Assembly (NCBI GenBank): GCA_963965975.1 | Contig: OZ014413.1 | Coordinates: 126,501 to 190,500, forward strand | Source: Xestospongia bergquistia | Taxonomy: Eukaryota; Porifera; Demospongiae; Haplosclerida; Petrosiidae | Direction of reading: 5' to 3' | Length of the DNA: 64,000 nt | Part shown: positions 1-64,000 of the stretch, piece after piece | How the letters are laid out: each line of letters opens with the position of its first letter | How positions within the stretch are numbered: position 1 is the stretch's first letter | The notes under the pieces: model-generated | Databases searched by the model: none | What the model was told of the DNA's origin: nothing | The model's input: only the letters and a program-made list of their open reading frames with translations | Position numbers and translations under genes: made by a program

Positions 1-50
1 ATACAGTATTATAGTGAAGTAATCAAATTATAATAACAATATTAATTAAT

Positions 51-290
51 AGGAGTTTAAGTCTATAAAACAAGGAGATAAAAACAGACGTCAGTCACAT
101 TCTTGTTTACTGACAACAGATGAATTGAAACAGAAAGTAACTATTATGTATTATTAGAAACAATAAACATTAAATATATTATTTAAAGGTTGATGATGTA
201 CGTCGGGTTTATTCTCAAAAACTCGATAAAAAATCTGCAGAAATATCTCGTCTCAAAACAGTCAGTCCTCATTGTATTATTGCAACATAA
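51..290 (+). CDS. C-terminal exons of a coiled-coil protein (copy 1, 5' part outside window)
   Basis: Two exons can be read. One starts after the acceptor near 56 and begins EFKSIKQGDKNRRQ. The last exon, near 187-290, begins VDDVRRVYSQKLDKKS and ends SPHCIIAT before TAA at 288-290. Both are charged and helical. They are identical to the last exons of the coiled-coil gene at 10,926-13,824. Because copy 1 is the left copy of a tandem duplication, the complete version of this gene probably lies mostly to the left of the window. The family is not recognised. Confidence 0.6.
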
Positions 291-469
291 TTGACATTAT
301 TATAGGAGCTCCAGTCCAGTCACCTTCATAATTCAGCAATGACATCAAAAATTAAACTAGTACCGACAAAATTATCAAGCTAAAATTATAGTTATAATAA
401 TAATTATTTTTTAGCGAATCAGTATTAATAATTTAATTCCAATTTAAAAATTCTCTTAGCCTTAAAGAC

Positions 470-606
470 AGCACAATTGAAACCAACAATTGATGAACTT
501 ATCAATGGACTTGATGAAGTTACTAATTGGTTTCATTTGGGGGTATATTTACATATTCCTTGCCACAAACTAACTGAAATTGAGTCAAAAAATAAAGGGT
601 TTAGTT
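470..606 (+). pseudogene. Death-domain-like fragment (copy 1)
   Basis: After an acceptor-like 'aaagacag' an open stretch reads LKPTIDELINGLDEV..NWFHLGVYLHIP..KLTEIESKN. The W-x-x-L-G, L-x-I and L-x-x-I-E spacing is that of the first helices of a death domain, an adaptor fold of apoptosis and innate immunity. The second half of the domain is missing: the frame runs into AT-rich sequence and then the GC-rich element at 634. No start, other exons or partner domains were found, so this looks like an orphan exon or gene fragment. The match is by pattern only and a profile search should test it. Confidence 0.45.
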
Positions 607-633
607 TATTAATATTTATATTAAAAAAAACAT

Positions 634-979
634 GTTGTGTTGCCCAAACGATTCCTACTCGCTCACCCACTCAGGCTTCCACTTAGGCTCCAGGATTCCC
701 TGCTATTGCTAGCTGGGACCGCCACCTGGCTTGGTAACCCTCGTCTTCGCGAGGTAATCCTGGCTGGAGCGTCGCCCTAACTTAAAACCAGCCGTACGGG
801 ATTCCAGCTCTTAGGGAATATCGCATTCAGGAACCGGGAACCACAAATACACCAGCCTCTTCTCGTTTAAAGGGAGACTACCAGCCCTATCCTAGTCGGC
901 CTTTCGGATACTCCGTAGAGTATGCTGGTAACCATCTCAGAGGTCTGATGCATTGCAGAACGCTGGCCCACAACACAAC
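634..979. mobile_element. GC-rich 346-bp element with short inverted ends (copy 1)
   Basis: A sharply GC-richer block sits in AT-rich surroundings, bounded by GTTGTGTTG (634-642) and its reverse complement CAACACAAC (971-979). It has no long ORF. It also contains a small hairpin (CCTCGtcttCGAGG). This suggests a non-autonomous mobile element, a MITE or structured SINE. I could not identify target-site duplications. The same element is at 14,161-14,506, as expected if insertion came before the segmental duplication. Confidence 0.45.
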
Positions 980-1878
980 CTATCCAAGGTGGTTTTCATT
1001 TCCTTTTATATGTACTGCAGATTTTGTCATCATGCTCTTGTGGGGCGCCCTGTTTGTCGCCTATGAATATCATTAACGCTAGCTTGTGATTAGCAGCGTC
1101 AGTGAGCTAACGACACCTATGAACATGACTACTATAGCATCGATGAGACTGCTAAAGAAATTAATACTACTAAAATACGGTAACTTTTAAGAGCCAAGAA
1201 TAAAACTAGCCCTACTTAAGCAAACTAGAACAACACTACTAATTATAATAATTTTTATCATATTTTAATTTTATAGGAGCTTAAAAATATAAAAATCATT
1301 ACCTAAACACTCTTCTTCATTATCTAAATTTATAACAGCTCCTTTAGTTCCTCAAGTGCTCTAGCTTTGGATAACTTTCTTAAGCCAATGGCTTTCGACT
1401 TACCTTGTTGTAGCTATAATTAGCTAATTATATAGGGTCAACCTAACTGTCTATATAACAGTTAATACAAAAATGGAAATTCATGATTTTATGTCTCAAT
1501 TTTATAAGAAGTGGTGGCATAAGTTTAAGCTTTTAAAAAAGTCCAATGTAAAATGTAGTACATCAAGAGAAGCCAGGTAAATTTAAGTTATAAGCACAAA
1601 GTTAAAAATACCAGTCAAACAAGTTTTCGATATAATAATTATATAATATATATTATCAGTCACAAAGGCTTAACAAACTACCAAATATCAGGACATTGTC
1701 CCTTCACAAGATCAGTGTACATTAATTGAGAAATTAATATTACTGAAGATCTTACACCTACTGAAGAGAGATAAAATGAAGCCTCACCTCTTTCTTTATC
1801 TCCAATTCCAGAAGGGAGTTGACCCCTGTCCCTTGTAGCCGTTAACATCTTTTATTAAAGTACCACTGGACTATCTGT
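980..1878. other. Gene-poor AT-rich stretch, copy 1
   Basis: No convincing gene is present. An ATG at 1,473 opens a short frame (MEIHDFMSQFYKKWWHK...) that may be the remnant first exon of the adjacent nocturnin-like sequence. About 330 bp (1,545-1,878) is absent from copy 2, where the flanks join directly near 15,068. The missing block has no clear terminal repeats, so insertion here and deletion there are both possible. The equivalent stretch in copy 2 is 14,507-15,068. Confidence 0.5.
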
Positions 1879-2485
1879 CATGGAGTTATCGTAAACCATT
1901 AATATTGGAGCAATTACAATGCTGATCTCATATGCTCACAAGGTGTTGATCACTATCATGACTTCTTGCAGCCTTTTTTTCAAAGAGATGGATATCATAG
2001 TATTTTGTTGCAAGGCTACACTCAAAATGTCTTAAATCTGTACCTAACAATGGTTCAGATGGTATTGCATTACTTTATAACACTAAATGCTTGAAATTAG
2101 TCAAGAAGAAAGAAATTATTTTACCTACAAATGATCCTGCTCTATCTAATTCTAACCAGGTTGCTATTTTAGCCAGCTTCCAAACTTCCAGTAATAAGAT
2201 ATGTGTAGTAGTAACTGGATTAAAAGAAGGACACTTTTTAGTTCAGACAAGATTACTTCAAGGTGACTATATCTTAGATCAAATACGAGAGTTTGCAGGA
2301 GACTTACCTTTAATATGTTGTGGTAACTTCAATGCTGGTCCCAAAGAACTAGTCTATGGTCACTTCTCATCATCAAAACCTCCTATCTCTAGTGCATACA
2401 ACATATAGCATTCTGATCCAAACTTTACTGTATCGAAATCCATTACATCTGGCAATGTTAAATTGCCAGCAGATTATATATGGTA
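1879..2485 (+). pseudogene. NOCT: Nocturnin-like EEP-domain sequence, decayed (copy 1)
   Basis: Conceptual fragments match nocturnin (a 2'-phosphatase/deadenylase-like member of the exonuclease-endonuclease-phosphatase fold) in order: LICLQSVDHYHDF, then NGSDGIALLYNTKWLKLVKKKE, then a long open stretch at 2,091-2,408 (NSNQVAILASF..., LICCGNFNAGPKELVYGHF), ending near ADYIWYS. Family members have LCLQEVDHY and GDFNAEP; here the catalytic Glu and Asp are replaced by Ser and Asn. An 8-bp deletion near 1,917 and a frame break before NGSDG also disrupt it. No intact reading frame spans it, so it is a pseudogene or degraded paralogue. Confidence 0.75.
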
Positions 2486-2665
2486 TTCATCTTGATTAAC
2501 AGGAGTTGCCTTCAAGTGCTCATTAGTTTCTTGATTGACAGGAGTTTCCTTCAACTGCTCATTAGTTTCTTGATTAGCAGGAATTTCCTCTAACTGCTCA
2601 TTAGTTTCTTGATTAACAGGAGTTTCCTCATTTGATTCAGTACTTTCATCTGTTGGTTCATTCAT
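2474..2665 (-). CDS. Possible short acidic protein segment with 13-residue repeats (copy 1)
   Basis: On the minus strand an open frame encodes about 3.5 repeats of the pattern ETPVNQETNEQLK, preceded by NEPTDESTESNE and ending DEYHI. The DNA is a 39-bp minisatellite (about 2,484-2,635). The frame reads further upstream as LPKIPDPEDIIYE before a likely acceptor or stop. The family is not recognised. It overlaps the end of the nocturnin-like relic on the other strand. It could be the last exon of a minus-strand gene or simply a minisatellite that stays open. Confidence 0.3.
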   Translation of the reverse strand: MNEPTDESTESNEETPVNQETNEQLEEIPANQETNEQLKETPVNQETNEHLKATPVNQDEYHI

Positions 2666-2751
2666 TTCATATATAATATCTTCAGGATCAGGAATCTTGG
2701 GTAGAAATTTCTCTCCTCTTTAAAAAAATATAGTTCATTCGTGAACGGAGT

Positions 2752-2823
2752 TAGTATACGGAAACGTTCTAAAATTTGTGTAGAAATAAAATGCGGGTTA
2801 TAGTTAATCAGCTCCGTATACTA
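2752..2823. promoter_or_regulatory. Inverted repeat upstream of THADA start (copy 1)
   Basis: TAGTATACGGA (2,752-2,762) is followed after 50 bp by its exact reverse complement TCCGTATACTA (2,813-2,823), ending 26 bp before the THADA ATG. It is conserved in copy 2 at about 15,961-16,032. The position suggests a core promoter or dyad binding site. No function is shown. Confidence 0.3.
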
Positions 2824-2849
2824 TAAAAACGTGCGTTGTATGCTTATTA

Positions 2850-5800
2850 ATGGCTGCTAGGAAGGGTAAGCATGTTCAACGATTTTCTGGAGAATACTGG
2901 AAGAAATGGAAGGCAGAAATAGAGCAGACATTAGAAGATGGTAGCCATGGTAACCTAATATAGTTCTTACTAACTAATATGATATATTATAGTAGTTCTA
3001 GAACAGGTGGACATAATATTTACAGCATCAGAATTATCACCTCAACTGACTGCCATTAAAAAGGTGTCATTATCTATAAAATATATTTTTAATTTATGTT
3101 GATTTTTAAAAGGTACAAGAAGTACTTTGTAAAGAGATTTGTTCTGATGTTGCCATGGCAACTATTGTTAAGGGGTTTGTAGAGCTTCATTCACAATGTT
3201 TGTCTCGTCATCCAGTGCAAAGAACAATAGCAAGGTAAAATGATAATGTCATAATGATGTCATAATGGGTTTAAAAATTAAAATATATTTTATTTAACTC
3301 TAGTGTCCTTCATGTAATATCACAGAACTATCAATCTGATATTGTCTTATCAGCTATTATCAGTCACCTAACTGATTTAATTAAAGAGGGTGTGGTCAAT
3401 ACAATGGTGGATTATGTCCAGTCACTAATGGAACATTTTCCACCTGGAGAGACAGTTTTACACCTATCAATTCCAATAGGTAACTAATTATCAGGATTAT
3501 CCTCTTAATAGTGTCTGTCATATATATATATAGTACTTTATGAATTTAACAATATTTTAACAAGTCAATTTAAGGAATGTCTTGAGGGGTTAGTTACATG
3601 AGGTAAATCCTGTTAATTATTAGATTATTTAGGTCATTAGAATCACGGGAAATATTATTGTCATCATCAAAAGTTTTATTAAATGTTTTGTTGCATTGTC
3701 AACAATTGCTCGTACAATTGACAAAGTCATGTGACCCTAATGATGTCATAATGACATCATTAGGAATGGATGGAGTATCTATTTCAGAGATACATTGGCC
3801 TGTGGTATGTACTAGTGACAGATCCTGTGAATGGTTAACTGAACAATTGAGAGCTTTGAGATTTTTATCTGAAACACTATTAAAAGAAGGTAAGGCTATC
3901 ATACATGTGATGGAGTGAAAAGCATTATAAAAGACACTGTGTATTGAGGATACCCTTTATATTAAGGACATATGTTCTAGTCCCATACTAATACTTTAGT
4001 GTATTATTATTAATACAACCTCTATAATGAGGACATCTCTATCTGAAAGCAATAGAGATGTTTGTTGCATCAACTCTAATTTAGTGGATATCTATTTCTC
4101 TAAATACTTGTTAATAATTTTTTCCATTCTTTTTGTAGCTGACCAATTTACAAGAGATCTTATCATTTCAATAGCAATGCTATTAGTGGTTACCATAGCA
4201 ATCCTAAATCCTTCAACTCTTGACGTTGTTCTTCCTCCCTTATGTCACCAATGGTTACATAACTCCCACACATCATTACCACTATTATCACAACTCGCAA
4301 TAACTCATGCTTTAATAGCAAAGCTTTCAACAACAGAGTTAACTAACATTAAAGTTGAAGGAACTCAACTATTACTATGGATTTTTAATATAATATGTAA
4401 CCTTGTAGACAAGTGAGTACTATGAACTCAATACATGTATATGTACATGTTATGTCACATGTGCTTGTATAGGTTTACTGAGTCTACTGACTGTTATGCA
4501 GTCTCTCGTACATTATCATTGTGGACAAATGAATTGAGGTATATATAATTGTGTATATTATGGTTTATTAGTAGGAGTCCATGTAGGATGACAGTGGATG
4601 TTGTCAATGATGTAGCTCCTGAAAGAGATCCTATTAAGAAATTATTGGAATATATTTGGTCTCATTGGGATGACCCTATTGATGTAAATATAATTACATA
4701 TTAATTAATAGTATGTTATTTTTAATAATTATTATAGGGAATACGACAACAATGTAAGAATATGTTTGATAACTTGATTGAGTTCTATGTGGAACTTAAA
4801 AAAACAGGTACATATATATAATGGATGTTTTAGTATTACTCTCTCTCTCTCTTTCTTAGGGACTCAATCTACAGATCATCTCTATTCTCTTGCTTCCTCA
4901 CTCTTCTCTCTCCCGTCCCCCACACGTGGGAAATACTCTTTATTATCATCACTAGTACCTCATATAACTATCTCTAAAATAATTTCAGAGTGGCCACACC
5001 TACCAGCAGAACTTATGAACACAATGGGTCATCAAATATTAGCATGTAAAGTGGGTGTGGTTGAGTTATGTAGCTTATATAAATATAATATCTCACATAG
5101 GCTGGAGACTTATGGTGTAAGTTAGTTTATCAACATTATAAAGAAGTGGACAATGAGATCTGGAAACAAGTAAGTATTATTAGTAATGGCTTAATTATAT
5201 TCATTGCTTTCCTAGACATGGGTTGTACCCCTAGTTACTACTCTATTATCAAGTAATTCGTTACCTCGACTTCATATTAAGCAGGTACAGTGTGTAAATG
5301 GTAAATAAATACTGTATTTATTATAATTTGTAGTATTGTTTATCAATTCTGTTCACAACTTCTCCTTGTGCTATGGATATTATCAATGAAACTATCACAT
5401 GTTTATCACATGACCTGTCATGTGACCTGGCGGATATGTTAACAGTTCAGTTGTTATGTATGAGTACTGGGAGTATAGTTACTGGACCAGAAACTAAGTC
5501 TAGTGAGAAGAACTACTTCGATATATTGAACAGGGCTATTTGTCATGGAGATGACCAGGTAAGATGGCAGAGAAAGGGAGGGAGAGATGGAGACTGACAG
5601 ACATGTACATAATATATTTATTATTTTATATTCAGGTTGTTGTGTCTGCCTTACAAATAGTCTGTGATAGTAAACGTACTACAGACTTACCCTCAATCCC
5701 ATACCTACCTGTGGTATTGGAATGTGTCCGACTACATCTGAATTCTCAATCTCCTTGGTTTCGTCAACAGGTACTAGCTCTATTAAAGAAGGTACAACTA

Positions 5801-7950
5801 TACTATAATATTATTGAGTTTGTTTGTAGTTATTTTTAAGAATTAGTGATGGTTGCTATCGTTATCTAAAGGAGAGAGAGAAAAAACATTTAAATATGTC
5901 AGATGATGTACAAGAAATGATTCTACAATACAAGGTTCACTCTACAAACCCCATATACCAATATACTGACTAACCCCATATACCAACATACTGACTAACC
6001 CCATATACCAATATACTGACAAACCCCATATACCAACATACTGACTAACCCCATATACCAATATACTGACAAACCCCATATACCAACATACTAACTAACC
6101 CCATATACCAATATACTGACATATACCATCATACTGATTAGCTTACTTCCTGTAGGATTTCCTTTCCCAGTTAATCCAAACATGCTTCCATTCTCTTGAA
6201 CATCCGCTTGGTACATTTCAGAGAAGATATTTTGCTCTCTCTATCCTACAACTTATGAGTGATATATTTCAGAACACGCTCCAACAATTTGAATTCTTAG
6301 CTGTAGTTCCTAACTATATTGCTCAGGCACTAGTCTATATAATATGGGATACCTTTGATTCCAATAGACAACTAGCATTACAGCTAGTTAAGACTCTTAA
6401 CACAACTAAATTAATGGTAAGTATAATTACATGACAGTCATGTGACTATTTATTCATGTCATGTGATCTCTGTTATAGTATGATGACTCCACTCTTACTT
6501 TACTCATACAACATTGTTATCAACTGATTACTGGTCCTAAGTACACTAGTTGTACTACTGGCTGTCATCTCTTGACTTTACTGATAGATATTGCTCCTCA
6601 GAAACTAATCATGGCATTTTCCAATATCTCTGGGACCCCAATATTGGGTCTGTCCCCTTCGTTATTATTAATTAAATGTCTAATGGCTATCTTATGTAGT
6701 CATATGACAAAATGTAGACAGAATTTAATAGTTGGATCTATTAGCACTCCAATGTATGGCGTCATACAAGCTATTAGAGGAGTGTGGACTAAAGTAGATT
6801 TACAAATGGAGTAAGTCAGTTTAGTGCTGCTAAAAAGTTTTATTTTTTTTCGTAGCTCTGATATCTTGTCAAACCAGTTTGATGAGATACAGTCACTCAT
6901 TATAAACCTGATTGACTTATGTGTGGAAGTAGGAAAGATGGTTTCTCCCATTGTATGTAATAGTAGTCCTGAAGGGTTTTTACCCTCTGCAGATAATGAA
7001 GAGGTGTGGTCATATGCATAGCCAATAAATATACATAATATTACAATACAATAATGTTGATTGGTATATACTATTTAGGGAGAGGGTTATCGCCATGGCA
7101 ACTCACAATCAGTATTGTTATGTTGTTGGCATTGTATGAAGGAAGTTGTTCTATTATTAGCAGCAATTATACAAACCAGCCAAGAGGTGGGGCCAAAAAT
7201 GACATCATTGTTAACTACTAATGAGGTAGATTATATTTATCCATTTTCATTATAGTACATCCATTTGAAACGTCTATTCATCCATTTATATCTAGATGTC
7301 ACTCTACTGTTTTATAATTCATAGATTGAAGTCATTAGTACATTATTAATACAACAATTAACTGAAGCTAGACATCGCGGTGCATTTGAAATATCCTATG
7401 TTGGTTTTAGTAAACTCTGTCATTACCTATGGACCTCTAATAATACAGAGTTACAACTAAAACCGACATTATGGATTAAAGAGCTCCTATTGTCATTACA
7501 ATCATCATCACTAACACAACTTCTCTCTATTACTAGAAGAAGTGCTGGACTACCTTTTTATTGTCAAGTACGAATATACCGCCCACTCAATTATTATTAG
7601 ATCACTTTCTTTGTATAGGCTATTGTTATTACTGAACCGAAGAATAGAAATTATAGTTGTTTAAAGGAGATAATGACTAATCTACTAACTATTGCTACAG
7701 CACATTCAGATCCACCTTCCATAATCAAAGATGATAAAACTAATAATGAGGTATAACCCTATCATCACAGCTAATAATTAATATTAATTAACTCTCTTCT
7801 ATATAGCTAGTACCACAACCATCTTCAGTTCATGCTCTTAATATATTACGAGGATTATTTCGTGAGTCTAAATTAGGAGAGCTTGTCATTCCATATGTAG
7901 CAGTAGCTATTAAAATTGCTATTGAAGGATTTAAAGCACAATTCTGGCCG
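2850..7950 (+). pseudogene. THADA: THADA, N-terminal part only (truncated duplicate)
   Basis: The exons from the ATG at 2,850 to the one ending FKAQFWP at 7,950 correspond to the N-terminal and middle HEAT/ARM region of THADA, the partner of the FTSJ1/Trm7 2'-O-methyltransferase that modifies tRNA position 32. Recognisable family segments include LLEYIWSHWDDPID (about 4,645), the KYSLLSSLVPH stretch (about 4,955), LNSQSPWFRQQVLALLKK (about 5,740) and HALNILRGLFRESKLGELVIPYVA (about 7,835). The splice phases I checked agree, and I saw no stop in these exons. No THADA C-terminal exons follow; after the nested small genes the sequence enters the coiled-coil gene at 10,926. It is therefore a 3'-truncated duplicate, perhaps transcribed but unable to make a complete protein. 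Confidence 0.85.
5945..6130. repeat. 25-bp minisatellite in a THADA intron (copy 1)
   Basis: About seven units of the pattern ACCCCATATACCAATATACTG lie inside the intron between the exon ending MILQYK and the exon beginning DFLSQL. Copy 2 (about 19,154-19,365) has about one more unit, so the repeat has changed length since duplication. Confidence 0.9.
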
Positions 7951-8148
7951 GTTAGTGAGTTATAATTAAATGAGTGGGCAACAAAAATTATTTTAAATGA
8001 CAGACAATTTTTGACTGAGGGACATGAGTTGTTAATAATAGTAAATAAATAAGATGTATGTACATTATGTGTAGATTATATACTATATGAGTTAAGTAAT
8101 GAATATCAATATTAATGTCACACTTTATTAGTACTACAGTGTCTCTGA

Positions 8149-8628
8149 TTAGACTTTAGATTGATTTGTGACAGTAACATATCGTGGTGGAGAGACATCC
8201 CTGAGTGGTGGGGAAACATCCTTAGGTGCTAGAGAGTATGGTGGTGGGGGATCTCTGTGTGGTGGGTACGCCCCTTCATGATGAGGGGCTATTGAGGGTA
8301 GTGTAATAGTAACTTGGGATTTTTCCTGAACCATATCATCACTTCTTGGTGGTTGTTCATCAGGTCTTTCTAGTTGTTCAGTAGATCTTACACATTGTCG
8401 AATGCATATCATGAGGAATCTTATGGTAGCTATAATAGCACCAACTGGAATCATATTGTCCCCCTAAGGAAAATCACTGAGGCTATTTCTACATTTCTAT
8501 AATGCTAATCATTGTTTAACAAAATGGCTCTTATGGAAAAATTATATATCTTGTTATCTTCTACATTGAATATCTTAAGCTAGCTAAAAGTATTAATAAT
8601 AGATTATTCATACTTACCTAACAATAAA
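8149..8628 (-). CDS. Small N-terminally anchored PPxY protein 1 (copy 1)
   Basis: Coding sequence runs from ATG at 8,454 to a stop at 8,149 (101 aa). An acceptor just upstream and a donor at 8,628 indicate a noncoding 5' exon, so no signal-peptide exon is needed. The N-terminus MIPVGAIIATIRFLMICIR is hydrophobic, probably a signal anchor, followed by Cys and a Gln/Asp-rich linker. The tail is Pro-rich with PPPPY near residue 71 and SPPRY near residue 89, both PPxY ligands for WW domains such as those of Nedd4-type ubiquitin ligases. I do not recognise the family. It is related to the other minus-strand genes at 10,183, 24,782 and 25,655. It lies antisense downstream of truncated THADA. Confidence 0.6.
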
Positions 8629-9121
8629 CCAAAGGTTCTTTCTGCCTTTTTTCTTTTTCTAAGTTATTATAATAATAGTAAAACAACTATTAGTCTCATA
8701 CCCAGACACCCACTCAGTTGATACATGAAAGGCCACTTGTTAGGTTGTATAATTCCCTAAGAATAGTATTGACAACATGTGCTGTTTTGATTGCTAATGT
8801 ATTCACTAATTCCTATGGAATTACATAGCTCATGTTTTATCATGATCACAGTATTGGACTAAGTCAGCAAACACCCTTAATCAAGTGGGCGGTATTTAGG
8901 CATGAGAATAAACATAATGTAATAACTTCTTAAATATTTTATGTAAACATGACAACACTTAGTCAAATTTATTTAATACTAATAACAACTACTAAATTGA
9001 ACTACAACATTACAGTGTATGTAATGTTGTGGTCTTATTTTCATGTTACATCAACTCTACTAACAGTTTACTTCCAAATCTCTAACTATATTCATATTGT
9101 CATCATTACTTTGTATATCCT
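8455..9121. other. Intergenic/intronic AT-rich spacer, copy 1
   Basis: This holds the upstream intron and noncoding first exon of small PPxY gene 1 (exon end at 8,628) and AT-rich sequence without a supported gene. The equivalent in copy 2 is 21,693-22,487. Confidence 0.4.
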
Positions 9122-9129
9122 GTCAGTAT

Positions 9130-9773
9130 TAGTGTTGTTTTAGTTAACTATAACTAAAACTATTTTAGTAAGTACTTTTTTGATTTAGTTAACTAACTAT
9201 AACTATAACTAAAATTATTTCAGGTAAGCATACTATAACTAAACTATAACTAAAATTATTTCAGGTAAGCATACTATAACTAAACTATAACTAAAATTAT
9301 TTCAGGTAAGCATACTATAACTAAACTATAACTAAAATTATTTCAGGTAAGCACACCATAACTAAACTATAACTAAAATTTTTGACAATTTTAGTGAACA
9401 TTGAGGTTTTATAGCCACATCTATACCCATGCTTCATTTCACTTACTACACCTATATTCATTTCACTTACCACACCTATAGGTGTGCTAACTGCTACAGG
9501 AAGTGATTAGTGATGCATAATAGGTGTGGTAAGTTCACAAGTTTACATAGTTGTCAATTAGTAACACAGTAACTATAGAAGGAAATGTTCTGCACATGAC
9601 CGAGCACATTGCTAGTTGAGACAGTAGAAGAAAACTTTAACTAAAACTAAAATAGACCTAATTTTAACTATAACTAATTTATGTTTAATTTTAGTAACTT
9701 CACTAATACTAAAACGCCTACCAGTAGGCTAACTTTGCTATAACTATAACTAATATGAAATGAAACAACACTA
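9130..9773. mobile_element. hAT-like MITE, present only in copy 1
   Basis: This 644-bp insertion is flanked by an exact 8-bp direct repeat GTCAGTAT (9,122-9,129 and 9,774-9,781), which occurs once at the empty site in copy 2 (near 22,482-22,489). Its ends are inverted: TAGTGTTGTTT at the left and AAACAACACTA at the right. The inside is rich in TAACTATAACTAAAA-type repeats, including about four tandem units of about 44 bp (9,215-9,365). It encodes nothing. Eight-bp target duplications are typical of hAT transposons. The empty site proves insertion as a unit. Confidence 0.9.
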
Positions 9774-10182
9774 GTCAGTATAGGGAGATACCCATAAAAT
9801 AAGATTAAAAAATTATAAAAATAACATTTTATAGTCTCAATATTCTGTCATATATGATTTACTAAATAGTAATCTTCAGAGCTTGATAGACCAATGAATA
9901 CTATACCTTTAAATTATACTGATGATTATAAGTAGATCTCTTGCTAAACTATTAAGTTCTTTTAATGTGCTTTACTTCTGATTCATACCTGCTTACCTTA
10001 TTAGCATTACATAGCATAGACGTCTTCTAGATACATAGTAATTTTTTTATAGTGATAACTTTGAATTAAAAGTCATTTTTCAGATACATTATGTGTGTAG
10101 ATAATTATAGTGTGTGAATTATATACTACATATATCAGTATTAGTATTAGTCCCATAATTCTTTGGTGTCTCGGATTAGACA

Positions 10183-10636
10183 TTATATAACAGTATATGG
10201 GGGTGGGGGAATATTCATGGATGATGGGGGCGGGGGAATATTCATGGATGATGGGGGCAGGGGAACATTCATGGATGATGGGGGCGGGGGAACATTCATG
10301 GATGATGGGGGCGGGGGAACATTCGTGTATGGCGCCATTTGTTGATAAGGAGCTGTTGGAGGTTGTATGGTTACATGAGGTTCCTCCTGGACCACTATTT
10401 GTTCGTATTCTCTTTGAGCTCTTGCTCTTGCATGTTGTTCTTCACATGATCTGATGCATGCTTTTATGAGAGTTACAATAAGACCAATAGGTATGATAAT
10501 AATCATATTGTCCTCCTGAAGAAAGGGTTAAAATTAATAAGCCATTGAAACTCTTTAGCAGTTAATTACTCTAATGGATTATTTTTAATGTACAACAACT
10601 ACATAGTACAGTCTTACTTCTATAGTTTAACTTACC
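10183..10636 (-). CDS. Small N-terminally anchored PPxY protein 2 (copy 1)
   Basis: ATG at 10,506, stop at 10,183 (107 aa), with an acceptor directly upstream and a donor for a noncoding first exon at 10,636. The N-terminus MIIIIPIGLIVTLIKACIRSCEEQ is a hydrophobic anchor ending in a Cys/Arg stop-transfer-like patch. A charged Arg/Ala segment follows, then four 9-residue repeats of the PPPPSSMNV type, then the terminal PPPPYTVI. The end combines a PPxY motif with a C-terminal Thr-Val-Ile that resembles a class I PDZ ligand. The repeats are a 27-bp minisatellite. It is paralogous to the 8,149, 24,782 and 25,655 genes through the anchor and Cys pattern. The family is unknown. Confidence 0.6.
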
Positions 10637-10829
10637 TAATAATAGACTAAATGTTCTTTCTTCCTTATTATAGACACTGCTTATCTCTCATAATCTTTAC
10701 ACACTACTATAATATACTATGGCTTTAGTTAGTTATTTTAAGAACTCTCTAAAATATAATTTTGCAATTAAGCATCTCCCTACAATAAAACACGCCTCTT
10801 TTTATGAATAACAAGTAATATGTTCACAC

Positions 10830-10861
10830 AGGAATCAGTCTCATTTCAGAGACTGATTCCT
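10830..10861. repeat. Perfect 13-bp-arm hairpin (copy 1)
   Basis: AGGAATCAGTCTC, a 6-base loop ATTTCA, then the exact reverse complement. It sits about 65 bp before the duplication breakpoint at 10,925. It is also present in copy 2 at 23,539-23,570. Related strings (GACTGATACC, CCATTTAGACTG) recur at 24,570-24,655 and 26,280-26,360. Confidence 0.7.
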
Positions 10862-10925
10862 ATACCATTTTATACTGCACCCATGACATTTTATCTATTA
10901 GAATGACAGATTCTATGCATAATTT

Positions 10926-13824
<2,899 letters not shown>

Positions 13825-14004
13825 TTGACATTATTATAGGAGCTCCAGTCCAGTCACCTCCATAATTCAGCAATGACATCAAAAATTAAACTAGTACCGA
13901 CAAAATTATCAAGCTAAAATTATAGTTATAATAATAATTATTTTTTAGCGAATCAGTATTAATAATTTAATTCCAATTTAAAAATTCTCTTAGCCTTAAA
14001 GACA

Positions 14005-14146
14005 GCACAATTGAAACCAACAATTGATGAACTTATTGATGGACTTGATGAAGTTACTAATTGGTTTCATTTGGGGGTATATTTACATATTCCTTACCAC
14101 AAACTAACTGAAATTGAGTCAAAAAATAAAGGGTTTAGTTATTTAT
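14005..14146 (+). pseudogene. Death-domain-like fragment (copy 2)
   Basis: This is the duplicate of the fragment at 470-606, with small differences such as Ile-Asp in place of Ile-Asn in the ELINGL stretch and Tyr for Cys in the IPCHK stretch. Like copy 1 it ends abruptly in A-rich sequence before the GC-rich element at 14,161. It is probably non-functional. Confidence 0.4.
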
Positions 14147-14160
14147 AAAAAAAAAAACAT

Positions 14161-14506
14161 GTTGTGTTGCCCAAACGATTCCTACTCGCTCACCCACTCA
14201 GGCTTCCACTTAGGCTCCAGGATTCCCTGCTATTGCTAGCTGGGACCGCCACCTGGCTTGGTAACCCTCGTCTTCGCGAGGTAATCCTGGCTGGAGCATC
14301 GCCCTAACTTAAAACCAGCCGTACGGGATTCCAGCTCTTAGGGAATATCGCATTCAGGAACCGGGAACCACAAATACACCAGCCTCTTCTCGTTTAAAGG
14401 GAGACTACCAGCCCTATCCTAGTCGGCCTTTCGGATACTCCGTAGAGTATGCTGGTAACCATCTCAGAGGTCTGATGCATTGCAGAACGCTGGCCCACAA
14501 CACAAC
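14161..14506. mobile_element. GC-rich 346-bp element (copy 2)
   Basis: This has the same length as the block at 634-979, the same 9-bp inverted ends and only one or two obvious substitutions. It was carried here by the segmental duplication and is not a second insertion. Confidence 0.45.
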
Positions 14507-15068
14507 CTATCCAAGGTGGTTTTCATTTCCTTTTATATGTACTGCAGATTTTGTCATCATGCTCTTGTGGGGCGCCCTGTTTGTTGCCTATGAATATCAT
14601 TAACGCTAGTTTGTGATTACCGGCGTCAGTGAGTTAACGACACCTATGAAGATGATTACTATAGCATCGATGAGACTGCTAAAGAAATTAATACTACTAA
14701 AATACTGTAACTTTTAAGAGCTAAGAATAAAACTAGCCCTACTTAAGCAAAGTAGAACAACACTACTAATTATAATAATTTTTTTCATATTTTAAGGTTA
14801 AAGGGGCTTAAAAAAATAAAAATCATTACCTAAACACTCTTCTTCATTATCTAAATTTATAACAGCTCCTTTAGTTCCTCAAGTGCTCCAGCTTTGGATA
14901 ACTTTCTTAAGCCAATGGCTTTCGACTTACCTTGTTGTAGCTATAATTAGCTAATTATATAGGGTCAACCTAACTGTCTATATAACAGTTAATACAAAAA
15001 TGGAAATTCATGATTTTATGTCTCAATTTTATAAGAAGTGGTGGCATAAGTTTAAGCTTTTAAAAAAA

Positions 15069-15690
15069 GTTATGGAGTTATCGTAAACCATTAATATTGG
15101 AGCAATTACAAAGAATAGATGCTGATCTCATATGCTTACAAAGTGTTGATCACTATCATGACTTCTTGCAGCCTTTTTTTCAAAGAGATGGATATCATAG
15201 TATTTTGTTGCAAGGCCACACTCAAAATGTCTTAAATTTGTACCTAACAATGGTTCAGATGGTATTGCATTACTTTATAACACTAAATGGTTGAAATTAG
15301 TCAAGAAGAAAGAAATTATTTTACCTACAAATGATCCTGCCCTATCTAATTCTAACCAGGTTGCTATTTTAGCCAGCTTCCAAACTTCCAGTAATAAGAT
15401 ATGTGTAGTAGTAACTGGATTAAAAGAAGGACACTTTTTAGTTCAGACAAGATTACTTTAAGGTGACTATATCTTAGATCAAATACGAGAGTTTGCAGGA
15501 GACTTACCTTTAATATGTTGTGGTAACTTCAATGCTGGTCCCAAAGAACTAGTCTATGGTCACTTCTCATCATCAAAACCTCCTATCTCTAGTGCATACA
15601 ACAGAGAGGGTTCTGAGCCAAACTTTACTGTATGGAAATGCAGTGCATCTGGTAATGTTAAATTGCCAGCAGATTATATATGGTATTCAT
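15069..15690 (+). pseudogene. NOCT: Nocturnin-like EEP-domain sequence, decayed (copy 2)
   Basis: This is the duplicate of 1,879-2,485. It keeps the bases deleted in copy 1, so EQLQRIDADLICLQSVDHY reads through, and it preserves NREGSEPNFTVWKCSASG near the end. It has its own in-frame TAA where copy 1 has CAA (near 15,459). It shares with copy 1 the frame break before NGSDG and the Glu-to-Ser and Asp-to-Asn losses in the active-site motifs. The shared lesions indicate that the gene was already dead or non-catalytic before the duplication. Confidence 0.75.
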
Positions 15691-15865
15691 CTTGATTAAC
15701 AGGAGATGCCTTCAAGTGCTCATTAGTTTCTTGATTGACAGGAGTTTCCTTCAACTGCTCATTAGTTTCTTGATTAGCAGGAATTTCCTCTATCTGCTCA
15801 TTAGTTTCTTGATTAACAGGAGTTTCCTCATTTGATTCAGTAGTTTCATCTGTTGGCTCATTCAT
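15674..15865 (-). CDS. Possible short acidic protein segment with 13-residue repeats (copy 2)
   Basis: This is the duplicate of 2,474-2,665 with a few conservative changes (Leu to Ile, Ser to Thr, Thr to Ser) and the frame intact. In this copy the frame extends upstream through KEYFPGEEFLPKIPDPED to a stop near 15,955. An open frame in both copies is weak evidence because they are so similar overall. Confidence 0.3.
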   Translation of the reverse strand: MNEPTDETTESNEETPVNQETNEQIEEIPANQETNEQLKETPVNQETNEHLKASPVNQDEYHI

Positions 15866-16058
15866 TTCATATATAATATCTTCAGGATCAGGAATCTTGG
15901 GTAGAAATTCCTCTCCAGGAAAATACTCTTTAAAAAATATAGTTCATTCGTGAACGGAGTTAGTATACGGAAACGTTCTTAAATTTGTGTAGAAATAAAA
16001 TGCGGGTTATAGTTAATCAGCTCCGTATACTATAAAAACGTGCGTTGTATGCTTATTA

Positions 16059-19000
16059 ATGGCTGCTAGGAAGGGTAAGCATGTTCAACGATTTTCTGGA
16101 GAATACTGGAAGAAATGGAAGGCAGAAATAGAGCAGACATTAGAAGATGGTAGCCATGGTAACCTAATATAGTTCTTACTAACTAATATGATATATTATA
16201 GTAGTTCTAGAACAGGTGGACATAATATTTACAGCATCAGAATTATCACCTCAACTGACTGCCATTAAAAAGGTGTCATTATCTATAAAATATATTTTTA
16301 ATTTATGTTGATTTTTAAAAGGTACAAGAAGTACTTTGTAAAGAGATTTGTTCTGATGTTGCCATGGCAACTATTGTTAAGGGGTTTGTAGAGCTTCATT
16401 CACAATGTTTGTCTCGTCATCCAGTGCAAAGAACAATAGCAAGGTAAAATGATAATGTCATAATGATGTCATAATGGGTTTAAAAATTAAAATATATTTT
16501 ATTTAACTCTAGTGTCCTTCATGTAATATCACAGAACTATCAATCTGATATTGTCTTATCAGCTATTATCAGTCACCTAACTGATTTAATTAAAGAGGGT
16601 GTGGTCAATACAATGGTGGATTATGTCCAGTCACTAATGGAACATTTTCCACCTGGAGAGACAGTTTTACACCTATCAATTCCAATAGGTAACTAATTAT
16701 CAGGATTATCCTCTTAATAGTGTCTGTCATATATAATTATATATAGTACTTTATGAATTTAACAATATTTTAACAAGTCAATTTAAGGAATGTCTTGAGG
16801 GGTTAGTTACATGAGGTAAATCCTGTTAATTATTAGATTATTTAGGTCATTAGAATCACGGGAAATATTATTGTCATCATCAAAAGTTTTATTAAATGTT
16901 TTGTTGCATTGTCAACAATTGCTCGTACAATTGACAAAGTCATGTGACCCTAATGATGTCATAATGACATCATTAGGAATGGATGGAGTATCTATTTCAG
17001 AGATACATTGGCCTGTGGTATGTACTAGTGACAGATCCTGTGAATGGTTAACTGAACAATTGAGAGCTTTGAGATTTTTATCTGAAACACTATTAAAAGA
17101 AGGTAAGGCTATCATACATGTGATGGAGTGAAAAGCATTATAAAAGACACTGTGTATTGAGGATACCCTTTATATTAAGGACATATGTTCTAGTCCCATA
17201 CTAATACTTTAGTGTATTATTATTAATACAACCTCTATAATGAGGACATCTCTATCTGAAAGCAATAGAGATGTTTGTTGCATCAACTCTAATTTAGTGG
17301 ATATCTATTTCTCTAAATACTTGTTAATAATTTTTTCCATTCTTTTTGTAGCTGACCAATTTACAAGAGATCTTATCATTTCAATAGCAATGCTATTAGT
17401 GGTTACCATAGCAATCCTAAATCCTTCAACTCTTGACGTTGTTCTTCCTCCCTTATGTCACCAATGGTTACATAACTCCCACACATCATTACCACTATTA
17501 TCACAACTCGCAATAACTCATGCTTTAATAGCAAAGCTTTCAACAACAGAGTTAACTAACATTAAAGTTGAAGGAACTCAACTATTACTATGGATTTTTA
17601 ATATAATATGTAACCTTGTAGACAAGTGAGTACTATGAACTCAATACATGTATATGTACATGTTATGTCACATGTGCTTGTATAGGTTTACTGAGTCTAC
17701 TGACTGTTATGCAGTCTCTCGTACATTATCATTGTGGACAAATGAATTGAGGTATATATAATTGTGTATATTATGGTTTATTAGTAGGAGTCCATGTAGG
17801 ATGACAGTGGATGTTGTCAATGATGTAGCTCCTGAAAGAGATCCTATTAAGAAATTATTGGAATATATTTGGTCTCATTGGGATGACCCTATTGATGTAA
17901 ATATAATTACATATTAATTAATAGTATGTTATTTTTAATAATTATTATAGGGAATACGACAACAATGTAAGAATATGTTTGATAACTTGATTGAGTTCTA
18001 TGTGGAACTTAAAAAAACAGGTACATATATATAATGGATGTTTTAGTATTACTCTCTCTCTCTCTTTCTTAGGGACTCAATCTACAGATCATCTCTATTC
18101 TCTTGCTTCCTCACTCTTCTCTCTCCCGTCCCCCACACGTGGGAAATACTCTTTATTATCATCACTAGTACCTCATATAACTATCTCTAAAATAATTTCA
18201 GAGTGGCCACACCTACCAGCAGAACTTATGAACACAATGGGTCATCAAATATTAGCATGTAAAGTGGGTGTGGTTGAGTTATGTAGCTTATATAAATATA
18301 ATATCTCACATAGGCTGGAGACTTATGGTGTAAGTTAGTTTATCAACATTATAAAGAAGTGGACAATGAGATCTGGAAACAAGTAAGTATTATTAGTAAT
18401 GGCTTAATTATATTCATTGCTTTCCTAGACATGGGTTGTACCCCTAGTTACTACTCTATTATCAAGTAATTCGTTACCTCGACTTCATATTAAGCAGGTA
18501 CAGTGTGTAAATGGTAAATAAATACTGTATTTATTATAATTTGTAGTATTGTTTATCAATTCTGTTCACAACTTCTCCTTGTGCTATGGATATTATCAAT
18601 GAAACTATCACATGTTTATCACATGACCTGTCATGTGACCTGGCGGATATGTTAACAGTTCAGTTGTTATGTATGAGTACTGGGAGTATAGTTACTGGAC
18701 CAGAAACTAAGTCTAGTGAGAAGAACTACTTCGATATATTGAACAGGGCTATTTGTCATGGAGATGACCAGGTAAGATGGCAGAGAAAGGGAGGGAGAGA
18801 TGGAGACTGACAGACATGTACATAATATATTTATTATTTTATATTCAGGTTGTTGTGTCTGCCTTACAAATAGTCTGTGATAGTAAACGTACTACAGACT
18901 TACCCTCAATCCCATACCTACCTGTGGTATTGGAATGTGTCCGACTACATCTGAATTCTCAATCTCCTTGGTTTCGTCAACAGGTACTAGCTCTATTAAA

Positions 19001-22000
19001 GAAGGTACAACTATACTATAATATTATTGAGTTTGTTTGTAGTTATTTTTAAGAATTAGTGATGGTTGCTATCGTTATCTAAAGGAGAGAGAGAAAAAAC
19101 ATTTAAATATGTCAGATGATGTACAAGAAATGATTCTACAATACAAGGTTCACTCTACAAACCCCATATACCAATATACTGACTAACCCCATATACCAAC
19201 ATACTGACTAACCCCATATACCAATATACTGACAAACCCCATATACCAACATACTGACTAACCCCATATACCAATATACTGACAAACCCCATATACCAAT
19301 ATACTGACAAACCCCATATACCAACATACTAACTAACCCCATATACCAATATACTGACATATACCATCATACTGATTAGCTTACTTCCTGTAGGATTTCC
19401 TTTCCCAGTTAATCCAAACATGCTTCCATTCTCTTGAACATCCGCTTGGTACATTTCAGAGAAGATATTTTGCTCTCTCTATCCTACAACTTATGAGTGA
19501 TATATTTCAGAACACGCTCCAACAATTTGAATTCTTAGCAGTAGTTCCTAACTATATTGCTCAGGCACTAGTCTATATAATATGGGATACCTTTGATTCC
19601 AATAGACAACTAGCATTACAGCTAGTTAAGACTCTTAACACAACTAAATTAATGGTAAGTATAATTACATGACAGTCATGTGACTATTTATTCATGTCAT
19701 GTGATCTCTGTTATAGTATGATGACTCCACTCTTACTTTACTCATACAACATTGTTATCAACTGATTACTGGTCCTAAGTACACTAGTTGTACTACTGGC
19801 TGTCATCTCTTGACTTTACTGATAGATATTGCTCCTCAGAAACTAATCATGGCATTTTCCAATATCTCTGGGACCCCAATATTGGGTCTGTCCCCTTCGT
19901 TATTATTAATTAAATGTCTAATGGCTATCTTATGTAGTCATATGACAAAATGTAGACAGAATTTAATAGTTGGATCTATTAGCACTCCAATGTATGGCGT
20001 CATACAAGCTATTAGAGGAGTGTGGACTAAAGTAGATTTACAAATGGAGTAAGTCAGTTTAGTGCTGCTAAAAAGTTTTATTTTTTTTCGTAGCTCTGAT
20101 ATCTTGTCAAACCAGTTTGATGAGATACAGTCACTCATTATAAACCTGATTGACTTATGTGTGGAAGTAGGAAAGATGGTTTCTCCCATTGTATGTAATA
20201 GTAGTCCTGAAGGGTTTTTACCCTCTGCAGATAATGAAGAGGTGTGGTCATATGCATAGCCAATAAATATACATAATATTACAATACAATAATGTTGATT
20301 GGTATATACTATTTAGGGAGAGGGTTATCGCCATGGCAACTCACAATCAGTATTGTTATGTTGTTGGCATTGTATGAAGGAAGTTGTTCTATTATTAGCA
20401 GCAATTATACAAACCAGCCAAGAGGTGGGGCCAAAAATGACATCATTGTTAACTACTAATGAGGTAGATTATATTTATCCATTTTCATTATAGTACATCC
20501 ATTTGAAACGTCTATTCATCCATTTATATCTAGATGTCACTCTACTGTTTTATAATTCATAGATTGAAGTCATTAGTACATTATTAATACAACAATTAAC
20601 TGAAGCTAGACATCGCGGTGCATTTGAAATGTCCTATGTTGGTTTTAGTAAACTCTGTCATTACCTATGGACCTCTAATAATACAGAGTTACAACTAAAA
20701 CCGACATTATGGATTAAAGAGCTCCTATTGTCATTACAATCATCATCACTAACACAACTTCTCTCTATTACTAGAAGAAGTGCTGGACTACCTTTTTATT
20801 GTCAAGTACGAATATACCGCCCACTCAATTATTATTAGATCACTTTCTTTGTATAGGCTATTGTTATTACTGAACCGAAGAATAGAAATTATAGTTGTTT
20901 AAAGGAGATAATGACTAATCTACTAACTATTGCTACAGCACATTCAGATCCACCTTCCATAATCAAAGATGATAAAACTAATAATGAGGTATAACCCTAT
21001 CATCACAGCTAATAATTAATATTAATTAACTCTCTTCTATATAGCTAGTACCACAACCATCTTCAGTTCATGCTCTTAATATATTACGAGGATTATTTCG
21101 TGAGTCTAAATTAGGAGAGCTTGTCATTCCATATGTAGCAGTAGCTATTAAAATTGCTATTGAAGGATTTAAAGCACAATTCTGGCCGGTTAGTAAGTTA
21201 TAATTAAATGAGTGGGCAACAAAAATTATTTTAAATGACAGACAATTTTTGACTGAGGGACATGAGTTGTTAATAATAGTAAATAAATAAGATGTATGTA
21301 CATTATGTGTAGATTATATACTATATGAGTTAAGTAATGAATATCAATATTAATGTCACACTTTATTAGTACTACAGTGTCTCTGATTAGACTTTAGATT
21401 GATTTGTGACAGTAACATATCGTGGTGGAGAGACATCCCTGAGTGGTGGGGAAACATCCTTAGGTGCTAGAGAGTATGGTGGTGGGGGATCTCTGTGTGG
21501 TGGGTACGCCCCTTCATGATGAGGGGCTATTGAGGGTAGTGTAATAGTAACTTGGGATTTTTCTTGAACCATATCATCACTTCTTGGTGGTTGTTCATCA
21601 GGTCTTTCTAGTTGTTCAGTAGATCTTACACATTGTCGAATGCATATCATGAGGAATCTTATGGCAGCTATAATAGCACCAACTGGAATCATATTGTCCC
21701 CCTAAGGAAAATCACTGAGGCTATTTCTACATTTCTATAATGCTAATCATTGTTTAACAAAATGGCTCTTATGGAAAATTATATACCGTAAACGTCAAAA
21801 TTTTTGAGGTAGTTATATTTTCGGGATTGACACAAAACGCGAAATTATGAGTTCGCGAAAATTTTACGCGCGAAAGTTTGAGCGGTGAAAATTTTGACAT
21901 TTACGGTATCTTGTTATCTTCTACATTGAATATCTTAAGCTAGCTAAAAGTATTAATAATAGATTATTCTTACTTACCTAACAATAAACCAAAGGTTCTT

Positions 22001-25000
22001 CCTTCCTTTTTTCTTTTTCTAAGTTATTATAATGATAGTAAAACAACTATTAGTCTCATACCCAGACGCCCACTCAGTTCATACATGAAAGGCCACTTGT
22101 TAGGTTGTATAATTCCCCAAGAAGAGTATTGACAACATGTGCTGTTTTGATTGCTAATGTATTCACTAATTCCTATGGAATTACATAGATCGTGTTGTAT
22201 CATGATCACAGTATTGGACTAAGTCAGCAAACACCCTTAATCAAGTGGGCGGTATTTAGGCATGAGAATAAACGTAATGTAATAACTTCTTAAATATTTT
22301 ATGTAAACATGACAACACTTAGTCAAATTTATTTAATACTAATAACAACTACTAAATTGAACTACAACATTACAGTGTATGTAATGTTGTGGTCTTATTT
22401 TCATGTTACATCAACTCTACTAACAGTTTACTTCCGAATCTCTAACTATATTCATATTGTCATCATTACTTTGTATATCCTGTCAGTATAGGGAGATACC
22501 CATAAAATAAGATTAAAAAATTATAAAAATAACACATTTTATAGTCTCAATATTCTGTCATATATGATTTACTAAATAGTAATCTTCAGAGCTTGATAGA
22601 CCAATGAATACTATACCTTTAAATTATACTGATGATTATAAGTGGATCTCTTGCTAAACTATTAAGTTCTTATAATGTGCTGTACTTCTGATTCATACCT
22701 GCTTACCTTATTAGCATTACATAGCATAGACGTCTTCTAGATACAAAGTAAATTTTTTGTAGTGATAACTTTGAATTAAAAGTCATTTTTCAGATACATT
22801 ATGTGTGTAGATAATTATAGTGTGTGAATTATATACTACATTATCAGTATTAGTATTAGTCCCATAATTCTTTGGTGTCTCGGATTAGACATTATGTAAC
22901 AGTATATGGGGGTGGGGGAATATTCATGGATGATGGGGGCGGGGGAATATTCATGGATGATGGGGGCAGGGGAACATTCATGGATGATGGGGGCGGGGGA
23001 ACATTCATGGATGATGGGGGCGGGGGAACATTCGTGTATGGCGCCATTTGTTGATAAGGAGCTGTTGGAGGTTGTATGGTTACATGAGGTTCCTCCTGGA
23101 CCACTATTTGTTCGTATTCTCTTTGAGCTCTTGCTCTTGCATGTTGTTCTTCACATGATCTGATGCATGCTTTTATGAGAGTTACAATAAGACCAATAGG
23201 TATGATAATAATCATATTGTCCTCCTGAAGAAAGGGTTAAAATTAATAAGCCATTGAAACTCTTTAGCAGTTAATTACTCTAATGGATTATTTTTAATGT
23301 ACAACAACTACATAGTACAGTCTTACTTCTATAGTTTAACTTACCTAATAATAGACTAAATGTTCTTTCTTCCTTATTATAGACACTGCTTATCTCTCAT
23401 AATCTTTACACACTACTATAATATACTATGGCTTTAGTTAGTTATTTTAAGAACTCTCTAAAATATAATTTTGCAATTAAGCATCTCCCTACAATAAAAC
23501 ACGCCTCTTTTTATGAATAACAAGTAATATGTTCACACAGGAATCAGTCTCATTTCAGAGACTGATTCCTATACCATTTTATACTGCACCCATGACATTT
23601 TATCTATTAGAATGACAGATTCTATGCATAATTTATCCTGGGATTATATCATACATAGACCTAAATATAGTAACACATAGACCTAAATATAGTAACACAC
23701 TTTCTAAAACTAGTAATGTGATCAACATGTTGGATAAATCCAAATATTACTATAATCAGTTTATTTAATGTAACCACACTTAGTTAAATCAATTTCACAC
23801 TATTAGCATATACTGAACTGTTATTTATCTATGACAAAAGTAAATACAAAAACATTTACACAACATAGCACAGTTTATTAACAATTTAGTCAGTATTATT
23901 TACACTTGTTCTAGTGGTATTGTTGGTTGTGATGTAGCGTGGTTCAAAGGTGGTTGTAGTCTAGGAACAGACACCATAGTATATGCATAGCCGGAAGCTC
24001 CTGGGATTACATGGTATACTTGAGTTTGTTGAGGAACTATGATCCTTGCCTCACTTGACATCTTTGAGGTTGCTCGACAGCAACTTCAACCAAAGGACTG
24101 TGTTGTTGTCGAGCTTGTGATTGTGCCCGATCATCTTGACAAGACTTGTTCTGAAATAGCTGTTGCTATGAATCCAATAGATATTATTATCATTGTATTG
24201 GAGATAATATTCTAGATGTTATGATAAATACTTATGACTAAAATCAGTATCATTGTACTTGGTACAAAACATATTTACTTGTTTTCTGCATATAATCTAA
24301 CAAGACACATTATACTTAATCTCATGCTATTTGACATGATGTCATTAGAATATTTTAACCACAACAAAATATGCATATTAATAATATGTATTACATATAG
24401 TATATTAACTATATTTCTAACTCACCTTCACATTCAAACACTGGCTCTTTCTTTTACTGATATTTGTATTTCCTTGTTTTCAAGTTATCTGATAGTGAAT
24501 TCATTGTTAGGGAATTTTTACATTGTTTATGAATTACTTTATAAATTCATATTACTTCAAGTGAGGTCTCCAAACAGTCTAAATGGCTGGACCTCAGCCT
24601 ATACTGATTTGTTGGTGACACTCATAGGTTCATTCCTGTACCATTTAGACTGATACCTCTGTATCCAACTAGTATTATGAAATAAGTTGGATATTGTTTT
24701 ACTAAAATGAAATTGCATTTAGAATTATTTATCAGATAAACAGCATCATATTTAGTTCTGAAGGTGATTTCTTCAGTTTGTCTAAACAGGAGGTTGCTGA
24801 GCTATCACTGTATAACCAGGAGGCTGAGGATATATCACTTGTTGATGTGGGACTGGGTATGGCATACTGATCCCAATGTGAGGTTCCTCTATCTTAACAT
24901 CGCTGGCCATTCGTTGATGTCTTCGTCTTCTTCTTGCTAGGTAATGTGCTCTTGACTGATCACGTTGTTCTTCACATGATCTAATACATGCAGTTATGAG

Positions 25001-28000
25001 TCGTACAATAAGTCCAATTGGAACAATTATTATCATTGTCCTAAGATATGAATTAAAGTTAACAAATTAGCTTAGATGTACTGCATGGAACCTAAGTATT
25101 TTAACTAACATAATATCCTAGATGTTATGATAAATACTTATGACTAAAATCAGTATCATTGTACTTGTTACAAAACATAATTGTTTTCTGCATATAATCT
25201 AACAAGACACATTATACTTAGTCTCATGCTATTTGACATGATGTCATTAGAATATTTTAACCACAACAAAATATGCATATTAATAATATGTATTACATAT
25301 AGTATATTAACTATATTTCTAACTCACCTTCACATTCAAACACTGGCTCTTTCTTTTACTGATATTTGTATTTCCTTGTTTTCAAGTTATCTGATAGTGA
25401 ATTCATTGTTAGGGAATTTTTACATTGTTTATGAATTACTTTATAAATTCATATTATATCAAGTGAGGTCTCCGAACAGTCTAAATAGCATGGACCTCAG
25501 CCTATAATGATTTGTTGGTGACACTCATAGGTTCATTCCTGTACCATTTAGACTGATACCTCTGTACCTAACTAGTATTATGAAATAAATTTGATATTGT
25601 TTTACTAAAATGAAATTGCATTTAGAATTATTTATCAGATAAACAGCATCATATTTAGTTCTGAACGTAATTTGTTCGGTTCGTCGAAACAGGAGGTTGC
25701 TGAGCTATCACTGTATAACCAGGAGGCTGAGGATATACCACTAGTTGACGTGGGACTGGATGTGGCATACTGATCCCAATGTGAGGTTCCTCTATCTTAA
25801 CATCGCTGGCCATTCGTTGATATCTTCGTCTTTCTCTTGCTTGGGAACGTGCTCTTGACTGATCGCGTTGTTCTTCACATGATCTAACACATGCAGTTAT
25901 GAGTCGTACAATAAGTCCAATTGGAACAATTATTATCATTATCCTAAGATATGAAATAGAGATAACAAATTAGCTTAAATGTAATTCATGGGACCTAAGT
26001 ATTTTAACTTAAAACACACTTAAGGATAGCACCTCCTTTCTCTTTCCTTTTTGATTTTGTTTATATAGTACATTCTTTACATACTTGTGCTAATGTATGT
26101 TGACATTTCAAGATTATATAGATTTAATAGCTTACTTAAATTAATTACAGTTCAGATTATTCTTGCATTGTATTTTCTTTTAATAGATCTAGTTTTATGC
26201 TATGTATTTAGACTCATTTCTGTACCATTTTGTAGACTGAGATAATGTGACTGACATCAATGTGATTTGGACTGGTTCTAGTATAACCTAGACTGATACC
26301 AATACCACTTAGATTGATACCAATACCACTTAGACTGATACCAATACCACTAAGACTTATGCCAATGTCTCCTTTAGATTCGTAATTCCTGTACTTTATT
26401 ATTAAGTGCTTTAATTGCTCGTGTGTTTGGTGTCAAAAGAGTACAAGACGAACGCTCTATTGAAAATAAAATGACTTCTCGCGAGTTCTTTGCTCGCTTT
26501 CCCTCTCTTCACTCTTTTCTCTTAGAGACACTGGAAACTGCTCTGCAAAAACAACTACCAGAAAGGTAAATGAGATACTATAGACAATGGAAACCTCTAT
26601 ATATATAAAGGCACCATAATTTATATAACATAATGTCCTCAAAATAAAAGAGATGCTCCTTAAATTAGTATAGTTTGGTATCAAGTAAGCTTCATGCTTC
26701 ATTTCTTTTTTAGTTTATTTCCTGTGTTGATGCTTCTCTCTCGTCTCTATCCTTCACCATTGGATGATGTACAATCTTCTCTTTCTCTTCTACCATTTCA
26801 AGCCCCTCTCATTAGGTACTTTAATGAGTCCACCCTATATTTAATTTTAGTTATCACTTTGTTAGGGCTGCAAGTAATCCTGTTTGGAAATGTCGCGTGC
26901 TGGTAGCTCATGCTTTCTTACCAACTGTCACACCTCACACTGTTGCTACAGTCTTGTCAAACCTGTTATCCAAACTAGTTTTATCTAATCAAAACCAGTT
27001 ACATGGTCTGTTACTGATAGTTGAAGCTGTGTTAAGTACTGAGAACCATGATGGAATTTTTAAAGGAGAGCTACGCAGTCAACTTGATAAATTACTCCAT
27101 CTGTTCTTAACAAAGAGATACATTGGTCAAAAGTGAGTGGTATTACCCTGTAATATTGTTTTATTATTATTAATTATTTTTAGAACTAATCAATGTGTTA
27201 TTACTAGGGGTCTATATCTTAAATGTGTGATGCTATTTTTTCAGTTAATGTCAACAGATGCTTTTAAAGAACTACCATTGTTATCTTATAACTATCTTCT
27301 TGAGTTAATATTAGATTGCCAAAATGACTTACTAAAAGGAGAGAAGTACCATTTAGACATGGAGCTTGTGATACATGAATTCTCTCTTCTATTGAAAATA
27401 ACCTTTCTCTTTCCTGCAAATGAAATCATACTGTCACCTTTGAAAATAGCATTGTTGTCATGGCAACAGTATCCTAACGTGGAGGTTATTTATGAATGTA
27501 TTCGAATGTCAGTATTTAATAGAGAACTAACAAGAAAAGAAGAGATAGAACTTGCAACAATAGCAATAAAGAAAACTGAAGATAATTTGCAATATGTAAG
27601 TGAATATAATTTATATTATTTGTATTCTTTCTTTGTTATAGAGTTATCAATTGTTATCTCATTTATTTGAAATGTGGAACAATGACATACCCCAACAATT
27701 AGATATTGATTGGTTTAATCTGTTTAACACAACAGTAACTAAACTATCTACACAGTGTTTAAGGTAAAGATCAATGCATTATTTATTAGTATATATTACT
27801 TACTAGTACATCATATAATAATATAGTTAATGCCAGTTATTACTGGATCATTTTACCAGTACTTAAATGCACTATATACCAATGTCTTTCTTACTGTGCT
27901 CATGTCCCAATTTATTATTCTTAATATACAGAGAAGAAGTTAAAGTGGCTATGATTCATTGGTGTAGTTATTATTTGAAGACCTTACCATCACTTAGTGA

Positions 28001-28843
28001 TATTGCTGACCTCATCAGTACATTACTGATGAGGTTATATCACTGGTGTGATGATATTTATCCTGATAATGTTCGTATCGCTATTACTAATCTACTTGGT
28101 AATAACTGGTATTTGTTGACTAAACTGGATGAACCAGTTTGCAGTTCTAGTCAATCTTGTTGTTACATGTTTTGGAGCATGGTTGTGACATTGCTTCAAG
28201 ATGTAGAGGAAGAGGTAAGGAGTGCTATGTGCTGCAGTCTCAAGGAATTATTAATACAATCACAGACATCAGAAGGTATGTTTTTAACCACACTAACATT
28301 ATTGTCTATTCTATATATGTCTGTATGAAGAAATACTATGTCAATGTTTTATTGAAACGACCTTTTCATTTCATAGTTACATCATTCCAGGTGTCTTCAC
28401 TTTGTCAACAATCTACACTTCATAATGTTATTCTCCTAATACCCACTATCTATAAAGAAAAACTCATCTTTGCATTCTCCCTTCTGAGGTACCTTGCTGA
28501 AATGAATCCAAGCCAGACACCACGACCACCTCAGGATTCAGTTAGTTCACTCTTGTTTGAAGAAGACCAGACAAACTCGTATGTAGAACCAGTTCAACTG
28601 GTAGAGTACATTACTGATGCACTGCGTGTGATATTACCAATACTAGGTCCTGATGTATTGCCTGTCAAAGAGTTTATTAATAATGTTAAGATGTCATCAG
28701 TAAATGTCAATGTACAGACATCTTGTACACTTGGCTCACTACAAAGTCTCTGGTTACTAAGACCAGATGACTGTAGGATTAGATTGAGAACAAAGATATT
28801 TAGTAAATTAGTTACAGAAATATTTGACAGCACTATGAATTAG
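16059..28843 (+). CDS. THADA: THADA (tRNA 2'-O-methyltransferase regulator), complete
   Basis: The first part, 16,059-21,188, duplicates copy 1. A 5.2-kb intron (21,189-26,377) then leads in phase 0 to C-terminal exons at 26,378-26,565, 26,714-26,815, 26,866-27,132, 27,184-27,595, 27,642-27,763, 27,932-28,275 and 28,377-28,843 (stop). All these phases are consistent. Across the intron, FKAQFWP joins IRNSCTLLLSALIARVFGVK, a contiguous stretch in the family, followed by TSREFFARFP and the DUF2428-type region. THADA is an all-helical HEAT/ARM scaffold that, with FTSJ1 (yeast Trm732 with Trm7), directs 2'-O-methylation of tRNA position 32. Vertebrate THADA is about 1,950 residues; the exact length here was not summed. 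The large intron is unusual for this gene and hosts antisense genes. Confidence 0.9.
19154..19365. repeat. 25-bp minisatellite in a THADA intron (copy 2)
   Basis: This is the same array as at 5,945-6,130 with about one additional unit of about 25 bp. It is a convenient length marker separating the two duplicates. Confidence 0.9.
21387..21692 (-). CDS. Small N-terminally anchored PPxY protein 1 (copy 2)
   Basis: This is the duplicate of the gene at 8,149-8,454: 101 aa, differing at one residue (Ala for Thr in the hydrophobic N-terminus). It lies inside the large THADA intron on the opposite strand. A 121-bp MITE has inserted in its upstream intron at 21,786. The second-exon acceptor before ATG is conserved. 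It has the same two PPxY motifs. The function is unknown. By analogy with small PPxY membrane adaptors it might recruit WW-domain E3 ligases, but that is inference. Confidence 0.6.
   Translation of the reverse strand: MIPVGAIIAAIRFLMICIRQCVRSTEQLERPDEQPPRSDDMVQEKSQVTITLPSIAPHHEGAYPPHRDPPPPYSLAPKDVSPPLRDVSPPRYVTVTNQSKV
21786..21906. mobile_element. 121-bp TA-flanked MITE, present only in copy 2
   Basis: Terminal inverted repeats of about 20 bp start CCGTAAACGTCAAAATTTTT and are mirrored at the right end with one or two mismatches, flanked by TA on both sides. Copy 1 has the empty TATATATC site at about 8,555. TA duplication and ends suggest a Tc1/mariner-type non-autonomous element. It lies in the upstream intron of small PPxY gene 1, copy 2. 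Confidence 0.85.
22892..23345 (-). CDS. Small N-terminally anchored PPxY protein 2 (copy 2)
   Basis: This is the duplicate of 10,183-10,506 (coding 22,892-23,215, 107 aa). It is the same except that the last residue is Thr instead of Ile, which would weaken a PDZ-type C-terminus while leaving PPPPY intact. It lies antisense within the THADA intron. The upstream donor and acceptor pair is conserved. Confidence 0.6.
23900..24200 (-). pseudogene. Frameshifted member of the PPxY small-protein family
   Basis: Reading the minus strand from about 24,197, an anchor-like start (MIIISIGFIATAIS) is followed in another frame by CQDDRAQSQARQQH, which matches the Cys-Glu-Glu-Gln-Arg-Asp-Gln-Ser-Arg-Ala stretch of the genes at 24,782 and 25,655. 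The tail continues to a stop near 23,903 but lacks a clear PPxY. The frame break near 24,140 suggests a pseudogene; an unrecognised short intron is the alternative. Confidence 0.4.
24782..25036 (-). CDS. Small N-terminally anchored PPxY protein 3
   Basis: This 84-aa protein begins MIIIVPIGLIVRLITACIRSCEEQRDQ (hydrophobic anchor, then Cys-x-x-x-Cys), followed by an Arg-rich cytosolic-type patch, and ends with PQPPGYTVIAQQPPV, containing one PPxY motif (PPGY). An acceptor-like TTAG lies 3 bp before ATG, as in its relatives. It lies in a 906-bp tandem duplication with the gene at 25,655 and is antisense within the THADA intron. Unlike gene 2 it lacks the proline repeat. The function is unknown. 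Confidence 0.6.
   Translation of the reverse strand: MIIIVPIGLIVRLITACIRSCEEQRDQSRAHYLARRRRRHQRMASDVKIEEPHIGISMPYPVPHQQVIYPQPPGYTVIAQQPPV
25655..25939 (-). CDS. Small N-terminally anchored PPxY protein 4
   Basis: This 94-aa protein is the tandem duplicate of the gene at 24,782-25,036. Anchor, Cys pair, Arg-rich patch and the PPGYTVIAQQPPV block are conserved, but the stop is later, adding STNRTNYVQN. Most changes lie in the basic linker. An acceptor-like TTAG lies just upstream of ATG. It is antisense in the THADA intron and is the member nearest the THADA C-terminal exons. Confidence 0.6.
   Translation of the reverse strand: MIIIVPIGLIVRLITACVRSCEEQRDQSRARSQARERRRYQRMASDVKIEEPHIGISMPHPVPRQLVVYPQPPGYTVIAQQPPVSTNRTNYVQN
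26280..26365. repeat. 21-bp minisatellite near THADA intron end
   Basis: About four units of GATACCAATACCACTTAGACT end close to the acceptor of the exon at 26,378. No function is apparent; they lie where branch point and polypyrimidine signals should be. Confidence 0.85.
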
Positions 28844-28948
28844 ATTTATTTTTGCTTCAGTTGTATTAAGAAAACCTATTTTTTCAACTTGAAAATAGTA
28901 TAAAAACTAACAACTCAAAAGAAGACAATACATTTTATTGTGTGGCTC

Positions 28949-30112
28949 TCACACAAGTTTAAACGATTGAATACACTTATAAAATCCATCACTATCATAT
29001 TCTCCTTTTTTGGCTAAATAAACTTCAGTAAGAGATACACAACCAAAATCATAGTCCGCAAAGTTGTGCATTATTTCACGAGCATCAAACACATCTTTTT
29101 TGTATTTGTTAGGACCTCTTTCTTCACTGACATTTCTAAATTTGGTGTTCATCAAAGTAGCATGCAGTTTAATAGAAGGTCTTTTTTTATTACACTCAAC
29201 ATAGTCAGGAATTCTGGCTTCAAGTTCCATCTTTAATGTGTCAGCAAATTCTTGTAACCGCGGGGACCCATCCATGAGTTGTGCCTTAGCATAGAGTACA
29301 TTCACTCGAGAATAATCATCGTTCATACATTCTAGCCCTTTTAAATGGATCATAGCTGAAGTGGATCCTAACTTTAACTTAGCAACTTCAAGGCTTTCTT
29401 CAATAGCTTTTCTTGCCATGGCCTCTTCTTCAAAACTGAAAAGGTAAAAAACTGGAAGGGTCAGGTGAAGTTTTTGAGGTATTTGGAAGAGATTTTTATC
29501 AACTCCTTTTATTTTATGAAGGACATCTACTTTAAATGCCTCAAATGATTCCATAACTGACGCATAATTGAGACGAATTGCAACAAAATGTGTAATACCT
29601 TCTTTAAAGCGATTTGACCATATAATGACATCAATTCTTTGCTTTGCTGATGCTAAGGACCGTTTTGTATCACCTCTGATAACAACAGGTCCTAACTGGC
29701 CTGGTCTGGGTATTTTAAGGAGACATTTTGTATCACGTTCAATATTCATTTTAGTCTTAGCTTCTCGGCCAATTATATACTTGAAGAAAATGGATGGAAC
29801 AGCCATTAATATCTCATACTTGCCATTTGGTAATTGAACAATATCTTTTAATCCCTCTAATTCTTTTTCACATAATGGCTCATCTTCAATCTCTTCATTG
29901 GGAGCCAGAGGGTAAGGTTCATTATAACCACGTTGATCTGTACCTTGAGGTTGGTCAGGTAATCCTGTCATCTTTCTGAATTGTCGATCACCATATTTAA
30001 TAATAGTTGGTCTTAAAATATCTGTGTGACTCAATGGAGACGAAATATATTGTGCTACGTCTTCTCTTTGTGATTTACTAGCCATGTTGGAATAGAACCG
30101 CACCTTTGACAC
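28949..30112 (-). CDS. ASCC1: ASCC1 (activating signal cointegrator 1 complex subunit 1)
   Basis: This single open frame of 387 aa has no introns. A KH domain (about residues 90-155: VPSIFFKYIIGREAKTKMNIE...LLKIPRPG) is followed by an AKAP7-like 2H-phosphoesterase domain with the two diagnostic H-x-T motifs, KLHLTLP near residue 215 and KLHATLMNT near residue 317, plus ECMNDDYSRVNVLYAK. This is the ASCC1 arrangement and length; ASCC1 works with ASCC3 helicase in alkylation-damage repair and has RNA-ligase/phosphodiesterase-like folds. The KH loop is GREA, lacking the last Gly of GxxG. ATG at 30,112 gives MSKVRFYSN; a second ATG at 30,085 (MASKSQ) is also possible. Its stop is 105 bp from that of THADA, tail to tail. 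Confidence 0.93.
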   Translation of the reverse strand: MSKVRFYSNMASKSQREDVAQYISSPLSHTDILRPTIIKYGDRQFRKMTGLPDQPQGTDQRGYNEPYPLAPNEEIEDEPLCEKELEGLKDIVQLPNGKYEILMAVPSIFFKYIIGREAKTKMNIERDTKCLLKIPRPGQLGPVVIRGDTKRSLASAKQRIDVIIWSNRFKEGITHFVAIRLNYASVMESFEAFKVDVLHKIKGVDKNLFQIPQKLHLTLPVFYLFSFEEEAMARKAIEESLEVAKLKLGSTSAMIHLKGLECMNDDYSRVNVLYAKAQLMDGSPRLQEFADTLKMELEARIPDYVECNKKRPSIKLHATLMNTKFRNVSEERGPNKYKKDVFDAREIMHNFADYDFGCVSLTEVYLAKKGEYDSDGFYKCIQSFKLV

Positions 30113-30452
30113 GTCCTCTCACTCCCGCACTAACATGATAGTAACCGCCCAGTGATAGCTTGATTGTTCTTTCATCTTTCAAGTTATATATGAAATTTAT
30201 AGGTATATAGCTGTTTGAAAATTCCTCTAATGGCAGGTATTTTACTTATCTCTTAAAGACAATAATGCTATATATAAGCAGGACCACACAGATTACAAGA
30301 TTAATACCGGTCTCTTTGACTATAGTATGTCTGATGTAAATTGAATATGATCACATTCTTTCAAAATTCGATGCCCATAATGACATCAATGTCCCACTGT
30401 ATCCGCTGTGAACTGCTGTGATACCAGAGAAATTCGATCTTTACTGTAATCG

Positions 30453-30742
30453 ACATCTCTTACAATATCTTAGTTATTCTATAAATGCTTCATGTGAATG
30501 ATTATTTAAGGGAGACAAACAAGAAACAACAAATTAGAAATGTTTTAAAATCTTGGAAACCTCCCAATGATACTGAAACAATTGAATTAATAAAGAATTG
30601 TCAACATATTAGGATAGTATTTATGGATAACTTTTACATATCTGAAACAGAGAGGAACTTTCCTTTAGCTTTTGAAATGTCCGTATATTATCAACAGAAC
30701 TTCTTATTACAAAAAAATCAATACAAAATGATCATCACTTAA
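30453..30742 (+). pseudogene. GT14 glycosyltransferase pseudogene with internal deletion
   Basis: The sequence matches the array genes from HLLQYL through QQNFLLQ, with stops (a TAG after the first residues and TGA for the Arg codon of the CERLF segment), then jumps to a tail resembling the KKSIQNDH end of the genes at 55,635 and 57,438. About 900 bp of the catalytic domain is missing. The 3' flank (30,743-31,060) matches the flanks after 56,981 and 58,784, so a deletion or unequal exchange joined one gene's 5' part to another's tail. Confidence 0.85.
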
Positions 30743-31070
30743 ATTACTAATTTTTTAGATTTTTGTAGGACTATTACTTTTTATTTTGTTTATTATTTAA
30801 TTCGAAATTTAGTTTCAATGAAACAGTATACCCTCAATTATTGTACGAGTACAATCAGTTTTTGTCTATTATCTCATAATTATCAAATATTGTGGTTTAT
30901 ATTCATGCTGTTACTTTAAATGAACTGAAAGATGATACAGTCTCGTTATTAGATTTTCCTCCAAGGAGCCACACCCACTGCAAACAAATTAATAATTAGT
31001 TTTAGTCATATCTATTACGGAACTCACCCAGGTGGCTGATTTCTCTTGTTTATAACAATGACAACGTGCC

Positions 31071-32573
31071 ATGTCAGGTATGACTCTAATTTCTAAGTAT
31101 TGTATATATTAATTAATATTTATAATTATAGAGGTAAGACAGTTTGTTTTGAGGTGTATTCTTTTAGCTTGTCTTATCGTTCTCACCTTGTATCTAATAT
31201 TTATTAAGTATGCCACTCCTCTTGTTAGTCCAATTTCAACTGTTCTACCGGTATTTGCTGAAACTGATCATATCAATACCATCTCTGAAACTGATCATAA
31301 CAATACCATCTCTGAAACTGATCATAACAATACCATCTCTGAAACTGATCATAACAATACCATCTATGAAAACACAGTTAAATGTAGTACTCCTAAATTC
31401 TATCCACAAGTACATCTCTTACAATATCTCACCCCTTCAATGAATTCATCTTGTAAACGATTATTTAAAGGAGATAAGAAAGAAAGACGAAGAATCCGTA
31501 AGATTTTAAAGTCTTGGAAACCACCTACTGACAAAGAAACAATGAACTCCTTGACAAATTGCTCGTTAACCAAGACAGATTTTTTGGATAACTTTTACAT
31601 ATCTGAAACAGAGAAGAACTTCCCTTTAGCTTTTCAAATGCTTTTATTTTATCAACAGAACTTCTTACTACAACATATTCGTCTACTCAAGTACTTGTAT
31701 CGTCCACATAACATATACTGTATTCATGTTGATAAAAAATCTCCAAAATGGTGGACAGATGGATTGAGACAATTTACAAAGTGTTTCAATAACATCTTTA
31801 TATCTACAAAACAAGTACATATTATTTATACATCAGTATCAATATTAGATGCTCATTTAAGTTGTTTAAAAGATCTTGTAAATGTCACAACAGATTGGAG
31901 ATATGTTATAACTCTCAACTCACCAGAGATACCTCTAGTCACTAACAAAGAAATGGTAGATACCCTCATAAAAATGAATGGCACTAATATCATGTCAGCT
32001 GGTGTAGATGCTTTGAATAAAAAGAATAAAATTCCATACAAGTGGATATGGCATAAGCAAGTAAGGAAAGAAAGTGGTGCTCATTTAACTACGTCTCAAC
32101 TAGGTCCTATACCATATAATCTGACTGTATACAAGTCAGCATCATCTGTTAACAGTGCAATGAGTAGAGACTTTGTCAAATTCATAGTTACTGATAAGAG
32201 AGCATTAGCTCTAAGAGAGCGTCTTCAATATGTTCATTCTGCTGAAGAATTCTTTTTTGTTACTTTGAATTATTTAAAAGATGCTCCTGGTAATCGTCAT
32301 ACAATAAAAAAAGGTATGACTATGCCTGCTGTAACAACACCAATTTGGCAATATCATCGTAAAAAATCAGAGTGTCTTGAGAGACATTTTGTACATAACA
32401 TTTGTATAGTTAGTGTTAGTGATCTACCATATTTGAAGAGACTTACAAATCTCTGGTTCTTTAACAAGTATCGTATTGACTATGATCATGTAGTAATGGA
32501 TTGTATGGAAGAACTGTTATTAAAGAAACATTTTAAAGAATATGAAGTAGACTGTATTAATGACAGATATTAG
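31071..32573 (+). CDS. GT14 (core-2/I-branching type) glycosyltransferase, array gene 1
   Basis: Two exons: a 7-nt coding microexon ATGTCAG (31,071-31,077) and 31,132-32,573, joined in phase to give MSEVRQFVLRCILLACL..., 482 aa. Without the microexon no ATG precedes the membrane segment. Layout: short cytosolic tail, signal-anchor helix (about residues 10-27), stalk with four 9-residue repeats of the ETDHNNTIS type, then the catalytic domain (FPLAFQMLLFYQ..LLQHIRLLKYLYRPHNIYCIHVD; WRYVITLNSPEIPLVTNKEMV; HSAEEFFFVTLN, the last containing the family's catalytic Glu). GT14 enzymes add beta-1,6-GlcNAc branches to glycans in the Golgi; donor and acceptor here are not proven. Confidence 0.85.
31258..31370 (+). 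repeat. 27-bp coding minisatellite in the stalk of GT14 gene 1
   Basis: Four 27-bp units encode ETDHINTIS / ETDHNNTIS / ETDHNNTIS / ETDHNNTIY. Three units contain an N-N-T sequon. The gene at 57,360 and the pseudogene at 59,107 have one unit each, so the array expanded here. Confidence 0.95.
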
Positions 32574-33088
32574 ACACTGTAATAATATTATCATATTATT
32601 TTAGTTTGTGAGATGAAAAATGTAGAGGATATCAAATTATCATTTTTTTTCCTACTAATTGTGAATAATTTTTATATTAATGCATCTTAGAGAGCTATAA
32701 GTCTCCATATACATATGTCCTTGATCATTCAGCATGTACATTTCTCAGGCTACTGATTTAGTTACTGATCTTGTTATTTTTGTCTATTGGCTATTGATCT
32801 TAAGTTGTTTGTTATTATCACTACAATTCTTTCTTGTCTTGTGAAGGAATTATTTAAATGCAAGAAATTTACACTAGATTTGTCGTCTAGATTGATATTA
32901 TTATAAAGAATGTTATAAATAAAATTGATTATGAATATATTGGATAATTTAAATATAATCTGCCACGCCCTTGTTATTGTGCGACATCTATTAAAAATCT
33001 GCCACGCCCTTACTATTGTGCGGTGTCTGATCAAATGTTTTGTTGATTATTCGATAACTGATAAGCTCCACTTCCGTGTCATCTTGCT
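32574..33088. other. Spacer between GT14 genes
   Basis: AT-rich 3' flank with no gene seen. Much of it is repeated after the genes at 33,089 and 43,713 (the GTTTGTGAGATGAAAAATGTAG string and the CTGCCACGCCC boxes near 32,960 and 33,000). Confidence 0.6.
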
Positions 33089-34405
33089 ATGTTATTCAAA
33101 TTAAAACGATATGGTATTGTTAGTGCAATAATAATTATCGCTTTTTATTTTATATTCAAGATGAATGGTAGAAATTCCTTACCACAGTCTAAGGATACTA
33201 ACTGTGTTGCTCCAAAATTCTATCCACAAGTACATCTATTACAATATCTTAATCCTTCTATAAATGCTTCATGTGAACGATTATTTAAGGGAGACAAACA
33301 AGAAAGACAACATATTAGAAATGTTTCAAAATTTTGGAAACCTCCTAATGATACTGAAACAATTGAATTAATAAAGGATTGTCAATATATTAGGTTAGAA
33401 TTTATAGAAAACTTTTACATATCTGAAACAGAGAGGAACTTTCCTTTAGCTTTTGAAATGCCAATATATTATCAACAGAACTTTTTACTACAACATATTC
33501 GTCTACTCAAGTACTTGTATCGTCCACATAACATATACTGTATTCATATTGATAAAAAATCTCCAAAATGGTGGAAAGATGGATTGAGACAATTTACAAA
33601 GTGTTTCAATAACATCTTTATATCTACAAAACAAGTACATGTTATTTATGGATCAGTATCAATATTAGATGCTCATTTAAGCTGTTTAAAAGATCTTGTT
33701 AATGTCACAGCAGATTGGAGATATGTTATAACTCTCAACTCACCAGAAATACCTCTAGTCACTAACAAAGAAATGGTAGATACCCTCATAAAGATAAATG
33801 GTGCTAATATCATATCTACAGGCAAACATGTTCGTGATGTGTCCAATAACACCAATATGCTTGAATACGGGTGGCTTTATTATAAGCATAATGTGAGAGG
33901 ACATCAGGTAAGACTCGAGCTCACTCACTCTCCACTAGGTCCTATACCGTATAATCTGACTGTATACAAGTCAGCATCATCTGTTAACAGTGCAATGAGT
34001 AGAGACTTTGTCAAATTCCTACTAACTGATAAGAGAGCATTAGCTTTAAGAGAACGTCTACAATATGTTCTTGCTGCTGAAGAATTTTTTTTTGTTACTT
34101 TGAATGAATTAAAGGATGCTCCTGGTAATCATCATAAAATAAAGAAAGGTATGACCATACCTGTTATAAGAAGGGCAATATGGCAGTTTCATCGTAAGAA
34201 ATCAGAGTGTCTTAAGAAGTATTTTGTACATAACTTTTGTATAGTTAGTGTTAGTGATCTACCATATTTGAAGAGTCTTACAAATGTCTGGTTCTTTAAC
34301 AAGTATCGTATTGACTATGACTATGTAGTAATGGATTGTATGGAGGAACTGTTATTAAAGAAACATTTTAAAGAATATGAAGTAGACTGTATTAATGACA
34401 GATAA
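33089..34405 (+). CDS. GT14 glycosyltransferase, array gene 2
   Basis: Single exon of 438 aa with its own ATG: MLFKLKRYGIVSAIIIIAFYFIFK, a cytosolic basic tail plus signal anchor, then a short stalk and the GT14 domain. It has the shared central block (LLKYLYRPHNIYCIHID through NSPEIPLVTNKEMVDTLIK), a distinctive loop (STGKHVRDVSNNTNMLEYGWLYY) and a C-terminal RRAIWQFHRKKSEC segment. The catalytic-Glu segment reads LAAEEFFFVTLNEL. Type II Golgi topology is inferred. The N-terminus differs from that of gene 1 although the catalytic domains are almost the same. Confidence 0.85.
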   Translation: MLFKLKRYGIVSAIIIIAFYFIFKMNGRNSLPQSKDTNCVAPKFYPQVHLLQYLNPSINASCERLFKGDKQERQHIRNVSKFWKPPNDTETIELIKDCQYIRLEFIENFYISETERNFPLAFEMPIYYQQNFLLQHIRLLKYLYRPHNIYCIHIDKKSPKWWKDGLRQFTKCFNNIFISTKQVHVIYGSVSILDAHLSCLKDLVNVTADWRYVITLNSPEIPLVTNKEMVDTLIKINGANIISTGKHVRDVSNNTNMLEYGWLYYKHNVRGHQVRLELTHSPLGPIPYNLTVYKSASSVNSAMSRDFVKFLLTDKRALALRERLQYVLAAEEFFFVTLNELKDAPGNHHKIKKGMTIPVIRRAIWQFHRKKSECLKKYFVHNFCIVSVSDLPYLKSLTNVWFFNKYRIDYDYVVMDCMEELLLKKHFKEYEVDCINDR

Positions 34406-35870
34406 TAGACCCAATAATAATATTATCATAGTATTTTAGTTTGTGAGATGAAAAATGTAGAGGATATCAATTATCACTTTTTTCTATTAATTGTGAATAA
34501 TTTTTATATCAATACATCTTAGAGAGCTATAAATTTGTGCCCTTGATCATTCAGCTTGTATGCTTCTTTCTCAGTCTACTGATCTAGTTACTGATCTGGT
34601 TATTCCAGTTTATTGGCTTTTGATCTCAGGTTGTCTGTTGTTATCACTACAATTCTTTCTGGTCTTGTGAACGAATTATTTAAATGCAAGAAATGTACAC
34701 TAGATTTATCTTCAAATTTATTAAATGTAGATTGATATTATTATAAATAATTATACTGACAAAATTGATTATGAATATTGAATTCTGCCACGCCCTTTTA
34801 TTTAGACGCAAACCTTATATTTCAGAATATTCTAGAATAGTTTGAAGAAGTACTAGTTCTTCAAACATGTCCAACGGTATGGATGGACTGTTTTTACGAG
34901 GCTTAGGTTCAACTCTCCTGTTCGTGGGGAAAAAGAGGTAGGCATCGCCCTGCATACGTTCTGAGATGTGTCTACCGTAAGGGCATAAATTTGATTTAAT
35001 TTCGCTGTATTCGTGGGTTGTTGTTTTATCACGAAATTTAACTTTTATTCCACCCACGCACAATCACGCAAAAGAATCCTGTTAGCTACTTCTTTCTCTT
35101 TTACAATGAAGTACTTCTCCGTCAACTGTCTCCCAGATTTTCTTGTATATATGGTACCCTCTCTCCATGAATTCATAGGAATAGCTAGCCACACGTGTCT
35201 GATACCACATCCTTTAATTAATACTTCACACCAACTAAACACGAAAGTTAATACCCACGAAATTTAAATAATAAAGCAAAATTTTAAAAACACGAAAATT
35301 TAAATCCTACAAAATTTGTACCCTTACGGTATGTATGCTTCGGGCAGATTTTATGAGCAATAGTAAACCACACTACATGCCAACATAAGTCAAGTTTAGC
35401 CAGGCGTTGCTGTGACCCTTCAGGAAGCGTCTATGGACAAGTGTAATAGGACTCTTACAGCCGTCAATATTCTTGCAGGCCATAATAGAAACGCCTCGTT
35501 CCACGTGAGTCGACGATGTCTAGTAAAGCTGCTTGAATCTCTTGTCTTAAAGAAGTATGTGGTTTCTAGGCAGTGCTAGTTACAGAAGATGATCTATGCT
35601 ACAGTTCGAATGATCATTGCCAGTATCACATCCAACACATATCACTACAATCAATTTGCGGTTTTCACTCTCTTAACACATGCTTCAGTTCTAGACATAA
35701 ATCCGCACTCCTGCTGTGCGAGTCTTATATGTGCTTGTCCCCGGACCCTTCTCTATGTGAAGGTCCAGCAAACGCAGACTAATGTAGGGAACAGGTATTT
35801 GAACTTGCCCGGTTAATATTTTGAAATTACGCATGCGTATTTCGAAATTTGTCAACGATTATCCACAGCA
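34406..35870. other. Flank between GT14 genes 2 and 3
   Basis: Apart from the MITE at 34,975 I find no supported gene. The stretch is paralogous to 44,601-45,698 (shared strings TATTTCAG.ATATTCTAGAATA, TCAAACATGTCCAAC, GATCATTGCCAGTATCACATCC) and partly to 54,970-55,630, so it is the upstream region of the MPAMYF-type GT14 genes and likely carries their promoter. Confidence 0.55.
34975..35329. mobile_element. 355-bp TA-flanked MITE (CCGTAAGGG family)
   Basis: Ends are inverted (CCGTAAGGGcATAAATTT at the left, AAATTTGTACCCTTACGG at the right) with TA on each side. The inside is full of short CACGAAATTT-type strings and matches the element at 49,163-49,580. The homologous region near 45,178 lacks it, so it inserted after that duplication. 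Confidence 0.85.
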
Positions 35871-37214
35871 ATGCCCGCCATGTACTTCCCTTTCTTTCGT
35901 GCTGGAGGCAGAAGGAGATTAGCCAATGGATTGTTAGTTTTAGCCGGAGTGTCAGTAGTAACTACATGTATCGTTTTCTCGAAGTTAATTAATTTGGATT
36001 TAAAAACAAGACATGTTTGTTTCACCGCTCCAGTGTTGTATCTACGAAGAACTCCATTAATCGATCCGGCGATCAACGCGTCTTGTCAACGATTATTTGA
36101 TGGAGATAAAAACGAAGCACAGCGTATTAGACGATTTTTAAAATCTTGGATACCTCCAAATGATGTTGAAACTATTGAGTCAATCAGGGAGTGCCAATGT
36201 ATTAAGACGGATTTTATGGATAAATTTTACATATCTGAAACAGAGAGGAACTTTTCTTTAGCTTTTCAAATGCCCATATATTATCAAAAGAACCTCCTAC
36301 TACAACATATTCGTCTACTCAAGTACTTGTATCGCCCACATAACATATACTGTATTCATATTGATAAAAAATCTCCAAAATGGTGGACAGATGGATTGAG
36401 ACAATTTACAAAGTGTTTCAATAACATCTTTATATCTACAAAACAAGTACGTGTTGTTTATGGATCAGTGTCAATATTAGATGCTCATTTAAGCTGTTTA
36501 AAAGATCTTGTTAATGTCGCAGTAGATTGGAGATATGTTATAACTCTCAACTCACCAGAGATACCTCTAGTCACTAACAAAGAAATGGTGGATACCCTCA
36601 TAAAGATGAATGGTACCAACATCATGACTGTTTATGATGATGTGTTTACTGAGAAAGGTAACGCATATAAATGGTTATGGCATAAACAAATTGTTGATAG
36701 ATATTATCATATAAGATACATAGGATCTGAACTAGGTCCTATACCATATAATCTGACTGTATACAAGTCAGCAGAATCTGTTAACAGTGCAATGAGTAGA
36801 GACTTTGTCAAATTCATAGTTACTGATAAGAGAGCATTAGCTTTAAGAGAACGTCTAGAATATGTTAATGCTGCTGAAGAATTCTTTTTCGCTACCTTAA
36901 ATAAAATGGAAGATGCTCCTGGCAATCATCATATGTTAAAGAAAAATGTCTACATGCCTACTGTATCAAGAGCATTTTGGAACATTTACCCTAAGAAAAC
37001 AGAATGTATTGAAAGGTATTTCATTCATAGTATCTGTATACTTAGTGTTAGTGATCTTCCATACTTGAAGAGTGTTAAAGATACATGGTTTTTTAACAAG
37101 TATCATATTGACTATGATCATGTAGTAATGGATTGTATGGAGGAACTGTTATTAAAGAAACATTTTAGAGAGCATGCAATAGATAATGGTTCACTTGTTA
37201 ATTTTGATTTTTAG
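35871..37214 (+). CDS. GT14 glycosyltransferase, array gene 3 (MPAMYF type)
   Basis: Single exon, 447 aa, ATG in the context AGCAATGCCCGCCATG. The N-terminus MPAMYFPFFRAGGRRRLANG is followed by a hydrophobic anchor (LLVLAGVSVVTTCIVFSKL). The stem is short, then NASCQRLFDGDKNE and the GT14 domain with the shared central block. Its loop is TVYDDVFTEKGNAYKWLWHKQIVD and the C-terminal part is RAFWNIYPKKTECIERYF. The catalytic-Glu segment reads NAAEEFFFATLNKM. Close relatives are at 45,699 and 55,635. Confidence 0.85.
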   Translation: MPAMYFPFFRAGGRRRLANGLLVLAGVSVVTTCIVFSKLINLDLKTRHVCFTAPVLYLRRTPLIDPAINASCQRLFDGDKNEAQRIRRFLKSWIPPNDVETIESIRECQCIKTDFMDKFYISETERNFSLAFQMPIYYQKNLLLQHIRLLKYLYRPHNIYCIHIDKKSPKWWTDGLRQFTKCFNNIFISTKQVRVVYGSVSILDAHLSCLKDLVNVAVDWRYVITLNSPEIPLVTNKEMVDTLIKMNGTNIMTVYDDVFTEKGNAYKWLWHKQIVDRYYHIRYIGSELGPIPYNLTVYKSAESVNSAMSRDFVKFIVTDKRALALRERLEYVNAAEEFFFATLNKMEDAPGNHHMLKKNVYMPTVSRAFWNIYPKKTECIERYFIHSICILSVSDLPYLKSVKDTWFFNKYHIDYDHVVMDCMEELLLKKHFREHAIDNGSLVNFDF

Positions 37215-37233
37215 TTATTACAATAGTTTAGCA

Positions 37234-37640
37234 TGATTGGCTATAGAAGCAATTCACATTGTAACAACATTAACTTGATGGTCTTCGACTAGAGGAGGAG
37301 TCTATACGACCACTAACAGGAGTTCATGGCTTTTTTATAGAAGCAATGCACATTGTAATGACATTAACTTGACAGTCTTCGACTAGAGGAGGAGTCTATA
37401 CGACCACTAACAGGAGCTCATATCTTTTTTATAGAAGCAATTCACATTGTAACAACATTACCTTGATGGTCTTCGACTAGAGGAGGAGTCTATACGACCA
37501 CTAGTCTAACAGGAGCTCATATCTTTTTTATAGAAGCAATGCACATTGTAATGACATTAACTTGACAGTCTTCATAACCAAACGATCTGATGTATAACAA
37601 GCCACCGGAGGAAGTGTTTATATGACCACTAACGGGAACT
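37234..37640. repeat. About 92-bp minisatellite upstream of ATP7
   Basis: Four degenerate units containing ATAGAAGCAATGCACATTGTAA, then CTTCGACTAGAGGAGGAGTC, then TATACGACCACTAACAGGAG. It lies between GT14 gene 3 and the ATP7 start. A related, longer array is at 47,062-47,865 before the ATP7 pseudogene. The stretch to 37,784 holds no gene and should contain the ATP7 promoter. Confidence 0.9.
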
Positions 37641-37784
37641 CAAATTATAAGTGCACACGGAATCTACGTAGGGCGTGATGCACACGTCACTAATAATATT
37701 CACTACTCCACACCCAATGAAAGTATAATTTATTATTATACACTTTGCAATTTGTTCCGTAGTTAGCAGTTTGTGAAGACAAAG

Positions 37785-43388
<5,604 letters not shown>

Positions 43389-43712
43389 TATTACTTGTGA
43401 CATACTTTTTACTTCATTATATATGCTATATTATATTTGATTGATTGATCATGTACAGTATTAGTGTTAATAATTTGATCCAATTATGATATCTTAAGTT
43501 CTTGTAATTCCTATTTGTCAAGCAGGAAGTCTTTTTATTTAAGTTTTATTGTATATTAAACTGATCCCTATTCTCTTAACCCTAAACATTAACTATACAT
43601 TACACAAATAACTAAATACTAGATCAATTAGGTTTGCCCCACCTATTAGTTTATAATATCATGGTCTAGTGCCTAGAAACCCACTCCACTCAATTTATGG
43701 ACGTATCGGTGC
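43389..43712. other. Spacer between ATP7 and a GT14 pseudogene
   Basis: AT-rich, with no gene. Short strings (CATACTTTTTACTTC, the TTGATTGATTGATCAT motif, CTTAACCCTAAA, GTGCCTAGA) match 50,700-51,290 downstream of the ATP7 pseudogene, so both are copies of the same flank. Confidence 0.6.
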
Positions 43713-44600
43713 AAGAGCTTGGGAGACAAACAAGAAAGACAACGAATTAGAAATGTTTTAAAATATTGGAATCTCCTAATGATACTGAAACAATTGAATT
43801 GTCAACATATTAGGACAGAATTAATGATATCTTTTACATATCTGAAACAGAGAAGAACTTTACTTTGGCTTTCAAATGCCTATATATTATCAACAGAACT
43901 TTTTACTACAACATATTCGTCTACTCAAGTACTTGTATCGTCCACATAACATATACTGTATTCATGTTGATAAAAAATCTCAGGAAATGATGGACAGATG
44001 GATTAAGACAATTTACAAAGTGTTTCAGTAACATCTTTATATCTACAAAACAAATACATATTATTTATTGGTCTGTTTCAATATTAGATGCTCATTTAAG
44101 CTGTTTAAAAGATCTTTTTAATGTCACAGCAGATTGGAGATATGTTATAACTCTCAACTCACCAGAGATACCTCTAGTCACTAACAAAGAAATGGAGACA
44201 CCCTCATAAAGATAAATGGCACTAATATCATATCTACAGACAGACATGTTCATGATGTGTCCAATAACACTAATATGCTCGAATACTCGTGGCTTTGTTA
44301 TAAAGCATATTGTGAGAGGACATCAGGTAAGAATCACTGACTCTCCACTAGGTCCTATACTATATAATCTGACTGTATACAAGTCAGCCTCATCTGTTAA
44401 CCGTGCAATGAGTAGAGACTTTATCAAATTTATAGTTACTGATAAGAGAGCATTAGCTTTAAGAGAACATCTATAATTTGTTCATGCTGCTAAAGAATCT
44501 TTGGTTCTTAAACAAGTATCGTATTGTCATGTAGTAATGGTTGTATGGAGGAACTGTTATTAAAGAGTATGAAGTAGACTGTATTAATGAGAGATATTAG
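43713..44600 (+). pseudogene. GT14 pseudogene
   Basis: It matches array genes from GDKQERQRIRNVLK to the C-terminus but has several frameshifts: lost bases near 43,775, 43,798, 43,872 and 44,193, and a deletion of the segment after the catalytic-Glu region near 44,490. The N-terminal anchor is missing. Its loop (CSTDRHVHDVSNNTNMLEYSWL-like, in pieces) is the type of gene 2 at 33,089. Its 3' flank also matches that gene's. It is dead. Confidence 0.92.
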
Positions 44601-45698
44601 ACCCTGTAATAATATTATCATAGTATTTTAGTTTGTGAGATGAAAAGTGATTATAATGCACTTTTTTTCTAGTAAATATGAATAACTTTTATATTAATAC
44701 ATATTAGAGAGCTATAAATTATCACACACACACACACACATATATATATATGTCCTTGATCATTCAGTATGTACATTTCCTACTACTAATCTAGTTACTG
44801 ATCTGGTTATTTCTGTCTATTAGCTATTGATCTTAAGTTGTTTGTTGCTATCATTAAAATTTTTGTGTTGTCAAGGAATTATTTAAATGTAAGAAATGTC
44901 ATTAATGTAGACTGATATTATTATAAAGAATGATACTAACAAAATTAATTATGAATATTAAACATATTCTGCCACGCCCTTATTATCGTGTGCTACGTCG
45001 TACATATATTTAGACGCATAGTCTTATATTTCAGGATATTCTAGAATAATTTGAGGAAGTATTAGTTCTTCAAACATGTCCAACTGCTTGGATGGACTGT
45101 TTTTACGAGGCTTAGGTTCAACTTTCCTGTTCGGGCAAAAAGGACGTAGGTATCGCTTTGCAATACGTTCTGAGATGTGAAGAAACTGTCTATATATACT
45201 TCGGAGAGATCTTATGAGTAATATTAAAACACACTATATACCAACATAAGTCAAGGTTTATTCGGGCGTTGCCGACCCTTCGCTAAGAAAGGAAGGGTTT
45301 GCGGACAAGCCCAATGACCTGCAAAATTCTTGCAGACCACAGAAACACCTCTTGGACTTGAGAATTCCTTCTTTTCGCTAAATGCCTATTCCACGTGAGT
45401 CAACGATGTCTAGTAAAGTCGTTGAAACTACTTTATTCGAATGATCATTGCCAGTATCACATCCAACACATATCACTACAACCAATTTGCGGTTTTCACT
45501 CTCTTAACACATGCTTCAGGTCTAGACATGCTCTACTTAAATCCGCACTCCTGCTGTGCGAGTCTTATATGTGCTTGTCCCCGGACCTTCTTCTCTATGT
45601 GAAGGGCCAGCAACCGCAGACAGGGAACAGGTATTTGAACTTGCCCGGTTAATATTTTTGAAATTACGCATGCGTATTTCGAAATTTGTCAACGAGCA
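44601..45698. other. Upstream flank of GT14 gene 4
   Basis: No gene is supported. It contains a CA/TA microsatellite near 44,724-44,750 and is the paralogue of 34,406-35,870 without the MITE. The last 30 bp before ATG (GCATGCGTATTTCGAAATTTG) are conserved before all three MPAMYF-type genes. Confidence 0.55.
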
Positions 45699-47042
45699 AT
45701 GCCCGCCATGTACTTCCCTTTCTTTCATGCTGGAGGCAGAAGGAGATTAGCTAATGGATTGTTAGTCTTAGCCGGCGTGTTGGTAGTAACTACGTGTATC
45801 GTTTTCTCGAAGTTACTTAATTGGGACTTTAAAAAAAGACATGTTTGTTTCACCGCTCCAGTGTTGTATCTACGAAGAACTCCATTAATCGATCCGACGA
45901 TCAACGCGTCTTGTCAACGATTATTTGATGGAGATAAAAATGAAACACAGCGTATTAGACGATTTTTAAAATCTTGGATACCTCCAAATGACGTTGAAAC
46001 TATTGAGTCACTCAAGGAGTGCCAATGTATTAAGACGGATTTTATGTATAACTTTTACATATCTGAAACAGAGAGGAACTTTCCTTTAGCTTTTGAAATG
46101 CCTATATATTATCAACAGAACTTTTTACTACAACATATTCGTCTACTCAAGTACTTGTATCGTCCACATAACATATACTGTATTCATATTGATAAAAAAT
46201 CTCCAAAATGGTGGACAGATGGATTGAGACAATTTACAAAGTGTTTCAATAACATCTTTATATCTACAAAACAAGTACATGTTGTTTATGGATCAGTATC
46301 AATATTAGATGCTCATTTAAGTTGTTTAAAAGATCTTGTTAATGTCACAGTAGATTGGAGATATGTCATAACTCTCAACTCACCAGAGATACCTCTAGTC
46401 ACTAACAAAGAAATGGTAGATAAACTCATAAAGATGAATGGTACCAACGTCATGGCTGTTTATGGTGATGTGTTTACTGAGAAAACCATTGGATATAAAT
46501 GGTTATGGCATAAACAAATTGTTGATGAAGAATATCATACAAGATTCATAGGATCTCCACTAGGTCCTATACCATATAATCTGACTGTATACAAGTCAAC
46601 AGAATCTGTTAACAGTGCAATGAATAGAGACTTTGTCAAATTCATATTTACTGATAAGAGAGCATTAGCTCTAAGAGAACGTCTAGAATATGTTAATGCT
46701 GCTGAAGAATTCTTTTTCGCTACCTTAAATAAAATGGAAGATGCTCCTGGCAATCGTCATACATTAAAGAAAAATGTTGTCATGCCTATGGTATCAAGAG
46801 CGATTTGGAACGTTCAACCTAAGGAAACAGAATGTATTGAAAGGTATTTCATTCATAATGTCTGTATACTTAGTGTTAGTGATCTTCCAAACTTGAAGAG
46901 TGTGTCTAATATATGGTTCTTTAACAAGTATCGTATTGACTATGATCATGTAGTAATGGATTGTATGGAGGAACTGTTATTAAAGAAACATTATAGAGAA
47001 CATGCAATAGATAATGCTTCACTTGTTAATTTTGATATTTAG
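45699..47042 (+). CDS. GT14 glycosyltransferase, array gene 4 (MPAMYF type)
   Basis: Single exon, 447 aa, the duplicate of gene 3 at 35,871 in the second segmental duplication. It has the same MPAMYFPFF..GGRRRLANG start and signal anchor, GT14 core, loop AVYGDVFTEKTIGYKWLWHKQIVD and C-terminal RAIWNVQPKETECIERYF. Compared with gene 3 the substitutions cluster in the loop and C-terminal third, while the central block is almost the same. It remains intact although its neighbours on both sides are pseudogenes, which suggests selection for function. Confidence 0.85.
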   Translation: MPAMYFPFFHAGGRRRLANGLLVLAGVLVVTTCIVFSKLLNWDFKKRHVCFTAPVLYLRRTPLIDPTINASCQRLFDGDKNETQRIRRFLKSWIPPNDVETIESLKECQCIKTDFMYNFYISETERNFPLAFEMPIYYQQNFLLQHIRLLKYLYRPHNIYCIHIDKKSPKWWTDGLRQFTKCFNNIFISTKQVHVVYGSVSILDAHLSCLKDLVNVTVDWRYVITLNSPEIPLVTNKEMVDKLIKMNGTNVMAVYGDVFTEKTIGYKWLWHKQIVDEEYHTRFIGSPLGPIPYNLTVYKSTESVNSAMNRDFVKFIFTDKRALALRERLEYVNAAEEFFFATLNKMEDAPGNRHTLKKNVVMPMVSRAIWNVQPKETECIERYFIHNVCILSVSDLPNLKSVSNIWFFNKYRIDYDHVVMDCMEELLLKKHYREHAIDNASLVNFDI

Positions 47043-47061
47043 TTACTACAATAGTTTATCA

Positions 47062-47865
47062 GCATGATTAGATATGTGTTTGTAGAGGCAATGCAGATTG
47101 TAACAACATTAACTTGACAGTCTTCATAACCAAATGATAACATGTGTAGCAAACTAACGGAAGAATGCACATTATAATAGCATTACCTTGATGGTCTTCA
47201 TAACCAAGTGATCATATGTATAGCAAGCTACTATAGAATGTATATATATGACCACTAACAGGAGCTCATACTATTTTTATAGAGGGAATGCACATTATAA
47301 TAGCATTACCTTGATGGTCTTCATAACCAAGTGATCATATGTATAGCAAGCTACTATAGAATGTATCTATATATATGACCTAACAGGAGCTCATACTATT
47401 TTTATAGAGGGAATGCACATTATAATAGCATTACCTTGATGGTCTTCATAACCAAGTGATCATATGTATAGCAAGCTACTATAGAATGTATCTATATGAC
47501 CACTAACAGGAGCTCATACTATTTTTATAGAGGCAATGCACATTATAATAGCATTACCTTGATGGTCTTCATAACCAAGTGATCATGCATATGTATAGCA
47601 AGCTACTACAGAATGTATCTATATGACCACTAACAGGAGCTCATACTATTTTTATAGAGGGAATGCACATTATAATAGCATTACCTTGATGGTCTTCATA
47701 ACCAAGTGATCATATGTATAGTAAACTACTACAGAAAGTATCTATATGACCACTAACAGGAGCTCATGGCTATAGAGGCAATGTACATTGTAATGACATT
47801 AACTTGATGAACCAAACGATCTGAGGTATAACAAGCTACTGGAGGAAGTGTTTATATGACCACTA
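47062..47865. repeat. About 120-bp minisatellite before the ATP7 pseudogene
   Basis: Roughly seven units with the sequence GCACATTATAATAGCATTAC, then TTGATGGTCTTCATAACCAAG, then GACCACTAACAGGAGCTCAT. It has the same ancestry as the array at 37,234-37,640 but has expanded with its own consensus (ATAACCAAGTGATCATATG), consistent with independent homogenisation. Confidence 0.9.
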
Positions 47866-49162
47866 ATGGGAACTCATAAATAATATTATATTTGAAAAAA
47901 TATAACGGAATTTACGTGAAGTGTGTGGTGCACACGTCACTAATAATATTCACTACTACACACCCAACGAACGTATAATTTATTATTATACACTTTTCCG
48001 TATATTACCCAGAGGTCGATCTCGGTCTTGAAAAAGACAATTGGTAATTACAGCAATCGCCATACCGCTCTGTTCCAGGATAGAGAATCAAAATAGCGGG
48101 CTTACCTAGTAGTGAAGATGAAACGTCCTTTAAAAGATCATTAGAAAGCTCAACAGAACGTGTATACGTCACTCGACCTCTTAAAGGTTCCCTAAAAGCA
48201 TCTCTGATATCAATAGAAGGTATGACATGTAATTCCTGCATCAGACTTATTGAGAGGAGCTTATTATTAGGCGGAGCTTAAATCACATGATTTCTTATTA
48301 TATAGGACCATTGTGATATTGGAACTAACATCAGTAATACAACTACTAATCATCATGACTGTTATGATGTTAGCCATGCTTTCACTCATGCCCTTGCTGT
48401 ACTTCTTATTGCCTGTCCTTGTGCTCTTGGACTAGCCACACCCACTGCTGTTATGGTAGGAACTAGTATCAGTGCTCAAAATTGTATACTAATTAAAGGA
48501 GGAGAACCCCTAGAAATGGCACATAAAGTATGCATGATGTCATAATTGTGTTATGCATTATGTATTAATATTATGTTTATTAATTATTGACCACACCCCT
48601 TCTAATTAGGCAAGAGCTATCATTTTTGATAAGACTGGTACACTCACTTATGGCAAACCTGATGTGTCTCGAATTGTTCTTTATACCACGCCCACTTTTT
48701 GTCCTTATCAGCTATTTCTAGCACTAGTGGGTGTGGCTGAAAGTAACAGTGAACATCCTTTAGGGCAAGCTATAACATCATATGCTAAACAAGTGAGATA
48801 ATGGATAGTGACTGAATGAATGGTTGGAAATGTTTTTATTGGTATTTGAAGAGGCTCTTCCTGGAGAGAGTTTTAGATATGAAGCTATACCTGGTAAAGG
48901 ATTAAAATGTGTTGTAAAAAAAGATCCATCATCTATTTATACATCCATTTTCAGGTATTAATTGGCAATAGAGTTTGGATGAGAGAGAACCATCTTGATA
49001 TAACTGACAACATTGAGGAAGAAATTAGATGCTGTGAAGAAAATGGACAAACAGTGGTACTTGTATCAGTAAATGGTAAGGACTGAGACTCATACCAGTA
49101 CTAGGACTGAAACCTGAACATTGTTAACTTGTATAGGTGTGTTATTAGGTCAGATTGTTATA

Positions 49163-49580
49163 CCGTAAGGGTATAAATTTTCGTGGGGGATTTAATTTCG
49201 TTATATTCGTGGGTTGTTGTTTTAACACGAAATTTAACTTTTATTCCACCCACGCATAATCACGTGATCTCAATAAAGCGTGTAAATAACGGCTACTGTA
49301 AAGGGTTACTTCTTTCTATTTTACACTGAAGTACTTCTCCGTCAACTGCCTCCCAGATCTTCTTGTATACATGGCACCCTCTCACCATGGATTCAATGGA
49401 ATACGTAGCCATACTTCGGGAAAATCACGCTTGTGTTCACAACACGTGTCTGACACCACACCCATTAATTAATACTTCACACCCAGTAAACACAAAAATT
49501 AATACCCACGAAATTTAAATAATAAAGCAAAATTTAAAAAACACGAAAATTTAAACCCTCGAAAATTTGTACCCTTACGG
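49163..49580. mobile_element. 418-bp TA-flanked MITE in the ATP7 pseudogene
   Basis: Inverted ends CCGTAAGGGTATAAATTTT and its mirror, TA duplications on both sides, inserted in a coding exon (intact counterpart at about 42,312). It is the same family as 34,975-35,329, sharing the internal strings TTCGTGGGTTGTTGTTTT and TTATTCCACCCACGCA. Confidence 0.92.
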
Positions 49581-49998
49581 TAGCTGATAAGGTCAAGTCT
49601 GAGGCATCTGTGGCTATTTGTACTTTACAACGTATGGGATTAAATGTATTGTTATTGACTGGAGACAACAGGAGAACTACCAATGCTATTGCTGAGGAGG
49701 TATGAGAATATAGTACTATATAATGGATGAATAATAATTTATAATGGATGAATAGATGCTGCAATGGATGTATAATAAATTATTAATAACGTACAATGGA
49801 TGAATGGATCTATAGTATTTCACTAATAGATGCATAATTTGTAAATGTTTAATTTACAATGGACGCACTATAGGTTGGTATTCCTCCACGAAATGTTTTT
49901 GCTGAAGTTCTCCCATCTCACAAGAAAAACAAAGTGGCTGAACTACAAGCTCAAGGCTATAGAGTATGAAAGAGACTATTGCTATAATGTTATATACA

Positions 49999-50068
49999 TC
50001 TCTCTCTCTCTCACACACATACTCACTCTCTCTCACACACACACATACTCACTCTCTCTCTCTCACAC
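49999..50068. repeat. CT/CA microsatellite in ATP7 pseudogene intron
   Basis: Mixed (CT)n and (CA)n tracts expanded relative to the short CT tract at the same place in the intact gene (42,736-42,750). Confidence 0.9.
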
Positions 50069-50071
50069 TAG

Positions 50072-50203
<132 letters not shown>

Positions 50204-50769
50204 TAACCACACCCATTGAAACCACACCTACCCTTTTCTAGAACAATCTTATTGATGTTATATCTGCTATAAAGTTATCACGTCGTACTGTATTAAGAAT
50301 TAAAGCCAACTTTTTTTGGGCTGTGATTTATAATTTGGTTGGCTTACCTTTAGCTGCAGGTGTGTTTGTACCCTTTTGGTATTACCTTCCAACCATGGAT
50401 GGCAAGTTTAGCTGTCATTTTCTTCAGTGACTGTTGTTGTTAGTTCTCTGTTGTTAAAATTGTGAGTGTAGATGAATAAATGGACAGACTGATTGATGGA
50501 TTGATAACCAAATGGACACATATCTAATACTTTCTCATTTCTATAGTGAAATTTTTAATCGTCGTAATTGTTGTCATGTCTATCGTAAAGTGATCCTTGA
50601 AGACTGTGTTGAGGCCTTACCCTCATTAACACAATCTAGGGGAGGACCCACTTATGTTGCTTTGTGGACTAGAAGAATGAATAAATCTTTTGTTATTTAA
50701 TATTACTTATGACATACTTTTTACTTCTAAATTAGTCATCACCAAATTACAGTATGTATGCCATATTAT

Positions 50770-51080
50770 TGAATTTGTATTTGATTGATTGATCATATAT
50801 GGTATCAGTGTTAAAATTTGATTAATTGATTGATCATATATGGTATCAGTGTTAAAATTTGATTGATTGATTGATCATATATGACATCAGTGTTAATAAT
50901 TTGATTTATTGATCGTATATGGTATCAGTGTTAAAATTTGATTGATTGATTGATCATATATGACATCAGTGTTAATTTTTTGATTGATTGATTGATCATA
51001 TATGGTATCAGTGTTAATTTTTTGATTGATTGATTGATCATATATGGTATCAGTGTTAATAATTTGATTTGATATTATAT
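50770..51080. repeat. About 41-bp minisatellite
   Basis: About seven units of TTTGATTGATTGATTGATCA followed by TATATGGTATCAGTGTTAA. They lie downstream of the ATP7 pseudogene; the intact ATP7 flank near 43,440 has a single unit, so the array expanded after duplication. Confidence 0.92.
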
Positions 51081-51394
51081 CATAAGTTATTGTAGTGCAT
51101 ATTTGTCAAGCCGGAAGTCCAAACTTTATTGTCTATTAAACTGATATTCTCTTAACCCTAAAAGAAATAATTAAAAATTACTAGATCAGTCACCATCAAT
51201 TAGTTTACAATATCCTGTTCAAAGGTATTGTATAAACAAAGCTCAGTCTCGTGCCTAGACATCCACTCGATTTGTGGACGCCTGGTGTAAAAGCTTTTCT
51301 CTGTTGCTCGACGCCGAGATAGTTGCTTAGTCACTGTGTAGCATAACATACTAAGATTACAGGGACTAAATAGTTTTTGTTTTTAAGAATTACA

Positions 51395-52825
51395 ATGTCA
51401 AGTAAGCCAATTATAATATTATATATTCTAAGGGTTGTATAATCTCAACCATTTTCTGTAGGTATAAAGCACTGTGTACAAATATATATGTTGATAACTT
51501 GTGTTGTTATTGTCTTTTCAACTCTAACAATATATCACATACTTCAGTTGAATACATCATATATTGATCCATATCTACTTTATGATCCTATTGAAGTGGA
51601 GCTAAACCTTACACTGAATTGTACTGGTGCTCCTAAATTCTATCCACAAGTACTTCTATTACAATATCTTAATCCTTCTATAAATGCTTCATGTGAACGA
51701 TTATTTAAGGGAGATAAACAAGAAAGACAACGAATTAGAAATGTTTTAAAATCTTGGAGTCCTCCTAATGATACTGAAACAATTGAATTAATAAAGGATT
51801 GTCAACATATTAGGACAGAGTTTATGGATAACTTTTACATATCTGAAACAGAGAGGAATTTTTCTTTAGCTTTTCAAATGCCCATATATTATCAACAGAA
51901 CTTCTTACTACAACATATTCGTCTACTCAAGTACTTGTATCGTCCACATAACATATACTGTATTCATATTGATAAAAAATCTCCAAAATGGTGGACAGAT
52001 GGATTGAGACAATTTACAAAGTGTTTCAATAACATCTTTATATCTACAAAACAAGTACATATTATTTATTGGTCTGTATCAATATTAGATGCTCATTTAA
52101 GTTGTTTAAAAGATCTTGTTAATGTCACAGTAGATTGGAGATATGTTATAACTCTCAACTCACCAGAGATACCTCTAGTCACTAACAAAGAAATGGTAGA
52201 TACCCTCATAAAGATGAATGGCATTAATATCATGCCTAGGGGCAATGATGCTATGAAGAATAGGAACAAAGGTCAAAACCTATGGTTATGGCGTAAGCAG
52301 ATTGAAGATCCAGAGAAAAATAGTGTATACTTCACTAAAAAAAGACTAGGTCCTATACCATATAATCTTCATGTATATGTGTCAGCATCATCTGTTAACA
52401 GTGCAATGAGTAGAGACTTTGTCAAATTCATAGTTACTGATAGGAGAGCATTAGCTTTAAGAGAACGTCTACAATATGTTCATGCTGCTGAAGAATTTTT
52501 TTTTGTTACTTTGAATGATTTGAAAGATGCTCCTGGTAATCGTCATACAATAAAAAAAGGTATGACAATGCCTCTTGTAAGACAAGTAGTATCAAAACCA
52601 TTTAATGGGAAGCATAAAGCAAAGTGCCTTGAAAGATATACTGTTCGTTCATTTTGTATACAAAGTGCTAGTGATCTTCCATATTTGAGGAGTCTTTCAG
52701 ATATATGGTTCTTAAACAAATATCGTATTGACTATGATCATGTAGTAATGGATTGTATGGAAGAACTGTTATTAAAGAAACATTTTAAAGAATATGAAGT
52801 AGACTGTATTAAATCATTATCATAG
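51395..52825 (+). CDS. GT14 glycosyltransferase, array gene 5 (MSSIKH type)
   Basis: Microexon ATGTCAA (51,395-51,401), GT donor, then exon 51,462-52,825, giving MSSIKHCVQIYMLITCVVIVFSTLTIYHIL..., 456 aa. An internal ATG (51,488) could also start translation but would remove the cytosolic tail. Signal anchor, short stalk, GT14 core with the shared central block, distinctive loop PRGNDAMKNRNKGQNLWLWRKQIED and C-terminal VVSKPFNGKHKAKCLERY. The catalytic-Glu segment reads HAAEEFFFVTLNDL. The same gene type is at 60,678. Confidence 0.85.
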
Positions 52826-53528
52826 GTACCGGTTATTGGACTTTTTTGAAAAAATGTTATTGTAACTATATTGGTCTACCTGACTATTTATTTAATGGTA
52901 GTGTCAGTGTTAGAACAATGTATTTTAATGAGAATTTAATATTATGCCGTAGAACCTTAAATATCAGAGCTTTAATGTATTAAATTCACATTAAAGGTCC
53001 ATTAATCACAATCTAGGTTATACTATTTCTCTAAGACATTATACAACAACATCTTGTTACAGTTTTTTTGCCTTTGAATATCAGCAAATGAGAGGATTCT
53101 TGAAACCATATTATATATCTCTCAGCAAATAACTTACTATATACAAGTTAATCTGAGATAAAGGAATTTTAACAACACAAATATGCATTAAATAATATAA
53201 TATATTTATTTCTATTATTGTCATAGTATCTGTGAACAACAAAGATAACGTTTAAAAGTTTCATAAATGATGACTGATTCACGCAGTTGTGTGCTTTATT
53301 AATAACCACAAAGATTATTACTGTGCAGTATGGTTCATTAACAACCGATTAGTTCCTGTTAGTTTCGTTAACCGGACGTAACACAGTTTTTGTGTAAAGA
53401 AGGCGCCCACTACCTTGGTGGTCGTCTGAGTACAAAAGCTTTCGACGCTGAGATAGCTCCCTAATAATTTTGAAACATAGCAAACTAAGATTAGAGGGAC
53501 TTAATAGTTATTGTTTACAAGAATTACA

Positions 53529-53998
53529 ATGTCAAGTAAGCCACTTATAATATTATATATTATAATATTATATAAGCTTGTATAATCTTGATCATTTTCT
53601 ATAGGTATAAAGCACTGCACTGTGTACAAATATATATCTTGATGACTGTGTTGTTATTGTCTTTTTAACTCTAACAATATATCACATACAGCAGTTGAAC
53701 ATATCATATATTGATCCATATCTGTTTACTGATCTTAAGCTAAACATTGCAACTAACTATGTTGCTCCTAAATTCTATCCACAAGTATATCTATTACAAT
53801 ATCTTAATCCCTCTATAAATGCTTCATGTGAATGATTATTTAAGGGAGACAAACAAGAAAGACAACGAATTAGAAATGTTTTAAAATCTTGGAGTCCTCC
53901 TAATGATACTGAAACAATTGAATTAATAAAGGATTGTCAACATATTAGGATAGAATTTATGGATAACTTTTACATATCTGAAACAGAGAGAAATTTTC
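53529..53998 (+). pseudogene. GT14 pseudogene, 5' fragment forming the left palindrome arm
   Basis: It retains the ATGTCAA microexon (53,529) and exon 2 through SETERNF, but has small indels, a TGA for the Arg codon in the CERLF segment (as in the pseudogene at 30,453), and stops abruptly at 53,998 where the inverted copy starts. The catalytic domain is absent. It belongs to the MSSIKH type (closest to the gene at 60,678). Confidence 0.9.
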
Positions 53999-53999
53999 A

Positions 54000-54560
54000 A
54001 AAATTCTAACCTAATATGTTGACAATCCTTTATTAATTCAATTGTTTCAGTATCTTTAGGAGGACTCCAAGGTTTTAAAATATTTTTAATTCATTGTTTT
54101 TCTTGTTTGTCTTCCTTAAATAATCATTCACATGAAGCATTTATAGAAGGATTAACATATTGTAATAAATGTACTAGTACTTATGGATAGAATTTAGTAG
54201 CAACACAGTTAGGTGCGATGTTTAGCTTAAGATCAGTAAACAGATATGGATCAATATATGATATGTTCAACTGAAGTATGTGATATATTGTTAGAACTGA
54301 ACAGACAGTGACAACACAAGTTATCAACATATATATTTGTACACAGTGCTTTATACCTATAGAAAATGGTCAAGATTATACAATATTAATGTTTAGAATA
54401 TATAATATTATAAGTGCCTTACTTAACTTGTAATTCTTAAAAACAATAACGATTAAAGTCCCTGTAATCTTTGTTTGCTATACTTCAAAGTGCTATCTCC
54501 GTGTCGAGCAATTAAGAACGCACTAAGTGAGTGGGCGTATGTCTTCTTTACGTGTTACGC
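54000..54560 (-). pseudogene. GT14 pseudogene fragment, inverted arm
   Basis: On the minus strand this contains the same 5' part of an MSSIKH-type GT14 gene as the left arm, with its own indels; the microexon start ATGTCAAG is mutated (AAGTTAAG near 54,425). It has no catalytic domain. It exists only as the arm of the palindrome. Confidence 0.88.
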
Positions 54561-55131
54561 CCGCGTACGAGACTACCAGAAATAAAGTGGTTTTCAAGAC
54601 TGAAGCCAACAGTAATAATCTTTGTGGTTATCAATAACCTTGGTAACGGCACACAGCTGCGTGAATCAGTCATCATTATGAAACCTTTAAACTATCTCTT
54701 TATTGTTTATAGATACTATGACAACAGTATATGTATATTTAAATTCCTTTCTTATTGAGTACAATTAATTAATTCACACATCAAAGGTTATGTTATTCTC
54801 TAAGGCATTATACATATTATATTTTTTTGGCCTTTGAAATATCAACAACTGAGAGTATTCTTGAAGCCATATTATATATCTCTTAGCAAATAACTTACTA
54901 TATATAAATTAATGTGAAATAAATTAGATGTGAGGTTTAACTTAGGACATTGTAATCAAAACTCTGCTCTTAAAGATGTGGTGTGAGGCAGCGCTAGTTA
55001 CAAAAGATGATCTGTACTTTTGTTCGAAAGATCATTGCCAGAATCACATCCAACACATATTACTACAGTCAATTTGAGTTTTCACTCTCTTAACACATGC
55101 TTCATTAACATAGACATGCTCTACTTATTAC

Positions 55132-55451
55132 ATAGGTGTAGGAACAGGGGGGGGGCACAGGGGGCACGTGCCCCTCCCCCCCACCCCAATACTTTTGGTA
55201 TATTGTGAGATGGTTTCACAATCAACTAATTTAGATTAGACACTTTTCAATCCCTATCCTCATAATACAATTTACAGCTGTAAATGCACATTTTATGTAA
55301 AAACATTTTTAAAATTTTTGTCAGTGTAAACGACAGAAGGTTTTATTTTGGTTGTTATTGAAATACTTCACTGTTAAACTGAACAATGTTAAAATGTTAC
55401 ATATGTGCCCCCCCCCCCCCCCCCAAATGACAAAATTGTTCCTACACCTAT
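55132..55451. mobile_element. Insertion with inverted ends and poly-G/poly-C tracts
   Basis: ATAGGTGTAGGAACA at the left and TTGTTCCTACACCTAT at the right, with G- and C-homopolymers just inside each end. The homologous flank of the gene at 45,699 (near 45,536) lacks it. A possible 4-bp CTTA duplication flanks it, which I could not settle. It encodes no protein and is an unclassified MITE-like element. Confidence 0.75.
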
Positions 55452-55634
55452 TGCTTAAATCCGCTCTCCTACTGTATGAGTCTTATATGTGGTTGTCCCT
55501 GGACCCTTTTTCTCTATGTGAAGGGCCAGCAACTCCAGATTAAGTTGGTAGGGAACAGGCATTTGAACTTGTCCGGTTGATATTTTGAAATTACGCATGC
55601 GTATTTCGAAATTTGGCAACGATTATCCACAGCA

Positions 55635-56981
55635 ATGCCCGCAATGTACTTCACTTTCTTTCGTGCTGGAGGCAGAAGGAAATTAACTAATGGATTGTTA
55701 GTCTTAGCCGGAGTGTCAGTAGTAACTACGTGTATCGTTTTCTCGAAGTTAACTAATTTGGATTTAAAAACAAGACATGTTTGTCTCACCGCTCCAGTGT
55801 TGTATCTACCATTAATCGAACCGGCTATCAACGCGTCTTGTCAACGATTATTTGATGGAGATAAAAATGAAACACAGCGTATTAGACAATTTTTAAAATC
55901 TTGGATACCTCCAAATGATAATGAAACTATTGAGTCAATCAAGGTGTGCCAATATATTAAGACGGATTTTATGGATAACTTTTACATATCTGAAACAGAG
56001 AGGAACTTTCCTTTAGCTTTTCAAATGCCCATATATTATCAAAAGAACCTCCTACTACAACATATTCGTCTACTCAAGTACTTGTATCGTCCACATAACA
56101 TATACTGTATTCATATTGATAAAAAATCTCCAAAATGGTGGACAGATGGATTGAGACAATTTACAAAGTGTTTCAATAACATCTTTATATCTACAAAACA
56201 AGTACGTGTTGTTTATGGATCAGTATCAATATTAGATGCTCATTTAAGTTGTTTAAAAGATCTTGTTAATATCACAGTAGATTGGAGATATGTTATAACG
56301 CTCAACTCACCAGAGATACCTCTAGTCACTAACAAAGAAATGGTGGATACCCTCATAAAGATGAATGGCACCAACATCATGACTGTTTATGATGATGTGT
56401 TTACTGAGAAAGGTAACGCATATAAATGGTTATGGCATAAACAAATTGTTGATAGACATTATCATATAAGATACATAGGATCTGAACTAGGTCCTATACC
56501 ATATAATCTGACTGTATACAAGTCAGCAGAATCTGTTAACAGTGCAATGAGTAGAGACTTTGTGAAATTCATAGTTACTGATAAGAGAGCATTAGCTTTA
56601 AGAGAACGTCTAGAATATGTTAATGCTGCTGAAGAATTCTTTTTCGCTACCTTAAATAAAATGGAAGATGCTCCTGGCAACCATCATACATTAAAGAAAA
56701 ATGCCAAGATGCCTATTGTATCAAGAGCATTTTGGAACATTTACCCTAAGAAAACAGAATGTATTGAAAGGTATTTCATTCATAGTATCTGTATACTTAG
56801 TGTTAGTGATCTTCCATACTTGAAGAATGTTCCAAATACATGGTTTTTTAATAAGTATCGTATTGACTATGATCATGTAGTGATGGATTGTATGGAGGAA
56901 CTGTTATTAAAAAAACATTTTAGAGAATATGAAGTAGACTGTATTATTAAAAAATCAATACAAAATGATCATAAGTTTTAA
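55635..56981 (+). CDS. GT14 glycosyltransferase, array gene 6 (MPAMYF type)
   Basis: Single exon, 448 aa. N-terminus MPAMYFTFFRAGGRRKLTNG and anchor as in genes 3 and 4, with a 4-residue deletion in the stem (LPLIEP in place of LRRTPLIDP). Loop TVYDDVFTEKGNAYKWLWHKQIVD as in gene 3. The C-terminal RAFWNIYPKKTEC is the same but the tail is EYEVDCIIKKSIQNDHKF instead of the EHAIDNGSLVNFDF of gene 3. The catalytic-Glu segment reads NAAEEFFFATLNKM. It looks like an MPAMYF gene with a different 3' end. Confidence 0.85.
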   Translation: MPAMYFTFFRAGGRRKLTNGLLVLAGVSVVTTCIVFSKLTNLDLKTRHVCLTAPVLYLPLIEPAINASCQRLFDGDKNETQRIRQFLKSWIPPNDNETIESIKVCQYIKTDFMDNFYISETERNFPLAFQMPIYYQKNLLLQHIRLLKYLYRPHNIYCIHIDKKSPKWWTDGLRQFTKCFNNIFISTKQVRVVYGSVSILDAHLSCLKDLVNITVDWRYVITLNSPEIPLVTNKEMVDTLIKMNGTNIMTVYDDVFTEKGNAYKWLWHKQIVDRHYHIRYIGSELGPIPYNLTVYKSAESVNSAMSRDFVKFIVTDKRALALRERLEYVNAAEEFFFATLNKMEDAPGNHHTLKKNAKMPIVSRAFWNIYPKKTECIERYFIHSICILSVSDLPYLKNVPNTWFFNKYRIDYDHVVMDCMEELLLKKHFREYEVDCIIKKSIQNDHKF

Positions 56982-57359
56982 ATTACTAATTTTTTTTGAT
57001 TTTTGTAGGACTATCACTTTTTATATTGCTTATTATTTAATTCCAAATTTTGTTTCAATGAAATAGTATAAAAATAAATACACTCAATTATTGTACAATC
57101 AGTTTTTGTCTATTATCTTATAATTATTAAATATTCTAGTTTATATTCATGTTGCTACTTTAAATGAATTGAAATATGATACAGTCTCGTTCACAGACTT
57201 TCCAGAGAGAAATTACTTTTCTCTCTCAGTGGTATGTCTGACCTGTCCAGGAGCCACACACACTGCAAGTATTTTAATAATTAATATTTTAGTCATATCT
57301 ATTACAGAACCCCACCCACGTGGGCGACCTTAGGCGATTTCTCTTATTTATAACATGCC

Positions 57360-58784
57360 ATGTCAGGTATGACTCTAATTTCTAAGTATTGTATATATTA
57401 GTTAATATTTATAATTATAGAGGTAAGACAGTTTGTTTTGAGGTGTATTCTTTTAGCTTGTGTTATCGTTCTCACCTTGTATCTGATATTTATTAAGTAT
57501 GCCACTCCTCTTGTTAGTCTAATTTCAACTGTTATATTTGCTGAAACTGATCATAACAATAACTCACTTAATTGTACAGCTCCTAAATTCTATCCACAAG
57601 TACATCTCTTACAATATCTCACTCCTTCAATGAATTCATCTTGTAAACGATTATTTAAAGGAGATAAGAAAGAAAGACGAAGAATCCGTAAGATTTTAAA
57701 GTCTTGGAAACCACCTACTGACAAAGAAACAATGAACTCCTTGACAAATTGCTTGTTAACCAAGACAGATTTTTTGGATAACTTTTACATATCTGAAACA
57801 GAGAGGAACTTTCCTTTAGCTTTTCAAATGCCCATATATTATCAACAAAACTTTTTACTACAACATATTCGTCTACTCAAGTACTTGTATCGTCCACATA
57901 ACATATACTGTATTCATATTGATAAAAAATCTCCAAAATGGTGGACAGATGGATTGAGACAATTTACAAAGTGTTTCAATAACATCTTTATATCTACAAA
58001 ACAAGTACGTGTTGTTTATGGATCAGTATCAATATTAGATGCTCATTTAAGTTGTTTAAAAGATCTTGTTAATGTCACAGTAGATTGGAGATATGTTATA
58101 ACTCTCAACTCACCAGAGATACCTCTAGTCACTAACAAAGAAATGGTGGATACCCTCATAAAGATGAATGGTACCAACATCATGACTGTTTATGACGATG
58201 TGTTTACTGAGAAAGGTAACGCATATAAATGGTTATGGCATAAACAAATTGTTGATAGACAATATCATATAAGATACATAGGATCTGAATTAGGTCCTAT
58301 ACCATATAATCTGACTGTATACAAGTCAGCAGAATCTGTTAACAGTGCAATGAGTAGAGACTTTGTGAAATTCATAGTTACTGATAAGAGAGCATTAGCT
58401 CTAAGAGAACGTCTAGAATATGTTAATGCTGCTGAAGAATTCTTTTTCGCTACCTTAAATAAAATGGAAGATGCTCCTGGCAATCATCATATGTTAAAGA
58501 AAAATGTCAATATGCCTATTGTATCAAGAGCATTTTGGAACATTTACCCTAAGAAAACAGAATGTATTGAAAGGTATTTCATTCATAGTATCTGTATACT
58601 TAGTGTTAGTGATCTTCCATACTTGAAGAATGTTCCAAACACATGGTTTTTTAATAAGTATCGTATTGACTATGATCATGTAGTGATGGATTGTATGGAG
58701 GAACTGTTATTAAAAAAACATTTTAGAGAATATGAAGTAGACTGTATTATTAAAAAATCAATACAAAATGATCATAACTTTTAA
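57360..58784 (+). CDS. GT14 glycosyltransferase, array gene 7 (hybrid)
   Basis: Microexon ATGTCAG (57,360-57,366) plus exon 57,421-58,784, 456 aa, MSEVRQFVLRCILLACVIVLTLY.... The N-terminal tail, anchor, stalk (one ETDHNN unit) and the KKERRRIRKILKSWKPPTD stretch are those of gene 1. The loop (TVYDDVFTEKGNAYKWLWHKQIVD), RAFWNIYPKKTEC segment and IIKKSIQNDHNF tail are those of gene 6, almost base for base. It is therefore a recombinant of two array types, with the switch within the shared central block. Confidence 0.88.
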
Positions 58785-59106
58785 ATTATTAATTTTTTTG
58801 ATTTTTGTAGGACTATCACTTTTTATATTGTTTATTATTTAATTCCAAATTTTGTTTCAATGAAATAATATGCAAATAAATACCCTCAATTATTGTACAA
58901 TCAGTTTTTGTCTATTATCTTATAATTATTAAATATTCTAGTTTATATTCATGTTGCTACTTTAAATGAATTGAAATATGATACAGCAGTGGTATGTCTG
59001 ACCTGTCCAGGAGCCACACACACTGCAAGTATATTTTAGTCATATCTATTACAGAACCCCACCCACGTTGGTGACCTTAGGTGATTTCTCTTATTTATAA
59101 CATGCC

Positions 59107-60038
59107 ATGTCAGGTATGACTCTAATTTCTAAGTATTGTATATATTAGTTAATATTTATAATTATAGAGGTAAGACAGTTTGTTTTGAGGTGTATTCTGT
59201 TAGCTTGTATTTTCATTCTCACCTTGTATCTAATATTTATTAAGTATGCCACTCCTCTTGTTAGTCCAATTTCAACTGATCTATTTGCTGAAACTGATCA
59301 TAACAATACCATCTATGAAAACACACTTAAATGTAGTACTCCTAAATTCTATCCACAAGTACATCTCTTACAATATCTCACTCCTTCAATGAATTCATCT
59401 TGTAAACGATTATTTAAAGGAGATAAGAAAGAAAGACGAAGAATCCGTAAGATTTTAAAGTCTTGGAAACCACCTACTGACAAAGAAACAATGAACTCCT
59501 TGACAAATTGCTTGTTAACCAAGACAGATTTTTTGGATAACTTTTGCATATCTGAAACAGAGAGGAACTTTCCTTTAGCTTTTCAAATGCCCATATATTA
59601 TCAACAAAACTTTTTACTACAACATATTCGTCTACTCAAGTACTTGTATCTTGATAAGATGAATGGTATTAATATCATGCCTAGGGGCAATGATGCTATG
59701 AAGAATAGGAACAAAGGTCAAAACCTATGGTTATGGCGTAAGCAGATTGAAAGTCCAGAGAAAAATAGTGTATACTTCATTAAAAAAAGACTAGGTCCTA
59801 TACCATATAATCTTCATGTATATGTGGCAAGCATAAATCAAAATGCCTTGAAAGATACATTGTTCGTTTGTTTTGTATACAAAGTGCTATTCCATATTTG
59901 AGGAATCTTTCAGATGTATGGTTCTTAAACAAGTATTATATTGACTATGATCATGTAGTGATGGATTGTATGGAAGAACTGTTACTAAAGAAACATTTTA
60001 AAGAATATGAAGTAGACTGTATTAAATCATTATCGTAG
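59107..60038 (+). pseudogene. GT14 pseudogene, recombinant with internal deletions
   Basis: Microexon ATGTCAG (59,107-59,113) and exon 2 from 59,168 give a gene-1-type N-terminus. After LLKYLY the sequence jumps over about 330 bp of the shared block to KMNGINIMPRGNDAMKNRNKG, the gene-5-type loop. A second deletion after LHVYV removes the segment with the catalytic Glu and shifts the frame. The KCLERYIVR...VVMDCMEELLLKKH tail continues in another frame to 60,038. The frame stops at 59,901 and the protein would be inactive. Confidence 0.9.
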
Positions 60039-60677
60039 GTTATTGGACTTTTCAAAAAAAATGTTTTTGTAACTATATTGGTCTACCTGACCGTTTATTT
60101 AATGGTAGTGTCAGTGTTAATTAGAACAATGTATTTTAATGAGAATTTAATATTATATTGTAGAACCTTAAGTATAAGAGTTTAAATGTCTTAATTTCAC
60201 ATTAAAGGTCAATATAAATGCATTCTAGGTTATACTATTTCTTTCAGACATTATATAACAACATTTTGTTACAGTTTTTTGCCTTTGAATATCAACAATT
60301 AAGAGGATTCCTGAAACCAATCTCTCAGCAAATAACTTACTATATACAAGTTAATGTGAATTTTAATATCACAAATATATATTAAATAATAGAGTGTATT
60401 TATTTCTATAATTGTCATAGTATCTGTGAAGAAGAAAGATATTTTTTAAGGTGGTGACTGATTCACACAGTTGTGTGCCGTTACCAAGGTTATACACAAA
60501 GATTATTACTGTTGCCTTGAACAGTTTGTTCATTAACAACCAGTTAGTTCCTGGACGTAACACGCTTTATGTAAAGAGGGCGTGCTCGGACGCCCAGTTG
60601 CTTAATGTCCTCTGATGCCTTGAAGCATAACAAACTAAGATTATAGGGACTTAATAGTTATTGTTTTAAGAATTACA
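60039..60677. other. Spacer and promoter region before GT14 gene 8
   Basis: AT-rich, with no gene. It is the paralogue of 52,840-53,528 and of the outer palindrome sequence (GACTGATTCACACAGTTGTGTGCCGTTACC near 60,455). It should contain the promoter of the MSSIKH-type genes. Confidence 0.55.
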
Positions 60678-62102
60678 ATGTCAAGTAAGCCAATTATAAT
60701 ATTATATATTCTAAGGGTTGTATAATCTCAACCATTTTCTATAGGTATAAAGCACTGTGTAAAAATATTTAAGTTGATAACTTGTATTGTTATTGTCTTT
60801 TCAACTCTAACAATATACCAAATACATCAGTTGAACATATCATATATTGATCCATATCTGTTTACTGATCTTAAGCTAAACATCGCAACTAACTGTGTTG
60901 CTCCTAAATTCTATCCACAAGTACATCTATTACAATATCTTAATCCCTCTATAAATGCTTCATGTGAACGATTATTTAAGGGAGACAAACAAGAAAGACA
61001 ACGAATTAGAAACGTTTTAAAATCTTGGAAACCTCCCAATGATACTGAAACAATTGAATTAATAAAGGATTGTCAACATATTAGGATAGAATTTATGGAT
61101 AACTTTTACATAACTGAAACAGAGAAGAACTTTCCTTTAGCTTTTGAAATGCCCATATATTATCAACAGAACTTCTTACTACAACATATTCGTCTACTCA
61201 AGTACTTGTATCGTCCACATAACATATACTGTATTCATGTTGATAAAAAATCTCCAAAATGGTGGACAGATGGATTGAGACAATTTACAAAGTGTTTCAA
61301 TAACATCTTTATATCTACAAAACAAGTACATATTGTTTATTGGTCTGTATCAATACTAGATGCTCATTTAAGTTGTTTAAATGATCTTGTAAATGTCACA
61401 GTAGATTGGAGATATGTTATAACTCTCAACTCACCAGAGATACCTCTAGTCACTAACAAAGAAATGGTAGATGTCCTCATAAAAATGAATGGCACTAATA
61501 TCATGACTAAGGGCAATGATGCTATGAAGAATAAGTACAAAGGTGAAAACCTATGGTTATGGCGTAAGCAGATTGAAAATCCAGAGAAAAATAGTGTATA
61601 CTTCACTAAAAAAAGACTAGGTCGTATACCATATAATCTTCATGTATATGTGTCAGCATCATCTGTTAACAGTGCAATGAGTAGAGACTTTGTCAAATTC
61701 ATAGTTACTGATAAGAGAGCATTAGCTTTAAGAGAACGTCTACAATATGTTCATGCTGCTGAAGAATTCTTTTTTGTTACTTTGAATGAGTTAAAAGATG
61801 CTCCTGGTAATCGTCATACAATAAAGAAAGGTATGACTATGCCTCTTGTAAGAAAAGTGGTATCAAAGCCATTTAATGGGAAGCATAAAGCAAAGTGCCT
61901 TGAAAGATATATTGTTCGTTCTTTTTGTATACAAAGTGCTAGTGATCTTCCATATTTGAGGAGTCTTTCAGATATATGGTTCTTAAACAAATATCGTATT
62001 GACTATGATCATGTAGTAATGGATTGTATGGAAGAACTGTTATTAAAGAAACATTTTAAAAAATATGAAGTAGACTGTATTAAATCATTATCATACACTT
62101 AA
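60678..62102 (+). CDS. GT14 glycosyltransferase, array gene 8 (MSSIKH type)
   Basis: Microexon ATGTCAA (60,678-60,684) joined to 60,745-62,102 gives MSSIKHCVKIFKLITCIVIVFSTLTIYQIH..., 454 aa; exon 2 alone has no ATG before the anchor. Stalk with NATNCVAPKFYPQ-like sequence, NASCERLFKGDKQERQRIRN, shared central block, loop TKGNDAMKNKYKGENLWLWRKQIEN and C-terminal VVSKPFNGKHKAKCLERY. The catalytic-Glu segment reads HAAEEFFFVTLNEL. One unusual residue is GRIPYNL where other members have GPIPYNL. It is the last gene of the array. Confidence 0.87.
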
Positions 62103-62789
62103 AATAACATTTTGTCATTTTAACCGTTGTCTTCGTTAATATTATACCGTAAGGCTTAAATATAAGAATTTAAATGTATTAATTTCATGTTAATGCTCAA
62201 TTAATATCACTCTAGACACTTCATTTATATAACATTTACATAATTATAGTAAGTTATTTGCTGAGAGATTGTAATATAATTTCAAGTGTCCTCTCATTTG
62301 TTGATATTTCAATAAGAAAAAATATAACAAGAAATAGTGTATCTTTGATAACCTGTTTTATTATACCATAGTTATTGGTAACAACAAGGATTATTATTAT
62401 TATTAGTTTTTAGTTTTAAACCACTTGGTTCATGAACAATTCTTTTTTTAGACAATCTATATATAAATCATACACAGTTGAATATTGTGTAACAATGAAA
62501 TAATAATGTCAGACAGTGTGTAGAATTTGTATATATATAATGTATTATTCACTTTAAATAGTAGATAGATTATATGGATGAGTACTTGGATGTGATGCAT
62601 TTGTCGCTAAAAATATTAAACATTCTTCGACATCCTGTGACCAAATGCCATAATATATAATTCATTGTTCTAGTGTATGGCTGTGCTTCTTTATAGCATT
62701 GAAATATGTTATGTTGAAGGGTGAAAAATAATGAGTATAATTATGATCATGAATATCGTTAATATCAGTAGGAGTGTCTGTATGTCATA
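62103..62789. other. Spacer between the GT14 array and SLC10A7
   Basis: The first 200 bp resemble other GT14 3' flanks. The rest is AT-rich single-copy sequence with no supported gene and presumably holds the SLC10A7 promoter. Confidence 0.5.
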
Positions 62790-64000
62790 ATGGTGTCTTC
62801 CAATGATAATGATACTAGTTGGTCTCTGTTGATGGAATTAAAGAAAAGATGGTTTTTAATTGCTATTGTATTAGTAATAATATCAGCTAATATCTATCCA
62901 AATTTAGGAGCAAAATATGGTGAGTTTATTATGAATGTTGAAATGAATATTGGTATCGAATTTAATGAGAGGGTGTGGTTTTAATACTCCACTTATTTTA
63001 CTAGGTCCTCTTAGACCAGAGATTACTATTAAATATATTGCTGTCTCTTTAATATTTTTTAACAGCGGACTATCACTTCAAACTGAGGTAAGATATATCA
63101 ATTTAGTAAACCTACCTGTAGTAAGTTTCATGTAGCCAGTCCCTTCCAAGAAGTGGGACTTTTTGAGAGAAGGGCTGGCTACATGAGACTAGTAATGGAT
63201 GCTGTACTAAAGTTAATAGATTAAAGTTCATTGTATTATTTTAAAGTTAGGTATTCCATTACATGTTCAATTAGTTAAGGCTCATATGCATACCATTTAT
63301 GGTAGTGATAATGTGTCATTATTAGGAGTTACAGCGAGCACTAGGTCAAGTCAAGCTACATCTTTTCATACAATGTTACACTCTTGTGTTAATACCACTT
63401 GCTATTTATCTGCTGGTACATCTACTAACACTCTTTGATATTGTGGAACCAGTATTTTTACAAGGGTAAGTTCTGAGGGCTTTAGTGGTCTGCTGGTAGA
63501 TCTAGACAATCTACTATGTTAACTCTTTATTGATCCACTGATATTGATCTTAATACTGTATTGATACACTAATATTAATATTAACACTCTATTGATCCCC
63601 TGATATTGATACTAACACTCTATTGATACACTAATATTGATATTAACACTCTATTATCAATAGTTTACAAGTAGTTGGATGTATGCCTCCTCCTGTCTCA
63701 TCAGCTGTCATCCTTACAAAATCTGTGGGTGGAAATGAGGTGGGTGTGGTTTTATCAGCAATCGTTACATATATATTATAGGCAGCTGCCATTTTTAATT
63801 CTGCTATGGGTAGTTTCTTGGGGATTGTTTTTACTCCTATTCTTCTTCTTGTTTTCGTATGTTAAACTTGTTTTATAAACCAGTTTGTTCTGATGAGTCT
63901 GTACCTCTAACAGGTCGGCACGACAACCACAATCCCATTCGCTTCTATTTTCACTCAACTCTCAATGACAGTACTTCTCCCTTTGATTCTAGGGCAAGTA
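62790..64000 (+). CDS. SLC10A7: SLC10A7 (sodium/bile-acid-cotransporter-like family member 7), 5' part
   Basis: Six in-phase exons: 62,790-62,919, 63,005-63,087, 63,326-63,465, 63,664-63,739, 63,782-63,856 and 63,914-63,997, giving the first 196 residues before a donor at 63,998. Family hallmarks appear in order: [95 protein letters not shown], then [24 protein letters not shown]. The family has about 340 aa and ten TM helices, so roughly 40% lies outside the window. SLC10A7 is a Golgi/secretory-pathway membrane protein linked to calcium homeostasis and glycosylation. Confidence 0.95.
63128..63186. repeat. Intronic hairpin in SLC10A7
   Basis: TCATGTAGCCAGTCCCTTC (63,128-63,146) pairs with GAAGGGCTGGCTACATGA (63,169-63,186) across a 22-nt loop, with one bulge or mismatch. 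It lies in intron 2. It is either a tiny palindromic MITE or a structured RNA; it is too short and isolated to decide. Confidence 0.7.
63515..63660. repeat. About 36-bp minisatellite in SLC10A7 intron 3
   Basis: Four degenerate units of the pattern CTATTGATACACTAATATTG followed by ATATTAACACT, ending at the acceptor of the exon at 63,664. Confidence 0.85.

Follow-up and report, generated by a model that had tools for sequence, protein, structure and literature searches.

Several short membrane proteins which recruit ubiquitin ligases by PPxY (PY) motifs have been described. Drosophila Comm is short, has a single membrane segment, lacks a signal sequence and recruits Nedd4 through cytoplasmic PY motifs (PMC5578492, PMC12101832), and these motifs are needed, together with Nedd4, for ubiquitination and lysosomal degradation of Robo1 (PMC12101832). 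CYYR1 binds WWP1 via PPxY, is located at late endosomes and leads to degradation of WWP1 (PMC11399591). The same source groups CYYR1, WBP1, WBP1L, VOPP1 and TMEM92 as the Shisa-like STMC6 family, which combines a membrane segment with multiple PPxY motifs in the tail, and describes NDFIP as PPxY-bearing adaptors recruiting Nedd4-type ligases; Ndfip1/2 and Bsd2 form the family NEDD4_Bsd2 (PF10176). PRRG1-4 and yeast Rcr1/Rcr2 are likewise short, span the membrane and carry L/PPxY or related motifs on the cytoplasmic side, and the similar build of Comm, Rcr1/2, PRRG, CYYR and Shisa had been noted earlier (PMC5578492 for both).

The window analyzed here is the whole stretch of 64,000 nucleotides (C3:126501-190500), taken from a 146-Mb assembly of 21 contigs. 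It contains six minus-strand ORFs of 84-107 amino acids which, together with one frame-broken copy, cover positions 8149-25939 (Table 1). At least six open copies and one pseudogene, all on the minus strand, had been listed in the initial annotation, and six open copies and the pseudogene were found. A careful count, however, gives four intact types (A, B, C and D) and one broken copy (E) instead of six independent genes, since A and B each occur twice by means of a near-identical large tandem repeat, possibly as mis-assembled alleles. In E, the head, the CQDDRAQSQARQQ middle and the tail each lie in a different frame, with stops in between.

Table 1. Positions in the window of the PPxY ORFs, the exon-1 blocks and the flanking THADA exons.
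Feature	Positions	Strand	Description
THADA DUF2428, second copy	6899-7947		
A1	8149-8454	minus	101-aa ORF; head MIPVGAII..CIRQC; tail with PPPPYSLA and PPRYVTV
A1, conserved 31-nt block	8612-8642	minus	end of putative non-coding exon 1 and GTAAGT donor (donor G 8617)
B1	10183-10506	minus	107-aa ORF; head MIIIIPIGLIV..CIRSCEEQ; four PPPPSSMN-type repeats, then final PPPPYTVI
B1, conserved exon-1 block	10630-10660	minus	GTAAGT donor (donor G 10635)
THADA DUF2428 (PF10350) exons	20137-21185	plus	profile matches; one side of the right-hand set
A2	21387-21692	minus	copy of A1, one amino acid changed; between THADA exons
A2, exon-1 block	21972-22002	minus	GTAAGT donor (donor G 21977)
B2	22892-23215	minus	copy of B1, one amino acid changed (final residue I to T)
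B2, exon-1 block	23339-23369	minus	GTAAGT donor (donor G 23344)
E	23900-24193	minus	frame-broken copy
C	24782-25036	minus	84-aa ORF; tail PPGYTVI; within the 906-bp repeat
D	25655-25939	minus	94-aa ORF; tail PPGYTVI; within the 906-bp repeat
THADA Trm732_C (PF25151) exons	26381-26554 and 26843-27028	plus	profile matches; other side of the right-hand set; only matches in the genome

Relatedness of the types was assessed by local alignment against 2000 shuffles in which head and tail composition were kept apart, for five of the six cross-type pairs (the near-identical pair C-D was left out). The real score was reached by one shuffle for A-D and by none for A-B, A-C, B-C and B-D. Hydrophobic N-terminus, C-x-R-x-C patch and PPxY tail are common to all four types, and C17, R19 and C21 (counted from Met, ungapped) align in all of them. 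The anchor pattern MIIIIPIGLIV..LI.ACIRSCEEQ, proposed for every copy, describes B, C and D; A retains C17-x-R19-x-C21 but differs before it. As predicted, every tail carries PPxY, twice in A (PPPYSLA and PPRYVTV) and once each in B (PPPYTVI), C and D (PPGYTVI in both). Taken together, these sequence comparisons support a genuine family of short PPxY proteins that has expanded by local duplication.

The best 17-residue hydropathy window of the head starts at residue 2 and ranges from 2.27 (A) to 2.68 (B); the helical moment for residues 8-24 is 1.18-1.47, a range for which there is no control baseline. An AlphaFold model of B consists of a single helix (residues 7-39) with no other element at low confidence (mean pLDDT 58), which lends weak support to a build of anchor plus disordered tail. 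Arg12 is present in the heads of A, C and D, and a short hydrophobic core with this residue would also suit a monotopic amphipathic helix. The B tail, a repeat with a 27-nt unit, also opens an 85-aa ORF on the plus strand, at 10197-10454 and again at B2 (22906-23163); this is probably a by-product of the repeat. A tRNA scan of window positions 6000-27000 detected none.

A substitution ratio favoring protein conservation between the paralogues had been named in advance as the point on which the family would stand or fall, and the outcome is divided. In the first 24 codons of B and D, which align ungapped, 9.7 silent differences in 16.8 sites (pS 0.57) were counted versus 5.3 replacement differences in 55.2 sites (pN 0.10; Fisher's exact test, 6e-5). 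The differences in this head are distributed over the three codon positions as 3, 2 and 10, and the same DNA read in frames +1 and +2 gives no silent excess (Fisher, 0.9 and 1). Blocks picked by eye were examined in the same way: a silent excess was found for the 6-codon PPxYTVI block of the B-D tail (4 silent, 2 replacement; Fisher, 0.022), the B-D EEPH-x-x-I block (Fisher, 0.025) and the A-B QE-block (Fisher, 0.0013), and no significant excess for the A-D middle block (Fisher, 0.13). Y-T-V-I has 2 silent and no replacement changes between B and D. Judged by these substitutions, the B-D head is under protein-level constraint, and the tail and middle blocks probably are as well.

For the A head and for C-D, on the contrary, this signal is lacking. 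The A head compared ungapped with those of B and D has no silent excess (ratios 0.87 and 0.99). Between C and D, 2 silent changes stand against 11 replacements, with a noncoding divergence of 3.3% downstream (19/577) and 11% upstream (8/70); their substitutions give no sign of constraint since the duplication, and the B-D constraint mostly reflects the time before the C-D split. A1-A2 (1 silent, 1 replacement) and B1-B2 (0 silent, 1 replacement) are too alike to be informative.

Upstream of A and B an ordered layout was found. The 31-nt block ends TTAG/GTAAGT and matches between A and B in 27 of 31 positions, which was reached by none of 500 null sequences. A search of the whole genome for this block, with N at four variable places and up to three mismatches, returned four places, all of them in this cluster, and none for the reversed control. 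The putative intron of A1 (8617-8464, 154 nt) ends in a TTAG acceptor and that of B1 (10635-10516, 120 nt) in a CAG acceptor, each 9 nt upstream of ATG. C and D have an acceptor-like TTAG ahead of ATG, but a consensus donor is missing from the aligned place, and their upstream DNA resembles A or B at best as much as chance would predict (a match reached by 156 to 338 of 500 nulls). The initial annotation had assigned to all copies a common non-coding first exon with an acceptor just before ATG. The exon is borne out for A1, A2, B1 and B2, but not for C and D, because the donor is missing and the upstream match does not exceed chance; for the acceptor, A1 and B1 agree, and C and D have the acceptor-like TTAG only. 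AATAAA follows the stop by ~20 nt in A1, A2 and E; for B, C and D, the first 150 nt beyond the stop contain neither AATAAA nor ATTAAA. Expression and splicing of A-D are predictions; a coding exon still further upstream is conceivable.

Duplication at two scales, 906 bp and 12.7 kb, had been proposed. Self-comparison recovered the smaller one as a tandem repeat of two units (24204-25106 and 25110-26009, 95%) which holds C and D. The larger scale is correct for the offset between B1 and B2 and for the length of the right unit (~12.7 kb, 10924-23634); the left unit, however, begins 5.8 kb outside the window on its left side, ends at 10924 and measures ~16.7 kb, and A1 and A2 lie 13.2 kb apart. 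Positions 1-23634 are the portion of this large repeat inside the window. Its left unit is the longer one due to insertions and an internal 3.3-kb tandem repeat (-4110 to -776 and -780 to 2550, 98.7%). Between the units, substitutions in the window amount to 30/6718, 24/1540, 7/1154 and 13/583 aligned columns, plus larger indels. The intron of A2 contains an insertion of ~120 bp (21785-21907) with inverted ends (CCGTAAATGTCAAAATTTT ... AAAATTTTGACGTTTACGG), which is absent from A1; by its sequence it is MITE-like, and it differs between the two large repeat units. A1/A2 and B1/B2 could be paralogues or mis-assembled alleles. As two alleles could, in our judgement, also differ as much as the units do, the assembly may contain a false duplication.

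The host gene had been named as THADA, and this was confirmed by the matches to DUF2428 and Trm732_C exons. Antisense nesting in a THADA intron, claimed for the whole cluster, holds for the right-hand set (21387-25939: A2, B2, E, C and D), since DUF2428 exons lie on one side and Trm732_C exons on the other. For A1 and B1, however, it is not supported: a profile search of the genome found no Trm732_C exons for the THADA copy to their left, and to their right ORFs and the repeat indicate the start of a second copy of a coiled-coil-like gene. Parts of this coiled-coil-like gene lie in the large-repeat segment, as does the THADA copy for which Trm732_C exons were not detected. Further to the right (30400-62100), ORFs and repeats reveal an array of ~11 copies of a gene family which, we presume, resembles core-2/I-branching N-acetylglucosaminyltransferases. 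Small nested genes of such size can, in general, escape annotation.

The family had been called unrecognised, and no Pfam family exceeds the cut-off for any of the four proteins. A and B gave zero Pfam families; for C (E 0.0019) and D (E 0.003) a Transformer profile was rejected, as it stayed below the curated cut-off and covered an Arg-rich stretch. None of the four proteins matched PHROGs, and a profile search of 177635 PDB sequences had no match. In prokaryote genomes, searched with D only, 76 pattern matches were obtained and none was confirmed; in viral contigs, searched with a six-row alignment, none of 31 was. A phage or viral origin was rejected on the grounds of the absent PHROG matches and of the unconfirmed viral-contig matches.

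In the host's own genome, taken for a sponge's in the initial annotation, A finds two matches, A1 and A2, and D finds six, of which four are family copies and the others have E values of 1.3 and 2.4. B finds eleven: six are family copies, four have E values of 0.08 to 5, and one, at E 4.8e-6, is a repeat-rich ORF. This ORF, the sole match outside the family below E 0.01 for queries A, B and D, was judged unrelated. It is a long, Ser/Thr-rich minus-strand ORF (L045, 430-3309; C1 near 7.25 Mb) with a membrane-segment-like stretch and a PPNY-rich repeat tail. A pattern search of the genome that used a presumed anchor DNA string returned nothing, and tblastn across the whole window plus the adjoining 20 kb on the left (E up to 5) found no further convincing remnant. 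Among the literature matches listed, in which subscription literature is thinly covered, no publication deals with this PPxY ORF family. As far as could be searched, across Pfam, PHROGs, PDB, prokaryote, viral and own-genome sequences, the family is new in sequence; its kind is already known.

We give about an even chance to the reading that A-D are locally duplicated genes for tiny membrane proteins with the tail in the cytosol, serving as PY adaptors for Nedd4-type WW-HECT ligases. Approximately 18 hydrophobic N-terminal residues would anchor each protein in the membrane, next to a C-x-R-x-C patch which would probably be palmitoylated. The disordered Pro-rich tail would display one or two PPxY motifs, extended to PPxYTVI in B, C and D, bind the WW domains of Nedd4-type HECT ligases and draw these ligases to the plasma membrane or to endosomes; either the ligase itself or membrane proteins close by would then be ubiquitinated and passed on to lysosomes. 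YTVI, which can also be read as a tyrosine-based sorting signal, would route the adaptor into the endocytic pathway. Membrane insertion, topology, palmitoylation, WW binding and the trafficking role are predictions from sequence. From the PPxY motif we infer a link to WW-domain ligases, and the one line of support for it comes from the genome, in which 46 WW and 106 HECT profile matches were counted (exon pieces, not genes). At four loci (C14 1.21 Mb, C10 0.845 Mb, C10 0.18 Mb and C12 3.08 Mb), WW matches are found within ~10 kb of HECT matches on one strand, the arrangement of Nedd4-type ligases. Against PY adaptors counts that PPxY arises easily in Pro-rich tails, the unrelated L045 ORF having 12 in the part examined; the C-D replacement excess, the ratios of the A head, the lack of significance in the A-D middle block, Arg12 and the missing poly(A) signals of B, C and D are further points of this kind.

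It is somewhat unlikely that these are real short membrane proteins whose tails mainly serve partners other than ubiquitin ligases, such as YxxPhi adaptor sorting, a PDZ ligand at the C-terminus of B1, or SH3 or Hippo-type WW proteins. Y-T-V-I kept between B and D would fit this, as would the second motif of A, since YVTV presumably conforms to YxxPhi, the TVI end of B1, and the many WW matches which are not near a HECT match; yet PPxY is present in all four types, YTVI is not C-terminal in C and D, and B2 ends in TVT. We consider it unlikely that the cluster consists mostly of decaying remnants, left by an ancient small gene family that now drifts and in which B, and perhaps A, alone still functions. 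The broken E, the lack of a consensus donor at the aligned place in C and D, their excess of replacement differences, and the pairs A1-A2 and B1-B2, too alike for testing, count in its favor; four intact types with PPxY in each argue against it, as does the B-D constraint, though this stems mostly from before the C-D split. Chance ORFs were rejected on account of the frame-specific B-D constraint and the shuffle scores, and chance ORFs or an untranslated repeat, taken as a joint account of the cluster, are very improbable. The DNA is AT-rich intron DNA and the B tail is a short tandem repeat which opens an ORF on the other strand too, but the B-D codon-position bias and the ordered succession of exon 1, acceptor and ATG in A and B speak against this; moreover, the B-D silent excess would have to be an alignment artefact, although the alignment is ungapped. 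Quite unlikely, finally, is a more specific account in which ectodomain-less PY adaptors originated in this lineage at the THADA locus and diversify by local duplication, the C-D replacement excess being adaptive. If true, fast-changing linkers and tails would provide a tunable set of membrane ligase recruiters.

Read as PY adaptors, A-D would belong to the short membrane-anchored PY adaptors, a functional kind and not a homology family, of which the predicted anchor and the PPxY motifs are present in their sequences. By analogy, they may work like Comm and CYYR1. The likeness to Comm concerns features that are only predicted for A-D, and Comm, compared by its description, differs in that the membrane segment of A-D lies at the extreme N-terminus. 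According to PMC5578492, Comm has an extended LPSY motif, a further difference, and very little conservation outside its motifs, in which it resembles A-D. For CYYR1, PMC11399591 describes a signal peptide and a Cys-rich domain ahead of the membrane segment, whereas the ORFs of A-D start in the hydrophobic segment; the Cys-rich lumenal domain, hallmark of STMC6, is thus absent from them, the upstream exon of A and B being outside the ORF. The STMC6 Pfam profile has no match above cut-off in A-D, and the WBP-1 profile has none in this genome, but none in any control either. PRRG proteins differ by their Gla domain (PMC5578492), for which the four proteins have no Pfam match. The four proteins likewise have no PF10176 match and one hydrophobic segment each. 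Ndfip1/2 and Bsd2 have several membrane segments. One separate PF10176 match is located elsewhere in the genome (C3 at 10.73 Mb). By these sequence tests, A-D are not members of STMC6, PRRG or Ndfip. If they are PY adaptors, their reduction to an anchor and a tail would make them close to the smallest such proteins in nature, and, as a further set without detected homology, they would add to the view that short PY adaptors are invented repeatedly. A-D look like an unrelated, fast-changing version of an adaptor kind known from other animals and yeast.
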